The position numbers and the translations under genes are program-made. From Isoetes taiwanensis (Eukaryota > Streptophyta > Lycopodiopsida > Isoetales > Isoetaceae): a DNA stretch of 64,000 nt. A model generated the notes under the pieces. That model worked only from the letters and a program-made list of their open reading frames with translations. It was not told where the DNA came from and ran no database searches. Positions within the stretch are counted from its first letter, which is position 1, and each line of letters starts with the position of its first letter. Where the stretch lies: NCBI GenBank assembly GCA_021234155.1, contig JAJEKV010000093.1, positions 2,215,712-2,279,711 of the forward strand, given 5' to 3'. Below, piece after piece: positions 1 through 64,000 of this stretch.

Positions 1-1620
1 TTCCATCAATCACAACAGGCATATATTGCAATGGACGTTCAAGAGCTTTTTTTCTGTGTTTGGCAAGCTTTCTTCTCTCTGGCCGCTTGTTGTTCACGAT
101 GTCCGCAAGGTTACGTTGCACAATATCTGTAGAAGAAATCAGGTCAAAGCATTTTCTTTAAAACAAGTGAGAGATTGGAGAACATGAGCTTACTTCTTTT
201 CGACCTCTGTCTTTGCGGTTTCTCTTTGACTTTTTAATTACGCACACCTTGAGCAAAACAGGACATTCTATGTCTCCGGGAATTTTCACTAAACCGAATT
301 CACTTTTCCACGGGCCCGGTGAAGTGTGAGTAAGAGATGTCTTTGAAAGGCCGAGTGCAAGTCTCTTTGTACTCATTAAAAACATCTTTTTGGTGATGTT
401 ATCGGTTAAATGATACATGTTGTTGTTAGGCGGTTTCTCACATGTTTCTCTAAAATATTTCTCCATCCATGACACAAAGCAAGGGCATGCATGGTTACAA
501 CTCTTCTTGGTCCACAATGATCATCAATTGCTGGATTTTTGTCCGATCTTTTTGTGTATTTTAGACATTCTGGTGGACCCTAAACGGTGGACAACCATAA
601 AGCATTTCTGGCAAACTTCTTGACGGTTAATGTAGTGCAAGAAGGTGTTGCGGTCTGGTCTTACATGATAGGCCAAGTAGGCATTCTGGTCAGCCAATGT
701 CATTGAACTGTAGTTGTCTCTAATTGCTCGTAATTTAGACATGTTAAATTTGTTGATGCAACCCAATGAGCAGCATTTACTTCTTAAAAGTCTTCTCATT
801 TTATGCTCGTCCATAAGGTTTCTTCTTCTTACAGAGGAGCATGCTCTCAAACCATAATCTGGCTAGAGAATGTGTAATCTCGTTGCACTTCGTTGGTGTC
901 TTCATCTTCTGAAGAGAGTTCTACTCTGGGGGTGACCTCCTCTGCCCTTAGTGGTGTGCTTGTAGAGGAGAACAAACCACGTGAAGCTGTACCCGGATAA
1001 GGTGGAGATGCAGTGTTGAATGAAGGAGATGGGCCACTATATGATGTGCCAGTGAAAGTTGTTGTAGCGTCTTCACAGGGAGTTCGTTCAAACATATCTC
1101 TTATAGCAGACTGAAATTCTGCAAACCCATGTGTCACCACGTTTGTGTGAAGAGGAGTAGATGCTGCAGGGTCGTCTTCATTTGTAGTAAAATCGTGATG
1201 GGAGAAGCGATGGAGAATCTCGCAGTCTTCAGAACGTGCTGTATTCCTGGCATGTGTAAGTGAAGATGGAGAAACAACAAACGGCGGAGGTAGTCTGTTC
1301 CAAAAAATTTGCTGAGGTCGAGCCATTGTAGTGTCGGGGGATGGTACGAATGGTGGTGGAAGATTGCTACGTGCAACAGGTGAGGCTTTGAAAGGAGGTG
1401 GCAGCCGGTTTCTTACTGGACTTGGAGAGGGTTGGAAAGGTGGTGGCAGTCTACTAGTTACTGGACTCGGAGTGTCTTCGAGAAGCAACAAAGACCTTGT
1501 CGAGGTAGGTGTTGAAGAAGCATCTCCGTCTTGTGTTCCATCTGAAGTAGAGGTACTTGGGCAAACAAATGGTGGTGGAAGTTTGTTCACGAAGCGGTTA
1601 ACCATGTCAAGCAACTGCAA
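1..1620 (-). CDS. DUF7869-type transposon-associated protein, partial (continues past the window start), probably broken
   Basis: Read on the minus strand from a Met at 1620. Residues 1 to about 160 are a Pro/Ser/Thr-rich tail with five LPPPF motifs, followed by an acidic stretch. A second open stretch (850-524) is Cys-rich, with KCCSLGC and then EVCQKCFM. A third (517-158) has WMEKYF, HLTDNITKK and VKIPGD. An apparent intron (about 193-133, GTAAGC to CTACAG) leads to DIVQRN... and ends at PVVIDGM at the window edge. This order (Cys-rich head, W-x-Y, HLxxxLTKK, KIP, then IIDGM) is what I recall of DUF7869 proteins, an RNase H-like family common in non-seed plant and invertebrate repeats; that is family memory, not a search. 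The joins at 850 and 520 change frame, so there are either unseen introns or frameshifts. It is divergent from the ParB/MTase gene at 1941. Confidence 0.55.
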
Positions 1621-1940
1621 AAAATTGTGGGCTTGTTACTAACTCACAAGTCGATTGGACTAATGATATTCGAGAATACAAATGCTATTCCAGAATAGTA
1701 TTTTGTGTGCAGCATTTGCTGTGTGTGTGCAAAGATGCTATTCCAGAATACACTTGTCCAGAGTGTTTGGACAAGACGTATTCCGCATCACATAGAAAAA
1801 CACAACTGATAGTGGCCTACCTTTAAAAAGAAAAATCGAGCGCCTCAGTTGCGTATTCCGCTTTCAGAGATTTAGTCGCCAGCCCGAGCGCCTTCCGATC
1901 AATATTCATTTGCTGTATTCCGATTTACATAGCGAAAACA
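1621..1940. promoter_or_regulatory. Shared intergenic region between two divergent genes, with degenerate palindromes
   Basis: About 320 bp separate the two divergent start codons. The region holds imperfect versions of the copy 1 palindrome: TATTCGAGAATA (1667-1678), TATTCCAGAATA (1686-1697 and 1739-1750), and half sites GTATTCCG near 1783, 1851 and 1915. A bidirectional promoter is inferred from position only. I see no clear TATA box. Confidence 0.45.
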
Positions 1941-2012
1941 ATGGACAGGTAAGCATGTAAAGTACATAGTACATCTTTCTTATGTTTCCTGATTTGCTTT
2001 TGTAGGCCAAAG

Positions 2013-2070
2013 TGTATTCCGGAATACACTTTGCCCATCTGGCGAAGAGCAAAGTGTATTCCGGAATACA
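2013..2070. repeat. Two perfect 16-bp palindromes in intron 1 of copy 1
   Basis: TGTATTCCGGAATACA at 2013-2028 and 2055-2070, centres exactly 42 bp apart. Both are embedded in longer symmetric flanks (CAAAG on the left, CTTTG on the right). They lie between donor GTAAGC (1949) and acceptor CAG (2333). A degenerate copy, TATTCTGGAATA, is near 2264. Confidence 0.95.
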
Positions 2071-2997
2071 CTTTGCTTGTGTTTTTGAGAACACTTGTTT
2101 TTTTGCACTTAAATAACACACTTTTTAGCTGAAACAGACCACTTTTTAGGTTAAAAATAACAGTTTCGAATCCAATTAAGGCACAAGAAATTGACTTAGA
2201 GTGACAATATTTTTGCTTGTTTTCCTGTCTTTTTCTGGCCTTTAGGGCACAAGATTAGTAAATGTTATTCTGGAATACAGTTTTCGTTTGAATTTCTGTC
2301 TTAACATGGTTGTTTTAAACGTTTTAGTGGCAGGGAAGAAGGAAGCAAGAGGGCATCAAAGAAATCTCAGAAGCCTAAGCGTCCACACCCTCAAAAGCAC
2401 ACCGCTGACACGGACGAGCCTGCTATTTACGAAAACTATCAAACGCAATGGTTCGTAACCAGGGGTGCAGATGGAAAATACAGCACACTGACGTTTCTGT
2501 ACGTCTGTAAAAGTGCTGGGAACAAAAGGTACGCCGACTCCGAGTTTGTTAACCTTGGGACAATAAAAGATGTCTCCGAGGTTGCCAGACAAGGAGGTCA
2601 GGTGGGGAGGCTATCCTTCAAGACCTCCCAAGGCTTCATTGTTGTGGACATCGCATTCTTTAGAATTGTCAGTGTGCAACCACAGGCACTGTACAAATTT
2701 TTTTCACACTACCGGATAAAACGAACCTTGTGTTCAGTAATTAGACAGGTTTGTTCCAGTACAAGCGAGGACTTTCCTGTCAGTGAGTCCGAGCAATCAG
2801 ATGGAGAAAGGTCACAATCACCACCATCTGCTAGTTCTTCAAGGAGGTCATCAGATGGAGGTTCCCAGGAACAAGACGAGGAAGAGCCCCCTGTGCCGCC
2901 AAAGAAACTTAGCAGGCCAAGGGCAACCATAGCTGCTAAGAACCAAAGAAGCGAAAAGTACAGCAACTTGAAATCACAGAAGTCCCCGAGGAAAGCT

Positions 2998-3042
2998 CAA
3001 AAAAACAAAAGGGAAAAGGAAAAGCTCCCGGGGTTGCAATAA
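2998..3042 (+). other. Candidate -1 ribosomal frameshift site (A_AAA_AAC) at the ORF overlap
   Basis: The N-terminal frame reads CAA AAA AAC at 2998-3006, which places the heptamer A AAA AAC in the canonical X_XXY_YYZ phase. A -1 slip there enters exactly the frame that runs into the ParB domain. Without a slip the N-terminal frame ends at TAA 3040-3042. The -1 frame is open from about 2940. I see no strong downstream hairpin beyond a CCCGGG core at about 3027. An ordinary indel in a decaying gene explains the same data. Confidence 0.35.
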
Positions 3043-4097
3043 AGGAAAAGAAGGTTGATAAGACCTCTGAAAGAATGGAGGTTATTAATAGAGAAAAATT
3101 TGTACAAGGGGTGATTTATCTTCCTGTGACTAGCATGAGGCTGCCCCCAAAGAATGAGTCTGGCGAAAGGCCGCTTCAAGTTCGAAAAATTTATGCCGAC
3201 CACTTAAGGAACTTGAAGGACAGAATTAGGAGCAATCCAAATGCTCATGTGGCCCCAATAGTTGTCCTTGTTGACAGGGAGCAATGCAAAACCCCCCAGG
3301 AATATGACAGAGAAAACGCAGAAACATACACTCACTACGTCTTGGGAGGAAATCATAGCTTCAAGGCAAGAAGGCAGCTGTACAAACAAAAGAATAACCC
3401 CAGGTACCTCTCTGTCTTGTGCGCAGTTTACTGTGGTCTCACCGACGAGGAAGCAAAAATCGTTGCCAACACCCATAATGCTGACAACGAGTACAAATTA
3501 AAGATGAGCTTCGTCGACAAGATCCAATTTATGTAATGTGGAGTATATGATTTTAAGGAAAAATATGGAGAAGATTTGAAGAAACCGCATACTCGTTAGA
3601 ATCGAAGGAAGCGTCGTTTGTGGAGTCTTTGCCTTAAGTACAATGAAGCTAATAAACGGCAGTCTCTCATACCGCGTGACAACTGGTTTCAACTAGCCTT
3701 CAGAGATGGCAGGGTAAGTTTCTTTTGTATTCTGGAATAACCATGCAGAAACTAACCTTGTTTGTTACCGTGCAGATATGGGACCTTCAAAATGAAATTT
3801 TTACCATGTTCGAGCGTGGTGAATTAAAAAGTAAAGGAAAGGTCTCGAGAAAAGAAGAAAGGTTTCGACGTCCGAAGAAGGAAATGGCGATCACGGTGCC
3901 CGAGAGAAATGCGGGGCTTTACATGGACATACTAGAAAGGCTACTGCAGAAGGTCGTTGATAAAGAGTTTACGCTCGAACAGATGTCCAAGGAACTGCAC
4001 AAGTAAGAACGACAGAACTTTCATTTAAATTTTCCTTCCGTAGTTGGTTCAGTCTGCAAGCTGAGATGTCTTTCGAAACACACTTTTGTTTTTCGGG

Positions 4098-4335
4098 AAG
4101 CCAAAGTGTATTCCGGAATACACTTTGGCTTAATTAGGGAAGTCAATGTGTATTCGAATACACTTTGGCTTACAAGCCAAGAAGCCAAAGTGTATTCCGG
4201 AATACACTTTTGCTTTGAACGTAAAGCAAAAATGTATTCCGGAATACACTTTTGCTTCGAACGTAAAGCAGAGGTGTATTCCGGAATACACTTTTGCTTT
4301 TGGCTTGTAAGACAAAGGGTATTCCGGAATACACT
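4098..4335. repeat. Array of six palindromes in intron 3 of copy 1, phased at 42 bp
   Basis: Cores are at 4107-4122, 4149-4162 (lacks the central CG pair), 4191-4206, 4233-4248, 4275-4290 and 4319-4332. Centres are spaced 41, 43, 42, 42 and 43 bp, about four DNA turns. The first is a perfect 34-bp palindrome (4098-4131) once its AAGCCAAAG/CTTTGGCTT flanks are counted. The linkers around GAACGTAAAGC are themselves dyads. The array fills most of the 4003-4406 intron. Confidence 0.95.
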
Positions 4336-5138
4336 TTGGCTTCTTCTTGGTGCTTTCGTTTTCCAGAAAACAATACTCACCTTGTTTAATTGTTCTTGAC
4401 TTCCAGCCAGAAAAATGTTATTACGTGCCAAACATGTTTAATGGAGCAATTGAACATGGACAGCTGGGACAGATGTAAAGAGCTCTATCCCATAGCAACT
4501 TCCGACGAGCGTATTATTCAATACGCTCCAAATTTTGAGGGCTGGGTACGTCTTTTTCCTGTTTTTAATGTTTTTCTTTTGTGATGCCTGCCTAACATCA
4601 TTTACTAACAGAGCAAGAAGAAGAACAAGGACCTACCAGAAGGTTTTATGCACCTGGTAAGGACAGCCAGAGAAGAGAGGACTCTAGCGGATAGGTGTAT
4701 TGTTGATGTTGAGCCCTCCGACTACGAGAGGTTTTCCATGTTTGATCAAAATAACTATTATTTTATCGTTCATGGGGACTGCACTAAGTTGGCTGGAAGT
4801 ATAAAGCCACAAGATTTTACTTTGGTCATAGCAGACTTGCCGTATGGGTTTTTGAAGGATAGCCCTTCGACGATCGGTCATTCAAAACTCGAATTTAATG
4901 CTTTTCGCCGATGGAATTAAGCAAGGTTACCACAAAGAAAAAACCGGGCGTCTTGTTGTGTTCCACCCCAAAGATGCAATCCGGACTTGTGGAAGCTACT
5001 TTCAAGAACCACCGGTTCTCTCTGTGCAAGCCGGTTATGAAAATATGGTCTGGTGAGTCTTCAAATCTCGAGTGCAGTTGAAACGTTCTTTCTTTCAAGT
5101 TTTGAGTCATTGTTGCAGTTGTAACTCTCGTCATGTTC

Positions 5139-5171
5139 TATTCTGGAATACGTACTTACTATTCTGGAATA
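5139..5171. repeat. Two degenerate palindromes in intron 5 of copy 1
   Basis: TATTCTGGAATA occurs at 5139-5150 and 5160-5171, centres 21 bp apart (half the 42-bp period). The central CCGG has become CTGG in both. They lie just before the acceptor CAG at 5182. Confidence 0.85.
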
Positions 5172-5851
5172 CGATCTTGCAGGTACAAAACTAATATTTA
5201 CTACCATGGTGGAGGACCGAGGCTACTGAGCAAGGTTGAGTATCTCCATGTAGCTTACTGGAGTTTCGACGGGAAGCGTACCATGGAGCACTTTAACACA
5301 GCATCCTGCCAAAATTTTTCTAATGTCCTAGAGTTCCCCCAGATATTACGAAGCTCCGGGACCCAAGTGCACAAGGCAAAATTGTGAATCATTACCAGAA
5401 GCCACAGAAGCTAATTAATCATATTCTGGATATGTTTTCACGTCCAGGAGATTGGGTCCTAGATGCTTTCTCTGGCTCTGGTACAACAATAGCATGTGCA
5501 CTTAAAAAGGGACGTAATTGTGTTGCTGTTGACATTGATAAAGAGGCTGTAGACTTTATTAAGATGCGGTTTATACGCTCTACCAACTCTACGGATGAAA
5601 ATCAAGAGTTGGGAGCCAAATCATCATCTGATTTTGCCAAGATGACATCTTCTGAGATACAACCTCCTTTCACAAGCTCTCTGGAAGATGAAGCTACCTT
5701 TGCAGAGCTCAAAGAAGTAGCTCTAGTTACTATTCCTGAAGAGACTGTTGACACCAACAAAGATAAAATAGTGACAAAGGAGCAAACTGTGGAGATAGAA
5801 AAAGGTGAGACGAGCAAACCACACACTGAGGACTTCGATTTAGACCTCTGA

Positions 5852-6190
5852 GTTAGTTTTTGCTATATTATTTACTACTGGCTATAAAATAATGCCATAT
5901 TTGATGTACTGAAAGAAATTAATAAAAAAAAAAAAAAATTTTATTTTTACGTTATTTTGATGTCCTCGAATTCATAGTAATATTCCTGGTGTATTAATGT
6001 CTGGAATTTTGCCATTTTCAAGTGCTCTATTCTACAAATGCAAGATCATCACTTCAAAAGAGCCCAAAATGCACGATAAAATATTTTGTTTCTCTTCAAA
6101 TCCCCAACTTCTTTTGAAAATGATCATTTTTTAAATCCTGGTGTTTTTTTTAAGGGAATCTTTGAAACGGGAGTGCTGCAACACTCCCGT
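5852..6190. other. 3' flank of copy 1 with poly(A) signal and hairpin
   Basis: AATAAA followed by an A-run lies at about 5921-5938, a plausible polyadenylation site for copy 1. A hairpin with 11-bp arms (AAACGGGAGTG / CACTCCCGTTT, 6165-6192) has a 6-nt loop and sits at the truncated 3' end of the gypsy fragment. No gene seen. Confidence 0.5.
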
Positions 6191-8770
6191 TTAATTTGCA
6201 ATCGTGTTAACCTTGGTTGTATCAAAATGGCAGTTAGAAAGCTTGCCAAACAAGCGGTGCCGTCGTAGCTTTTCCAAGATTTTCCTTGGGTGTGCTACGT
6301 GTTCTTCCAATGACTTGCTATATATGAGGATGTCGTCGAAGAAGATGATGACGAATTCATCCAAATACTTCCTGAAGATGTCGTTCATTAGCCTCATGAA
6401 TGTTGCGAGGGCATTTGATAAGCTGAAAAGCATGTCTATAAATCAATAATGTCCATACCGCATTTTAAAGGCAGTCTTATGAATTTCTTCTTCCTTGATT
6501 CTTATCTGATGATACCTGGATCTCAAGTCTATCTTGGAAATGACTTTCGCCCCTTGGAGTTGATTCATCAAGCTGTCTGCTCTAGGTAAAGCGTTGTTCT
6601 TTACCATCTGCTTGTTGTAGTCTATACACATCCTTAGACTTCCATCTTTTTTCTTTACAAAGAAAATGAGTGTCCCAAAGGGTGAACGCTTGCTCTGATG
6701 AATCCAAGTTCAAGCAATTCTTGTTTCTTGAGCTCCGCTAGCTCTGGGATGTTCATCTTGTAGGGGGCCTTGCTGTTAGGCTTAGCATCTGGTGCTAGTG
6801 TGATTTCACATTCCACGCCTCTGTAAGGCGGCAATTCACGGATCTCATCCGGAAAGACATCATGGAATTCCCTGATTAGCCTTGCAACTGACCTGGGCAA
6901 CTCTTTCAAACTTGGCTCACCTTGCTTTTCTTGACCCAGCTCAATTGCCTCTAGTCTAAGGATATACTCCACTTTGTCCTTCATTAAGCTTTTATGCAAT
7001 TGCTTCAAAGAGATACACTGCATGACTGAAAGGACTTTCTTACCTTTAACTACAAAGCGGTTTTCTTCGGATGCTGTGATCGAGATTTCGTGCCTGTCGC
7101 AGTCAATCATATCTTTAGCTGGCTTCAAGAACTCCATTTCCACTATGAAGTCGTATTTATCAATGCCCATTACCTATGCTCCCATGATCAATTTAGTTCC
7201 ACTGAGGTCTATATCAAAGTTGACTATCTTACCCTTCGTGTGGTGAATTGCACCACTTGCCATACTGACCGGTCTGGGTTTGGACTTAAGGGTCTTGGAC
7301 TTCAATAAAGTGGCCAGTTTGGGAGAGGCAAAGTTGTGAGCTACCTGTATCTATGAGGACTACGTTGGGCTTATTATCAATGATGCCCTCAGCTGAAATG
7401 ATGGTGGACTGATTTTTGGCATCACCTTACTCAATAGATGCACAGATTCTACACTCACCTTTTGTCCTGTGGTTCTTGTTGGTCGTCTTCATCGTCGTCC
7501 ACTTTTGTTGGTGACTCCCAATCAATGAGTTTTGTCAGTGCTGCTTGCATCACGAAGGGGAATTATGTGTGCGATGACCCGGCTGGAAGCATCTGAAACA
7601 TAGCTTCTTCTTTATGCATTCCTCCCTCTTTTCCTTGGGGATACTATCCAAAAAGAATTTCACTGACTTTCCCCTTGGACCCTCCCGGTGCTTCTGCTCC
7701 CCATATGAGCCTTTCCTATCCATCTTTCCCTGAGATTGCTGCCCTGCTAGTGTGGAGGATAGCTGCCTGGGTTGATAAGAGCCTGTTGCTTTCCCCTTGT
7801 AGAATGATTGTTTCTGCCCGGGGGTTGTCGGTGCTTCCTCCAAGCTTAGTGCCTTGTCTTCGGCCTCCCCAATTGTTTTCAACCTCTTAATGTTATTGTT
7901 CAGTCCCTCAATACAGCCATCCACAACCTGCCTCTCTGTGATCCTTGGAACATTTAGCCTTGGTCTCATGAATTCCTCTATATATTTTTCCAATGATAGG
8001 TTCCCTTAATCCAATCTGTAGAACTGCTGAATCTGCCTGCTTGTGTGCGACCTTGGGACGTAGCGCTTGTGGAAAGCCTTACTGAAGACTTTGAATCTGC
8101 AATTGTTCCTTCTCAGCTTGTTTGACTTGGCATATCCTTTCCACCAAATGCGAGCTGGCCCAAACAGGTTTGTTGTTGTCACTTTTCCTATGTCCTTGTC
8201 TTTCATGCCATATGAGTTACCAAATTCTTCCATTTCGTCCAACCAGGCTTCAGCTTCCATTCTTGACCTATCCTTCCGGAGAACTGCCCCAATTTTCGAG
8301 TTTTCCACACGTTACTCATGGCACCATCGACCTTTTTCTGGTAGTCCCCTGTTCTATGGTTCCTGTCCCTACCTTGTGAGGTGTCTGACTCACTTTCGGA
8401 AATGCTTCGAGATCCGTTTTCTGTATTGTCTGACTGGCTGGAGCTAGAAGGAGTTGGGCTCCTACTTTTTTTCCTCTTTCTGTTCTTCTCAAGCACATGG
8501 ACTTCTTCCTACTCTGGTTGAGGAGCTTCAGTGGTGGAGGCGGCATTGGTCCATATTCCTGTGCATACATCAAAGGCGTGGCCCACTCACTGTATTAGTT
8601 GCTACATCTGGTTACACATTCGGACTAGCTTTCCGTTGATAGTTTCAGTCGTCGTATCTTGTTCCTCGTCATGTTCTCTGCCGAAAAAGTCCCTAGGTTG
8701 CCACTGGTGCTGTCTGGCCTGACCTTGGGATTCTGAGCCGGTATTCCTGGCTGCAAGTATTTGTCACCAT
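6191..8770 (-). mobile_element. Ty3/gypsy retrotransposon fragment (gag to mid-RT), decayed
   Basis: Minus-strand pieces in order: an Arg/Ser-rich gag head (about 8570-8310), a retrotransposon gag domain (8308-7990, with GPARIWWKG and FHKRYVP), a knuckle CFRCFQPGH with its last Cys lost (about 7560-7600), a protease/linker region (about 7450-7200), an RT start with FPDEIRELPPYRGVECEI (7170-6655), palm [13 protein letters not shown] (about 6530) and the active site FFDDIL (about 6345). The second half of RT, RNase H, integrase and both LTRs are missing. The pieces lie in different frames with stops. It is probably chromovirus-like, judged from the RT lead-in. Confidence 0.8.
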
Positions 8771-9752
8771 GTTTGTTATTCAAAATTATTCATCATGATG
8801 TCATTTATATGCTAATTCTTATTAGCCCTAAAAAAAATCAAATTGGAACTCGACTTGTAAGTTAACAATAAATTATATTAATTGATAACATCGTCATACA
8901 ATTTGAAGCTTGAATATTATATAATCTTAGTACACTTTTAATGCATAGGAAGGGAGAAAAAGGTTTAGCGTTTGGAGCCCTTCATGGACTTGAAGAAGTC
9001 CTTCGCGTCAATCGAAGACCCTTGCGACATTGCGGAAAATATTTTTGACTCCACCTCACATCACTCCTCACCATTCACCAACAAATGTTGACGCATAAAC
9101 CCTAAACCCTCTTATTTGTTTTTGGTAATTTTCCTATATTTATTTGTTTTCTATTTATCCAAAGCTTGCTTAGATTATTGCAGAGACAACTTAGATAGCG
9201 GGTAACCATTCCTGCATATAATTCTTGCATCTTGAGTCAACTGTTCTCCCATGCAAAAACGGTGACCCGATGACTACATTGATAATCAGTCCACCATTCT
9301 GACCTGTCCATCCCGCCCACACCAAGATACAATGGTCCATTGAGCGGGTCAATCAACAAGCTAAATTTGCACCCTGATTTTCTTTTTCATTAAATATATA
9401 CTCCGCAGGCAAACTACAAAACGGGTTTGCAAATCTAGATCAGTCTTGAGGAACCAGAATTATAACTCGTGTGGCATTTCTTTACAAATGACCATTTAAA
9501 TAATTGGTCTAACCCAACACATGTTGGACATTTGCAGTGCCTCACAAGTCAGTAAAATCATTTAAAGTCATTGTAGATAGAAGCCCTCCAATTTTTGCTG
9601 CTACTCCAAACTAGAGATACAACCCTTTTGCTGTCTCATATGATAAGAGCAGTTTGTCCCCTGGGTAAGGGAAATCCGTTGACTTGCTGATTCACCATCA
9701 TGTTGCATCAATCAAATGAAGAATAACCACACTGTGATATATGTGAAGCCTT
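8771..9752. other. Gene-free stretch downstream of RH10
   Basis: AT-rich DNA with no coding signal that I can support. It presumably holds the RH10 3'UTR close to 9752. No repeats stand out. Confidence 0.5.
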
Positions 9753-12700
9753 CTAAAACCTTTTAGACTTCTTGGCCTGTTTCTTGCTGGTCAATCCAAG
9801 TGCTACATCATCATCGTCTTCAATCCGATGCCTTCTCCCTTTCTTCGAGCCCTCTTTGTCTCGCAAATGCTGCAAACGAGAATCAACCATTAAGAGTTAA
9901 AGGCACAACTCGTCAAAAAAAAATCAGTTCCACATAATGCCCATGTAATGGCCCCAAGCAAGAAAATTCTAGCACCCACCATCGTCACCATCCTTTGTGC
10001 TTCACTAACACGTTCAGCAAGAAGCTGCACCTCGTCTTCTTCAACTACATATGTTGGCAGTTGTTTTCCTGCAAATTTCTAAACATAAGCAAGAGAACCA
10101 TAGAAATAAATTATACAAGACAACAGAGGCAAACCTATTAGCTGCTCAATTCTTTGGAACAACTCAACATCATACTGTGTCACAATTGAAATTGCACGTC
10201 CTGATCTTCCAGCACGAGCAGTTCTGCCCACCCTATGTATGTAATCCTGACATTATAAGATAAGAGAATACAAAACTGTTTATAGATTGTATGAAAGTAA
10301 ACGAGAATACTGACATTTATGAAAGAGTTTAACATACCCACTTTCCTATTTCATGGCAACAACATTATCCACATGAATTTAATGGCTTAAGAAAAAACAT
10401 AGAGAATGTAATTATTTAAGAAACCTTAGAATTTGTAGGTATGTCATAATTAATGACAACGTCAACAGAAGCAATATCCAGTCCTCTACTCGCAACATCT
10501 GTGCATATCAGGATACTTCTCTCCCCAGCCTTAAACTTGTTTAATGCTCCAAGTCTTTTAGGCTGCACCAGAGAAAAATGGATCAAATAACTCTAAAAGT
10601 AAGGAACGTAAACATTGAAATAATAATGCACCTGGCTCATCTGACCACTTATGGGGATAGCCCCTAAGCCCAAATTGCGTAACAGCAATGCTATCCTTCG
10701 TGTCGCATCACATGTTCTTGTAAACACCATTGATGTACTTCCAGACATTTCGTTTAATAAGAAGACGAGATAGCAGTCCTACATAAGTAATAGTAAAATT
10801 CAAATTAATACAATATGACTTAAATATTAAAAAGCAGCTGGCGTATGCCCAAATGCTAGAGTAGGGGAAATCAAGCCCATAAAACCCACAAGCAGACTTG
10901 TTTCTTCAAGTCTATAAGTCAGGACAAAAAATGTGGTGAAAATGAGTAAGCACTAAAGGTGTGCCTTTTGACATATGGCATAATGTTGCTTAGATCCGTC
11001 AATCTATCATGCTTTGACTTGACTAATTATCCAGCATGCATAAATAATTCTTTAAAATTTCTTTGTTGTGCAAAGATGCCAATTCTTCTACATTCAGCTG
11101 CACAGACATGTTATGCATTCACTAAATAACATCATTTACATGTGCCAAGGCTTGTTCACCTTAAGCTTTGCTGGTATAAACAGGTATTCTTGCTTCAGAG
11201 TATCCACTGTGGTATATTTTGAATCTACTTCAACCTGCAACATTATTTACTAAAATCTTAGACAGTACATGTCCAGGCATCGCTCTCTTTCTACAGAAAC
11301 AGGGATGAGAAAGTGCATTGATAAGAGAAATAACTGACCCTTGAAGGATGTTTTAAGCAGGCTCGTTGAAGCTTTGCAACCTACATTAGAACCAAACCAT
11401 GCACTGTAAAGAGGAGAAGACTTCATCGGATATGGACAACTTGTATGCAAAATCTACCTTATTTGTCATTGTAGCAGAGAACAGGTATGTCTTTCTTTCT
11501 TTTGGTATGACCTTAAGTATCTCATCAATCTCCTTCTCAAAATCCAAGTTCAGAAGCCGATCAGCTTCATCCAAAACCTTGCATTCAAAATTGTAGATAG
11601 AACTCTCAAAAAATTGCCGGGAACATGAATAAACTAAAAGAGAGACTTGATTCGTACAAGATACTTCAAAGTCCTTAAACTGAAACCTTTCGTATTCGTT
11701 AAATGATCAACTAGCCTTCCAGGAGTGCCTACCTGCCAAGTAAACATGGTAAGTTTTTTAAGTATAATAACATATAGAAACAAAGAAATCATGGATGTAG
11801 ATGCAATCTATGTCTAACATATGTTATTTAATTACAAAAGTTTGTCAACTGCCTCAAATTCTAGTCCACATACCACAACATGTGGTCTTTTTGCAAGTGC
11901 AATTGCTTGTGCCATCATGTCTATACCACCAACCACCTGTAAAACCATAAGCAATTAAATCAAGAAGAAAACATAAAAAATATTACAAAGTTGCAAAAAG
12001 CAGGTAAGTTTGCTTACTGCAGCACATTTTAACCCAATCCCTGAACCTAATGCTTCAAATTGCTCTGCTATCTGGATAGCTAGCTCCCTGTATATCACGG
12101 TAATCCAAATCTTTGTTAAGCTACAAAAGAAGCTCAAAAATACATTAAGTTTGTGGACATAATGATACAAATTCATAAAATGCGCATCTGGAAGAGGCCT
12201 GAGTATAACTGCTTCCTCTCTGGTGTTAAATTGTAGAATTATCTTGGATGTGCCAAAGTGTCATTGGCCAAACTTTACCTCATAATCAATTAACATTGAC
12301 AGAACTCGAGAAAAGTTGGTGACCCTTGAAGAGGGGGAGTTCATTAAACATGACAATATGACGTCATCAATTCTTACCAGGTCTGCTAAATCACACTTTC
12401 ATCTTGTTCTGCAATGCATGCCAGTCCTTGCACTTGAACCACATGAATTCAAAAGAAGGGCCATTACAGCCGAAATACCTATACATCCTTTTATTTTTTT
12501 TATCCGAGTGTTATTGGAGAAATGAGGGCACTTGAACCACATGAATTCAAAAGAAGAGCCATTACAGCCCAAATACCTATACAGCCTTGTATTTTTTTAT
12601 CCGAGTGTTATTTGAAGCAATGAGGGCATTAGCGTGTTTCATGCGAATGAATATATGTGCAAAATTCTTTGTGGAGCATATCCAAGCTGCCATCTTGTAC

Positions 12701-13460
12701 AGTACCTTAACGCTCATGATATGTCACTTCCATCACTACAAGCTGCAGTTTATTGCAAGGTGACCAGATATTAACAGTTACTAGTTGCATTACTCCAATT
12801 TAAAAATCACAGCTCTGAGTAAAGACAAAAAGAAGATGGCATTCAGCCATGAGGGTTGATCAGTGCCCCTACCCTCTTTATATTTGGCAAGTGCCTATAC
12901 TGTTTTCCAAGTCTTATACCAACTTTGACTACTGTGGGGCTTAAACTGGAACAGACCTGTTGCATTTTCTTAAAATAGATTCCTGCATGAAATTCTAGTC
13001 CTTTTTTCCCACATTGGACCCATCAAACTTGAGAATTTGCCTTGTTATGTATTCCACAGTTCATAGGGGGTAGTAACATTAGTATCTTTGTTATTTCACG
13101 TTGTCTATGACAATAAGAGGAAGAAGCTTGCGGACCTGGTAGGGGATAGAATGCATGCAAAGAGGGGTTGTGGCTTTTCAAGCAACGCCTGTATTATAGG
13201 CAACGCAAAAGCTCCAGTCTTTCCAGATCCAGTCTGGGCAAGTGCAATAAGATCTTTACCTGATATTGAAGGAAAACAGTGTTAATGATCTACTTATTCC
13301 TCCAACCAATTGTAAAGTTCTAACCTTCTAAAGCCAGGGGAATGGCTTCAACTTGAATTGGAGTAGGCAATTTCCAACCCAGCTCATTACAGGCATCTGC
13401 TAGCTGATCACAGATGCCTAGTTCCCTAAAGGTAGGTAAGGCGGGGCGGTCCTCCGACAT
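9753..13460 (-). CDS. RH10: DEAD-box ATP-dependent RNA helicase, DDX47/Rrp3 type (plant RH10)
   Basis: Thirteen GT-AG exons on the minus strand: 13325-13460, 13136-13259, 12018-12087, 11874-11936, 11658-11732, 11458-11577, 11339-11380, 11160-11234, 10632-10778, 10425-10562, 10135-10246, 9980-10068 and 9753-9869. They total 1308 nt, giving 435 aa with no frame error. Motifs: Q motif GWKLPTPIQ (residues 28-36), motif I AQTGSGKT (53-60), PTREL, TPGRL, DEAD (159-162), SAT (190-192), TDVASRGLD, and [10 protein letters not shown] from 334. The C-terminus is Lys-rich ([11 protein letters not shown]), as expected for a nucleolar protein. The yeast and human relatives act in 18S rRNA processing in the small-subunit processome. 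This is the only clearly intact host gene in the window. Intron 2 (12088-13135) is long and contains a tandem duplication. Confidence 0.95.
12430..12627. repeat. Tandem duplication of about 98 bp inside RH10 intron 2
   Basis: Two copies starting GCACTTGAACCACATGAATT at 12430 and 12528 differ by a few substitutions and small indels in T-runs. The repeat is intronic, so it has no coding effect. Confidence 0.9.
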
Positions 13461-14250
13461 GGCCGCTGTATCAGGGTTTAAGGCTTTTTGAAATGAATCA
13501 CAGCAAGAGACAACAAAAAAACACTCTTTCGCCTTTGCTATTTAGGGTTTTCTTTTCTTCCACTAGACTTTGTTGGCTGCCCTTTTTAACCTGAGCAACC
13601 ACGGGATTTTGACAAGGTAGTGGGATTGTAGGGTATGGTCGCCTCCTATCGCGAGTGTCCCTCGGAGCACCCTAAAACCCCCCGTCTCGACGCGACATCG
13701 CCCTATGGCATGCCATCTTGGCCCTTTGGCATGCCACCTTGACCCGTGGACGTTATGTGCACGTCCTGAATCCGTTATGGCCTGGACGTTACAGCCATGT
13801 GTCGATAATGTGCATATGGTACCCCGAATCGGACAAAGCTTACGCGATGCGCGTCCACAGATTGCGGTTACCCGTCGTGGCGTGTTGACCATCGGCGTGC
13901 AATAGAGCTCCGCTAAGCGTGAAGCCCTGCTTCCCGGTGTCGTGTAATTGTTGTCCACAATTGTGGAACAGTTCTGCCCACTCGTGGCTGTGTTAGGCTA
14001 AGAGTCATATCGATTCGAAATTAGAATTCAATGCGACCTTGCTCGATTCGGAATTAGAATTCGCCCATTCCATAGCACTCGATTAAAACCCAATTTGAAA
14101 ATCAAGCTCCCGCTATGGTCGCTAAACGTAATAAAAGCGTCAATTTCATCTTCCAAATTTCAAGCTTATCGATATCGTGTCTTGAGGAGGACGATAGTAG
14201 ACATAGTTTCCACAAGAGGTCGGAGAGGAAACGATCTTTGAAGCTAGTAA
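13461..14250. other. RH10 upstream region and 5' flank of the pogo-like element
   Basis: It starts with the RH10 5' leader, which contains TTTAGGGTTTTC near 13545. From about 13640 the base composition turns GC-rich with no clear ORF. I looked for a terminal inverted repeat shared with 25100-26700 and found none that I would defend. Confidence 0.4.
13550..13637 (+). repeat. Direct repeat, left copy (about 85 bp)
   Basis: The segment CTTTTCTTCCACTAGACTTT through GACAAGGTAGTGGGATTGTA recurs in the same orientation at about 26638-26725, with small indels. The two copies bracket 13.1 kb that contains the pogo-like gene and its LINE. The left copy lies in the immediate 5' upstream region of RH10. 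Confidence 0.85.
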
Positions 14251-17229
14251 ATGAGTACCTACATCAAGGAAAAGAGTTCCGCTCCAAGGAGGAAGCTGCC
14301 GGACACCACAGGTCGATCTTTGCGATCTCCCACAATGCCAAGGAGGCCAAGCAAACGAGGGCAGTGGACTGAAGAACAAATGGCAGATATCTTGGATGAG
14401 GTGAGTGAGTATGGTATATCTGTTAGAGAGGCATCTAGAAGGTCGGGAATCCCAGAATCAACAATAAGGGATCGGGGGTCAGATGGTCAGATAACTCACA
14501 AACAGACCGGTAATCCACAAATCCCGGCGACTCTACAAGAGGAAGAGTTAGTCAATTGGGCACTCTCCGTATTCGAAAGGTGGAATGGGGTTACACTCTC
14601 ACCGTCAAGGAAAGGGCAAAGATGATGGCTATGGAGGGGGCAGCTCAGAAATTCCCCGGGTTCCCGGGAGTAAATGGTGGAAGCTGTTCAAACAGAGGCA
14701 TCCAGAGGTTACACTAAGAAGTGCAGAGACACTAGATGTGTCTCGGGCGCGTGCTATGACACAAGAGAATCTGGATAACTTCTATGCTAGTCTGAGACAA
14801 ATCTATGGCGAAGTTCAATTTCCGGCCTCTAGGATCCGGAATGCCGATGAGCCCGGCATCCAAGGCTAGTAAGGTGAAGGGCATGAAGATCATAGGAAGG
14901 AAAGGGGAGCATAGGGTCAATGAGGTGGTCATGAACAATAGGGAGTGGGTGACCATTCTGGTATGTGTAAATGCTGAAGGGTTTAGGATACCTAATTTGT
15001 ATATATTCAAGGGTACACGGATGAGGCAAGATAACATTGCCAGATGTGAGGAAGGGGCAATTCAAGTTGTGCAGCCCTCGGCTTGGATGACTACAGAATT
15101 GTTCAAGTCTTGGTTGTCACATTTTGTTGCTAGGGTTCCTGGTGGAGTATCTCCAACAAGGCCACATCTGATAATATTGGATGGCCATGGCAGCCATGTG
15201 GAGCTGGAAGTGATTTTGGCAGCTAAGGAAATGGGCATACATTTTGCCCTACTTCCAGCCCACACATTGCATAGGTTACAACCTTTGGATGTTGCATGCT
15301 TTGCACCATTCAAGGCAGCTTTCAAGAGATTGAGATCTTCTTACATGGTTAGCAAAGGGAGGACTGAACCGAAGAGGGAGGACATTGCAGAGCTCATTTC
15401 ACAGGCAGTTGAATCAGGGCTGACACCTAGCAACATCAAGGCAGGGTTTAGAGCTACTGGGATTTGGCCATTTAACTCGGACAAAGTTAAGCCAGGCCAG
15501 GAAAGTGGCAGGTTTGGAAGAGTGCCCATGGAGCAGATTATCAAAAGTGTGGGCCAGGAAAATGCAGCCAACTTGGAGGAGGAGGAATTGGAGCAATTCA
15601 ACATGGCTGACTTGCATGCCTTATGGGAGGCACCACGCCCTGCTGGTGAGCATGGTGGCCAAGAGCCTACTGGAGTGCATCAACATGTAGTTGACAATGT
15701 GGACATTGAAAGACATGATGTGCATCCATCTCACCAAGAAGATGCACCAGATGGGGAACATCAGGCCATTGAGCAGACCTTACAACCTTCACAGCAACAT
15801 GTGGTTCCACCTGCTGACATGGGAACAGCACATGCTTCCCTACAGAAGTGAGGACATCACAGGCCTGCATGCAACAATCTCAATCCTCGAGGGCAAGGAA
15901 TCGAGGTGTAGTCCCAGACCTAAGTGGGAGGGTGCATATCTCTAGTGATGGCTTCTGTGAGGCCTTGGCTGCTGAGAGGTCTAGGAGAGCTGAGGCAGCA
16001 AGACTAAATAATGAGCAAGTTGCAGCCAGGAAACTCGAAACTGCTAGAAGGAAATTGAAAAAAGAGGAGAGGGCCGGGAGAGTTCACAGTAATAGGGAAG
16101 AGAGGGAAAATAGGAAGAAGGCTGATGCAGAATTTGAAGCCTCTACTGCTAGACTTAGGGCACTAATGTACCCCAGAGGCATCTCAAGAGTTGCAGCAGT
16201 CTTCAACTTTCAGAGACCAATGAGTGATGAGGTGAGGAGCAAAAGGTTAGAGGTTAGAAACAGAATGAGGACAAGGCAAGGGTTGAGTCCAATCAGGGAT
16301 CCAATTTTGAGAACATCATTCAACATAGATCCTGGACTTCAGCAAGTTAGTGGATTGACCACACCAGTTACTAGTGATCATGCAGGTGACCAGGATAGTG
16401 AAGATGAAGTGAATGTTATGTGTAGCCTGGAGGATACTCACCTGTGCTCGGGAGATGTTGGTGGTGTGCAGGATGTTAGCATAGAAGGATTCCCGCCTGC
16501 AGTGGGACTGGCCCCAAACTCAATTAGTACAATCAGGTCACCATTGAAGACCTGGGACTTGGTCAACAGGGAGGGAGAGTCACAGCAAGATGCAGGTATT
16601 GGCCCTGGGAATTCCATGAGGTTGGATACACAAGGTTGGGTGAGTTATGCAACAGCACATTCTGGACCCCAGCATGACGGGGATAAGGCCATAGACAAAG
16701 CTAGGATCATTCGAGAAATGGTCGAAATAGGCGTGGAAAAGGACATAATCTCTCGGGCCAAAGGAATGGATGTGGAGTTTGCAAAAACCTGGAGGGCAAA
16801 TATGTCTGAAGGGTCAGTACCAACACCAAGATTCGAAGAGGGAAACACTTTCACTAACCAGGTGTTTTTTTTTTTTTGAGAGAGAATGAAGTTTTTTCCA
16901 TTAATTATAGAAGAAAAGTACAATGAAGTTCATTGTCAATGTGGGAACAAGACAATAGAACTGTAGGTAAAAGCAGTAATTACAATAAATATAAAATAGA
17001 TGCAGATTGATGATCCACAAAGAGTCTGCTGGAGCAACAGTGAGTGCAATAGTGATATGAAGGTATAACATGATAAAATCTGCCAAGATACCTGCAAGAC
17101 CTGCAATAGACCTGCTGATAGCTGAGATCCAGTGGATTTCAACTTTAGACAGGATACTTAGATAGTAAATTATGGAACCAAAAGGTAGTCAAAAGGAAAG
17201 TGGTAAAAGATAGGATTGGGAAGGCTAAG

Positions 17230-17742
17230 TTAAAAATGGTAAATGTCAAGGTAGTTGAACTGAGCTGGATATTCTGGCTTAATGATGAGGATTCGATTGT
17301 TCCCCCAGTTAAGTAACTGAATCAGAGTATCAGAGTTAATAGTGGCCCTCTGAAGGATGAGAGAACCATATGCATCTGCCATTCCTCTATGATAATAGTA
17401 GCATCCCCTGTAGAAATCAAACTGCTGCTCTGTCATGTTGCTGCTAAATCTATCTAAGAACCACCATAGCTCATGCATTAGATAAGTGCCTCTGCAGAAT
17501 TCAATGGTCCAATCAAGCTCACTATCAGGAATATCAAGGATGTCCACATCAGTTCTGCCCCTAACTAGACCTGTCCAAAGGCCCTCTGTGTATTCAATAT
17601 CATTGTCCCTCAGCTGTTCAACATAAATCTGATATTCATGTTCTAGATCCCTCCTGAGACTGATCATGTAATCTGATAGATAAAATATCACTGTTAGCAA
17701 ATTCATCATGACAATGTAATCTAAACAAATTAAAGTGCCCAT
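17230..17742 (-). CDS. Possible third LINE ORF, 170 aa, overlapping the end of ORF2
   Basis: It overlaps the last 107 nt of ORF2 in another frame and runs through the 3' region. The product is acidic and rich in aromatics (ELWWFLDRF, FDFYRGCYYYHRG). I recognise no domain. Composition looks like protein rather than random sequence, but nothing proves translation. It could begin at an internal Met (MISLRRDLE) or be an extension left by an upstream shift. Confidence 0.35.
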   Translation of the reverse strand: MGTLICLDYIVMMNLLTVIFYLSDYMISLRRDLEHEYQIYVEQLRDNDIEYTEGLWTGLVRGRTDVDILDIPDSELDWTIEFCRGTYLMHELWWFLDRFSSNMTEQQFDFYRGCYYYHRGMADAYGSLILQRATINSDTLIQLLNWGNNRILIIKPEYPAQFNYLDIYHF

Positions 17743-20700
17743 TGAAGACTCCCAAATGATTCCATCTCTCCTCGAAGTGTGTTTCCCTTTTGTTACAAGT
17801 AGCTGACAGCTCTAGATCATAAATAAAATGCAATTTGATCCAGGTACATGAAACTGAATGCTTGCCATGTAAGCACCTATTTCTATGTTTCCAAATGTTC
17901 CATAATGCTGTAAAATTTAAAGAGTTAATAAAAGCATCATCATTTATAAGGAAATTTAGAAGACAATTGGGCTTGGGAATTGCAAATTTCTGCTGAAACC
18001 AGTGCCAAAAGGAATTTAACTTGGGACATAAGAAAATATGATTCAAATCTTCAATTTCATTACATTGCAAGGGACAATGAGAATCAATAGGAGCTGCATT
18101 TCTAGATTGATGTCTAGCAAGAGATTGTAGATTTGGAACACTACCATTTGCAATGAGCCAAATAAAGTATTTGACCTTTGGAGATAAGAAGGATTTCCAA
18201 ACACTTTGAAACAATTTATGCTCGATGTCAGTGGAGATATTCCAGAAGTTTTTTGCTTTGGAGGCTGACTCAGGTTTACTCAGAAATTTGTATATCAGGG
18301 AAACTTTGTATGTATGCTTGTTGTTCAGGGTCCAATCATGAGAGGAAATGGAATTAGAGTCTAAATTCAGACCATTAATTTTCTGAAAGATATGCTTGAA
18401 AAGATTCCTATCAGAAATTGTTCCCCTAATTTTTTGCTTGAAGGCAGTCCAAGTGATCCATTTGTTGTTGACTCTCAGATCCCCTAAAGTGAGGAAATTG
18501 AGTTCACTCCATTTCTTGTAAATTCTAGGATGAATTATAGCCAGAGGGGATGAGATATCATTGGATAAAGCAGGATTCCAGAAAATAGAGGATCTAAGAT
18601 GGCAAGCTTGAAGGTCAACATGTTTGAATGCTCTATGAGATAGATTCCAGGCTAGAATAATGTTTCTCATCAGAGGAGATGTGTTGGAGCCAGACTGAAG
18701 ATTAAAGAAAGCAGATGAAGGCAACTGATGAGACACAGAGGGATGCCCTTTTATAAAAGTACAAGATAGCCAGTGTTTAATAAATATTGAAGCAGGGTTG
18801 TTTGATTGAAACAAGGATCTCCATACATACTTTCCTGCTAAAGCATAACCTTGGAGAAGAAGATTTTTGCAACCAAGCCCCCCATGAATTTTACTTTTAG
18901 AAACTGATTTCCAATTTACCATATGATGTTTGCCCCAGATAAAATTCCTGATAATCCTTTCAAGTTGTTGATAGATAGATTTTGGGGCAAGGAGGGCAGA
19001 TGAAAAATAGATGTGGGAGCTGGCAATGACTGAGTTGGCAATGATAGTTCTGCCTGCTAAGGAAAGACAAGAACCATAATTTGATAACTTCTTCTTGATC
19101 CGAGAAATAATTGGGGACCAGAGACCTTTAATAGATGGATTGGAGGAGAGGGGCATGCCAAGAAGTTTGGTTGAGTCATTTGAGTGAATGCACTTAATTC
19201 CAGAGATGCTGTCCACAGAAATATTCCCAATTATGACACATTTGTCCCTGTTTAAATAAACCCCTGAAGCAGCACTGAAAGAGTCAATGATCCTGAAGAA
19301 AGAATCAATGTTAATTGGATCATTTTTCAGAAAAGTGAAGGTATCATCTGCATATTGAGATATAGTGAGAGTTGAATTGTCAGGAAGAGTGAGACCATGC
19401 AGATTGCATGCATTCTGGTAATAATGAATGGCACAGGTAAGCATTTCAGCTACTGCAATAAATAAATAGGGAGCTAATGGGCACCCCTGCCTGACACCTC
19501 TGGCCAAAGGGAAGAATTTAGAGGGAGATCCATTTATTAAGATGGCAGATTGAGATCTTTGATTGAGACCAATAATGAGCTTAATAATCTTCTCAGAGAA
19601 GCCAAGCTTTATTAAGGCAAATTCTAGGAAGTCCCACCTGACAGTATCGAATGCTTTGGAGAAATCCAGCTTTAACAAAATGCAGTTCTGTTTAGTCAAG
19701 GAGTTCCAGTGAAGACCCTCCATAGCTGCAATATAGTTATCAAGAATAAATCTATTAGGTAGGAAAGCTGATTGGCATGAGCTGATAACATTTTGAAGAT
19801 GACCTTTAATCCTGTTGGCAACTATTTTAGCACAGATCTTATAGGAAGAATTAGTTAATGAAATAGGCCTCCAGTCAATAAATTTGGAAGGGTTGTCAAC
19901 TTTTGGGATCATGGTGATAAATCCAGAGCAGATAGAGGGATGTAAGTGATTGAGATTCCAAAAACCATGAATCATGTGCAACAGGTCATATTTAATGATA
20001 TCCCAAAATTTAATGTAAAATTCAATAGGCAGACCATCAGGCCCAGGGCTTTTGTTTTTCCCAAGAGATTGAATAGTGGCTAGAATTTCAGCTTCAGAGG
20101 GAAGATTCTCAATGTCAGGAAAAGTGGAAATAGAATATGTGCTTGGCAGATTGCTCAGAAAATCTTTGAAATTAGTTCCCTGGATAGATTGAGCAATATT
20201 ATCAGATGGCTTAGCAAAGATATCCTTATATTTGTCCTGGAAGAAATTGGAGATATCAAAATGATCTGAGATTGAGGATCCATCATCCTTGACAATATGA
20301 GATAACTGGGTTTTCAGGATCCTATTTTTGGCCACCTTGTAGAAAAATTTTGAGTTACTGTTGTCCATACAAGAATGGTATTTAAGTTTACTCCTGATTG
20401 CAGCACCTTTGGCATCATGTTCTTCTATTGCTCTAATGGACATTTCAAGATTTTCCTCTAGCCTATGAAGATTAGAGTTCAAAGGATCATTTTGAAGATT
20501 TAATCTGACTTCTTTCATTCTCTGGAGATAATTGTTCTTCTCAGCAATTTTGGAGTCATGAAGATTCTTGGACCAGGTTTTTATCCAAGATTTAGAGAGC
20601 TTGATATTAGAATAAAAGGATTTCATGGAGTTTTCAGCCCTCACTCTTGGCAAGGAATTGTAGAATGATGAAAATTCAGCAATGAATTTGTCAGAGTCAA

Positions 20701-21466
20701 GGAGAGAACAATTTAGCTTGAAGGGGATATTTCCAGACCTTTTCATGATAATATTATGCTTGGTAGACAAGAATTGAGGTTGGTGGTCAGATATAGATGT
20801 GGATTCATCACTGAATACTACACAATTGTCCCAGAAGGAATTAGAAATATTATTTATATAGAATCTGTCAAGGGTGCAGAATACTCTAGCATTTCCAGTT
20901 TGCTTATTGGACCAGGTAAACCTTGCAGTAGATGAGGGGATATAATTAAAAAGATGTTGATCCAGAAAAAAGTCCCAGTTGGTCCTCTCAGAAACAGACA
21001 TGTTAAGATTCTTGCCACATTTAAGATCCCAAGTAGGGGTGTTGTTGAAATCACCACCTAAGATCCATGTTTGACATGTTTGAGAGAGAAGCCATGTATT
21101 GAGTTCCAGCCAAGTTTTTTCTCGAACTCTAGAATCAGTGGAGGCATAGATATTGATAATACCAAAGGAGAGATCTCCATGCTTAAGAATGACAGACTGC
21201 CAAGTTCTGCAAGGACTATTGTATACATTTTCATGAATGAAATTTCTCCAAATAATACAAATACCTCCAGATGTGCCAGAGGCCTCAATCCAAATTGAGG
21301 AATAGCCTGGACCAATCCAATCACCAAGATTGGAGCACTCAAAGTTTGGGAGTCTGAGCTCCTGAAGAAGAATGATATCAGACTTGTAGGATCTGATTTG
21401 AGAAATTGCCCTTCTCCTTTTAAGAGGGCCTTTTATTCCCCTGAGATTCCAAGAGAGAATCTTCAT
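17636..21466 (-). CDS. LINE ORF2: AP-type endonuclease, reverse transcriptase and zinc-finger (intact, 1276 aa)
   Basis: The N-terminal endonuclease starts MKILSWNLRGIKG and has LLQELR, ILGGDFN and SISDHQP, the usual catalytic positions. The reverse transcriptase follows, with PISLTNSSYKICAK, LLKLDFSKAFDTVRWDFLE, GVRQGCPLAPYLF and the active site QYADDTF. The C-terminal part holds the plant-LINE zf-RVT Cys/His finger (HCPLQCNEIEDLNHIFLC). No stop or frameshift across 1276 codons, so this copy could still encode a working enzyme for target-primed reverse transcription. The start is 59 nt after the end of ORF1. Confidence 0.95.
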   Translation of the reverse strand: MKILSWNLRGIKGPLKRRRAISQIRSYKSDIILLQELRLPNFECSNLGDWIGPGYSSIWIEASGTSGGICIIWRNFIHENVYNSPCRTWQSVILKHGDLSFGIINIYASTDSRVREKTWLELNTWLLSQTCQTWILGGDFNNTPTWDLKCGKNLNMSVSERTNWDFFLDQHLFNYIPSSTARFTWSNKQTGNARVFCTLDRFYINNISNSFWDNCVVFSDESTSISDHQPQFLSTKHNIIMKRSGNIPFKLNCSLLDSDKFIAEFSSFYNSLPRVRAENSMKSFYSNIKLSKSWIKTWSKNLHDSKIAEKNNYLQRMKEVRLNLQNDPLNSNLHRLEENLEMSIRAIEEHDAKGAAIRSKLKYHSCMDNSNSKFFYKVAKNRILKTQLSHIVKDDGSSISDHFDISNFFQDKYKDIFAKPSDNIAQSIQGTNFKDFLSNLPSTYSISTFPDIENLPSEAEILATIQSLGKNKSPGPDGLPIEFYIKFWDIIKYDLLHMIHGFWNLNHLHPSICSGFITMIPKVDNPSKFIDWRPISLTNSSYKICAKIVANRIKGHLQNVISSCQSAFLPNRFILDNYIAAMEGLHWNSLTKQNCILLKLDFSKAFDTVRWDFLEFALIKLGFSEKIIKLIIGLNQRSQSAILINGSPSKFFPLARGVRQGCPLAPYLFIAVAEMLTCAIHYYQNACNLHGLTLPDNSTLTISQYADDTFTFLKNDPINIDSFFRIIDSFSAASGVYLNRDKCVIIGNISVDSISGIKCIHSNDSTKLLGMPLSSNPSIKGLWSPIISRIKKKLSNYGSCLSLAGRTIIANSVIASSHIYFSSALLAPKSIYQQLERIIRNFIWGKHHMVNWKSVSKSKIHGGLGCKNLLLQGYALAGKYVWRSLFQSNNPASIFIKHWLSCTFIKGHPSVSHQLPSSAFFNLQSGSNTSPLMRNIILAWNLSHRAFKHVDLQACHLRSSIFWNPALSNDISSPLAIIHPRIYKKWSELNFLTLGDLRVNNKWITWTAFKQKIRGTISDRNLFKHIFQKINGLNLDSNSISSHDWTLNNKHTYKVSLIYKFLSKPESASKAKNFWNISTDIEHKLFQSVWKSFLSPKVKYFIWLIANGSVPNLQSLARHQSRNAAPIDSHCPLQCNEIEDLNHIFLCPKLNSFWHWFQQKFAIPKPNCLLNFLINDDAFINSLNFTALWNIWKHRNRCLHGKHSVSCTWIKLHFIYDLELSATCNKRETHFEERWNHLGVFNGHFNLFRLHCHDEFANSDILSIRLHDQSQEGSRT

Positions 21467-21524
21467 TGAGGAAAATAGGGAGATAGAGTCGAGGATGACA
21501 GATCCAAAGACAAGTTAAGAGCAG

Positions 21525-24209
21525 TTAAGAGCAGTGGCTCCTAGTGATCCTTCTCAAGCTATTTCTTGTATTAGCAGCTGGAGTACTTGAGAGATATGAG
21601 GTCCCTTTGGGCTTGCCTGATTTCAATTTCTTTTTCCTTTTGTTATGTCTTCTTTGAGAAATAGAAGTAGAAGTAGAAGTGATGAGATTACCTTTAACAG
21701 GGTTATCCAGAGTTGTCTGAATAGAATTATTGATTAAATAAGAGTCATCATCCCAAGAATCAGTAGATATGTTACCTTGAGGGCATAGATTTTCTTTTTC
21801 CAGATCAGAGTCAGATTCAGTATTAGGAGCATGAGGACAAGTCCAAAATTTAGAGTTACAGCAAGCTTTAGGATCAGAAGAAACCATATTAGGATTTAAC
21901 TCAGAATTATCACAAGAATTATTAGCATTAAACTTGCTTTTATCTTGATAATGAAAGGAATTAAAGTCTATAGAGGAAAGATCTTGCATGGAACAAAGTT
22001 GAGTCTGCATATTCTGATGTTGAATCCTTGAGGCAGAATCTTTCTGTATCTGAGTGTCCATAAGTAACTCCTGGCTTTTGTGATTGTCACATGCTAAATC
22101 TGAGACCTTAGCTGGTTCTTTGTCCAAAAAACTTATCAAATTTTCCATTTCTGTTTGATATGCCTGATCTGCTGAGATTGTAATCTCATATCCAACTGAT
22201 GGCACAATTAACTCTTTTAACAAAGATTCAGTATATGGAGAAATAATCTCATCCTGTTTATGACAAGGAAGGATATTTGGTTCAGTGGAAAAAGAGGGAG
22301 AAAGGTCAATAAGGTCAACTTGAGGTAAATGAGCAATTAAAGGTTCAGGAAGATCAATTTTTTTGGAAATAATATGAGAAGGTTCAGGAGAAGGGGCAGG
22401 AGGGTGCACAGTCTTATTGGGGAACAAATTTGGATCCAAGTTTGATTCCAAATTACTATCCAAGTAGTCTTCATTTAGGTCTGCAAGAACACTGAAGTTG
22501 TTGGAGCAAATAATATCATGATCCTCCTCAGAAGACATTGACAAAACTTCTGTTACAGCTGTATTTGCTTTTGCCTCATTAACTGTGTTTTTGGTTTGGC
22601 TATCCAGCTTGATAGTGTAATTACCTTGCTTTTCAGTAGAAATATTGGTATTTCCTTCCATAATTAATGGAACTTCATAATCTGTATCTGAAGTTGTACC
22701 TGTAGAATGTCTTGAAACAAAGTTTTTCTTGCCATTTCTGTAAGTGCCAGTATTTCCAGAGTTGTTGATATTTCTGTTTGAATTGGAATGACTGAGAATG
22801 TTCTTTAAGGTACCGTGAAGATCAAAATTGTTTGTAGACCAAGGCATCTTTCCTTTCAGTAATCTAGAATTCAGAGAATCTGATGTTTTAGATAAGGAAT
22901 TTTTGCTTGTGTCAGAACCACCTGTGTTGTTTTGTGGAGCTGCAGAATTTTCTTTTATAAGAATGCCTTTGTTGAGAATCTTGACCTTTGACTGACTATC
23001 AAGAGCATATGAGAAATTTTGAGGTAGAGCAGCATCAAAACACCTGAGAGAAACTTCCCTGGCTTTTAGATCTCTTTGCTTAGAGATTCTCTTCTGACTC
23101 CCATTAATTTTTTTCCAAGGAGTGGATTGTCTATTTTCTTGATTCCCTGAGATTGATTTGACTTGAGGAAAACCTGTCTGATTGGTAATATTCTCCTTCA
23201 TACTTGAGTAATCAACCAGGTTGTCACATTGTTCGAGATGATTATGTCTATGGTTACATTTTTAGCAAATACTTGGTAAACCAACCCAATGAAGCTGCAA
23301 GTTAATTTGTTTCCCAAAGAAATCAGTGATAGGTATGGAAGTTGGGACAGTTTTGGATATATCAATTTGAGCAAAGCATTTTGGAGGTCTGTAAGGTGAG
23401 AATTCAGTTGTCAAGTATGTGCCAATTGAGTTGAAAATTTTTGAAAAGCAGTCTTCATTCCAGTAGATGGGATTGAGATCACTCATGGTAACAGAGGCAA
23501 CATGATATTTGCTGAATTCATTCAAAGGCAAAGTGGGATACCATTTAAGAAATGTAAGCTGATAGGTGTCACAGGTAGATTTGCCAAGCTTAAGAAAATA
23601 ATTGGAGGTTCTCTCACAGCCACATTCAGCTAGAAGATAAGGATAGTTGAGCCAAAAGATAGAGTTAATGGTGATCCCTTTGTGAAGCCTAAGCAAATGA
23701 TCCCAAAGCTTTTCAACCCTTAATCCCACTGAATCAACCTTAATGATAACAGCACATTTTGAAAGACAATCAATTCTGGAGGAAATCAGAGGGGAATTTA
23801 GTTCAATACCTCTGAATGGTTGGGTGTTAACTGGAGACCTCGATTGCTGGAAGGCGAATTCTTCAGCAAGATCCTGATCAGAGATTAATGGAGCAGCAGA
23901 AGGCCTCGGGATCATTTGTAAGGGAGCTCCATTAGCATCCAATGGAGGATCATTAGAAGGATTGTCCCAACGAGGAGGAGAGGTGCTGAAATGATGCATA
24001 TCTTTGGCAGAGTAAACCAAGTCAGAGAAATCTCCAAATTTCCAAACTTTGGAGGGATCAGAGTTAAAAGAACTTAACTGTGTGAGGAGCTCGGATCTCT
24101 GATCAGCAGGAAGGTGCATGCATTTGTGAAGAAGAGCCAAAGATTGCAAGTTTAGGGTTGCCGAGGTGTTTAAAGGAGAAATTTGAATTTTTTGGGGAAT
24201 TTTAGCCAT
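21525..24209 (-). CDS. LINE ORF1, gag-like RNA-binding protein (one in-frame stop)
   Basis: I start at MAKIPQKIQ (24209) rather than 24311, because the upstream residues look like leader. The reading frame runs unbroken to 21525 except for one TAA at 23262-23264. That stop falls inside a zinc-knuckle-like segment, C-stop-KC-x5-H-x3-C, where CAA (Gln) would fit. The first part (about 350 aa) resembles the DUF4283-type N-terminal domain of plant LINE ORF1 proteins. The second part (558 aa) is Ser/Asn-rich and low in structure, ending in a basic KRKKKLKSGKPKG stretch. It would coat the element RNA. Confidence 0.75.
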
Positions 24210-25044
24210 TAATGCAATGAAAAGATAAAGGTGAAACTGAGAAACACTGGGAAAGAAAGGGGAGAAAAAGCAGAGCAAATGACAGAAAGGCAGATGATGG
24301 AAATTAAGCAAGAATCAAGAAATGAAGGAAAGAGATTAACCTGAAGCTAGAAGGATTAACTTACCAAATGAATGCCAAAAGTAACCTTCCAAAGGAAACA
24401 CAATCCTTTCATTCTGAGTAGATCTTGACAGAAATTTTACAATCTGACCAGTTGCAGAACACATAAAAATGAGCTGTAGGGGTGATATTTCTTTTTCCAA
24501 TGAATTCAAGAGTCCAAGCTTCAATAATTTCTTCTGCAAATTCTTCAGAGTCCGGGACAAAGGAGAATTCTGCTTGAAATAGATGATCAGGAAAGGTTTG
24601 TTTGCAGATAAAATGAAACCAAAGTTCAGAGAAAGATCCCTGCAAGAAACCACAAGTGATTCTTTTATCCTGCTTCAAGATTGCGAAAAATTTTGTATCC
24701 ATAGAACGAGCAGAGCAGGGAGAATTGAATGAAGACCGGCCCTCTACAAGGCCGGGAGGGAATTGAGCAGAAGAAGGGATCGATCAAGCAGGGAATTGAG
24801 GTTCAAGCTCGAAATTGTGCCAAGAACGTTCAAAAATGAATAGGACAAGAAATTCAAGAAAAATGGCGCTCATTTTTAAGGCGCTCCCTTAACTTGCCAT
24901 AAAGCAAAATAACCAGGTGTGTTAAGTCTACAACAGGAGCTTAATAGAACTAGCATTTCTGATACAATTCTAACATCTAACATTTGCACATGGCAGGAAG
25001 CTGAAGACAGTGACGAGACCATAGATGAGACCTTAGACAACTAA

Positions 25045-26637
25045 GGTAGCAACACTTGTAGCAGCAACACAACATTAAATATGAAAGCAAATATTATTTG
25101 CATTGTATATTTAAGTTTGATAAATTGGTCTAACATTAAAATCAGTTCTCATGACATGTAATACAGCAAACATTGGTCTTCAAATGGAGGGGATCATCAG
25201 CCCAATTTGGAAAGTTCTGTTGCATTTGTAAATGAAAACTGTGTTAAGACAATAACTCAAGGGAATCATCATATTCATTTCAAAGAAGCCCGAGGGCTGA
25301 TGCAAAAGTTGGCACTAAGGCCCATCACAAAAATGCTTGATCCGCAGGCCACATTATACATCAAAAGGGCAGGCAGGTGAGGGAAGCTTATCAGCCAATA
25401 AAGAGGAGGTGAAGAAATGAGGTCATCCAGTGGAGCCATTGCAGACAAGGCTGGAAGCAATCAATGATCAACAGGGCTCTGAAAAAGAACGCAGTCATCC
25501 TCACTAACCACTGGCAGCGGTGGATGAGGTCGGTCTCACAGTAGCGCCCTTTCAACCACAGGTTGCAATCGGGGAGATACCTCAACATGCGGGGTTGATG
25601 CTACAACCGGGTAACCTCCCGGCGAGTGTGACGAGGCAATTCACAATTGTAAAGAAAATCGGAGTTGTTGAAGTCGTGCTTTCGAACTTGGGATTTGGGA
25701 ACATTACTCTGCGGTGGCGGGGGCGTTTTGGGGAGATGGGTCCCCTCTCTGCCGGACCTAGCGGTGTCCCGTGCCGGGCGCATCCCGAAAGCTTGTGCGA
25801 CGTGCTTGATCCATGTTCTTCGCTGCCAATGCAAGAAAAACATGTTTAAATTAAACCAGAAACATCCAAAACATCTTTGAAGAGGTAGCGCGGAAGCCGG
25901 TGCTTACTTTGTCTTTGGTTCGATGGAGCTAATGAAGAATACACAGAATGTCATTTGCGCGAAAACGAACTTCGGGAATTTAAGAACGATTGGAATGATG
26001 GTTACATTGCACTGATCAAGCCGGATATCCAAAAGCTTACGCTTTAATGGCGAATTCCTAATCACTAGCCGAGCAAGCGAGTCGGTTAAGGGCAATTTAG
26101 GAGCGAATCGATACGAGAATTAGGAAGGGTTGAGGCTGGAAATCGACGAAGGTGGGCCGGTTTGGGGACGATATCCGTAACCCTAGGGCGCGATAGCTGG
26201 CAACCGTGAGGGCGTAGGGGGCCTCGGGTATGGCGATAAGGGTGTAATCGTAAGGCACTCATTATTGCACCGCCCCCGTTAGCGGGAGACTGGACCACGT
26301 ACGTAATGTTAATTGCCATGTTAGTTGGCACACTCGGCGTCATAGCGGGTCCGTAGGTCTGGCGACGGCAGGCTCCGAAAGGACGCGAATGAGGCCATCG
26401 AATTAACGACGGGGAGCCTAGACCCCCCCATCGAAGATGCCATAACTTCTCAATCTTTGCGATTTTAGGAAAAATTTGTTCCACAAAGTTGTAGTCCAGG
26501 TCATTAGGTACTCAAAACACCCGGCAGACGACAAAGCGCGCAATTGTATCTCGATCTACAAGTGTTTGCCTCTTAAGTGCGCGAAACATGGCGACCATAC
26601 TCTATTAAGTTAACATTTTTGGGAACGGTTAAACCGC
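25045..26637. other. Gene-free stretch after the pogo-like gene
   Basis: AT-rich to about 25500, then GC-rich to about 26500. Open frames on both strands here lack recognisable motifs. Probably the 3' part of the pogo-like element and older relics. Confidence 0.4.
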
Positions 26638-26725
26638 TTTTCTTTTCATCCACTAGACTTTGTTGGCTGCCCTTTTTAACCTGAGCAACATGATTTTGAC
26701 AAGGTAATCCGTGGGATTGTAATAG
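26638..26725 (+). repeat. Direct repeat, right copy (about 85 bp)
   Basis: Matches 13550-13637 in the same orientation, including CCACTAGACTTTGTTGGCTG and CCCTTTTTAACCTGAGCAAC. It has an extra ATCC near 26706 relative to the left copy. It ends where the 26725 hairpin begins. Confidence 0.85.
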
Positions 26726-26824
26726 GGTAACATTGTTGGGACAAAATTCCCTCTTTATCCGGTTAAACCGCGACCGGGGCAGTTTAACTGAATAAAGGGG
26801 GATTTTGGACCAAAATTGTCACCC
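26725..26824. repeat. 100-bp imperfect hairpin (foldback / MITE-like)
   Basis: Arms of about 45 bp read GGGTAACATTGTTGGGACAA from the left and GGGTGACAATTTTGGTCCAA from the right end (minus strand). Both continue through a CCC-CTTTAT block to GTTAAAC. The loop is about 10 bp. It is either a tiny foldback element or the fused ends of a deleted transposon. Confidence 0.75.
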
Positions 26825-28084
26825 TAACAATATAATAGATGGGGAAAAAATTTCGTTCATTTTCCTATTTCCTTGTTGCGTTTTCACTCTGGCGCAAGCA
26901 TTCTCGGCAGCTATAGCACGTCGCAAACTTCTTCGGTGGCTTGATTTCCATCGTCCAAAGGCAAGCTCTTCTCCAAAAACAGGTCATAGAGGTACAAATC
27001 CGGCATCTGAGGCTAATGGTAATCGATTGATGCAAGGTGTTGTAATGGAAAGCAAGAAGCCTGGTCCTGACGACGTTTCCAAGCAAGAAGGTTCTGCATT
27101 TTTCTAGAACATAAATTTTTCATGTTTTGTAACGAGCCTGGCCCGTTAGCATGCATGTAATTTACCTTTACCTACTAATGCTTATTGAGATTATTTCAAA
27201 TGGTCATTGCATACTATATATGAGAAGTTTATACAAAGTTCATGTGATACAAGAAAAGAGCATCAGTTTCTATGAGGATTTGTAGAAGGATATGGAAGGA
27301 GCAATTTTTGGGCAGTTTTGCTGGTTGGGATTTAAAGCGTCATATCTCAGTGACCCGAGATCAAATTCAGATAATCTTTAGTTTGCTAGAAAGATTTTCA
27401 AGTCAGCTTTCTGGATTAGGTCTGATCAAGCTAAAATTCATTTGTATGGCAGAGTTATGGCAAAAATAGTTACAATGGATCAGAAGTGACTGCACATGTA
27501 TCTTCTTCTACAGATTGGTTCTTGGAGCGAGAAGCTGGACTTTTTAAGGCACAAGTATCTGCAAGGAGTCCATACTTCAAAGAATTACCTGGTGGGTGGT
27601 TTACATCTTACACCAGGGATATCTTGAATTGTGAATAAATGAAAAGAGATTGTTGAATTCAGAGATCTAAGAGTTGGGTTGGTAATGAAATTAATAAGGA
27701 TAAAATTGATTCCTTCTTATGAATAGAACGAACTTCAATGCAAAAATAGATTTATAGTGATTGAGTCTGTTAGCAAAGTTATAATCTGTGCACGATTAAG
27801 AATTAAACCGTGAGGTCATGGTGAGAGATACAGAAGAAGGAACATGATTAAATTATAATGCTAGAAGCCTTTAGAATAGCTTATGGGGCTTTTCGGTATG
27901 ACCACAGCATGGAACCCAACGGGTTAAACATAAGTTAAGAAAATATGTAGCACAATAACAGGGGTTCAGAGGGATTTGATATAGATGTGAAAATAACTCC
28001 TCCTAAAACCATAGATCATATCCCTAAAAAGATTGAATTGATTGTTACAAAAAAAAAACATAAATTTAAGATAAAAAATAATTA

Positions 28085-28165
28085 CGTTAGCTCACTGGTT
28101 ATAGTGGTCAAAGTAGTTTTATTAAGACTTATTTTAGTAGAGGTTCGAGCCCTCATACTTCATAT
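28085..28165 (+). repeat. tRNA-derived SINE-like unit
   Basis: An A-box-like TTAGCTCACTGG (28087-28098) and a B-box AGGTTCGAGCCCTC (28141-28154) sit in the order and direction of a Pol III promoter. The spacing is too long for a tRNA, and no cloverleaf closes. An A-rich tract lies upstream. Confidence 0.45.
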
Positions 28166-28845
28166 TCTAAAAGCTTAAACGAAGTCATAGAAATTCCATA
28201 TTCCATCAAAACCTTAGGCGAACTCATATTTTATATTTCAAAATCATAGGTGCCTCCAATCATAAATGACCATAAGCGAAACAAGAGGTGCCATATATGG
28301 CCCCAAATACGGTCTGGGCCATAGGATCGACAGATCCGACGTCTAGGGTGCACCTTGTTTAAAATATATAGCATAATAACAGGGAATTACATGGAATGTT
28401 AATATAGCTAAGGGAATAAATGATAAAGAAAGATAAGGTGTTATGCTTCTCCATGGAGGAGAAGATCTTGGGAAGCTTATGGGAGCTTCTGGACATAAGT
28501 CTGATATGGGACACTTGCGGGGCTGATGAGATGCATGAAGCATGCTCTGGATGAAGTATTTAGTAATAGATCTAGTAGACTTAATTGACAAGTCGTGATC
28601 TCATTGAAGCACAATTTCATTAAAATAAGAAATTTCGTGATTCCAATTAGGGACGAAAATATTTTTTAGTCCATTTTATGACGATTTTTTGAGCAATTAT
28701 GGCGCCATTTAGCAAAAATATGTATCTAAAGTGACATTTATTGGCGCCATTAAAAATACTAATAGTGCATATAATGAAGCTAAAGAAACATAAGATCACA
28801 AAATCAGTAAAAATTTCTATATTCATAGATTTGCATATCCAATAT

Positions 28846-28959
28846 CTGGCATTATAACAGGGGTTTTTTTTTGTGAGTTTATATGTTTTTTGGCATGGTT
28901 TTCATATGATTTCATGGGCATATTGCACGAGGCATACTAATCAGTACATCTAGAGTGCA
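28846..28959 (+). repeat. Dispersed repeat, copy a
   Basis: About 114 bp shared with 53955-54068 in the same orientation: AATAACAGG followed by a GT-rich tract, then TATGATTT, then GAGGCATACTAATCAGTAC and TAGAGTGC. The family is unknown. Confidence 0.75.
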
Positions 28960-29626
28960 TCAAGTTTTTGCATGCAATTTGTGTCTTTGTTTCATCCTCC
29001 TCAATGGTTAAAATCGGAGGGCTTACAAAGAAAGCCCTCTTTAAATTCAAAAAGATCCAAGGGCTTATAACGAAAGCCCTTTTCTCATGAAAAAACAAAA
29101 GATGAACCATTTCTAGGATTTCGGAAAGGCGTCGGTGGAGCCAAGGCAAGGGCGGCAAGACCATTGTTACCTCAATCTCGCGTCCTTTGCCCAAGGAGAA
29201 ATCTCCATGTTTGAACTCTTAAGCATATTTCCCTGATAGTCTGGTGGGTTCTCCATGTTTCGAAATGGGGCTTATTGAAGAAAGCAGGAGCTTTAACGAC
29301 AATTGGACTAGGCGGATGGGCTTTGCTTGAGGATGGAGACAGAAGACGCCGATTCAAGCTTTTATGGGTTATCCCTACCCGTCTTGCTAGGGACGTTTTT
29401 ACTGCCACCGCCAATCTCTTCGGAGTGTGCGAATGGAGGATAGTAAGAATTGGATACAAGGAAGTTGGATGTGATCTGCTCCCTTTTTTTCACAATGGGA
29501 TTAAAGAATCAACCGATGCATACTCTTTCACCAATGCACACTCCGGCTACTATGAGATTGGATTGGAGACCTAGCTTCACAGCACCATGCATGACGACAG
29601 AACCTGCATTGGGAGGTACTATCACC

Positions 29627-30030
29627 TCAGACACAATCACAATTGGGAACTGTTTCCACTGTGCATTCAAGATATTCATTATCCAGGGTTGCCATGTAGC
29701 CATGAGCGTCATCCTCTGATTCCTCATCAGTAGACGCCTCCTCTGCTATATATGCTCTAGATTTCCTTTTATTATTTTGCCATCGTTTCTTCTGATGAGG
29801 TCTAGAAGATCTGCGAGATTCTTGAGGCTGTCGTTTGGACTCCTCATCTGATCTAGAATCTTCATTGCAATGTCGGGCCGAGTGGCCCAATTTGTTACAA
29901 TTCTGGCACTTGACAGACCCCCTGGAGTGATTATCAGAGCCCTTGTTGTGGCTGTTACTTCCTGCTTGGCTACAAGAGCACCATTAGGTTCAGCTTCAAG
30001 TGAATCTTTCATAGTGCTAGAATTCAAGAT
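29627..30030 (-). mobile_element. Retrotransposon gag scrap with CCHC zinc knuckle
   Basis: The minus strand reads KCQNCNKLGHSARHC, a standard C-x2-C-x4-H-x4-C knuckle, followed by a basic then acidic tail (SRAYIAEEASTDEESEDD). The arrangement suits a Ty1/copia gag end. Flanks have no pol, so this is a fragment, right beside the cyclophilin exons. Confidence 0.7.
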
Positions 30031-30311
30031 TGCCTATGGAAGGCTCGCAAATTTGCCACCGCTCCTTGGACTCTGTAAGTATGCTTGTGCAAGAATGCAT
30101 GTTTAATAGAATTTTTAAAATCGTTTAATCTATAACCACAGCTGCTGGTTTTGTCTGCTGGTTTGAACATTGGAAATTTTCTGATGTCTTATTTGGGTAG
30201 AGTAGATTTAATGTTGTGCAAATTCTAATGGGCATGGAAATTACCGTAAGAACCTTGTGGTTTTAACAAAGCAGTGGACGACATAAAATGATTTGAGAAT
30301 TGTGTTTGCAG

Positions 30312-31224
30312 GAAGTGGTGGAGAAAGCATATATGGAGGAAAGTTCAAAGGTATGCTTCTATGGTCTGCATTACTTTCAATCGTTGCAGATGAAAACTTC
30401 ATTCACAGTCATAATGATCTCGACGTCTTATCTATGGCTAATGCTGGGCCCAATACGAATGGCTCCCAGTTCTTTATTACGTTTGCTCCAGCAAAACATC
30501 TTGATGGGTATGAGCTCTCTGCTATCATGCTGAGATGCTGGCCATGCTAACTGTTGTAAAACCTGTTTAATTTTCTGATACTGCCTAGTGTTGCTATTGT
30601 CATTTTTACAGAATGTAACAAGCAAACCCCTTATAGTTGCAAGGTAACTGTAGTAATTTATTTTTATTGATGACAGTTGACCTTGTTATGGTCTGTTATT
30701 GAGTGAATCTATTAAGTGATGAATCCATGTACAGCCAATTGATTCTGTTATATAAGGTGTTACCAATACTAGCACTTCATGTAGAAGAAGCTGTTGGTTT
30801 CTTACACCCTGTTTTAGTGATAGTGTTTTGATGTTTGGAATGTTCTGTCCTTAGCTGAGTTATTTTGATATACTTTCTGCTTAAAAGCTCACATTATTGG
30901 ATCTCTTTGGCATTTAAAACACTGGCATTTAACTTCAGTAGAGGATGTGCAAATGCCTGACATTGATATCCATTTTATATTTGACAATGATGGTGGTTCG
31001 TTATTAAAATTTTCTATTTTCTTAGTCCTAATGATTAATGGTTAATATGCAGGAAGCATGTCGTTTTTGGAAAAGTTGTGGAGGGCATGGATGTTTTGAA
31101 GAAGATTGAACAGGAGCCTACCAGTAGCCCTAAGTTTAGACCCAAGAGGACTATTAAGGAAGTGCTTCAGACTTATAATGGAATGCCAATGCCAAATTGT
31201 GAACAACTTTATCGGTTGAACTGA
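30312..31224 (+). pseudogene. Cyclophilin (peptidyl-prolyl isomerase) C-terminal exons, 5' part not found
   Basis: Three exons with GT-AG borders and clean phases: 30312-30350, 30390-30507 and 31053-31224. They encode [26 protein letters not shown] and HLDGKHVVFGKVVEGMDVL, the diagnostic second half of the cyclophilin fold, then a 35-residue tail ending at TGA 31222. The frame is intact. The first half (FRALCTGEKG, RFHR) is not in the upstream 3.4 kb that I could read. It is either a gene with far upstream exons displaced by the insertions at 13-30 kb, or a transposed 3' fragment. Isomerase activity of this part alone is unlikely. Confidence 0.75.
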
Positions 31225-31639
31225 GCATCTTTTGGCATATGGGACAGCCGTGGTGATTCTGGTCCAGATCATTCCATATTTGTTGGATATCTTGCACTAG
31301 ATGTTACAGATTATGTGCTTGCATTGATACCAGCACATGTTATCATATGCACTAGCATATGCATGACAATGTGCAGCTTACAATATTAGGGGGTATTTTA
31401 AACTATTTTGACAGTTGATTCTCTTGAGCTAATGGTACTGGCTTTATATTGGGCGCCATGGCCCCTTTCAGTAAACCTTATGATGTTATTATTGTGTGTT
31501 TGCGTATATTTGGGCTGCTCTTGGTATGCAATAGAAATAATTTGTTTGTCTTGATGTTATTGTGCTTTTTAGTAATTAATGTCTAGACCCATAAAATTTA
31601 CCTATATTTGCTTTAGTTAGGGCCCGAAGGGCCCAATTT
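31225..31639. other. 3' flank of the cyclophilin exons
   Basis: AT-rich, probably the cyclophilin 3'UTR and spacer. No other signal seen. Confidence 0.5.
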
Positions 31640-31717
31640 TTTTTTTAATATAATAATCAACACACAACTACCATTAACATTATTAATATAAATCTAAGCT
31701 TGCATTCAAAAATGTAG

Positions 31718-34054
31718 GTGGCGACTCATGTTGGCGATGGCGGATCTGAGGCGGCGACTCCAGGCCGTATGAGCGGATCGGATGGAAGGAGTTCTGGAGG
31801 TATGGCAGACGATCGGATTGGCAAGAGGGGGCCTCAGGGGATGCAATCGGCTCCTCCAAAGCGGATTCCGAAGCTGGCGCGGGCGGCCCAGCAGAATCGA
31901 TTGGGTGGGGTAGGTTCTTCAACCCAAAAACTTGATCTGTCTTCAGCAGACCTTCTTGCGGCAGAAAGGGGGGCTGCAGGGATCGAGTCGGCACTATCGG
32001 GTCTACAGGGACGACCTGCTGAGCAGGAGCTATCGCCAAATTTTATTGCAGGTGAGACGGTTGGTGTAGGGAGGAATTCGGCAGCTTTAGGGCCTCAGGG
32101 CCGGCCGGCTGGGCTAGGGTTTGGGTTGCCCTCAGATCCGGTTGCCCCAGTGCCGGTCTTGATCTGTTCGTCACCTGCAGCAGTAGTGGAGGGTGGTAGC
32201 GGGCCTCTTCAAAGTGGTGCCCATCGGACTCAGTTGTGCAGGGCTTTGGAGAGCGAAGGGGTAGGGCAGACAGCCTTAAACCCTCTGCTGGGTTGTGCAC
32301 AGCAGCCATGATTGGGGCAAGGCCCCATGGAGATTGAAGACAAGGAGGGAGCGGGCTGCCCTCCTCTGGGTTTTGTGCAGCAGGCAGGGTCTGGGCGGGG
32401 CTCTATGGAAGTCGGTGAGAGGGTTCATCCCCCCCACAGGTCAGGAAGCTCCCTCAGTACTTTGCCCGCAGGTCGGCGTTCAGGCGGGAAGTCCTCGGGC
32501 TGTGGATGCACGAGTTACAGGGAAAGCAGACTTTGATGTTCCGAGCAGCATGCCGCCACTTGAGACAGCAACTCCGCTTGCCAGTCCAAGCTCGCATGCC
32601 TCTACGTTGCCGGAGGATCCTTTTGCAGTGGCAAAGCCGGTGTGCAGTTTGCCTTCAGGCAAGGAGTGTGGTGGTGTGCCACAGCAGCTACATAAGCCGT
32701 CAGGTCGAGACAACCCAAGTCTGGGGAGGCATGCGGGTGTGGGGCATGGAGTCAGTGCGGCGGGACCTGCATGGCGGACGAACGATACGGTGAGCCGGCT
32801 CTCACGTCCCCGGTTCACAGAGTGGATCCGGCACACCGTGGCACCGGCCGACACTTACCGGATGGAGGAGGCTTTGGCTTTTTTGAATCAGCACAACAGG
32901 AGGGAGTTGCAGGTGGACCCCATTGGCCTTCCGGAGGCCATAGTCGAGCTAGATCATCAGCAGCACCTCAAGTCTATTTCCAACCTTGTCTCATGCGCAG
33001 TGCTGGTGTACTATACTGGTGTGCTGGACACCAGGAGAGTTGGCGGGTGGCTGCAAGCTCACTTCAAGCGGTTGGGAATCTCGCCGTTTCAGTCCTTGAA
33101 GTTTTTGGAGAACAATTTCTTCCTCCTTATGTTCGATGCCCCCCGGTAGTGGAGAGGGTAGTGGCGAGAGGGGTTGACCTCATGTGGGGGAATTACCTGA
33201 TTTATCAGCATTACACCCCTGGGGTAAGTGCTCGGTCCTTGTCGGCCCTGAAGATCCCGGGTTGGTTTCAGGTCATGGATCTCCCTGCGGACATGTTGTT
33301 GCCAGAGTTCATGATCGCGATGGCTTATGGGCTCGGCGGCCATATTGCTTACTCCATAGTCCGTGAGCCTAAGATTTGTATGGCTTTACCTGCGGATAGT
33401 CCATTGCCTCCCTCCGTGACTGTTAGGAGTGGAGACTGGTACTTTCGGTTCCCCCTCAGACTGTTAAATTGGGCAGAGATCCAGAGAATGTTTCCTGCCC
33501 TCCAGGTCTTCGCAGGCTCGCTTCCAGAGTTCAGGCCTGTGGCAGTACCGGGGGCTCCACAAGGGGCAAGGAAGGAGGTTCCGCGGGGCGGGGACCAGGG
33601 TCTGTGCCAAACTCGGCCAGTGGAGGAGGCCCCTCCAGTCAGGACCCAGCCGGATAGACCACCTCGGTCCATCACGAATAATGGGCCGGCGACCGTGCCA
33701 GGAGGGCAGGGAGCGGTATCTTCACAGACGGTGGCCCAGAAGCTGCTTCACATCCAGCGGCTGCAGGAATGGGCAGAGCAGCGGCAATCCCTGCTGATAG
33801 GCCCGGGACTGGTTGAGGAGCGGCTGGTGCAGCCATTGGACTCTGATGCAGTATCCACCCAAGCCTCCTCGGAGGGGATGGAACTGGATAAGGTGGCTCG
33901 GGTACGCTCGTGGGCGAATGAGGCGGATTTGGATGCTGAGGTTGCACTCACAGATAACCCGCTCGCTCTTGTTCCATATGACTCAGATCAGGGGCCTGCT
34001 TCACCGGCAAGGCGGGGGCGAAAAAAGAAGCATCGTAAAAATCCTTCTTCTTAG
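31718..34054 (+). pseudogene. LINE-2 ORF1, gag-like, frameshifted
   Basis: The frame from 31718 ends at 32311. Overlapping frames carry on from 32295, and the frame ending at 34054 holds the recognisable plant-LINE gag part (WGNYLIYQHYTPGVSA, GWFQVMDLPADMLLPEF, about 33180-33300), then a Gln/Pro-rich and basic end (RRGRKKKHRKN). The number of shifts shows it is inactive. No zinc knuckle found. Confidence 0.6.
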
Positions 34055-34062
34055 TAGTAGGT

Positions 34063-37000
34063 ATGGACAAGAAGATTGTGAGCTGGAATGTTCGTGGGGT
34101 CCGCTCGTCACCCGCGAAAAGAACGAGAGTGGCGTTGGCCGTTCGCAGGTTGGATCCGGATATCTTGTGCCTTCAGGAACATAAGTGTCACAGGGGGACG
34201 CTCGGGCACTGTTGGATATGTTTGGGCTGCAATATGTTACTGCGGTTGCCACCTCTGGGGCCTCTAAGGGGGGGACTGTCATCGCATGGAAGATGCATGT
34301 GCAGGTGACGTTCACCATGGCTGACTGTTGGGGCCAGTGGGTCATCATCAAGTGGCGGGAGGGTTCGCACGAGTGGGGGATTGTGAATGTCTATGCCCAC
34401 AACAGCGCGCGGCAGAGAGGGGCGTTGTGGGCGTCGTTAAGGCATAAGGTCGCATCCTTGGGGGCGGATGTGGCTTGGCTGCTGTTGGGCGACTTCAACA
34501 TGGTCGAGTCCATTCATGACAGGTGTGGCCGAGGTGCAGAAGTTGTGCAAGGTTTTGAGTGGCAGCAATGGGTATTGTTGTTGGACTCCTTGCATCTGGC
34601 AGAGGAGGCGGGCGATGCCACATTTACGTGGTGTAATCAGTGGACGGGGGCCGGTAGGGCGTATGCTCGACATGACAGATGCTATGCTAATACCTTGGCA
34701 GCAGACCACGCGCCTCAGCTCAAGCGGACGAACATTTTGTCTACCGCAGTCTATGACCATTATCCTCAGCTAATCTCCCAGGGAGTGGCTGCAGCCAGGC
34801 CGAGCCGCACCGTGTTCAGGTTAAATACTGCCTACCTGAAGGATGCTGATTTCTCTTGGGGATGCCAGCAGATTTGGTTTCGTACCTTCCGGGATAATCG
34901 CGGGATGGCGGGAATGGTGCAGGCTTTAGCTGAGGTCAAGGCATTCGCTAAGTCGTGGGGAAGTCGGAGAGCACGGCATGAAAGGGAGGTGTTAGAGACG
35001 TTGTATCGCGAATTGGAGTCCCTTAGGTCTCGGCCGACTGATGGGGTGCGGGAGAATGAGATTTTGCGCCACATTGCGGCAGACAAATCCAGGAGGGCTG
35101 CTCAGGCAAGGGTGAAAGCAGGGGTCACCTGGCTGCGGGAAGGGGACACTAACTCTCAAATGTTCTTCAGGGCTGCGCGACAGAAGAAGTATGCGGCCTC
35201 AATGTCGTCACTAGTAGTGGCTGATGGTCGTATTCTGAATTCGCCGGTGGACATCAAACAGGCTACTTTTCAGCACTTCTCCCAGTTTTTTCAGGAAAAG
35301 AGATACCCTTACACAGACGTGATGGAGGAGATTGTGCTGAGTAAAGTGTCATGCAAGGTGCCGGCGGATAGGAGGCAGGTGTTGCAGCGCCCGCTCACGA
35401 AGCAGGAGCTTGAGGAGGCTTGCCGTGCCTTGGCTCCCCATAAGTGCCCTGGTCTGGACGGCATTCCAGTCGAGTTCTTCCAAGAATATTGGGATTGGGT
35501 GGGGGACTCGGTGTTGCAGACCTATCAAGATCTGCTGCAGGCAGAAGCGTTGGACTATAGGCTCAACACGGGCTGCATCTCGTTGATACTGAAGGTGAAG
35601 GAGCCAGTTGCCATTTCTGATTGGTGCCCCATCACGCTTCTATCAGCAGTATACAAAATCATTGCGAAGGCGCTGTCGCTTAGACTCCAGGTGGTCTTGA
35701 AGGAGTCTATTAGTCCCATGCAGTCTGGCTTCATTCCAGGCAGGCAGATTCTTAGCAATGTAGCAGCGGCATTCAAGGGCATTCACTGGGCGCGCAGAAC
35801 AGGCCAGCAGATTGTGTACTTGAAGATGGACTTCGGGAAGGCCTATGATAGTGTTCGGTGGACGTTTTTGAAAAGGATGATGTTAGCCTTTGGATGTGGG
35901 GAGAGCTTTGTAGCAGTGGTTATGAAGCTCTTAATATCCGCCAGAGCCACCCTCCTATGTCACGGCGAGTCATCTCCGATCTTTAGTGTGGGGTGTGGAG
36001 TTCGCCAGGGATGCCCGTTGGCGCCCTTCCTCTTTACCATCATAGCGGAGGCCCTCTCGCAGTTGTTGACTTCCGCAGTGGAGGCGGGTGTTGTGGAGGG
36101 GCTGAGGATGGCAGACAGGTCGCAACAGATTGGGAGTCAGTACGCTGATGATTCGTTCCTCTGTTAAACACGAAGGAGCTGTTGGATACATTCTCCCTTG
36201 CTTCTGGCTGCCTCATGAATTGGACGAAGTGCTCGGCATTGTGGCCGGCAGCTGACCCCATGCCTGCGGTCGTGTCCCAATTCCCTTGGCGAACGCAGCC
36301 GCAGGGCACGTGCTCTAGGCTTTTGGGTATCCCGTTCGGCATTGACATCTCAGCATCAGCGGTATGACATTCTGGTGGGACTGCGTCGGCACCTTAATTG
36401 GTGGAAGGGAGGGAAGCTGTCCATGGCAGGCAGGGTCACAGTGGCAAAATCCGTCCTATGTTCGACTCATATTTATATGGCCTCTATCATCCTGGCGCCA
36501 GAAAGCAAGGTGCGGGAAATATCCTCTATGGTTCATAACTTCGTATGGGGAGGCAATGAGGAAGGGGCGGGTTGTTAAGGTGGCCTGGTGGAAGTGCGTG
36601 CGCCCCAAGGCTGCGGGTGGACTCGGCTTCTTCGACCTCTCACTGCATGGCAAGGTCCTCTTGTCAAAGTTTGTCTTTGCCATTCTTGAGAATGCGCTCG
36701 ACTCCCCGGGCATGGTCTTGCTTCATCAGTCGCTGTCTCACTCGATAGTTTTCCACAAGTCGTCTGTGCCTGCGCGACTACCATGGGCGCTGTTTGTGGA
36801 TATCAGGCCGTATGCTCATGCCTCTTCGTTTCTAAAGGGGCTCTTGCGAGCCTGGGAGCAGGTCCGCCCGCTGTTTGCAATTGATGCCAGGTGCATTGGG
36901 TTGAGGCATCGCCTTGGTGGGTCCCGGGCGGACCACGACACCTTTAGTTCGGCAGCCTCCGTCGATCCCCGAAGTTAAACCACAGATGGGAGCAGTGTGG

Positions 37001-37801
37001 GGGTATTGACGCGATTGAAAGTGGTATATCGACCCAAGTGGCACCCTGGCGCTTTTCGCCAAGCAGATTCGGCCGGAATTTGGGGATTGTGCTATCCGGG
37101 CTGGTGGCTAATGCGCCGCCGCCCGAACCCCCCGCAGCATCGGGGCGGGTGTGGAAGTGTCACCCGAAAGTAGATCCCTCAAATTTTGTGAAATCCTGTT
37201 ATGGGCTGTTGGCAATTTAGGATGAGCTGCCTCCTTCGGACGGTTGGAGTCTTCAGGTGCCGGGAGATGATTGGGTCTACATCTGGAGATGGGTGTGGAA
37301 CCCAATCTCACCCCCCAAGATTCGGGTATTGCTGTGGCAGATCGTGCACCGCGCCCCTCGAGGGTGAACACTTGGGTCCACGGGATCAACCAGCGCATCG
37401 GCAAACATGTGTCCTATGTGTGGTGCCATGTGGGAGACCACCGAATATCTTGCATGTTTCTTTGCTCAGAGATTCAGCCGGCATGGCAATGGGTCCAGCG
37501 CCTCCTGCATTCCTCGCTCTCTAATCAAGGGGTTCTTTTGGGGGTGTACCCTAACAGGTGGTCCCAGCTTCAGAGTTTGGTTTTTCATTTGTGTAAAGCC
37601 TGGTTGTTGTGGCTCATTTGGAAGCGACGACGCATGAAGGTGTTCAGGAATGCGGAGATGCAGCCTGAGGCTTTGGTTCCTCAGTTGAGATACAAACTAT
37701 ATCTGTCTTATTTGGTGTCCCCTCGGAAAGAGCAATTCAAAGCAGCGGTCTGGGAAAGAACCCTCCACATTGTAGACAGTCTGGGCAGATTTGTGGCATG
37801 A
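34063..37801 (+). pseudogene. LINE-2 ORF2 (endonuclease-RT-zf-RVT), frameshifted
   Basis: It starts MDKKIVSWNVRGVRSS. A frame change near 34185 leads into the long frame to 36167 with LLLGDFNM, VYDHYPQL, LLSAVYKIIAKAL, LKMDFGKAYDSVRWTFL, GCGVRQGCPLAPFLF and the active site QYADDSF. Directly after this site a one-base shift (about 36163) closes the frame. Later pieces carry on to 37801 (LSMAGRVTVAKSVLCSTHIY; PPKIRVLLWQIVHRAP, part of the zf-RVT region). Dead copy. Confidence 0.85.
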
Positions 37802-38432
37802 GTCATATATAGGCACATGTGTTTCGTGGGTACTCACTCTAGTGTGGGCAGGAGTACCCTAATATCGCTCATCTTGTATTTATTCTGGATTAATATTAGT
37901 TAATTAAATCTTTCAAAAAAAAAACCATTATTAACATAAACCATTGCATTTAACACATTTAAATTAAAATCCCCCTTAAACCCCCTTTGGTTTGGGTGCA
38001 TATTCACACGGGGGGGTTACGTAGGGCAGCGAGAGCCCCAAAAATATATTTACAATACATGTACAAAATTAACACCTTTAAGTACATTCTCTCAAATCTT
38101 ATAGTATTTTGCAAACCTTAATACACAGTACACAAAAACTTGTACATGCATACCCCACAAACGAGGATCGCTATGTACGGTCCAGATCTTGGAATAAAGG
38201 GCAAATATGCCCATCCGACAGCTCTCGTTGCCCGGAGTAACCCCCGTGTGAATATGCACCCAAAGGGGGTTTAAGGGGGATTTTAATTTAAATGTGTTAA
38301 ATGCAATGGTTTATGTTAATAATGTTAATGGTAGTTGTGTGTTGATTATTATATTAAAAAATAAATTGAAAGAGATAGTCTGTTTACAAAAGTATTATTG
38401 TACAATTGACATTATATTTTGGAGAGAATTCA

Positions 38433-41196
38433 GGCTATTCAGCAGGATCAGGTTCCCCAGCGCCAGTGCCATGGCTAGAAGAAGCACCCATAGGATCTCC
38501 TTGAAAGGTCTCGAACCCTGTGGCAATGAAATTGGGATCATCAAGAATGTCCAGATTGAATTCTGTATTCTTGATCACATCATAGTCAACATCGGGCTCA
38601 TCTTCAGGTATCACTGGACTTGATGGATCTACAGCTTCTTCAACAACAGCACCTTGTCTCTCTTTCACAGGAACTGCTAAGATGATAGGATTCAGGAGGC
38701 GGTCAAGCCTACGAAGAATGCCCTATAGGCACTGCCGCTTAATCGGGTCACTTTCGAACACAATACAAAATCTCTTATGGATCAATGCAGCTCGGCCAAA
38801 CGAACCACAAGAGAAGTAATCAAACACTCATGTTCTTGGCAGTACCATTTTTTGCACGAGATAAGAGCATGTGGCAGGCCCCAGCTAGTTTCCCATGATT
38901 AAGTCCCCTGGCAAGCCTTGCTACCAGACTGAATCTGTTTGTTGAGCGACCACGGGCCATAGCCTCGCTCTCCCCCGGTCGCCTCTTCTTCATTACGGTC
39001 TGAAACGGGTGGCTCTCTTGAGGATGGTGGCAAAAAAAGCGAATCTGAGGTCAATGTCATCGACAGGAGCACCAGCAGCGGCCTGAATTTTTGTGGCGTA
39101 CACTAGTGCATGTGGCTTCTGAATTCCTGTGGCAGACGGATTCTTGTATTCGTCTTCATATATGCCAATAAAAACTCTGGATCTGGAATCCAGGTTATCC
39201 AACACAGATGAAATCAAAACATTATGCTCTGGCCTTGCAAAGCATACTATCCAGAAAGAATCAGCTGTGGTGTTCTTTACGGTATAGATAAAAAGTTAGA
39301 TAGTGTGGTTGTGTCCACATTGAACTTATGCATCTAGTGTCGGGACTATCAAGGATACCGGGTGGGAGTGCAAACAACTTGCCCCCCTGGCCATACCGTT
39401 AGTTCAACCGCGAAACGGAAGTCTTAGATTATCATCTAAGACAAAGATTACGTGCGTATAAATCTTGCCAAGGCAGGTGACACGTTACCGAAAACTCCTT
39501 CCTTGTTCACTTCTTGTTCAATCCACTTACTATGCAAGGTGGCCATGGAAATCAAGTCGGCATTGTCGAAGCCCGCCACGGTAGTACTGAAATCATTGAA
39601 GGATGTGAACTTCTTCGGAAAATTATCCTTCACATATTCCAAAATCTCCTTCTTCAAGAACGATATAGATCGTAGTGTCTTTGCCCTTGTCTTGAAGAAT
39701 TGCTTACCCGTATAATCACTGGTGACCTTCACGTAAGTCTTCCCATCTAGCACTTCCTGGAACAAAACATGACAGTCTTCATAGTCGAGACCCCTCATGC
39801 ACCTCAGGTAGGTCTGACTGAAGTAGTCACACTCTTTTGCTTGATTCACGGTAATAGTTTGTCCCTTGTTATCTTTTAGCTTGCAAGATTTCCACAAGTT
39901 CCATAGGGACATGAATAGCTGAAAAATATCTTCAGGCATGAAGACCCACTGGTTGAAATCTTTTGGTGCCTTGTGATGCATGGTAACTTCAGCCAAAGCC
40001 AAATAGCGCTGGAAGCAACAAGAAGTTAGTCTTGAATGCAAATGATTATCAAATGGCACCGTTTGGTGAAGAAATGGCGCCGGGCGTTTCATTTGGTGAG
40101 ATGAGGAAATGTTCCTCACCAAATGGCGCCACGGCGCCATTTCTTCACCAAATGGTGCCACGACGCCATTTTGTAAATAGCCAACAATTAAAACACTATG
40201 TACCTTGTAGGGTTCTGAGCGTGATTGCCCGCGTCCCGATGGATCAGGCTTCCCGCAAAGAGCATATTGGTGCCGCAGGTGGGTTATTTTATCAATGAAG
40301 GGCTCCTTGAAGATAGTCTTGGCAGCGATATCATTGACTTCACAACCAAGCTGCAGGTATTCTTGCTCGTTGACCGTGCCAGATAAGACTCGGCAATTCC
40401 GATACTCATAAATCTTGGACATTTGTTCTTGGGACTTTGTTGTGCCGAGTCTTCTACATACAAGCTGAGCAGCCATAACTGAGTGATTGCCATTCACTAT
40501 ATAATAGTGCGCCTTGTTGAGGTCATCCTCGGTTTTCCAAGGGACTAGTTTCTTTGTGATGGGATTGAATGGAATCACATCAGCAGAAGTGAACACTGAA
40601 TGTGGGTCTCTTTGAAAGGATTCCCCTAACGTTTTGACGTGCTCCATATTCCTTGGCCTAGATGTCAGATTCGGTGGCCCTTGTTATAGGCTGAACACGT
40701 TTATCCGTTTTATGAATGTGATGCCCAGAGGAAAAAGATGCCGGTGGTCAAAGATTTTCTGTAACGTTGTCTCTGCCATCTTTTCCTCTTCTGACCTTTC
40801 CATCTTAAGATTTGCAGGCACCTCGAGCAAGTGCTGAGCTATTCTTAATGTAAGCTTGCGCTCTTGGGCTTCTCAGTAGTGACCCTTTTGGCCGGTGTGC
40901 CTACAGAATCCTTTGTATGTGATGGGCTTGCAGGAATGTCACCACCACTTCTGGCCTCCTGCGCGTCGTTCCTCTCCATCCGGCTTGGACTTGCATCAGG
41001 ACTAGGAGTCTGAGTCTGTCTCCTTTGTTTTTTAGGTGTCCTCTCCTTCTCAGAGGTCTCTAACATGTGCTTCTTCTTCTTCTTCTTTTTCCCTTCGATG
41101 TCCTCTGTCTTCTCTTCCCTTCCCTCCTTTTCCTGTCCTGCCTTTCCTTCCTTCTGCTCTTTCCCATCCTTCCTGTCCTTGTCTTTTTTTCTTTTA
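38433..41196 (-). pseudogene. ParB/DNA methyltransferase copy 2, 3' part (linker, ParB, MTase)
   Basis: Minus strand. The Lys-rich linker (41193-40845) includes a run of seven lysines. The ParB-like domain is at about 40760-40204 (ITFIKRINVF, YIVNGNHSVMAAQL, FIDKITHLRHQYALCG), in the -1 frame relative to the linker. The intron 40203-40013 is palindrome-bearing. Helical exon 40008 to about 39450, then an MTase-like exon from about 39275 (FWIVCFARPEHN, IYEDEYKNPSATGIQKPHALVYA, then VFDYFSCGSFGRAA with CIVFESD). An acidic tail ends at TAG 38433. Against copy 1 the motif I FSGSGTT has become FSCGSFG. I could not find DLPYG. Stops TAA 40684 and TAG 38723 sit where Gln codons would fit. Further shifts near 40860, 38995 and 38850. 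It is homologous to copy 1 by domain order and short motifs, not close in sequence. Confidence 0.7.
40013..40203 (-). other. Intron of ParB/MTase copy 2 with GGCGCC palindromes
   Basis: Donor GTACATAG at 40203, acceptor CTTCCAG at 40009-40015. It contains AAATGGCGCC-AC-GGCGCCATTT (40121-40142) and the inverted pair ATTTGGTGAG / CTCACCAAAT (40091-40122), plus GGTGCC and GGCACC variants. A reading frame happens to stay open through it, but the exon borders and the repeats show it is an intron. Confidence 0.75.
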
Positions 41197-41538
41197 GGGT
41201 CCATTCGTACCCATCGTTAAGTTAGGTTTAGTTAGGGTTTTTAACTTCCATCATCTTCACACCAATAGTTAAGTTAGTATTACGTAGTTAAGGGCTGTTA
41301 ACTTTTTGCTAACTGAAATCACTAACTAAATGGTCTCTTCACACCCAAAATGATAGTTAACATATTATTAACTGAATTTTAACCGGAAGTGGAAAATAGC
41401 CTAAAACTTAAAGTGACCTCAACGAGGTCACAATAGTCGCAGTTAGCGATCGCGATGCGTGGACGGACGAATATAGAGCTGAGACGCTGTGGATGCAGCC
41501 GTGGATGGCGAGGGCGAGGGCATGGAAATGAAGATGCA

Positions 41539-42132
41539 TGTTAGTCCTGTGCCTCCTGGTACAGGACTATTCATGCATTCCACGGACCAAGTCAAGGCCA
41601 AGGATCCACAACCAGGCGTGGGTCAGTCGTCAAAGGCTCAGCAGAAGACCAAGCAGCAGACCACGCAGTCAAAACCTGCGTCCGTCAACAAGAGGCGGCG
41701 CTCAGACAAGTGAGCGCTCGTCACCGACCGCGTCAGCGTCAGCGTGATTCTAGGCACTTCAAGAGGCACCGCCAGCATTCCTGCAAATCAGGCCTCCTTC
41801 CAGGAGTCGGCACCGAGATCAGTCAGAGTGTCTATATTGGGCCAAAGGCCATTGTACTATATATATGAGTAGAGCTAGCACATGAGTTTTAGATGAGTTT
41901 TGAGTCTTGTCTCTTTTCAGTCTTCTCTCGATTGCGAGAGCTCATGTATGTTCATCATTGATATCAAGGAAGCTTATCATTTTCCTCTCATTGTTCTCTT
42001 CTGTTCTGTTTTCTTCTTCTTCTTCTCTTCTTGCAAATCCCGCGTGACATAGTCCCCCGGATTCTCCTGTTAGATCCACGGGTCCTCACAGAGGGCTGTC
42101 TTGCAGGAGTTCCCGAACCCAGACCCCAAACA
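41539..42132 (+). repeat. 5' LTR
   Basis: Starts TGTTAGTCCTGTGCC, ends CCCCAAACA. It contains a TATA box (ACTATATATATGAG, about 41855) and pyrimidine-rich CTTCTTCTTC tracts near 42015. It differs from the 3' LTR by scattered changes, mainly in the first 200 bp. Confidence 0.95.
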
Positions 42133-42133
42133 C

Positions 42134-42153
42134 TGTCGCCGCTGCCGGGTCTG
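42134..42153 (+). other. Primer binding site
   Basis: TGTCGCCGCTGCCGGGTC follows the 5' LTR by one base. It resembles TGGCGCCGTTGCCGGGG, the tRNA-Asp-complementary site of many plant gypsy elements, with changes. Confidence 0.7.
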
Positions 42154-42179
42154 ATTCGACTTTCCTCTCGTCTGTCGCC

Positions 42180-43560
42180 ATGTCTGCCCGAAACTTCACG
42201 CCAGAAGAACTTCTTTCCCAGACGGCGTCTCGCTTGGAGCGTCATCAGCGACGGGAAGTTGTTCGCGATATGTATGGATCTGCTTATGACATTGAGGGAG
42301 GCCACATTCGGTCTAGGGTTCAGTCGGCGCCACCCACCCCTCGTGTCATGTCTCGTCCAAATTCCCCGCCTCAAGCGTGCAAACATTGCTCACAGCCTCA
42401 GTCACCTCATCACTATCAGGAGCCCTATCAGGCTCAACCTTCTCAGCCTTACTTTCATACCCCCGAACATGCCTACATCCATCACTCTTCAGGCCATACG
42501 CCTCTGCCTTCACAACCATCATCTCCCCCGGGTGGGCAGGGATATCCACATGTCTCTTTTGCGCCTCCCCAGGAATTTCCCTTCCCTACATTTCCCACCG
42601 CTCTTCCTGTTTACAACCTTACCGACCTCAAAACCAATGCTCAGGCACCTTCAGTATCTCCTCCACAGTCACCCCTTCATCAGGGTCCTTCAGGCACCAT
42701 GCCACCACCAACTCCACCTCAATATAATCCCTATCCAGTTCCTGTCCAGCCAAGCACTTTCACCTCTACCTTTCAGACGCTTAAGCTGACCTATCCAACC
42801 TTTGGCAACACGAAAGGCAAACCTTTAGACCAAAGTGCTCAGGCCCACATGGAAGAATTTGAGGCTCTGGCTGTCCTAAATGGTCATGCACAACCTCAAC
42901 TGAAATTCCATATCTTTTCCACCACACCAAGGCGTGGCTCTCTCCTCATCAATGGCTCATGTCCAACAAAAGCCACTTGGAAACAAGATTGGTCGAGGAA
43001 ATGAGAACTTTTCTTTCTCACTATGGGACCACGGATGATGATCAACTTCATCTCAAGCAACTCAATGACCTTCAACAAGAGCCCACGGAGTCCGCCCGGG
43101 ATTTTGCAGATCGTCTTCACATTCTGCTCAGCAAACTCAAGGAGTACCCCACACAGAGCCAGATTTTGGTCTGGTTTCTCCAAGGACTTCCTCCAGCTAT
43201 CCGACTCATGACTGAATACCTACGAAGACTTTGGAGCAGGCTATCGACCTTGTCAATCTTTCGGTCAATGTTTCCTCCGTGGCGTGGCTCTTCCGGGAGC
43301 TCCCTTTCATTCCTCCCTTCATGGTTCCACAGACTGCTGTCCAACCTCAACACGCCAATCCCCGGTGCGCAGTCAGATCTGGTGCCATATCTGCAAATAT
43401 CAAGGCCACTTGGCGAATGAGTGCAACTCCACCAATGGCCCGCCTCATTGTAAAAGATGCAACATGTGCAATCATGCCACGGAAGAGTGCACTCGCACTC
43501 ATCCTACACCTTTCCGCAACAAACTGGTTTATCAAGTGCAAACAACACCTCAGCAACAAT
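42180..43560 (+). pseudogene. Gypsy gag with two zinc knuckles, frameshifted
   Basis: The frame from ATG 42180 encodes a Pro/Gln/His-rich head (about 215 aa), then the start of the gag core (LKLTYPTFGNTKGKP, AHMEEFEALAVLNGH). The core goes on in another frame from about 42959 (LVEEMRTFLSHYGT, ESARDFADRLHILL, LVWFLQGLPP). A third frame holds two knuckles, CHICKYQGHLANEC (about 43395) and CKRCNMCNHATEEC (about 43455). At least two shifts make it inactive. Confidence 0.8.
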
Positions 43561-45202
43561 CGCAATATCAGCAGCCACCACTGCAGGCGCAACCCAATCA
43601 ACTCTATCAAGAAGCGAAGCAACAACGTAGGGACCCAACACCACGCCCCCTTTTGATCCTTCTAAAGCTCGGTGTTATCGCGTCAAGAATGGGGTCATAC
43701 CACCACGGCGTGTCCTCAACTTCCACAAGTTCAGGTGCAGCTTCCTGGCACCAATCAGACCACATCGGTCCGCCTCACGGCTTACCAACTCTGGATTGCC
43801 AACGGCAAACAAGGCCCGCGTCCTGTTCTTCGGAAGCCACCTCGCGCGCCTCAGCAATCACGCTATCAACCAGCTCCTGCCAATCAACCTCAGATGGATC
43901 AACAAGCACAGGAAGAAATTTTTCAGGCTCTTAATCCTCCGATCCGGCCCGTCAAATTGGGTTGGTTTGGTTTCCGCGCCCGGACCAGCGTCCGCCCCCT
44001 TAACCATTATTCCTAATGGCACGCAGAACCTGCCTTTGCGATCGACACCATTCCTCATGAAGAGGAAAAAAGGTTCACTTTGCACCCGACTTGGAGAAAC
44101 TCATGCCGCATGTCATGCCTAAAGTTCGCCAAAGCATTCGAACCTCATGCAAAAAGTCTTTGAAGGCCATACGTTGGCTAATGTTCATGCCACCACTAGA
44201 GCTCAACAAAGACAAGAAGCACCGTCCACATCTCAACCTCCACGCTCTCAGACATATCCGAATATTGCTGCCGAGGTTGACCTACTCAAAGAAGTTGCTT
44301 CGCTTCATTACCACGCACTCCAAAGACTGTGGATCCGGTGATCCTTTTTTTCTCATGTGCCTCGGAACTCCAAGAGGAGCTGGCAAAAATCAAAATTCCT
44401 TTAAGTCGGCAACAATTTTGAAACTCGTCTCCGCTCTCAAGGACCAGTTACCACTCCTCGAATCGTTTTGGTTGGGGTACATTTGTTTATACCTCTACCC
44501 CCACGGTCCATGCCACGGTGGGCAATCAACAAGTCAACCATGTTCAAATTGGCGGAGGTAGCGCTAGTTAATCTCATCACGGATAAACTCGCAGAAACAA
44601 ATGGGCATCAAACAACTCTATCAGGCCCCCATATGACATCAAATTGGCTAATGGCCATATCCACGAGACCTCAAAGCGCCCGCCTCTTCTTCACATCAAC
44701 ATTGGTGATCTCGATTCCCCTTGGAATTTGGTGTTTGGAAATTTGGAGAAGATCCGGTGATTACGAAATGTTGGTCGGCCGATCTTTTCTTAGCCCGGGC
44801 CAAGAGTATCCATTCTTGGGCCCGCGGATCGGTTAGTCATCACGGATGGTCACCTCAATGCCACCATGGACTTGGAACCGGTAAGATCATTTCGGTTGAC
44901 CATGCGAGAACCCTCTCCAGAATCGATTCGAGGAAGCCCGGAATATCTATCAAGTACGGGCTCCACTGCGCGAAGTGCGCCTCGTCATCCTACCACGAAT
45001 ATTTCGATCCTTGGGGAGAAATGACTCTTGATCAGGACCAGGCTGTGGCAGCTTTGCTTGACCCTTACCTGGCTCCTTGCAATCGAATCCAATGTGTTGA
45101 TCACTTTTCAGATGCTGAACCTCCTGCAGCTCCTGTAGATGTACACGCTCTCATGAAGCAACCTGCGCTTGATGAAACTCAAAGAACCTCTCTTCTTCAC
45201 CC

Positions 45203-47690
45203 GCAGAAGTGCCACGATCTGTCATGTTACAACCTCCTGCTCATATTGTCCAAGACACGGAAGTTATCCCACATATTCAGACTCCTGAAGTTGAGATTGT
45301 GGACGTCGGCAATAATCAGCCGGTCCGCCTTGCTGCCAATCTTCCGACACCCTATCGTAACAGGGCCGTCACGCTCTTCAAAAAGTTCAAACACATTTTC
45401 GCCTGGAGTTACAGAGACCTTCGGGGGATCAACAAAACCTTGGGGGAACTCACCATTCCTACCAAGTCCGATGCACGTCCCGTATAGCAACGACAGTACC
45501 GGCTCAACCCCAATTACCGTGATCGCGTCAAGGCAGAGATTGACAAACTCCTTGCTGCAGGTTTGATCTATGAGGTCAAACATTCTGAATGGGTGAGCCC
45601 CATTGTCATTGCACTCAAACACAATGGAAAGATCCGTGTTTGCGTCGACTACCGGAAACTCAATCAGGCCACGGAGCGTGATCATTTTCCACTTCCCTTC
45701 ACAGACCAGGTTCTGGAAGAGGTCGCTGGACATGAGATGTACTCCTTCATGGATGGTTTTTCTGGCTACAATCAGATCTCAATCAAAGAATCTGATCAAC
45801 TCAAGACTACTTTCACCACCCCCGGTAAAATTTTTTGCCTACAAGGTGGTTCCTTTTGGATTATCAAACTCTCCATCAACGTTTCAACGCATCATGCTCT
45901 CAGTTTTTCATGATTTTATGAAGGAAAATCCCTTTTTGCAAATTTTTCAAGATGACTTCTCTGCCTACAGTTCCATGGCTGACCATTTGGATAAATTAGA
46001 ACTCGTCTTTCAGAAATGTGATGAGTCCGGCATTAGTCTCAATCCTGAGAAATGCACCTTTTGTGTCACCGTGTGTTACGTTAGGGACACGTTGTCGAAA
46101 GCAGCGGTATCACCACACGGATCCTGCCAAAATCAGTTGTGTGGTCAAAGCTCAAGCACCAGCCAATATCAAGGAGACACGCTCTTTCCTGGGTAAGGTA
46201 AATTATTACTCCACCTTCATTCCGGGACTTGCAGCCATTGCAGATCCCATTCATAAACTCACGGGTGATGAATCCACCTGGGCTTGGAATTCCCAGGCGG
46301 ATGCTGCTTTCCAACAGTTGAAGCTTTTACTTACTCAGGCCCCGGTTCTTGTTCCTCCTCAATGGGACAAGCCCTTTCACGTCCATGTAGATGTCTCGGC
46401 GTTCGCTATTGGAGCTGTTCTTTCTCAGGAATATGATGCGCACACTGACAAACCAATCCGATATGCCAGCAGAAAACTCAATTCGGCTGGCGCAACTACT
46501 ACCCGCCACGCAGGCGTGAAGCCTTGGGTTTAATTTTCTGTGTCCAACGCTTCCGTCACTATCTTTTAGGCAGTCAGATCAAATTCTTTGTTGACCACCA
46601 AGCACTCCTTTATTTGATCAACAAATCCACCCCCACGGGCGCATTGCTCGGCGGGTCCTTCTTACGCAGAATTTGCACCTTTTGAAATTGTTCACAAGGC
46701 AGGTAAATCTCATGTTGTCCGGATTATCTTTCGCATCCATCCGCGGATGATCCCTCCACGGGAGTCTCGGTCGCCTTTCACGGCGCTCAACTCTTTACGG
46801 TCGCGGCAACGCCACATTGGTTCCACAACTTTCGCCAGTATCTCCTCACGAGCCCTTCCACCGGAGGGCGCCACGCTCTCTCGATAGCGTCAATCCGGTC
46901 GACACCAATTTCTCGAGAGGTCCGTGACTACACCATGTTTGCGAGGCCATCTTTACAAAAAGAGGCAAGGATCGTCGCCGGACGCTGTGTTCTCCCTCAT
47001 GAGGTCCCAGATATTGTCCGAGAAGCCCATGAAGGGCTTGGTGGTGGTCATTTTCATGGTGACACCACGGCACGCAAAATCCTTCTTGCGGGTTATTTTT
47101 GGCCCACGCTCTTCAAAGACGCTCACGCCCACGCCTGCACGTGTGATGCTTGTCAGCGTGTGGGAAGGCCCACGGCCCGTGACGCTCTTCCATTGACGCC
47201 GGTCGCCACGCCACTTCCTTTCAGCAAATGGGTGATGGATTTTGTGGGACCCATCGATCCTCCTGCGCGGCACACCCGTGCCCGCTACATTCTGGTTCTC
47301 ACGGACTACGCTACCAAGTGGGCGGAAGCTTGCGCACTTCCAGACAACACTGCGGCAAGCACGGCCAAGGTCCTCTATCAGCAAATTATCACGCGTTTCG
47401 GCTGCCCCCACAGAGCTGGTCAGTGATCGAGGTGTCCATTTTATCAATCATACCCTAAAAGAGCTAACGGATTATCTACTGATCCATCATCACAAGAGCA
47501 CACCTTACTATCCTCAAGGGAACAGTTTGGCTGAAAGCACCAACAAAACTCTGGTCACAATTCTCAAGAAAATTTTGTGGCTTCAGACCGATTGGCAAGA
47601 CAAGCTTCCTACTGTTCTTTGGGCTTACAATACTTGTTTCAAAATAGCTATTGGTCACACTCCTTTCAAATTGGTTTATTAAAAAGCTCT
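45203..47690 (+). pseudogene. Gypsy pol: RT, RNase H and integrase, broken
   Basis: RT: lead-in FKHIFAWSYRDLRG (about 45390), WVSPIVIALKHNGKIRVCVDYRKLN (split by me into known blocks; about 45590-45660) and SFMDGFSGYNQI. The expected YxDD site reads QDDFSA at about 45950. RNase H: WDKPFHVHVDVSAFAIGAVL (about 46360). Integrase: HHCC finger HEVPDIVREAH...HFHGDTTARK...CTCDACQRVG (about 47000-47165), catalytic core MDFVGPIDPP and LVSDRGVHFINHT, PQGNSLAEST (about 47240-47530). Several stops and shifts, including near 46190, 46530, 47425 and 47683. Confidence 0.85.
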
Positions 47691-48319
47691 CATGCCTTTT
47701 GAGTACATCCTTCCAACTCTCCGTTTTCAACTGGCTACAGCCCATAATCTGCCTGCTGCACTCAAAGAAAGGGTTTATCAATTGGAACAGTTGGATGAAC
47801 TTAGGCGTGATGCTTATATTCGTGTTCTTCATGGCCAACAGTTGCAAAAATCTTTACATGACAAACGTATTAAGACAAAAACATTCCAAGAAGGTGATTT
47901 CGTTCTCCTTTATGATTCGATTATAAAAATTTTCGGGCAAGTTAAAGTTTATTTGGCTTGGCCCTTATCAAATTGTTCGGTGGTGGTGCTACCCGTTTTC
48001 AAAAGCTGGCTGAATTAGACGGAACTCCATTACCTACACTAGTTAATGGCTTTCGCCTCAAACCATTTCATACAACAGAAAGTGACAATCATACAACAAT
48101 TTGCTGTCCGGAACCATGACACGCAACGGATAGTGACTTCTGGCGGCATATTTATATTATATAGGTGGAATTTTTACAAAATGTGGCGAGAGCCCATCTA
48201 TTTCTGCTATGGGCAGCGCCCTATTTACAAAAACGGGCTCAGAGCCCTATCCACTAAGTCCTAAGGAGAAAACTCCTCTAGGGTTGGGAGCAGAGGGTAT
48301 CAGCGGGATGTGGTAGTAA

Positions 48320-48718
48320 TTACGCTTTCGGGGTCCCAGCAGCAGTCTTGGGAATCACCTCCATCCCGTTGGTATGGGGATCGGCATGCTCAGCCATGCC
48401 AGCACACCACCCGTCCATAGCAATGCCACGATTGTGGCACCACCAGAGGTCCATGCAGTCCATTTTACAAGTGATCCACTCTAGACAGTTAGAAGGCATC
48501 GTGCACTTGTCGTGCAAACTAGCGGCGGGCATATCTGCGAAGCCATCGGGTGTCTCAAAAGCCGCTCCACGTTTCGTCTTATATAGCCAACCCGAGGGGA
48601 CCTCCACGGCCGGCGTGGACCAATCAGAAAATTCGCCAGCGTGGTTTGCAATGCAAAATTTGTTACTAAATGAGGAATCTTTTCTCCGCCGCATATCTAG
48701 CCATGGTACCTTCGACAC
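48320..48718 (-). CDS. Antisense ORF in the 3' tail of the gypsy element (132 aa)
   Basis: Open on the minus strand, starting MSKVPWLDMRRRKDSSFSN and rich in Cys, Trp and Met (CMDLWWCHNRG). Several Tat-clade elements (for example maize Grande) carry an antisense gene between integrase and the 3' LTR; this one fits by place and direction only. I recognise no domain. Confidence 0.4.
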   Translation of the reverse strand: MSKVPWLDMRRRKDSSFSNKFCIANHAGEFSDWSTPAVEVPSGWLYKTKRGAAFETPDGFADMPAASLHDKCTMPSNCLEWITCKMDCMDLWWCHNRGIAMDGWCAGMAEHADPHTNGMEVIPKTAAGTPKA

Positions 48719-50219
48719 TTTCGTTTTAATGATATCCCCGCCGAGTTACCCGGCATTAAATGACATTCCTTCTTTTCACGCCCGTCGAACATTAATGTGT
48801 GTCCTTTTGCCACCTGTCACATCCGATCATTCCCTTACGTCTCATCGCCACCGATCATTGCTTCTCCCTTTACCATTTGGGGACTTAGCAAAATTTTGCC
48901 CTTCAATCGCCAACTTTGCATCTGTCGCCACCTGGCATCATCAACGGTTGAAGGTTCGCCCTCATCATGCCCCTTCACCTACACTTGCGCGCCCTAAAAC
49001 CTTTTCGTCTATCTGCGCCTTCGTCTTACGTTCTCGCTCTCCGCCTTCTCCAAAGCGGTTCCTTACGTTCCGACGCTCTTTGCCATGGTTTGCCCCAAAC
49101 TTCCTACACTTGGGGCTACGCTCCAAAGGGATGCAACTGTTTTTTCGTATCTTTCTCGGCCCACCTTTTCGTGAAGCCCTTCTTGGTCCAAGTCGGAAGT
49201 GGCGGGCATACAACCCGGCCCCAATCCGGGAGCAATTACAGCGGTTCATCGGCTCACATCGTCCAGCGGCCGCGGAAGGATTTGCTTTCACGATTGGTCG
49301 ATGGCACCACCATTTTACTTTTCGGCATTTGCTTTACGAGGTATTCCGTATTCCTTTGCAAAAACCTTACGTCTCTTGGGCTGCTTCTACGGGACATGGG
49401 CGTCACACTCGATTCGGTGCTCTGCTTATCAAGCTAACCGGCATCGCCTCACAAATATTGCAAAGTCACATGACACTTTTGTGAAGTTTCGTGGGCAAAT
49501 TGCTGGGTATTCCATCAAGAACACCCATATTAATAAGCCGTTCTATAATATGGTCATCAGCGCCATCCACTCAATACGCATGTTGATTGGCCACATTTAT
49601 TGTTCTCTTGCCTTCTTCAAAGTAGACCGCGATGGGGCTACCCCCTCCTCTGTCTCACGAAGTTTGATTGGGTGGCCATCTTGGGCACTCATCAGTCATT
49701 ATCTTCTTCTTGAGAGCCCTTCCACTTCCCATACCTCCACTCGGCCGGTCTCTGCATTCCCGTCGTCAAACTCAACAAAATTTGTACCTTCCGCATGGAC
49801 TTCCCCTCGATCACTGTTCACCACCGGACCACACATGTTTGTCTCCTCTTCCTCCTCGAAGCCCGCCTTCCAATTCCGTCATGCTTCTCAACAATCTCGG
49901 ATAAGGCAACAGCGAGGATTTTGCACCTCCACATCCTCGGCTTGACTCTGTACAAATTCGGCCGGGATGTTCAAGGCTGCTGCCATGCGGTTACAAGCAT
50001 CGGGAGGCTCTCATGAGCGGTGTTGAGGCATCCTGGAAGGCTTCCGTGCGGTTCAAAGACCTCAAGCTGCTGGCGCACAAGTTCAAACTTTGGAGGCCCA
50101 ACTTCAAAAAAAAGCAGCGGCTCTATTACGAGGCCCGTGTAGATCTCAAAAAGTGCTCGGGATCGAGACCAGCCTACTTGCGGATCGGCCGGGGCTCAGC
50201 TCCAAACTACAATTCAGGA

Positions 50220-51059
50220 CTTATTGGAACAGAACAAGTCCAAAGATACCCTCCTGGGTGACAAGGAGAAAGATATTGCTAAGCTAGACACCTTGTACTC
50301 AGAGCTTTGTGACAATTACCGCACTCAAGTTCATAACCTTACCGAGCGTGAGGCTAGACTCACCTCTCTAGAAGCTCAGCTTTCCACGGCCTGACAAATC
50401 AGCTAACGTCCATCCAGGATCAGCTTTGGGGCTCGGAAACAAAAGGTCATAGATGGCCGAGATTGCCACGCCGACTCCAAACTCGGGGCAATCTTCTTCA
50501 CATGCCACGCTTCCTATTAAGCGGGTCCGTGATCGGGTCCCGTCTTCTCTTAGAAAAGGAGAACAAGATCCGTGACCTGGAACATCAGCTCCAGCAAGCA
50601 GTTCAATCTGCTGAAGAAGCCCAAAACAAACAGGAGGGCTATATTGAAATTGCTACCAACATTCCTGTGGACTTCTCTACTCCTTCCAGCTATCTTGACT
50701 ATGTGGTGGCCCGACGGCACCTTTTCTTTTTAAAGTGGTACGCGGCCAATGGCAATGTTCATCAACAGCCACTCAAAAGTGTGGACTTCCTTCGGATCTG
50801 GCCGGATCTTTCTATAGAAGACAAGGGTTTATTTTGTGCACTCTTAGTCTTTGATCAGCTCACTTCTGAAGATCCCGAATTGGTCATTTTCCGTGTTGTT
50901 CAGCCCATGGCTTATGTTTTTCATGACTTCTACCTGGCAGATCTCCTTGATAAATTCCGGGATGAGGCCCATTGTGTTTTTCGTGGCAACTCCAATGCTG
51001 CTTGGTTGTTATCGGCAACCAACCAATATTTCAAGGATCCCTTTCGGTCGGACTTTTGA
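50220..51059 (+). pseudogene. Sense coiled-coil ORFs in the 3' tail of the gypsy element
   Basis: The frame at about 50220-50395 reads as a coiled coil (LLEQNKSKDTLLGDKEKD, LTEREARLTSLEAQL). From 50463 a second frame has LEKENKIRDLEHQLQQAVQ and then a compact region (FFLKWYAANGNVHQQP, YLADLLDKFRDEAH) to 51059. Such coiled-coil proteins are common extra ORFs of plant gypsy tails. Broken into pieces here. Confidence 0.45.
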
Positions 51060-52035
51060 ACAGAGTACATGCGAACTTGCTCAACACTTACCACCTCGTG
51101 GCGGGGCTGAAACATTGGTACCGAGTAAACAAAAATTTGGCGCATCCCGATGATCTTGAGTTAGCCCAAATTTATATCGAAGACTTGGGAGGCTACAATC
51201 AAGCTGTGGCCTTACGGAAAGCAAGACCATCCCAGCGGGTTGGGTAAATCCTCTGTCTATCAATTACTCTCTACTTCAGAATGGGACCATTGGTGTCGTG
51301 CTCTTGATCAAGATCTCGTTCGAGCATTCAGGGACATGGCTCTGCAACCCACGCACACAGGCCTGCTTCCCTCTCCATATGCTTCCTTAGGAGTCCCACC
51401 ACGCCCACGGTTCCTCTCTTCTGACTGGCGTCTTCCCTTTTGGGCCAGAAGGTCTGGATGGCCTACGGGTCGACTCGCCTCGGATCTCGGCCGGATCTCC
51501 GGTGGGATCGATTTGTCGGGCAGCTCCAATTGGGAGGATAATGCCACCTTGGACACTACTGAGAATTGGATTTATATTGGTAATGGCGTGGTTGGCAAAG
51601 GCTGCGATGCTTTGCATGGTCTTGATACCTTCTTGCGAGAATGCGCCACCTCACGGACCCGCCGATCCACCGTCAAAAGCTGGTTTTTACGTCTGCTGCT
51701 CTCAAATGCATCCTTTCGGCTCTTTAAATCGGCGGCGTCAATCTTTCCTTTACCAATCCGAATGCCGGCGTCGGTGCCCGGTCTCGGACCTGCTTTCTCA
51801 TGGAGTGCCGGTTTGTTCGCCCGGACGCCCATCTTTGCCACGGAAGACATGGTGGCTCTCACTTCCTCATTGATGCCGATCACGCCCTTGGGCTCCAGCA
51901 CTCGGCGCCCTTCAAACCGCGGGACCTCATTGCTCATTACCATAATGGCACCCGACCTCATTCCGTGAGGATCACTTTCAGACTGCTGGTTTCCCGCCCT
52001 CGGGGCTTACTTCCTCCATTTCTTGGTGAGTGTCA

Positions 52036-52047
52036 TTTGGTGGGGAG
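52036..52047 (+). other. Polypurine tract
   Basis: The G-rich run TTGGTGGGGAG ends right at the first base of the 3' LTR, the position needed for plus-strand priming. Confidence 0.75.
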
Positions 52048-52634
52048 TGTTAGTCTGTGCCTCTGATGCGGGACTATTCATGCATTCCACCGGACCAAGT
52101 CAAGGCCAAGGATCCACAACCAGGCGTGGGTGATCGTCAAAGGCTGTGAGAAGACCAAGCGGCAGACCACCTGCAGTCAAACTGCGTCCCCGTCAACAAG
52201 AGGCTTCGGACAAATGGCGCCCGTCCGGCCGCGTCGGCGTCCGGCGTGATTCTAGGCACTTCAAGAGGCTTTGCCAGCATTCCTGCAAATCAGGCCTCCT
52301 TCCAGGAGTCGGCACCGAGATCAGTCAGAGTGTCTATATTGGGCCAAAGACCATTGTACTATATATATGAGTAGAGCTAGCACATGAGTTTTAGATAAGT
52401 TTTGAGTCTTGTCTCATTTCAGTCTTCTCTCGATTGCGAGAGCTCATGTATGTTCATCATTGATATCAAGGAAGCTTATCATTTTTCTCTCATTGTTCTC
52501 TTTTGTTCTGTTTTCTTCTTCTTGTTCTCTTCTTGCAAATCCCGCGTGACATAATCCCCCGGATTCTCCTGTTAGATCCACGGGTCCTCACAGAGGGCTG
52601 TCTTGCAGGAGTTCCCGAACCCAGACCCCAAACA
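52048..52634 (+). repeat. 3' LTR
   Basis: Starts TGTTAGTCTGTGCC, ends CCCCAAACA. Near-identical to the 5' LTR from about 52260 to the end, more diverged before that. Followed by the duplicated ATGCA. Confidence 0.95.
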
Positions 52635-52639
52635 ATGCA

Positions 52640-55600
52640 GAAGATTACCAGGTAGAAATTTTTGTGTTCTTGTGTTTTTTCTTCCTCCCCGTTCTGTGTT
52701 TAGCATATTTTTGATGAATTTGGATCTGAACCTGGTACCAAATTTCGTCCCTCTCTCAGCATCCCATGCCATCTTTTGACTTTCCAGCTTTCTACATAGA
52801 CCTTTCTTTATGTGTTTGGCTTCAAGCACCTAAGCAAACAAACACTTGAGCTACAGCTTTCAAAGCCATTTCTAGTTGATGATGTTTTTAGTTCAGTATT
52901 AAAATCAATTGGCAATAAGCTTGTTCTTTTTGCAAGTTTGGAATTAACTGTCTTGGCCATTAATCATCTCTTATGTAAGAAAATGTAGTTCCTTATATGT
53001 GACGTCGTCAATTTTGAATTGCAGGCTGTGGCACAAATTAAACAGCCAGATTGGGCTCATCCAGATTCTGCTTGAAAATTGCACTTGGTTGAATGCTTCA
53101 CCTGGCTCTATCAGATATACACAAAAGGAATAAAGACCTGGCCTATTCTTGACCATAACTGATTGCAAAGCACGTGGTCTGAAGACCCATTTAGCAGAAT
53201 CCAGTCCATTTTATTTCTGAACAACCATTTTGTTCTATGATTTCCAAACCCCCAATTGCTTTCTAAACGTCCTTCCATGTAGGGTTTTTGTTTATGTATT
53301 CAAAAGTTCTAAGGACAATGCAGTGTTAAGCTAGGAAGGGACAGCAATAGGGGAAGCAAGACTTCAAAAACATACCAAAAATCTAGCATGACTTTTGGAG
53401 ATGACCACTGTTCATGACTTGCAGATTATAGAGACAGATCAAAAGAGAAGGGCAGACCGTTCTCATATTTCCTTGACTCCCGATGTTATCATTTATATAA
53501 TGTGCCTTGCTTTCATATGTCATTGTAACGGAGCGTTCTGCTGATTACAAAACACAGAAGATGCACGATACATGCAACTAAAGGCATATGAGAAATAAGA
53601 GGTACAAATTGTTGTAAGCCCAATTTGAACTATTTATTAGTCCAGCGCCATGTTGCACAATGTAAGATGAGTCTGCCATAGTTTGTCTATAAAATATTTT
53701 CTGCTGAGAACTCTCTGCAGGTTCTTGTTTATTTTTATTTTCTCACTTTATCATTTTAGCAGGTCCCCTCTTGTTTGATCAAGTTAACAATCCTCAGATG
53801 ATATTTTCTACTGGATCCAAACTTTATATGTTCAATGAACCAATCAATCTGCCAGCAAAGGCATCGAATCATTTGATTTTTATAGTTAGAATCATGTGTC
53901 TTACTGTTGTCTAAATATGCATTTGACTTGTGTTTTTCTTAGGAGATAAGAATATGTAGCAAAATAACAGGGGGTTTTTTTTGTATTTTTGTACGGGTTT
54001 TGCTATGGTTTTTATATGATTTGATGGGGGTATTCTGCGAGGCATACTAATCAGTACTTCTAGAGTGCGCCCCGTATTTTTTTCTTGAAATCCATATCTT
54101 CAATGGTTTACCCCCTTTTTAGCAGGGTTTTATTTTTATTTCCATGGTTTATTTAAAATTTATCCCCATTGTTTTGTATTTCTATGATTTATTTAGAAGT
54201 GGTGTGCATGCAGGGCTCGAGCCGTGCTACTTTAGGGTTAGCTGAAGCCATTTAGGTATTTCCTGATTCTGCAGGCATAAGGCAAAGCAGCAGCGATGCT
54301 GCCAAAATTCGAGTATGCAGCAAGGAATTTCTTCCTCGGTTCGTGAAGACTTGGAGCAACCTCTCAACTATGCAAGGAATTATTTGGCAGACATTCTTGA
54401 GCCTTGCATTCAACGGGTATCAGGCAAACAAAAGCGGAAGCTGGGAGTGCAAGTTGGTTGTGGAAAACATAATTTCTGAAAGCATACAGAAGTCTTATAC
54501 CTGCGATATGGCAGAAGGATATGGCCAGGATTTTTGCTCTTTGGTTGTGCTGGATGGTTGCGTAATGCTGTTGTCGAACCAGGATAAGGCTCTACTTAGT
54601 TCCCTCACAGATTACCAACATGCAAAGTACCAGTAGCTTGCTTTCAAATTAGACAACTATGGCACAATCTACTTCGATTTTTTCCCTCCTCAGCCCCTCC
54701 CCCCTTTCTGCTTCTTCCTCTCGGGTTCCAAAATCAGGTAAGATACTATTTCTTTCTTTTCTTTTATTTATTGACATAATCTGACATAAAATGATCATTT
54801 TGTTCATCCCTTGCCACAGCCTCAAAACTATTGGAATAGTTGCTGCTGGGGTTTTTCTGCTCATAGCAGCATGCATAATTTTACTTCATTTGGACTTGGT
54901 TGTGCTAAATGTGTTGGGAGATTTATACAGATCTAAATCTTAGTGCAATGTCAGCCTGGTGCAATACTGTGAGAATAGAAATAACAATGCAGGTAAGAGA
55001 TAATATGAAGAATAAAGAGTGCTTTAGAGCCTTTCAGACATTTTAAAGGAAGGCATAAAGAGGGGCAACTATTGAACACTTTTGGTTATGTACACCCGCT
55101 TCTCTTTCAAAAGCACAATAGATGGAAGGCTTGCAAATGTCCTAAGCCATATTTGTTCTTTTTTTACCAGGTTTGAAGCACGTATTTTATTCAGCGTACA
55201 TCTATTATCTACTATGATAAACACAGCTAATTACGTCCTACAAGGCCATGGCACAAAGGTCTTTAATGAATTGCAGATCAATGGCTTAATGCCACTGACA
55301 CATGCATGATTTAGGATGACGAAAAAATTGCCCCAAGCTCACTTTGTCACTGAGATTTCAGTAATGTGTTGAGTTGCCAACATCTTCGTAGATGCCACAC
55401 ATCAGATTGTTATTAGATTGTTAAAGAAGACCTAATAGCTGCAGATTGGTTTCACTTATGAATCATAAGCTTCCTTGGGTCTTATCTTTTTTGGCCATTT
55501 CAGTTGGTGCATCTATTCTTTGGTTTCTGTTCTGGGCATATCTTCAGCCATGAAGGTTTTTGATCTATATCCATTACAATCCATTTCATTTGGATATGTT

Positions 55601-55977
55601 TCGAGAATTTAGCACGCAATTTGTATGCATGCCATTTGTATGCATACCTATAGCCTATTTCTGGACATGTTTCTTCAACTAAGATTTTCCTACATATTTA
55701 TTATGTGTATTATCTGTTAGCTTGGTCTACATCCTTTTTGCAAAATTTGACTTCTTAATGCAAGCCTTGTATTAGTTGTGCGTATGGTTGAGGCATGTTT
55801 TTATTCCCTTTCAAAATATTTAGGTTTCACATGATTTGTTTGCTCTTCAGGTTGGAAACCACTCTTTTTAGAGATATAGTGCGTAGGAGCACACCGTCTT
55901 AGGCACAAGAACCTATAGCGATGTACACAACAATCATAGACAATTTTCAATGCCAGGAAGAAAAAAAATTTTAACCT
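52640..55977. other. Interior of the Harbinger-like element, no certain gene
   Basis: AT-rich. At 54659 an ATG opens a Ser-rich stretch (MAQSTSIFSLLSPSPLSASS) that ends at a good donor (CAG|GTAAGA, about 54737). An acceptor near 54820 is followed by a hydrophobic stretch (GIVAAGVFLLIAACIILL), but in a frame that does not join the first. A transit-peptide-like captured exon pair is possible, weakly. A copy of the dispersed repeat lies at 53955-54068. Confidence 0.35.
53955..54068 (+). repeat. Dispersed repeat, copy b
   Basis: Same orientation as 28846-28959, with the shared GAGGCATACTAATCAGTAC block and AATAACAGG start. Confidence 0.75.
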
Positions 55978-56368
55978 ATAACACAAACCATTACATTACA
56001 CGCATTAAAATTAAATTCCCCCTTAAACCCCCTTTTGTTTGGGTGCATATTCACACGGGGGTGACGTGAGAGGCGAGAGAGCCCTTTTAATTATGTATTG
56101 CATGTACAAAATCAACACCATATAGTATATTGCCTGAAATCTTATAGTATTTTGCAAATCTTGTTATACAGTATCATAATTTCTATACATCCATACCCCA
56201 CAAACGAGGAATTTTGTGTACGGTGTAGATTAAGGAATAAGGTGTGAATATGCCTATCCAACAGCTCTCGTTGCCCGGAGTCACCCCCCGTGTGAATATG
56301 CACCCAAACAAAAGGGGGTTTAAGGGGGAATTTAATTTTAATGCGTGTAATGTAATGGTTTGTGTTAT
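55978..56368. mobile_element. Long-TIR MITE, copy A2
   Basis: A 391-bp non-coding element. Outer ends ATAACACAAACCATTACAT and its inverse; inner arms carry CCCCTTAAACCCCC and GGGTGCATATTCACACGGGG, as in copy A1. The middle shares CCCCACAAACGAGGA and CAGCTCTCGTTGCCCGGAGT with A1. It is nested inside the Harbinger-like element. Confidence 0.9.
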
Positions 56369-58147
56369 GCGAGCATTATATTTGCCAACTCCTGTTGTTA
56401 AGGAACACTTAAAGGAGGATTTGAGTGTAAAACTTGCAATGATTGCTGATAACAAATATTTCTAATTTTTCCATGCGGTAAAAATGGTGATACTGTTGGT
56501 GCATTAGGTATTACCTGGATAGAAAACGGGCAATGGAAATCTTTAACAGCATTGGACTCATTAACATGTTAAGGTAATTATATAAGCTGGACTAGTGAAA
56601 GAAGCCTGTTAACATGTTAAGGTAATTATATAAGCTGAGCTATAGAATTATCATACATATGAACCGGTCTTCTGCACAATATTTCGTTGAGCTAGTTCTG
56701 TAAGTTCTGGTCAGGTTGATCGATACCGGGCCCTGTGATATGCCAGTCCTGGCTCTATGTTTCCTTCTGTCTTCAATCCATAGTTCTAACCTCCGGTAGA
56801 ATACAAAAATTTGGGCAACCTAATCTGTCGTTTGCAGCGAAGAATTTGAATTAACACTCCAACCTGCAGAATGCTAACATGCAGCTTTAAACGAAGATGG
56901 GATTCGTACAATTTTGCATAAGGATGTATCATCAATTCGATGCAGACAGAAGTTTACATCTTTTGTTTTATGACAGGAACGGTCGATTTTGCTTAGTCTT
57001 GTCCAAAACTCTATAACCTTAGCAAGCTCGAATTACAGGCTATCATGACAGCAGTAGTTAGAACCCTAGGTAAACAAAAGCTTCTTCAAGATTTAAAAAT
57101 AAAGAGACTACTTATAAACAGTTTTTATTCTCTCTGTATTCTTCTTATAGGGATATGGATTGACCGAATATTAGCTGCGTGACTCTGTCACATTTGTGGT
57201 CCAGGACACATACTCCTTTGAAATATCCTATATGTCAAAGTATGTATGGAAACGTACTCATAGCTTAGCAAGCATGGCCAACATCAATATATTTCCGCTG
57301 TAGTCCGGTGAATTCTTTCTAATAGATTCTCTCATTGACAAATCAGAGCAGACAAAGAAACCTTGCCATAGAACAAATGCCAATTGTATGCAATTTGATC
57401 AAGCCCAGTAACTTCAACAGAGTCTCTTTTCCATTGTCAATCTGGAAACTCTCCAGGAAGAGGCCGACCATAGTATTCTGAGTTGTCCAATAGGTCAGTA
57501 AGGCCTTTGATAGAGAGGTTCTACCTTTGTTTTATAAATCTTTTAAGCAGAGTCTTTAAATATTTCTAAATATGGCTTTAAAAATGGATTTAAATATTTT
57601 CAAATATGGCTTTAAAGATGGCTGTAATTATCTGCCACATTGTAGACTTTTTTATCTGTAATATCCTTTCGAGCACACAAAGCTCATATAATGATCATTT
57701 TATGCTAGATTGTAGTTTTATGATTAAAGTGTTTGTCTTTTTTTTTTATGTGGTATACAGGACTAGATTCTATGGTTTTTATGGCTTAAGGGGAAAGGTC
57801 CTTGGAGTAGGTAGTTAAGTTGGAAATAAATAGATAACTTAACTGAAAAAATATTTGATTTAAGTTAATAACAATAAACTTAATTAGATTGGTGTGAATG
57901 TAATTTGGTTAAGTTAAAATTGTAACTTAACTAAAAGCATGTCTGAAGGGATTTTGGTTAACCACTATCTTAACAAGACAATGTCTGAACTACACGTAGT
58001 TAGGTTAGATTTTTTTCATTTAACTATGTTTGGTGTGAAGAAATTTAACTTCTAGTTAAGTTACGTATTTAATGGAAACATAACTATTTCTAGTGTAAAT
58101 GCAGTGGTTCTAGTTAAGTTTAACTAACGGCGGGTGCGAATAGACCC
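56369..58147. other. Right part of the Harbinger-like element
   Basis: No gene seen. A short direct duplication (AACATGTTAAGGTAATTATA, at 56563 and 56612) lies near the MITE. From about 57830 the DNA becomes the TTAACT-rich subterminal region. Confidence 0.5.
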
Positions 58148-58865
58148 TTATCTTTCTTTTCTTTCTTTTCCTTCTCAGGATCTTTGTGATCCTTTCTCTT
58201 ACCTTTACCCTTGCCCGCCGATTTTCCTTCCTCCGTTTCCTGGCCAACATCTTCAGTAGCAGAGGAGGAGTCTTTTTCGGCTGCAGTAGCCTCCTTAGTT
58301 TGTCTTGTCTTCTTCCTGGTAACTGTCCGAAGCCAGGCCGTGTCCACATTGCCGGGTAGTTTCTGAGAGGCTAATGCCTTGACAACAAATGAAGGCGAGT
58401 TTTTCGACTCGTTCATACGATTGCGAAGAATATGATAGCCCCTCAAGATTTCTTGTGGACCTTGGATATCAGCTTCTTCAAAGTTGTTGTAAGATGGCAG
58501 CGCCCAGCCTTGCTTCTTCGCCGAACCAGATACATTTGCAATACTAGCAGACATCATAGTGGGATCATAAAACTTCCAGTCCACATAGTAGATAATTATT
58601 CTCTGCTCAATAGTGTCCTCAAGGACCACCCGGAGCCAATCATCGTGACCGCTCTTGGTAATCTTCTTCATGTTCACCACGATACCCGGCTGGTATATTC
58701 CTTCTGACTCTCCGGACATCTCCCTTATAAGCAAGCAGAGCTCTCTTCTGCAGTCTCCTTTCGAGCCTGTAGGAGCAGACATGCTCACCCGCATTACTTC
58801 CATGCACCAGCTCCTGTCTGTCAGCATGATTGTCTGCTCGGATTGAAGTTCCACGCGTAACGCAG
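58148..58865 (-). pseudogene. ParB/DNA methyltransferase copy 2, exon 2, 5' part
   Basis: Minus strand, acceptor TTTCAG before 58865. The open frame gives about 235 residues: a folded N-terminal module (CMEVMRVSMSAPTG, GIVVNMKKITKSGHDDWLRV, IIIYYVDWKFYDP), then an acidic and Lys-rich linker (EKEKKEKKDK) that is cut by the Harbinger end at 58147. Joining to 41193 across one TTA copy keeps the frame and continues the Lys-rich linker. Copy 1 has a module of similar size and place, with little clear identity. I do not know its function. Confidence 0.75.
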
Positions 58866-58929
58866 CTGAAACAAAGAGGCATCATTAATGGCACCAAATG
58901 AACAAGCCGGCAAACCAAACGAGAAGTAG

Positions 58930-59903
58930 GCAAATGGCGCCATTTGCATCTAAGTCCAATGCATAAACACTCATGGAAGCATTCGCATATACATTAGCTC
59001 TATTGACAGGAATAGAGAACGCTACACAATAAGAAGCAATCTACCAAGCAAATGGTGCGATGATGGCACCATTTGCTTATGAATTGCTTATTATTGGGTT
59101 TTTGTTCACCATATGTTTTTGTTCAAACCAGACGAGAAGTCGGCAAATGGTGCCATGAGTCCAATGCATTAACACTCATGGAAGCATTCGCATATGCATT
59201 GACAGGAATAGAGAAAGCAACACAATAAGAAGCAATCTACCAAGCAAATGGCGCCATCGCGCCATTTGCTTATGAATTGCTTATTATTGGGTTTTTGTTC
59301 ACCATGGGTTTTTGTTCAAATCAGACGAGAAGTAGGCAATATGCCTAATCCCAATAAGCAATCTACCAAGCAAATGGCGCCATGGCGCCATTTGCCCAAG
59401 AGTTGCTCGATTTGTCCTAATTAGCAAATGGCTTGACCATAGTCGCACCAGTTCACAATCGAATAGCGCCATGGCGCGATTTGCTTGGTAGAATGCTTCA
59501 TAGATGGGTCTTAATACGCCCAATGTACATGCAAATGGCGTCGTGGTGCCATTTGCTTGGTGAGACGCGACTTACTGGGCTTCTAGTTATCCATGGGTGT
59601 CAATAAGCTTGTTAGGCTTAGTCTTATTGACACCTATGGATAACCTGGAGCCCAGTAGGATATGTTCATTGGGCTTATTGACACCCATCTATGAAGCATT
59701 CTAAACAAATGGCGCCATGGCGCCATGGCGCCATTTGCATATGAACTGGTTATGATGGCGACTATGGTTAAACCATTTGCCATTAGGACAAATCAAGCAA
59801 AACTTAGGCAAATGACGCCATTTGCCAATGGCGCCATTTGCCAACAACAAAACTCCCTAAAGTAAGCTAACAGGCATCCAAATGGCGCAGTGGCGCCATT
59901 TGG
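58930..59903. repeat. Cluster of GGCGCC palindromes in intron 1 of copy 2
   Basis: Perfect palindromes: GCAAATGGCGCCATTTGC at 58930-58947, a 26-bp one at 59370-59395 (two ATGGCGCCAT units fused) and a 32-bp one at 59706-59737 (three units). Imperfect ones: 59048-59076, 59243-59270, 59460-59484, 59531-59556, 59808-59825, 59827-59842 and 59878-59903. Many variants read GGTGCC or GGCACC. Unlike copy 1 there is no fixed spacing. Confidence 0.92.
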
Positions 59904-59937
59904 AACAAACAAACAAGAAATCATGCAAGTAGACGAC

Positions 59938-60450
59938 CAGTGTGGGAAATTCAACTTATTTATTGTATTTCTTATGACACGCTTTTTAAAATTGAATGTG
60001 TCAATTGACACACTTCCAAATTTTTTGTGTCTCATTTGACGCGTTGTGAACACCATTGACACACTTTTTTTTATATTTATCAAATGAAGAAAATAATTTG
60101 AAATTCTACAATGAAAAGATTACAATATGAATTTCGCTATGAAAGATAAGTTTATATAAATATAAGGAAAATGAAAAATTCTATTTAATATTAATTCTTC
60201 TTGCATTGATAAGTATACACATACAGTAAGCCTTGTACAGACAACTCTTGTGTATTTGGGGCTCTAATTATTTTTGACACACTTAATATTCTTAAGTGTG
60301 TCAAATGACACATTTAAAAATTTTTAAATCTCTTTTGACGCATTTTATCAAACTATATATTCTCTTTTGACACATTTTCTCTACGAAAAATGTCTCTTTA
60401 ACACATTTTTTTGCTTTTGACACCCTCTGGGGTATCAAATTCCCACACCT
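59938..60450. mobile_element. hAT-like MITE
   Basis: 513 bp. Ends CAGTGTGGGAAATT and, read from the other side, AGGTGTGGGAATTT. Flanked by 8-bp repeats TAGACGAC (59930-59937) and AAGACGAC (60451-60458), one mismatch. The interior has many TGTCAAATGACAC-type dyads, for example TGTGTCAAATGACACA near 60297. Non-coding. Confidence 0.7.
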
Positions 60451-60482
60451 AAGACGACATACGTACTTCGTGCACGTACTAC

Positions 60483-60501
60483 CGGCATGGCGCTTAGCCA
60501 T
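60483..60501 (-). CDS. Possible first coding exon of ParB/MTase copy 2
   Basis: ATG at 60501 gives MAKRHA and a donor G|GTAGTA. Its phase fits the exon at 58865. Copy 1 also starts with a tiny exon (ATGGACAG). Chosen by analogy, so low confidence. Confidence 0.3.
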
Positions 60502-63500
60502 TTGTCTCCACGCCGGTCTCGGGAGCTCAGATTTGTCGATTTTTCATTTCGAAATTTTGATTTTTGCCAGGAAACTGGTGTCCTGCTCGAAGAGGTAAGG
60601 CGCTGAAGTCTAGAGATTAGGCGCCAGAAAACACTGAAAAAAGAGGCCAAAAATGGGTTGCACGAGGCGCTAGACGCTAGGCGCTGGGCGCTGGCAGCTA
60701 GGTTCGAGGCGCTGAGGGCTGGAATAAATTGCGACAAAAGCAAATGAGGTCCTCCAGAAACAATGAGACGTAACTAACTAACTAAGAAAGTGATACTTTG
60801 GGATCTGAAATTTTACTGGGGTACCACATACTACTGCTGACCAACTAGGGGCCGTGGCGGTCCGAGGCACCCATGCCCCAGACCGCCCATGTACTGCCAT
60901 GCCGTGGTGATCAGCGCCCATGCCATATGCGTACTGGCGGTCCAGCGCCATGCCCGCCCAAATTTGAATTTTCAAATTCAAATATTTCCATATCCAATCC
61001 GCCCAAATTTGAACATAAAATTTAAAAATCCCGCCCGTAATTTGAAACTTCAACTTGCCGCCTGTGCAAATTTTAACATAAAATTCAAAATTCCCGCCCG
61101 TAATTTGAAATTTGACTGCCACCTGTGCAAATTTGAATCGTCCGCTTATTTTAAAATTGTACTTTGCATTTAAAGCTTTGTCTTTGTCGCCGATCACCCT
61201 CTTAAGGCGACCATAGTACGAGGCAGACGTTTTCGTGCACGGTCCAGGCGCTTTCGAATCCGCCTGCTCGTTTCAGCTGCCGCTCTCATAAGGCGCGTGG
61301 CTTTTCTCAGGCGCCTAGGCAGAAACTTTGCAAGGCGCATGCGTGCTGTCAGGCGCTTTCTTCTTGGCGCTCACAAAAATCCCAGGTGATCCATCCTCCA
61401 GCTATAGGCGATTTCAGTTCTCAGCGACTCCCAGTTATTCAAGGCGCAGTGTGAATTCATATCTGCTGAGATCAGCTTGTTGTTCTAGTTCCATCTACTG
61501 CTCCAGTACAACATAGCACTACAGTTCCAATAGAATCATAGCCTCCTTTAATCATGAAAACACAACAAGGAGCAAGAAACCTGGTTACCTGCAGTGAAAC
61601 CAGAGGATAGTTAGCCAAAAAAAGGTAAGAGCCTAAGTCACTAGCAGGTAAGCTTTAGATTTCTTGAACTTTTTGCGCTTCACCTCATTTGTTCTCAGAA
61701 ACACAGTAGAAATATGTACAATAGCTGCAAATTTTATGTACAGCTCACAACACTTCAATCATTAGCAAAAAGCGGATAAAGATCGTATAGTTGATCCAAT
61801 AAAGAGCATATGCTTAAGCACAAGGACGACCTAAATGATGATGTACTAAAGTCTACCATGCAGATCAGAGCTAGAAAGATCCCCCAATATTGTCATTTAT
61901 CAACATAAACATGCAGATTGCATATAGATATGCTGATCCAAAAACTCATCAACACACAGATAATCTTGTGCATATGTGCAGCTTAAAAAACTAGGACCAT
62001 AGATATTCATAGAGCATAGACTGAGCCTTTTAATAGACAATAATGAATCGCTACAATCATAAATTTGTTTCTCTGTTGTTCCAAATGTGGAAGCCGCAGT
62101 ATTTAATCCCCTAGCTTGAGAAGCATTCAAAAGACAACTTACTATTATCTAACTTCACTTCTTAATTCAAGAGCAAGTGCCTTACAAGCAAATAGCTTAG
62201 TTTAACAACCACATGCTAGCAAGTAACTGCAAAGACATGCACATTGATTGCCCAATTATTTACTATTCTGGAGCACATCTATCCAATAAATAGAGAGACA
62301 AACAATACGCTAACATATAATATAAATGCTACTGCAGATAAACAAGGCACATGGCCAATATAATTGCAGATATATGCACCCTTATTTATTGTGAAGAAAA
62401 TAGCAGGCAAAAATAACTTAAGCAGACCTAAGTGAAGCCTTTGTGTCTGTTTTAATGTCATCAGTATTGCACATTCATTTGAGAGGAAGTCAATTGCCCA
62501 TAGTTACATCTTTGTCTTGTAAATCCAAGTGCCAGCCACATGCTCAAGACTACTGCATTTCTCAATACCAGTGCACTCTTTAGCCTTCTGGATTATTAAC
62601 AGCATCTAATATTGTATCATCTGCAACTTTATCTTGCTAGTTTCCTTGAACTAAATCCTGTCAATGTTCAGGTTCAAATTCCTTAGCATAAGAGGAAGCT
62701 ATCAATCAGCCATACAGGCCACATGCTCAAAATCTAAATGCCCTAATCAGGGTTCTACAATATCTATTAATTAGGTCAGAAAGCTTGATCGATATTCACA
62801 TCACAATAACCTCATAGACTCTGCTCTACATCTTCCTGACTTGGCATTGCAAAGTAGCATGCATATTCAGAGATCTATCATTCATGTGTTACTGCATATT
62901 ACATAATGCAAACAGCAAAATGGAAGTAAAGACATATATAAGTTCTATAGAATGACCAACATGATGCATCATGAGTCAATTAAAGTTGGCTTGCATTCTA
63001 CAAGAGGTATATCCCACTATTTGAGACCATCTGTAGTAGTTATCCGTCCAGATCTGTATGCAGCTTACTTATTGGCTTTAAAAGCACGAAATAATGCCTC
63101 TTATCAATGAACCAATTCCAGAAATACCATATTAATGCCATGCATCCACTATCAGAGATTATTAAGCAAGCGTATTCTACATGGCAGCATGTAATTCTAG
63201 AATACCACCCATTTAGACAACAATCTACAAATATATGCTAGATTTCATAAATAGCAATAGAAGTACATAATAGAATAAACCAGACCTGAGATGAGTTTCT
63301 TGTGCCAACAAAGTTGCCTTCAATTTTGCTGATATGCATGTGCCAGAAGCATCATCGATGTCTTGTTTAATCACTGATATAGCATTTGATTATCCCAAAA
63401 CATTGCACCTTTCATTGTCATAAATTCCATCAGTATCATGAATCCAAGAGGCAGGCATCAAAGACCCCTACTTACATCATTATTTTTGCAGTTCTTAAGC

Positions 63501-63835
63501 ACTAGCCACAGATTTATAGAACTAAACGATCTCCCTTCTTGCTATGCAGGGTAGAAACATGGAAGGGTTGGCAAAAGAAGTGCCAGTATTTTACATTTAC
63601 AAATTCAAAATGTAAGGAAATCCCCTCCCCCCCTCCCCAAGAAATTATTATTCTTGGAAGGAATTATTAATGTTTCAGGGAAAGAAAATAGGGGAAATAA
63701 TTTTGAACTCTCCTCCCGCTCTGTTCAACCTCCCTCCCGCTCGAACCTCCATAGTCGAAAGCTTGGCATCCATAATCGAACCTCCATAGCCAAAAGCTTG
63801 CATTTTCAAAGAGCTGAAGCACCAGGGAAGAGATC
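60502..63835. other. Upstream region of copy 2: GGCGC clusters, small tandem repeat, AT-rich DNA
   Basis: AGGCGC motifs cluster at about 60597-60715 (six) and about 61205-61450 (eight). A tandem pair of about 62 bp lies at 61004-61128 (CCCGCCCGTAATTTGAAA in each). From about 61560 to 63640 the DNA is AT-rich with no ORF that I can support. Confidence 0.5.
61004..61128. repeat. Tandem duplication, unit about 62 bp
   Basis: Two units, each AAATTTGAACATAAAA-like, then CCCGCCCGTAATTTGAAA, then CCTGTGC; a few substitutions between them. Confidence 0.8.
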
Positions 63836-63991
63836 ATGACGAAGCAGCTTGGAACAAAGACATCTCCAAGGAAATCTCCTCGCAACAAACCTGTAAAGCC
63901 CATATCAAGGTCTCCCACTAGAACTGCCGCCCGAAAACTTAAGAGTGAGTCTTCTTCAGATCGGGAGGTCTTGCCGCCCGAGTTTGACAAG
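63836..63991 (+). CDS. First exon of an unknown basic protein (continues past the window)
   Basis: ATG 63836 opens 52 codons ending at a consensus donor AAG|GTAAGC (63992). The product is Lys/Arg/Ser/Pro-rich (KTSPRKSPRNKPVKPISRS), then SESSSDREVLPPEF. It is divergent from copy 2 and about 3.3 kb upstream of it, the relative position of the DUF7869 gene to copy 1, but there is no motif to tie it to that family. Confidence 0.5.
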
Positions 63992-64000
63992 GTAAGCATC

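Follow-up and report, generated by a model that had tools for sequence, protein, structure and literature searches.

VANDAL transposons are Mutator-type elements, and Mutator-like elements produce target duplications of about 9 bp. The parS sites of the ParB/parS system are palindromes of approximately 16 bp. Among transposons, VANDAL elements and their VANC proteins provide a worked-out case of sequence-specific anti-silencing, as presented in the available portions of two reports (PMC5735166, PMC10398659). According to the same portions, VANC21 attaches to repeats of a motif located in the introns and other non-coding DNA of the transposon that encodes it (PMC5735166), related VANDAL families carry different motifs, and the repeats turn over quickly (PMC5735166, PMC10398659). 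En/Spm TnpA and MuDR MURA are likewise element-encoded, and in the accessible part of one report their action accompanies lower DNA methylation of the element that encodes them, with MURA acting on the terminal inverted repeats (PMC10398659).

Here we describe a gene of Isoetes taiwanensis that combines a ParB-like stretch with a DNA methylase domain and holds short palindromes in its introns and promoter. To the extent that the available text of the two reports permits comparison, it shares four characteristics with VANDAL21/VANC21 and VANDAL6/VANC6 of Arabidopsis: an accessory gene is carried by a DNA transposon, tandem repeats of a short motif occupy introns, intergenic and terminal non-coding parts, the repeats turn over rapidly, and related families have different motifs, which in the present case is seen from the single copy read of a second family (family B, GGTATAAATTTATACC) (PMC5735166, PMC10398659). 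Relative to those portions of the VANDAL reports, the Isoetes motif differs in being a perfect palindrome arranged in units of 42 bp or mostly 28-32 bp, and the accessory protein differs in that a DNA-methylase domain is combined with a ParB-like stretch. Moreover, the Isoetes element has a 4-bp target duplication (five of five elements) and a DUF7869 transposase, which sets it apart from the Mutator type. The resemblance to ParB/parS consists of palindromes of about 16 bp located in and beside the gene for a protein with a ParB-like stretch, whereas the weak ParB homology, the eukaryotic host and the thousands of sites genome-wide are points of difference. The protein proposed below would be analogous to TnpA and MURA, as the accessible text describes them, in being encoded by the element on which it acts, but its sites would be internal, in the introns and promoter of one gene, rather than terminal as for MURA (PMC10398659). 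The initial annotation regarded a gene carrying such sites in its own introns as a new arrangement; VANC21, with its motifs in introns of its own transposon, is a precedent on the available text (PMC5735166). Literature searches for ParB in connection with methylases, plants or transposons gave no such element that was recognizable from the listed titles and beginnings of abstracts, and a search for DUF7869 found no paper.

A palindrome-bearing gene within a DNA transposon

The gene, including its introns, spans positions 1941-5851 on the + strand of the window, by which we mean the entire 64-kb stretch of DNA that was analysed. It belongs, as an accessory gene, to a DNA transposon of 8,153 bp, a membership that had not been noticed in the initial annotation. 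The features are as follows (a dot indicates that no strand is assigned).

1..6208 (.): window part of the 8,153-bp DNA transposon, whose left end is near window position -1944, in locus L011
1..1605 (-): transposase gene, 5' portion, with the remainder to the left in L011 (DUF7869 at L011:9572-9865)
1606..1940 (.): shared divergent promoter region with TATTCNNGAATA sites
1941..1948 (+): exon 1 (ATGGACAG), inferred by eye
1949..2327 (+): intron 1 (GT..AG) with three sites, by eye
2328..3713 (+): exon 2, an N-terminal domain without a Pfam match followed by the ParB-like stretch (3078-3533)
3714..3775 (+): intron 2, 62 bp, with one site (3733), by eye
3776..4002 (+): exon 3
4003..4406 (+): intron 3, which holds the six-unit array
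4098..4343 (.): six-unit palindrome array
4407..4545 (+): exon 4
4612..5052 (+): exon 5, methylase part with DLPYG, frame broken
5053..5182 (+): intron 5 with sites at 5144 and 5165, by eye
5183..5851 (+): exon 6, C-terminal methylase part (PF01555 on 5384-5848)
6165..6208 (.): right end, a near-palindromic hairpin plus the inverted terminal repeat

The inverted ends of the element, AACAAGATTGC...ATTAAACGGGAG / CTCCCGTTTAATTTGCAATCGTGTT, are located at window positions -1944 and 6208, and the 4-bp target duplication AACC is present on both sides. Four shorter elements of 3.2 to 4.3 kb (in L013, L016, L023 and L025) share these ends and have their own matching 4-bp duplications, and such duplications therefore occur in all five elements for which both ends were found. 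The four short elements hold 8 to 13 sites each, a degree of array retention that is possibly biased because these elements were found via the palindromes. Just inside the terminal repeat at the methylase-side end is a near-perfect hairpin, AAACGGGAGTGyTGCAACACTCCCGTTT, which is seen at window 6165-6208 and in L013, L016, L019 and L021-L027.

The gene to the left of the methylase gene, on the opposite strand, matches DUF7869 (PF25273) with an E value of 1.3e-20 in its core, which is located in L011, and its N-terminal exon (850-1605) is rich in LPPPF. From the place of this gene in the element, we infer that DUF7869 probably represents the transposase core. A distant DUF7869 relative, about 40% identical, resides at L025:8946-9056 near a short element of the same family as the window element (family A), pointing to the probable existence of further DUF7869 families.

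The methylase assignment of the accessory gene comes from the PF01555 (N6_N4_Mtase) match, with an E value of 6.9e-17 and 62.6 bits against a cut-off of 26.7. The 'ParB' label used previously is weak: DUF6551 is matched by the ParB-like stretch of five of six aligned members with an E value of about 0.002, which is under the cut-off for that family, and PHROGs report a ParB-like partition protein for the copy in L030 with an E value of 0.0014. No ParB-named family was among the Pfam matches of the ParB-like stretch, and the Pfam scans that detected N6_N4_Mtase gave no match for the N-terminal exon. Structures predicted for exon 2 and for the ParB-like stretch were of too low a quality to serve as search queries (mean pLDDT of 52 and 37, respectively). 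In the window copy the reading frame is interrupted within exon 2 and within the methylase part; copies with a long open exon 2 frame exist, including that of L030, where exon 2 is a single open frame of 478 amino acids. A viral source bearing the palindromes was considered and rejected, given that viral_contigs contained neither palindrome matches (0) nor a relative at the protein level. Among 20 listed of 807 records, phage matches of the joined query were to the methylase part at 22-26% identity.

Location, spacing and conservation of the palindromes

A search of the whole window places all 14 exact copies of TATTCNNGAATA within positions 1667-5171, and every one of these is in the promoter (3) or an intron (three in intron 1, one in intron 2, five in intron 3 and two in intron 5) of the ParB-like/methylase gene. 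The promoter sites are at 1672, 1691 and 1744, accompanied by half-like sites at 1784 and 1921, and single sites are present at 2271 in intron 1 and at 3733 in intron 2. The six intron 3 sites are perfect palindromes, as had been proposed, with centres at 4114, 4155, 4198, 4240, 4282 and 4325 and spacings of 41, 43, 42, 42 and 43 bp. The site at 4155 is a variant that is 2 bp shorter (GTGTATTCGAATACAC), the last site (4325) has its first T replaced by G, and TRF reports a 42-bp array at 4095-4342. The initial annotation was also correct in placing an intron 1 pair (centres 2020 and 2062) exactly 42 bp apart. For the intron 5 pair (5144 and 5165) the 21-bp spacing was borne out, but these sites, both TATTCTGGAATA, are not perfect palindromes. 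Allowing up to five mismatches adds two weak exonic matches in the window (3539 and 5736, five mismatches each), and at this threshold no site is found left of 1672 in the window element, and thus none in the transposase gene or at the left end.

Chance does not account for this clustering, given that 14 of 14 exact window sites fall within 1600-5400, that TRF recovers the array, and that the 1.658-Gb assembly (1,110 contigs) contains 3,720 copies of GTATTCCGGAATAC and none of its reversed control. The palindromes are a real, strongly supported, lineage-specific feature of a high-copy DNA transposon.

The concentration of sites at the shared promoter is a characteristic that would be expected if the transposase or a host factor used them to drive the two promoters of the element, a reading to which we assign the lowest probability of those weighed here. 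Also counted in favour of a host factor is the sequence TTCNNGAA, which we take to resemble a heat-shock element, with TTCCGGAA presumably fitting its inverted part. However, the family B palindrome lacks TTCNNGAA, and the left end and transposase gene of the window element are devoid of sites even at five mismatches. Heat-shock elements as such were rejected due to their misfit to the family B palindrome.

To assess other members of the family, 16 further copies were chosen on the basis of the ParB-like exon and blind to the palindromes, four to cover a range of identity and frame length and 12 spaced by eye down the match list. The underlying search gave 3,052 candidates at first look; scores were computed for 150 of them, and every E value was below 1e-81. 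The 54,083 bases of the 16 copies contain 179 sites with no more than three mismatches to TGTATTCCGGAATACA, as compared with 0.1 in shuffled sequence. Intron 3 has a site in all 16 copies, the region upstream of the detected exon 2 start in 14, and intron 2 (from the ParB-like stretch to exon 3) in 10, while not one of the 179 sites is centred in a recognized coding piece (exon 2, ParB-like, exon 3, methylase or transposase exons). Recognition of exon 2 was limited to its later part in three copies, namely L033 and L038, which are the copies without upstream sites, and L041, for which the placement of the upstream sites is uncertain for this reason. In L032, the mapping of exon 3 assigns four sites to intron 2 and a single site to intron 3. 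Therefore, the palindromes constitute a conserved feature of the introns and promoter of this family, and their absence from other copies, which the initial annotation had named as an outcome against its proposal, was not encountered.

Spacings of 40-43 bp predominate, making up 94 of the 117 neighbour spacings of 100 bp or less in the 16 copies, and the random spacing that had been envisaged as a contrary outcome was not observed. Among exact pairs genome-wide, there are 959 at 40-43 bp (four spacings) versus 168 at 44-73 bp (thirty spacings). Helical phasing, which had been proposed from the 42- and 21-bp distances, was nevertheless rejected as a general organizing rule. When the 40-43 class is removed from a set of 146 spacings (the window and L012-L033 without L029), the 39 that are left exhibit no 10.5-bp phase (R = 0.07), and family B proceeds in 28-bp steps. 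It looks instead as if a palindromic repeat unit underlies the spacing. Array periods differ among copies (41, 42 or 43), the spacers of any one array resemble each other and are often palindromic themselves, and the two arms of one site resemble each other (0.57) about as do arms of the same array (0.61), as compared with 0.49 for arms from other loci. The simplest account is that a 42-bp palindromic unit multiplies within introns, with neighbours kept to within a base or two, and such multiplication permits, without needing, selection for helical alignment.

Unit multiplication could also be the whole explanation, wherein a functionless palindromic unit is spread by slippage and hairpin-guided copying in tolerant introns. 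A neutral by-product of this kind would account for 42 bp being the length of a repeat unit, for the variation in unit number and period (41, 42, 43) among copies, and for the likeness of adjacent spacers. We nonetheless consider it very doubtful, given that intron 3 sites were kept in 16 of 16 copies chosen blind, that lone sites recur in the promoter and intron 2, that TATTC and GAATA are retained as the flanks drift, and that family B has a different palindrome in introns of the same gene.

Intron 3 turns over fast, with 59% identity and 28% gaps compared with 80% identity and no gaps for the ParB-like DNA (36 pairs of nine copies). The number of 42-bp units in the arrays changes quickly. 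Across 132 sites with no more than two mismatches in 18 loci, TATTC and GAATA are nearly invariant and mismatches concentrate on the central CpG, such that the site centres are CG (77), CA (26), TG (25) or other (4). A change of CG to CA or TG is the pattern that would result from the decay of methylated CpG. The conserved half-site reaches GGAATACACTTT across loci, and arms further out are more locus-specific.

A second family and the possible role of the sites

Family B is represented by one copy read, composed of L029 and the first part of L015, whose ParB-like exon and transposase piece are 50% and 45% identical, respectively, to those of the window family. Its palindrome, GGTATAAATTTATACC, is located in the promoter/intron 1 region (spacings mostly 30-32, some 21), in intron 2 (mostly 28) and in intron 5 (25-29), and is present 7,218 times in the genome, with a control count of 0. 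One exception is a site with two mismatches at 6339 that is probably inside exon 2. The palindromes of families A and B have the outer GTAT...ATAC in common and differ in the inner six bases; with four of eight half-site bases in agreement, the likeness is only suggestive. This switch of palindrome, seen in one family B copy, is the strongest single hint at a homologous, diverging reader protein. We dropped the idea that exon 2 is a specificity domain because it diverges faster than the ParB-like part, since the same is seen in decayed copies with the same motif.

The sites are part of the element, are found in one copy after another, keep out of exons, are mostly arranged as 42-bp palindromic units, and give way to a different palindrome in a related family. 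With these characteristics in mind, we judge the chances to be evenly balanced that the palindromes are cis recognition sites in the non-coding DNA of the transposon, bound by an element-encoded dimeric protein with a VANC-like role. The dimer, most likely the ParB-like/methylase product, would bind the dyads on copies of its own family, with the transposase or a host factor being possible binders instead. Through methylation of the element or a block to silencing by the host, binding would keep the element recognizable and expressible, in the manner of VANC and VANDAL. The introns and promoter, not being constrained by coding, would offer room for docking, and the occurrence of short sites standing alone in the promoter, in intron 2 (62 bp) and in intron 5 favours a short binding site. 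If true, this would add a further case to that of VANC and VANDAL, apparently independent of it, in which a methylase replaces VANC, the motifs are perfect palindromes and the switch of motif between families can be counted. Such a case would point to the repeated origin of element-specific docking arrays in introns.

A more specific version, which we regard as unlikely, is that adenine or N4-cytosine methylation serves the transposon as a label for its own copies. The ParB-like/methylase protein would dock on family-specific intron arrays, spread or methylate, and so protect or mark these copies, and protein and arrays would change together when families split. The element would also make it possible to test directly whether N6/N4 DNA methylation functions as a self-mark in a eukaryotic transposon.

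Nucleic acid folding offers a serious rival to protein recognition, even though we think it improbable that the palindromes act as RNA or DNA hairpins. Self-complementary introns might loop out long introns, feed or dodge small-RNA silencing, or extrude as cruciforms. In the 42-bp units the motif and often also the spacer is palindromic, the arms are symmetric within a locus, and the predicted RNA folds are very stable relative to shuffled sequence (z of -17.7 for intron 3 and -28.3 for a family B array). However, arrays of palindromes are expected to fold well, and therefore the folds say little. Moreover, the core bases are far better conserved than the arm bases, sites are also present in the region that separates the divergent genes, and isolated short cores occur in intron 2 (62 bp) and intron 5, all of which fits hairpins less well than protein-binding sites.

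Other palindromes and genes in the window and loci

At L020:632 and L020:4874 there are two left ends of the element, each following the same TATTCTGGAATA, as if insertion had occurred at the palindrome of another copy or one insertion had been duplicated. Clusters of the palindrome TCGACTCGCGAGTCGA were noted at L018:5596-6085 and L012:9352-9665, where by eye no methylase gene is linked to them. A repetitive stretch at L029:2296-2457 contains the palindrome ACCACATGTGGT three times, at distances of 45 and 116 bp. In the window, positions 58911-59900 hold an unrelated second palindrome array composed of GCAAATGGCGCCATTTGC and variants, which is situated immediately upstream of a reading frame (58123-58881, - strand) without a Pfam match. 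This may be a different element that likewise has a docking array. A similar sequence, CAAATGGCGCC, is present at 40054-40171.

Further genes were noted in the window. An intron-rich gene on the - strand (9700-13460) looks by eye like a DEAD-box helicase, a DDE_1 transposon gene (PF03184) occupies 14360-16880, and a LINE-type reverse transcriptase with zf-RVT is neighboured by a DUF4283 match that is below its cut-off.
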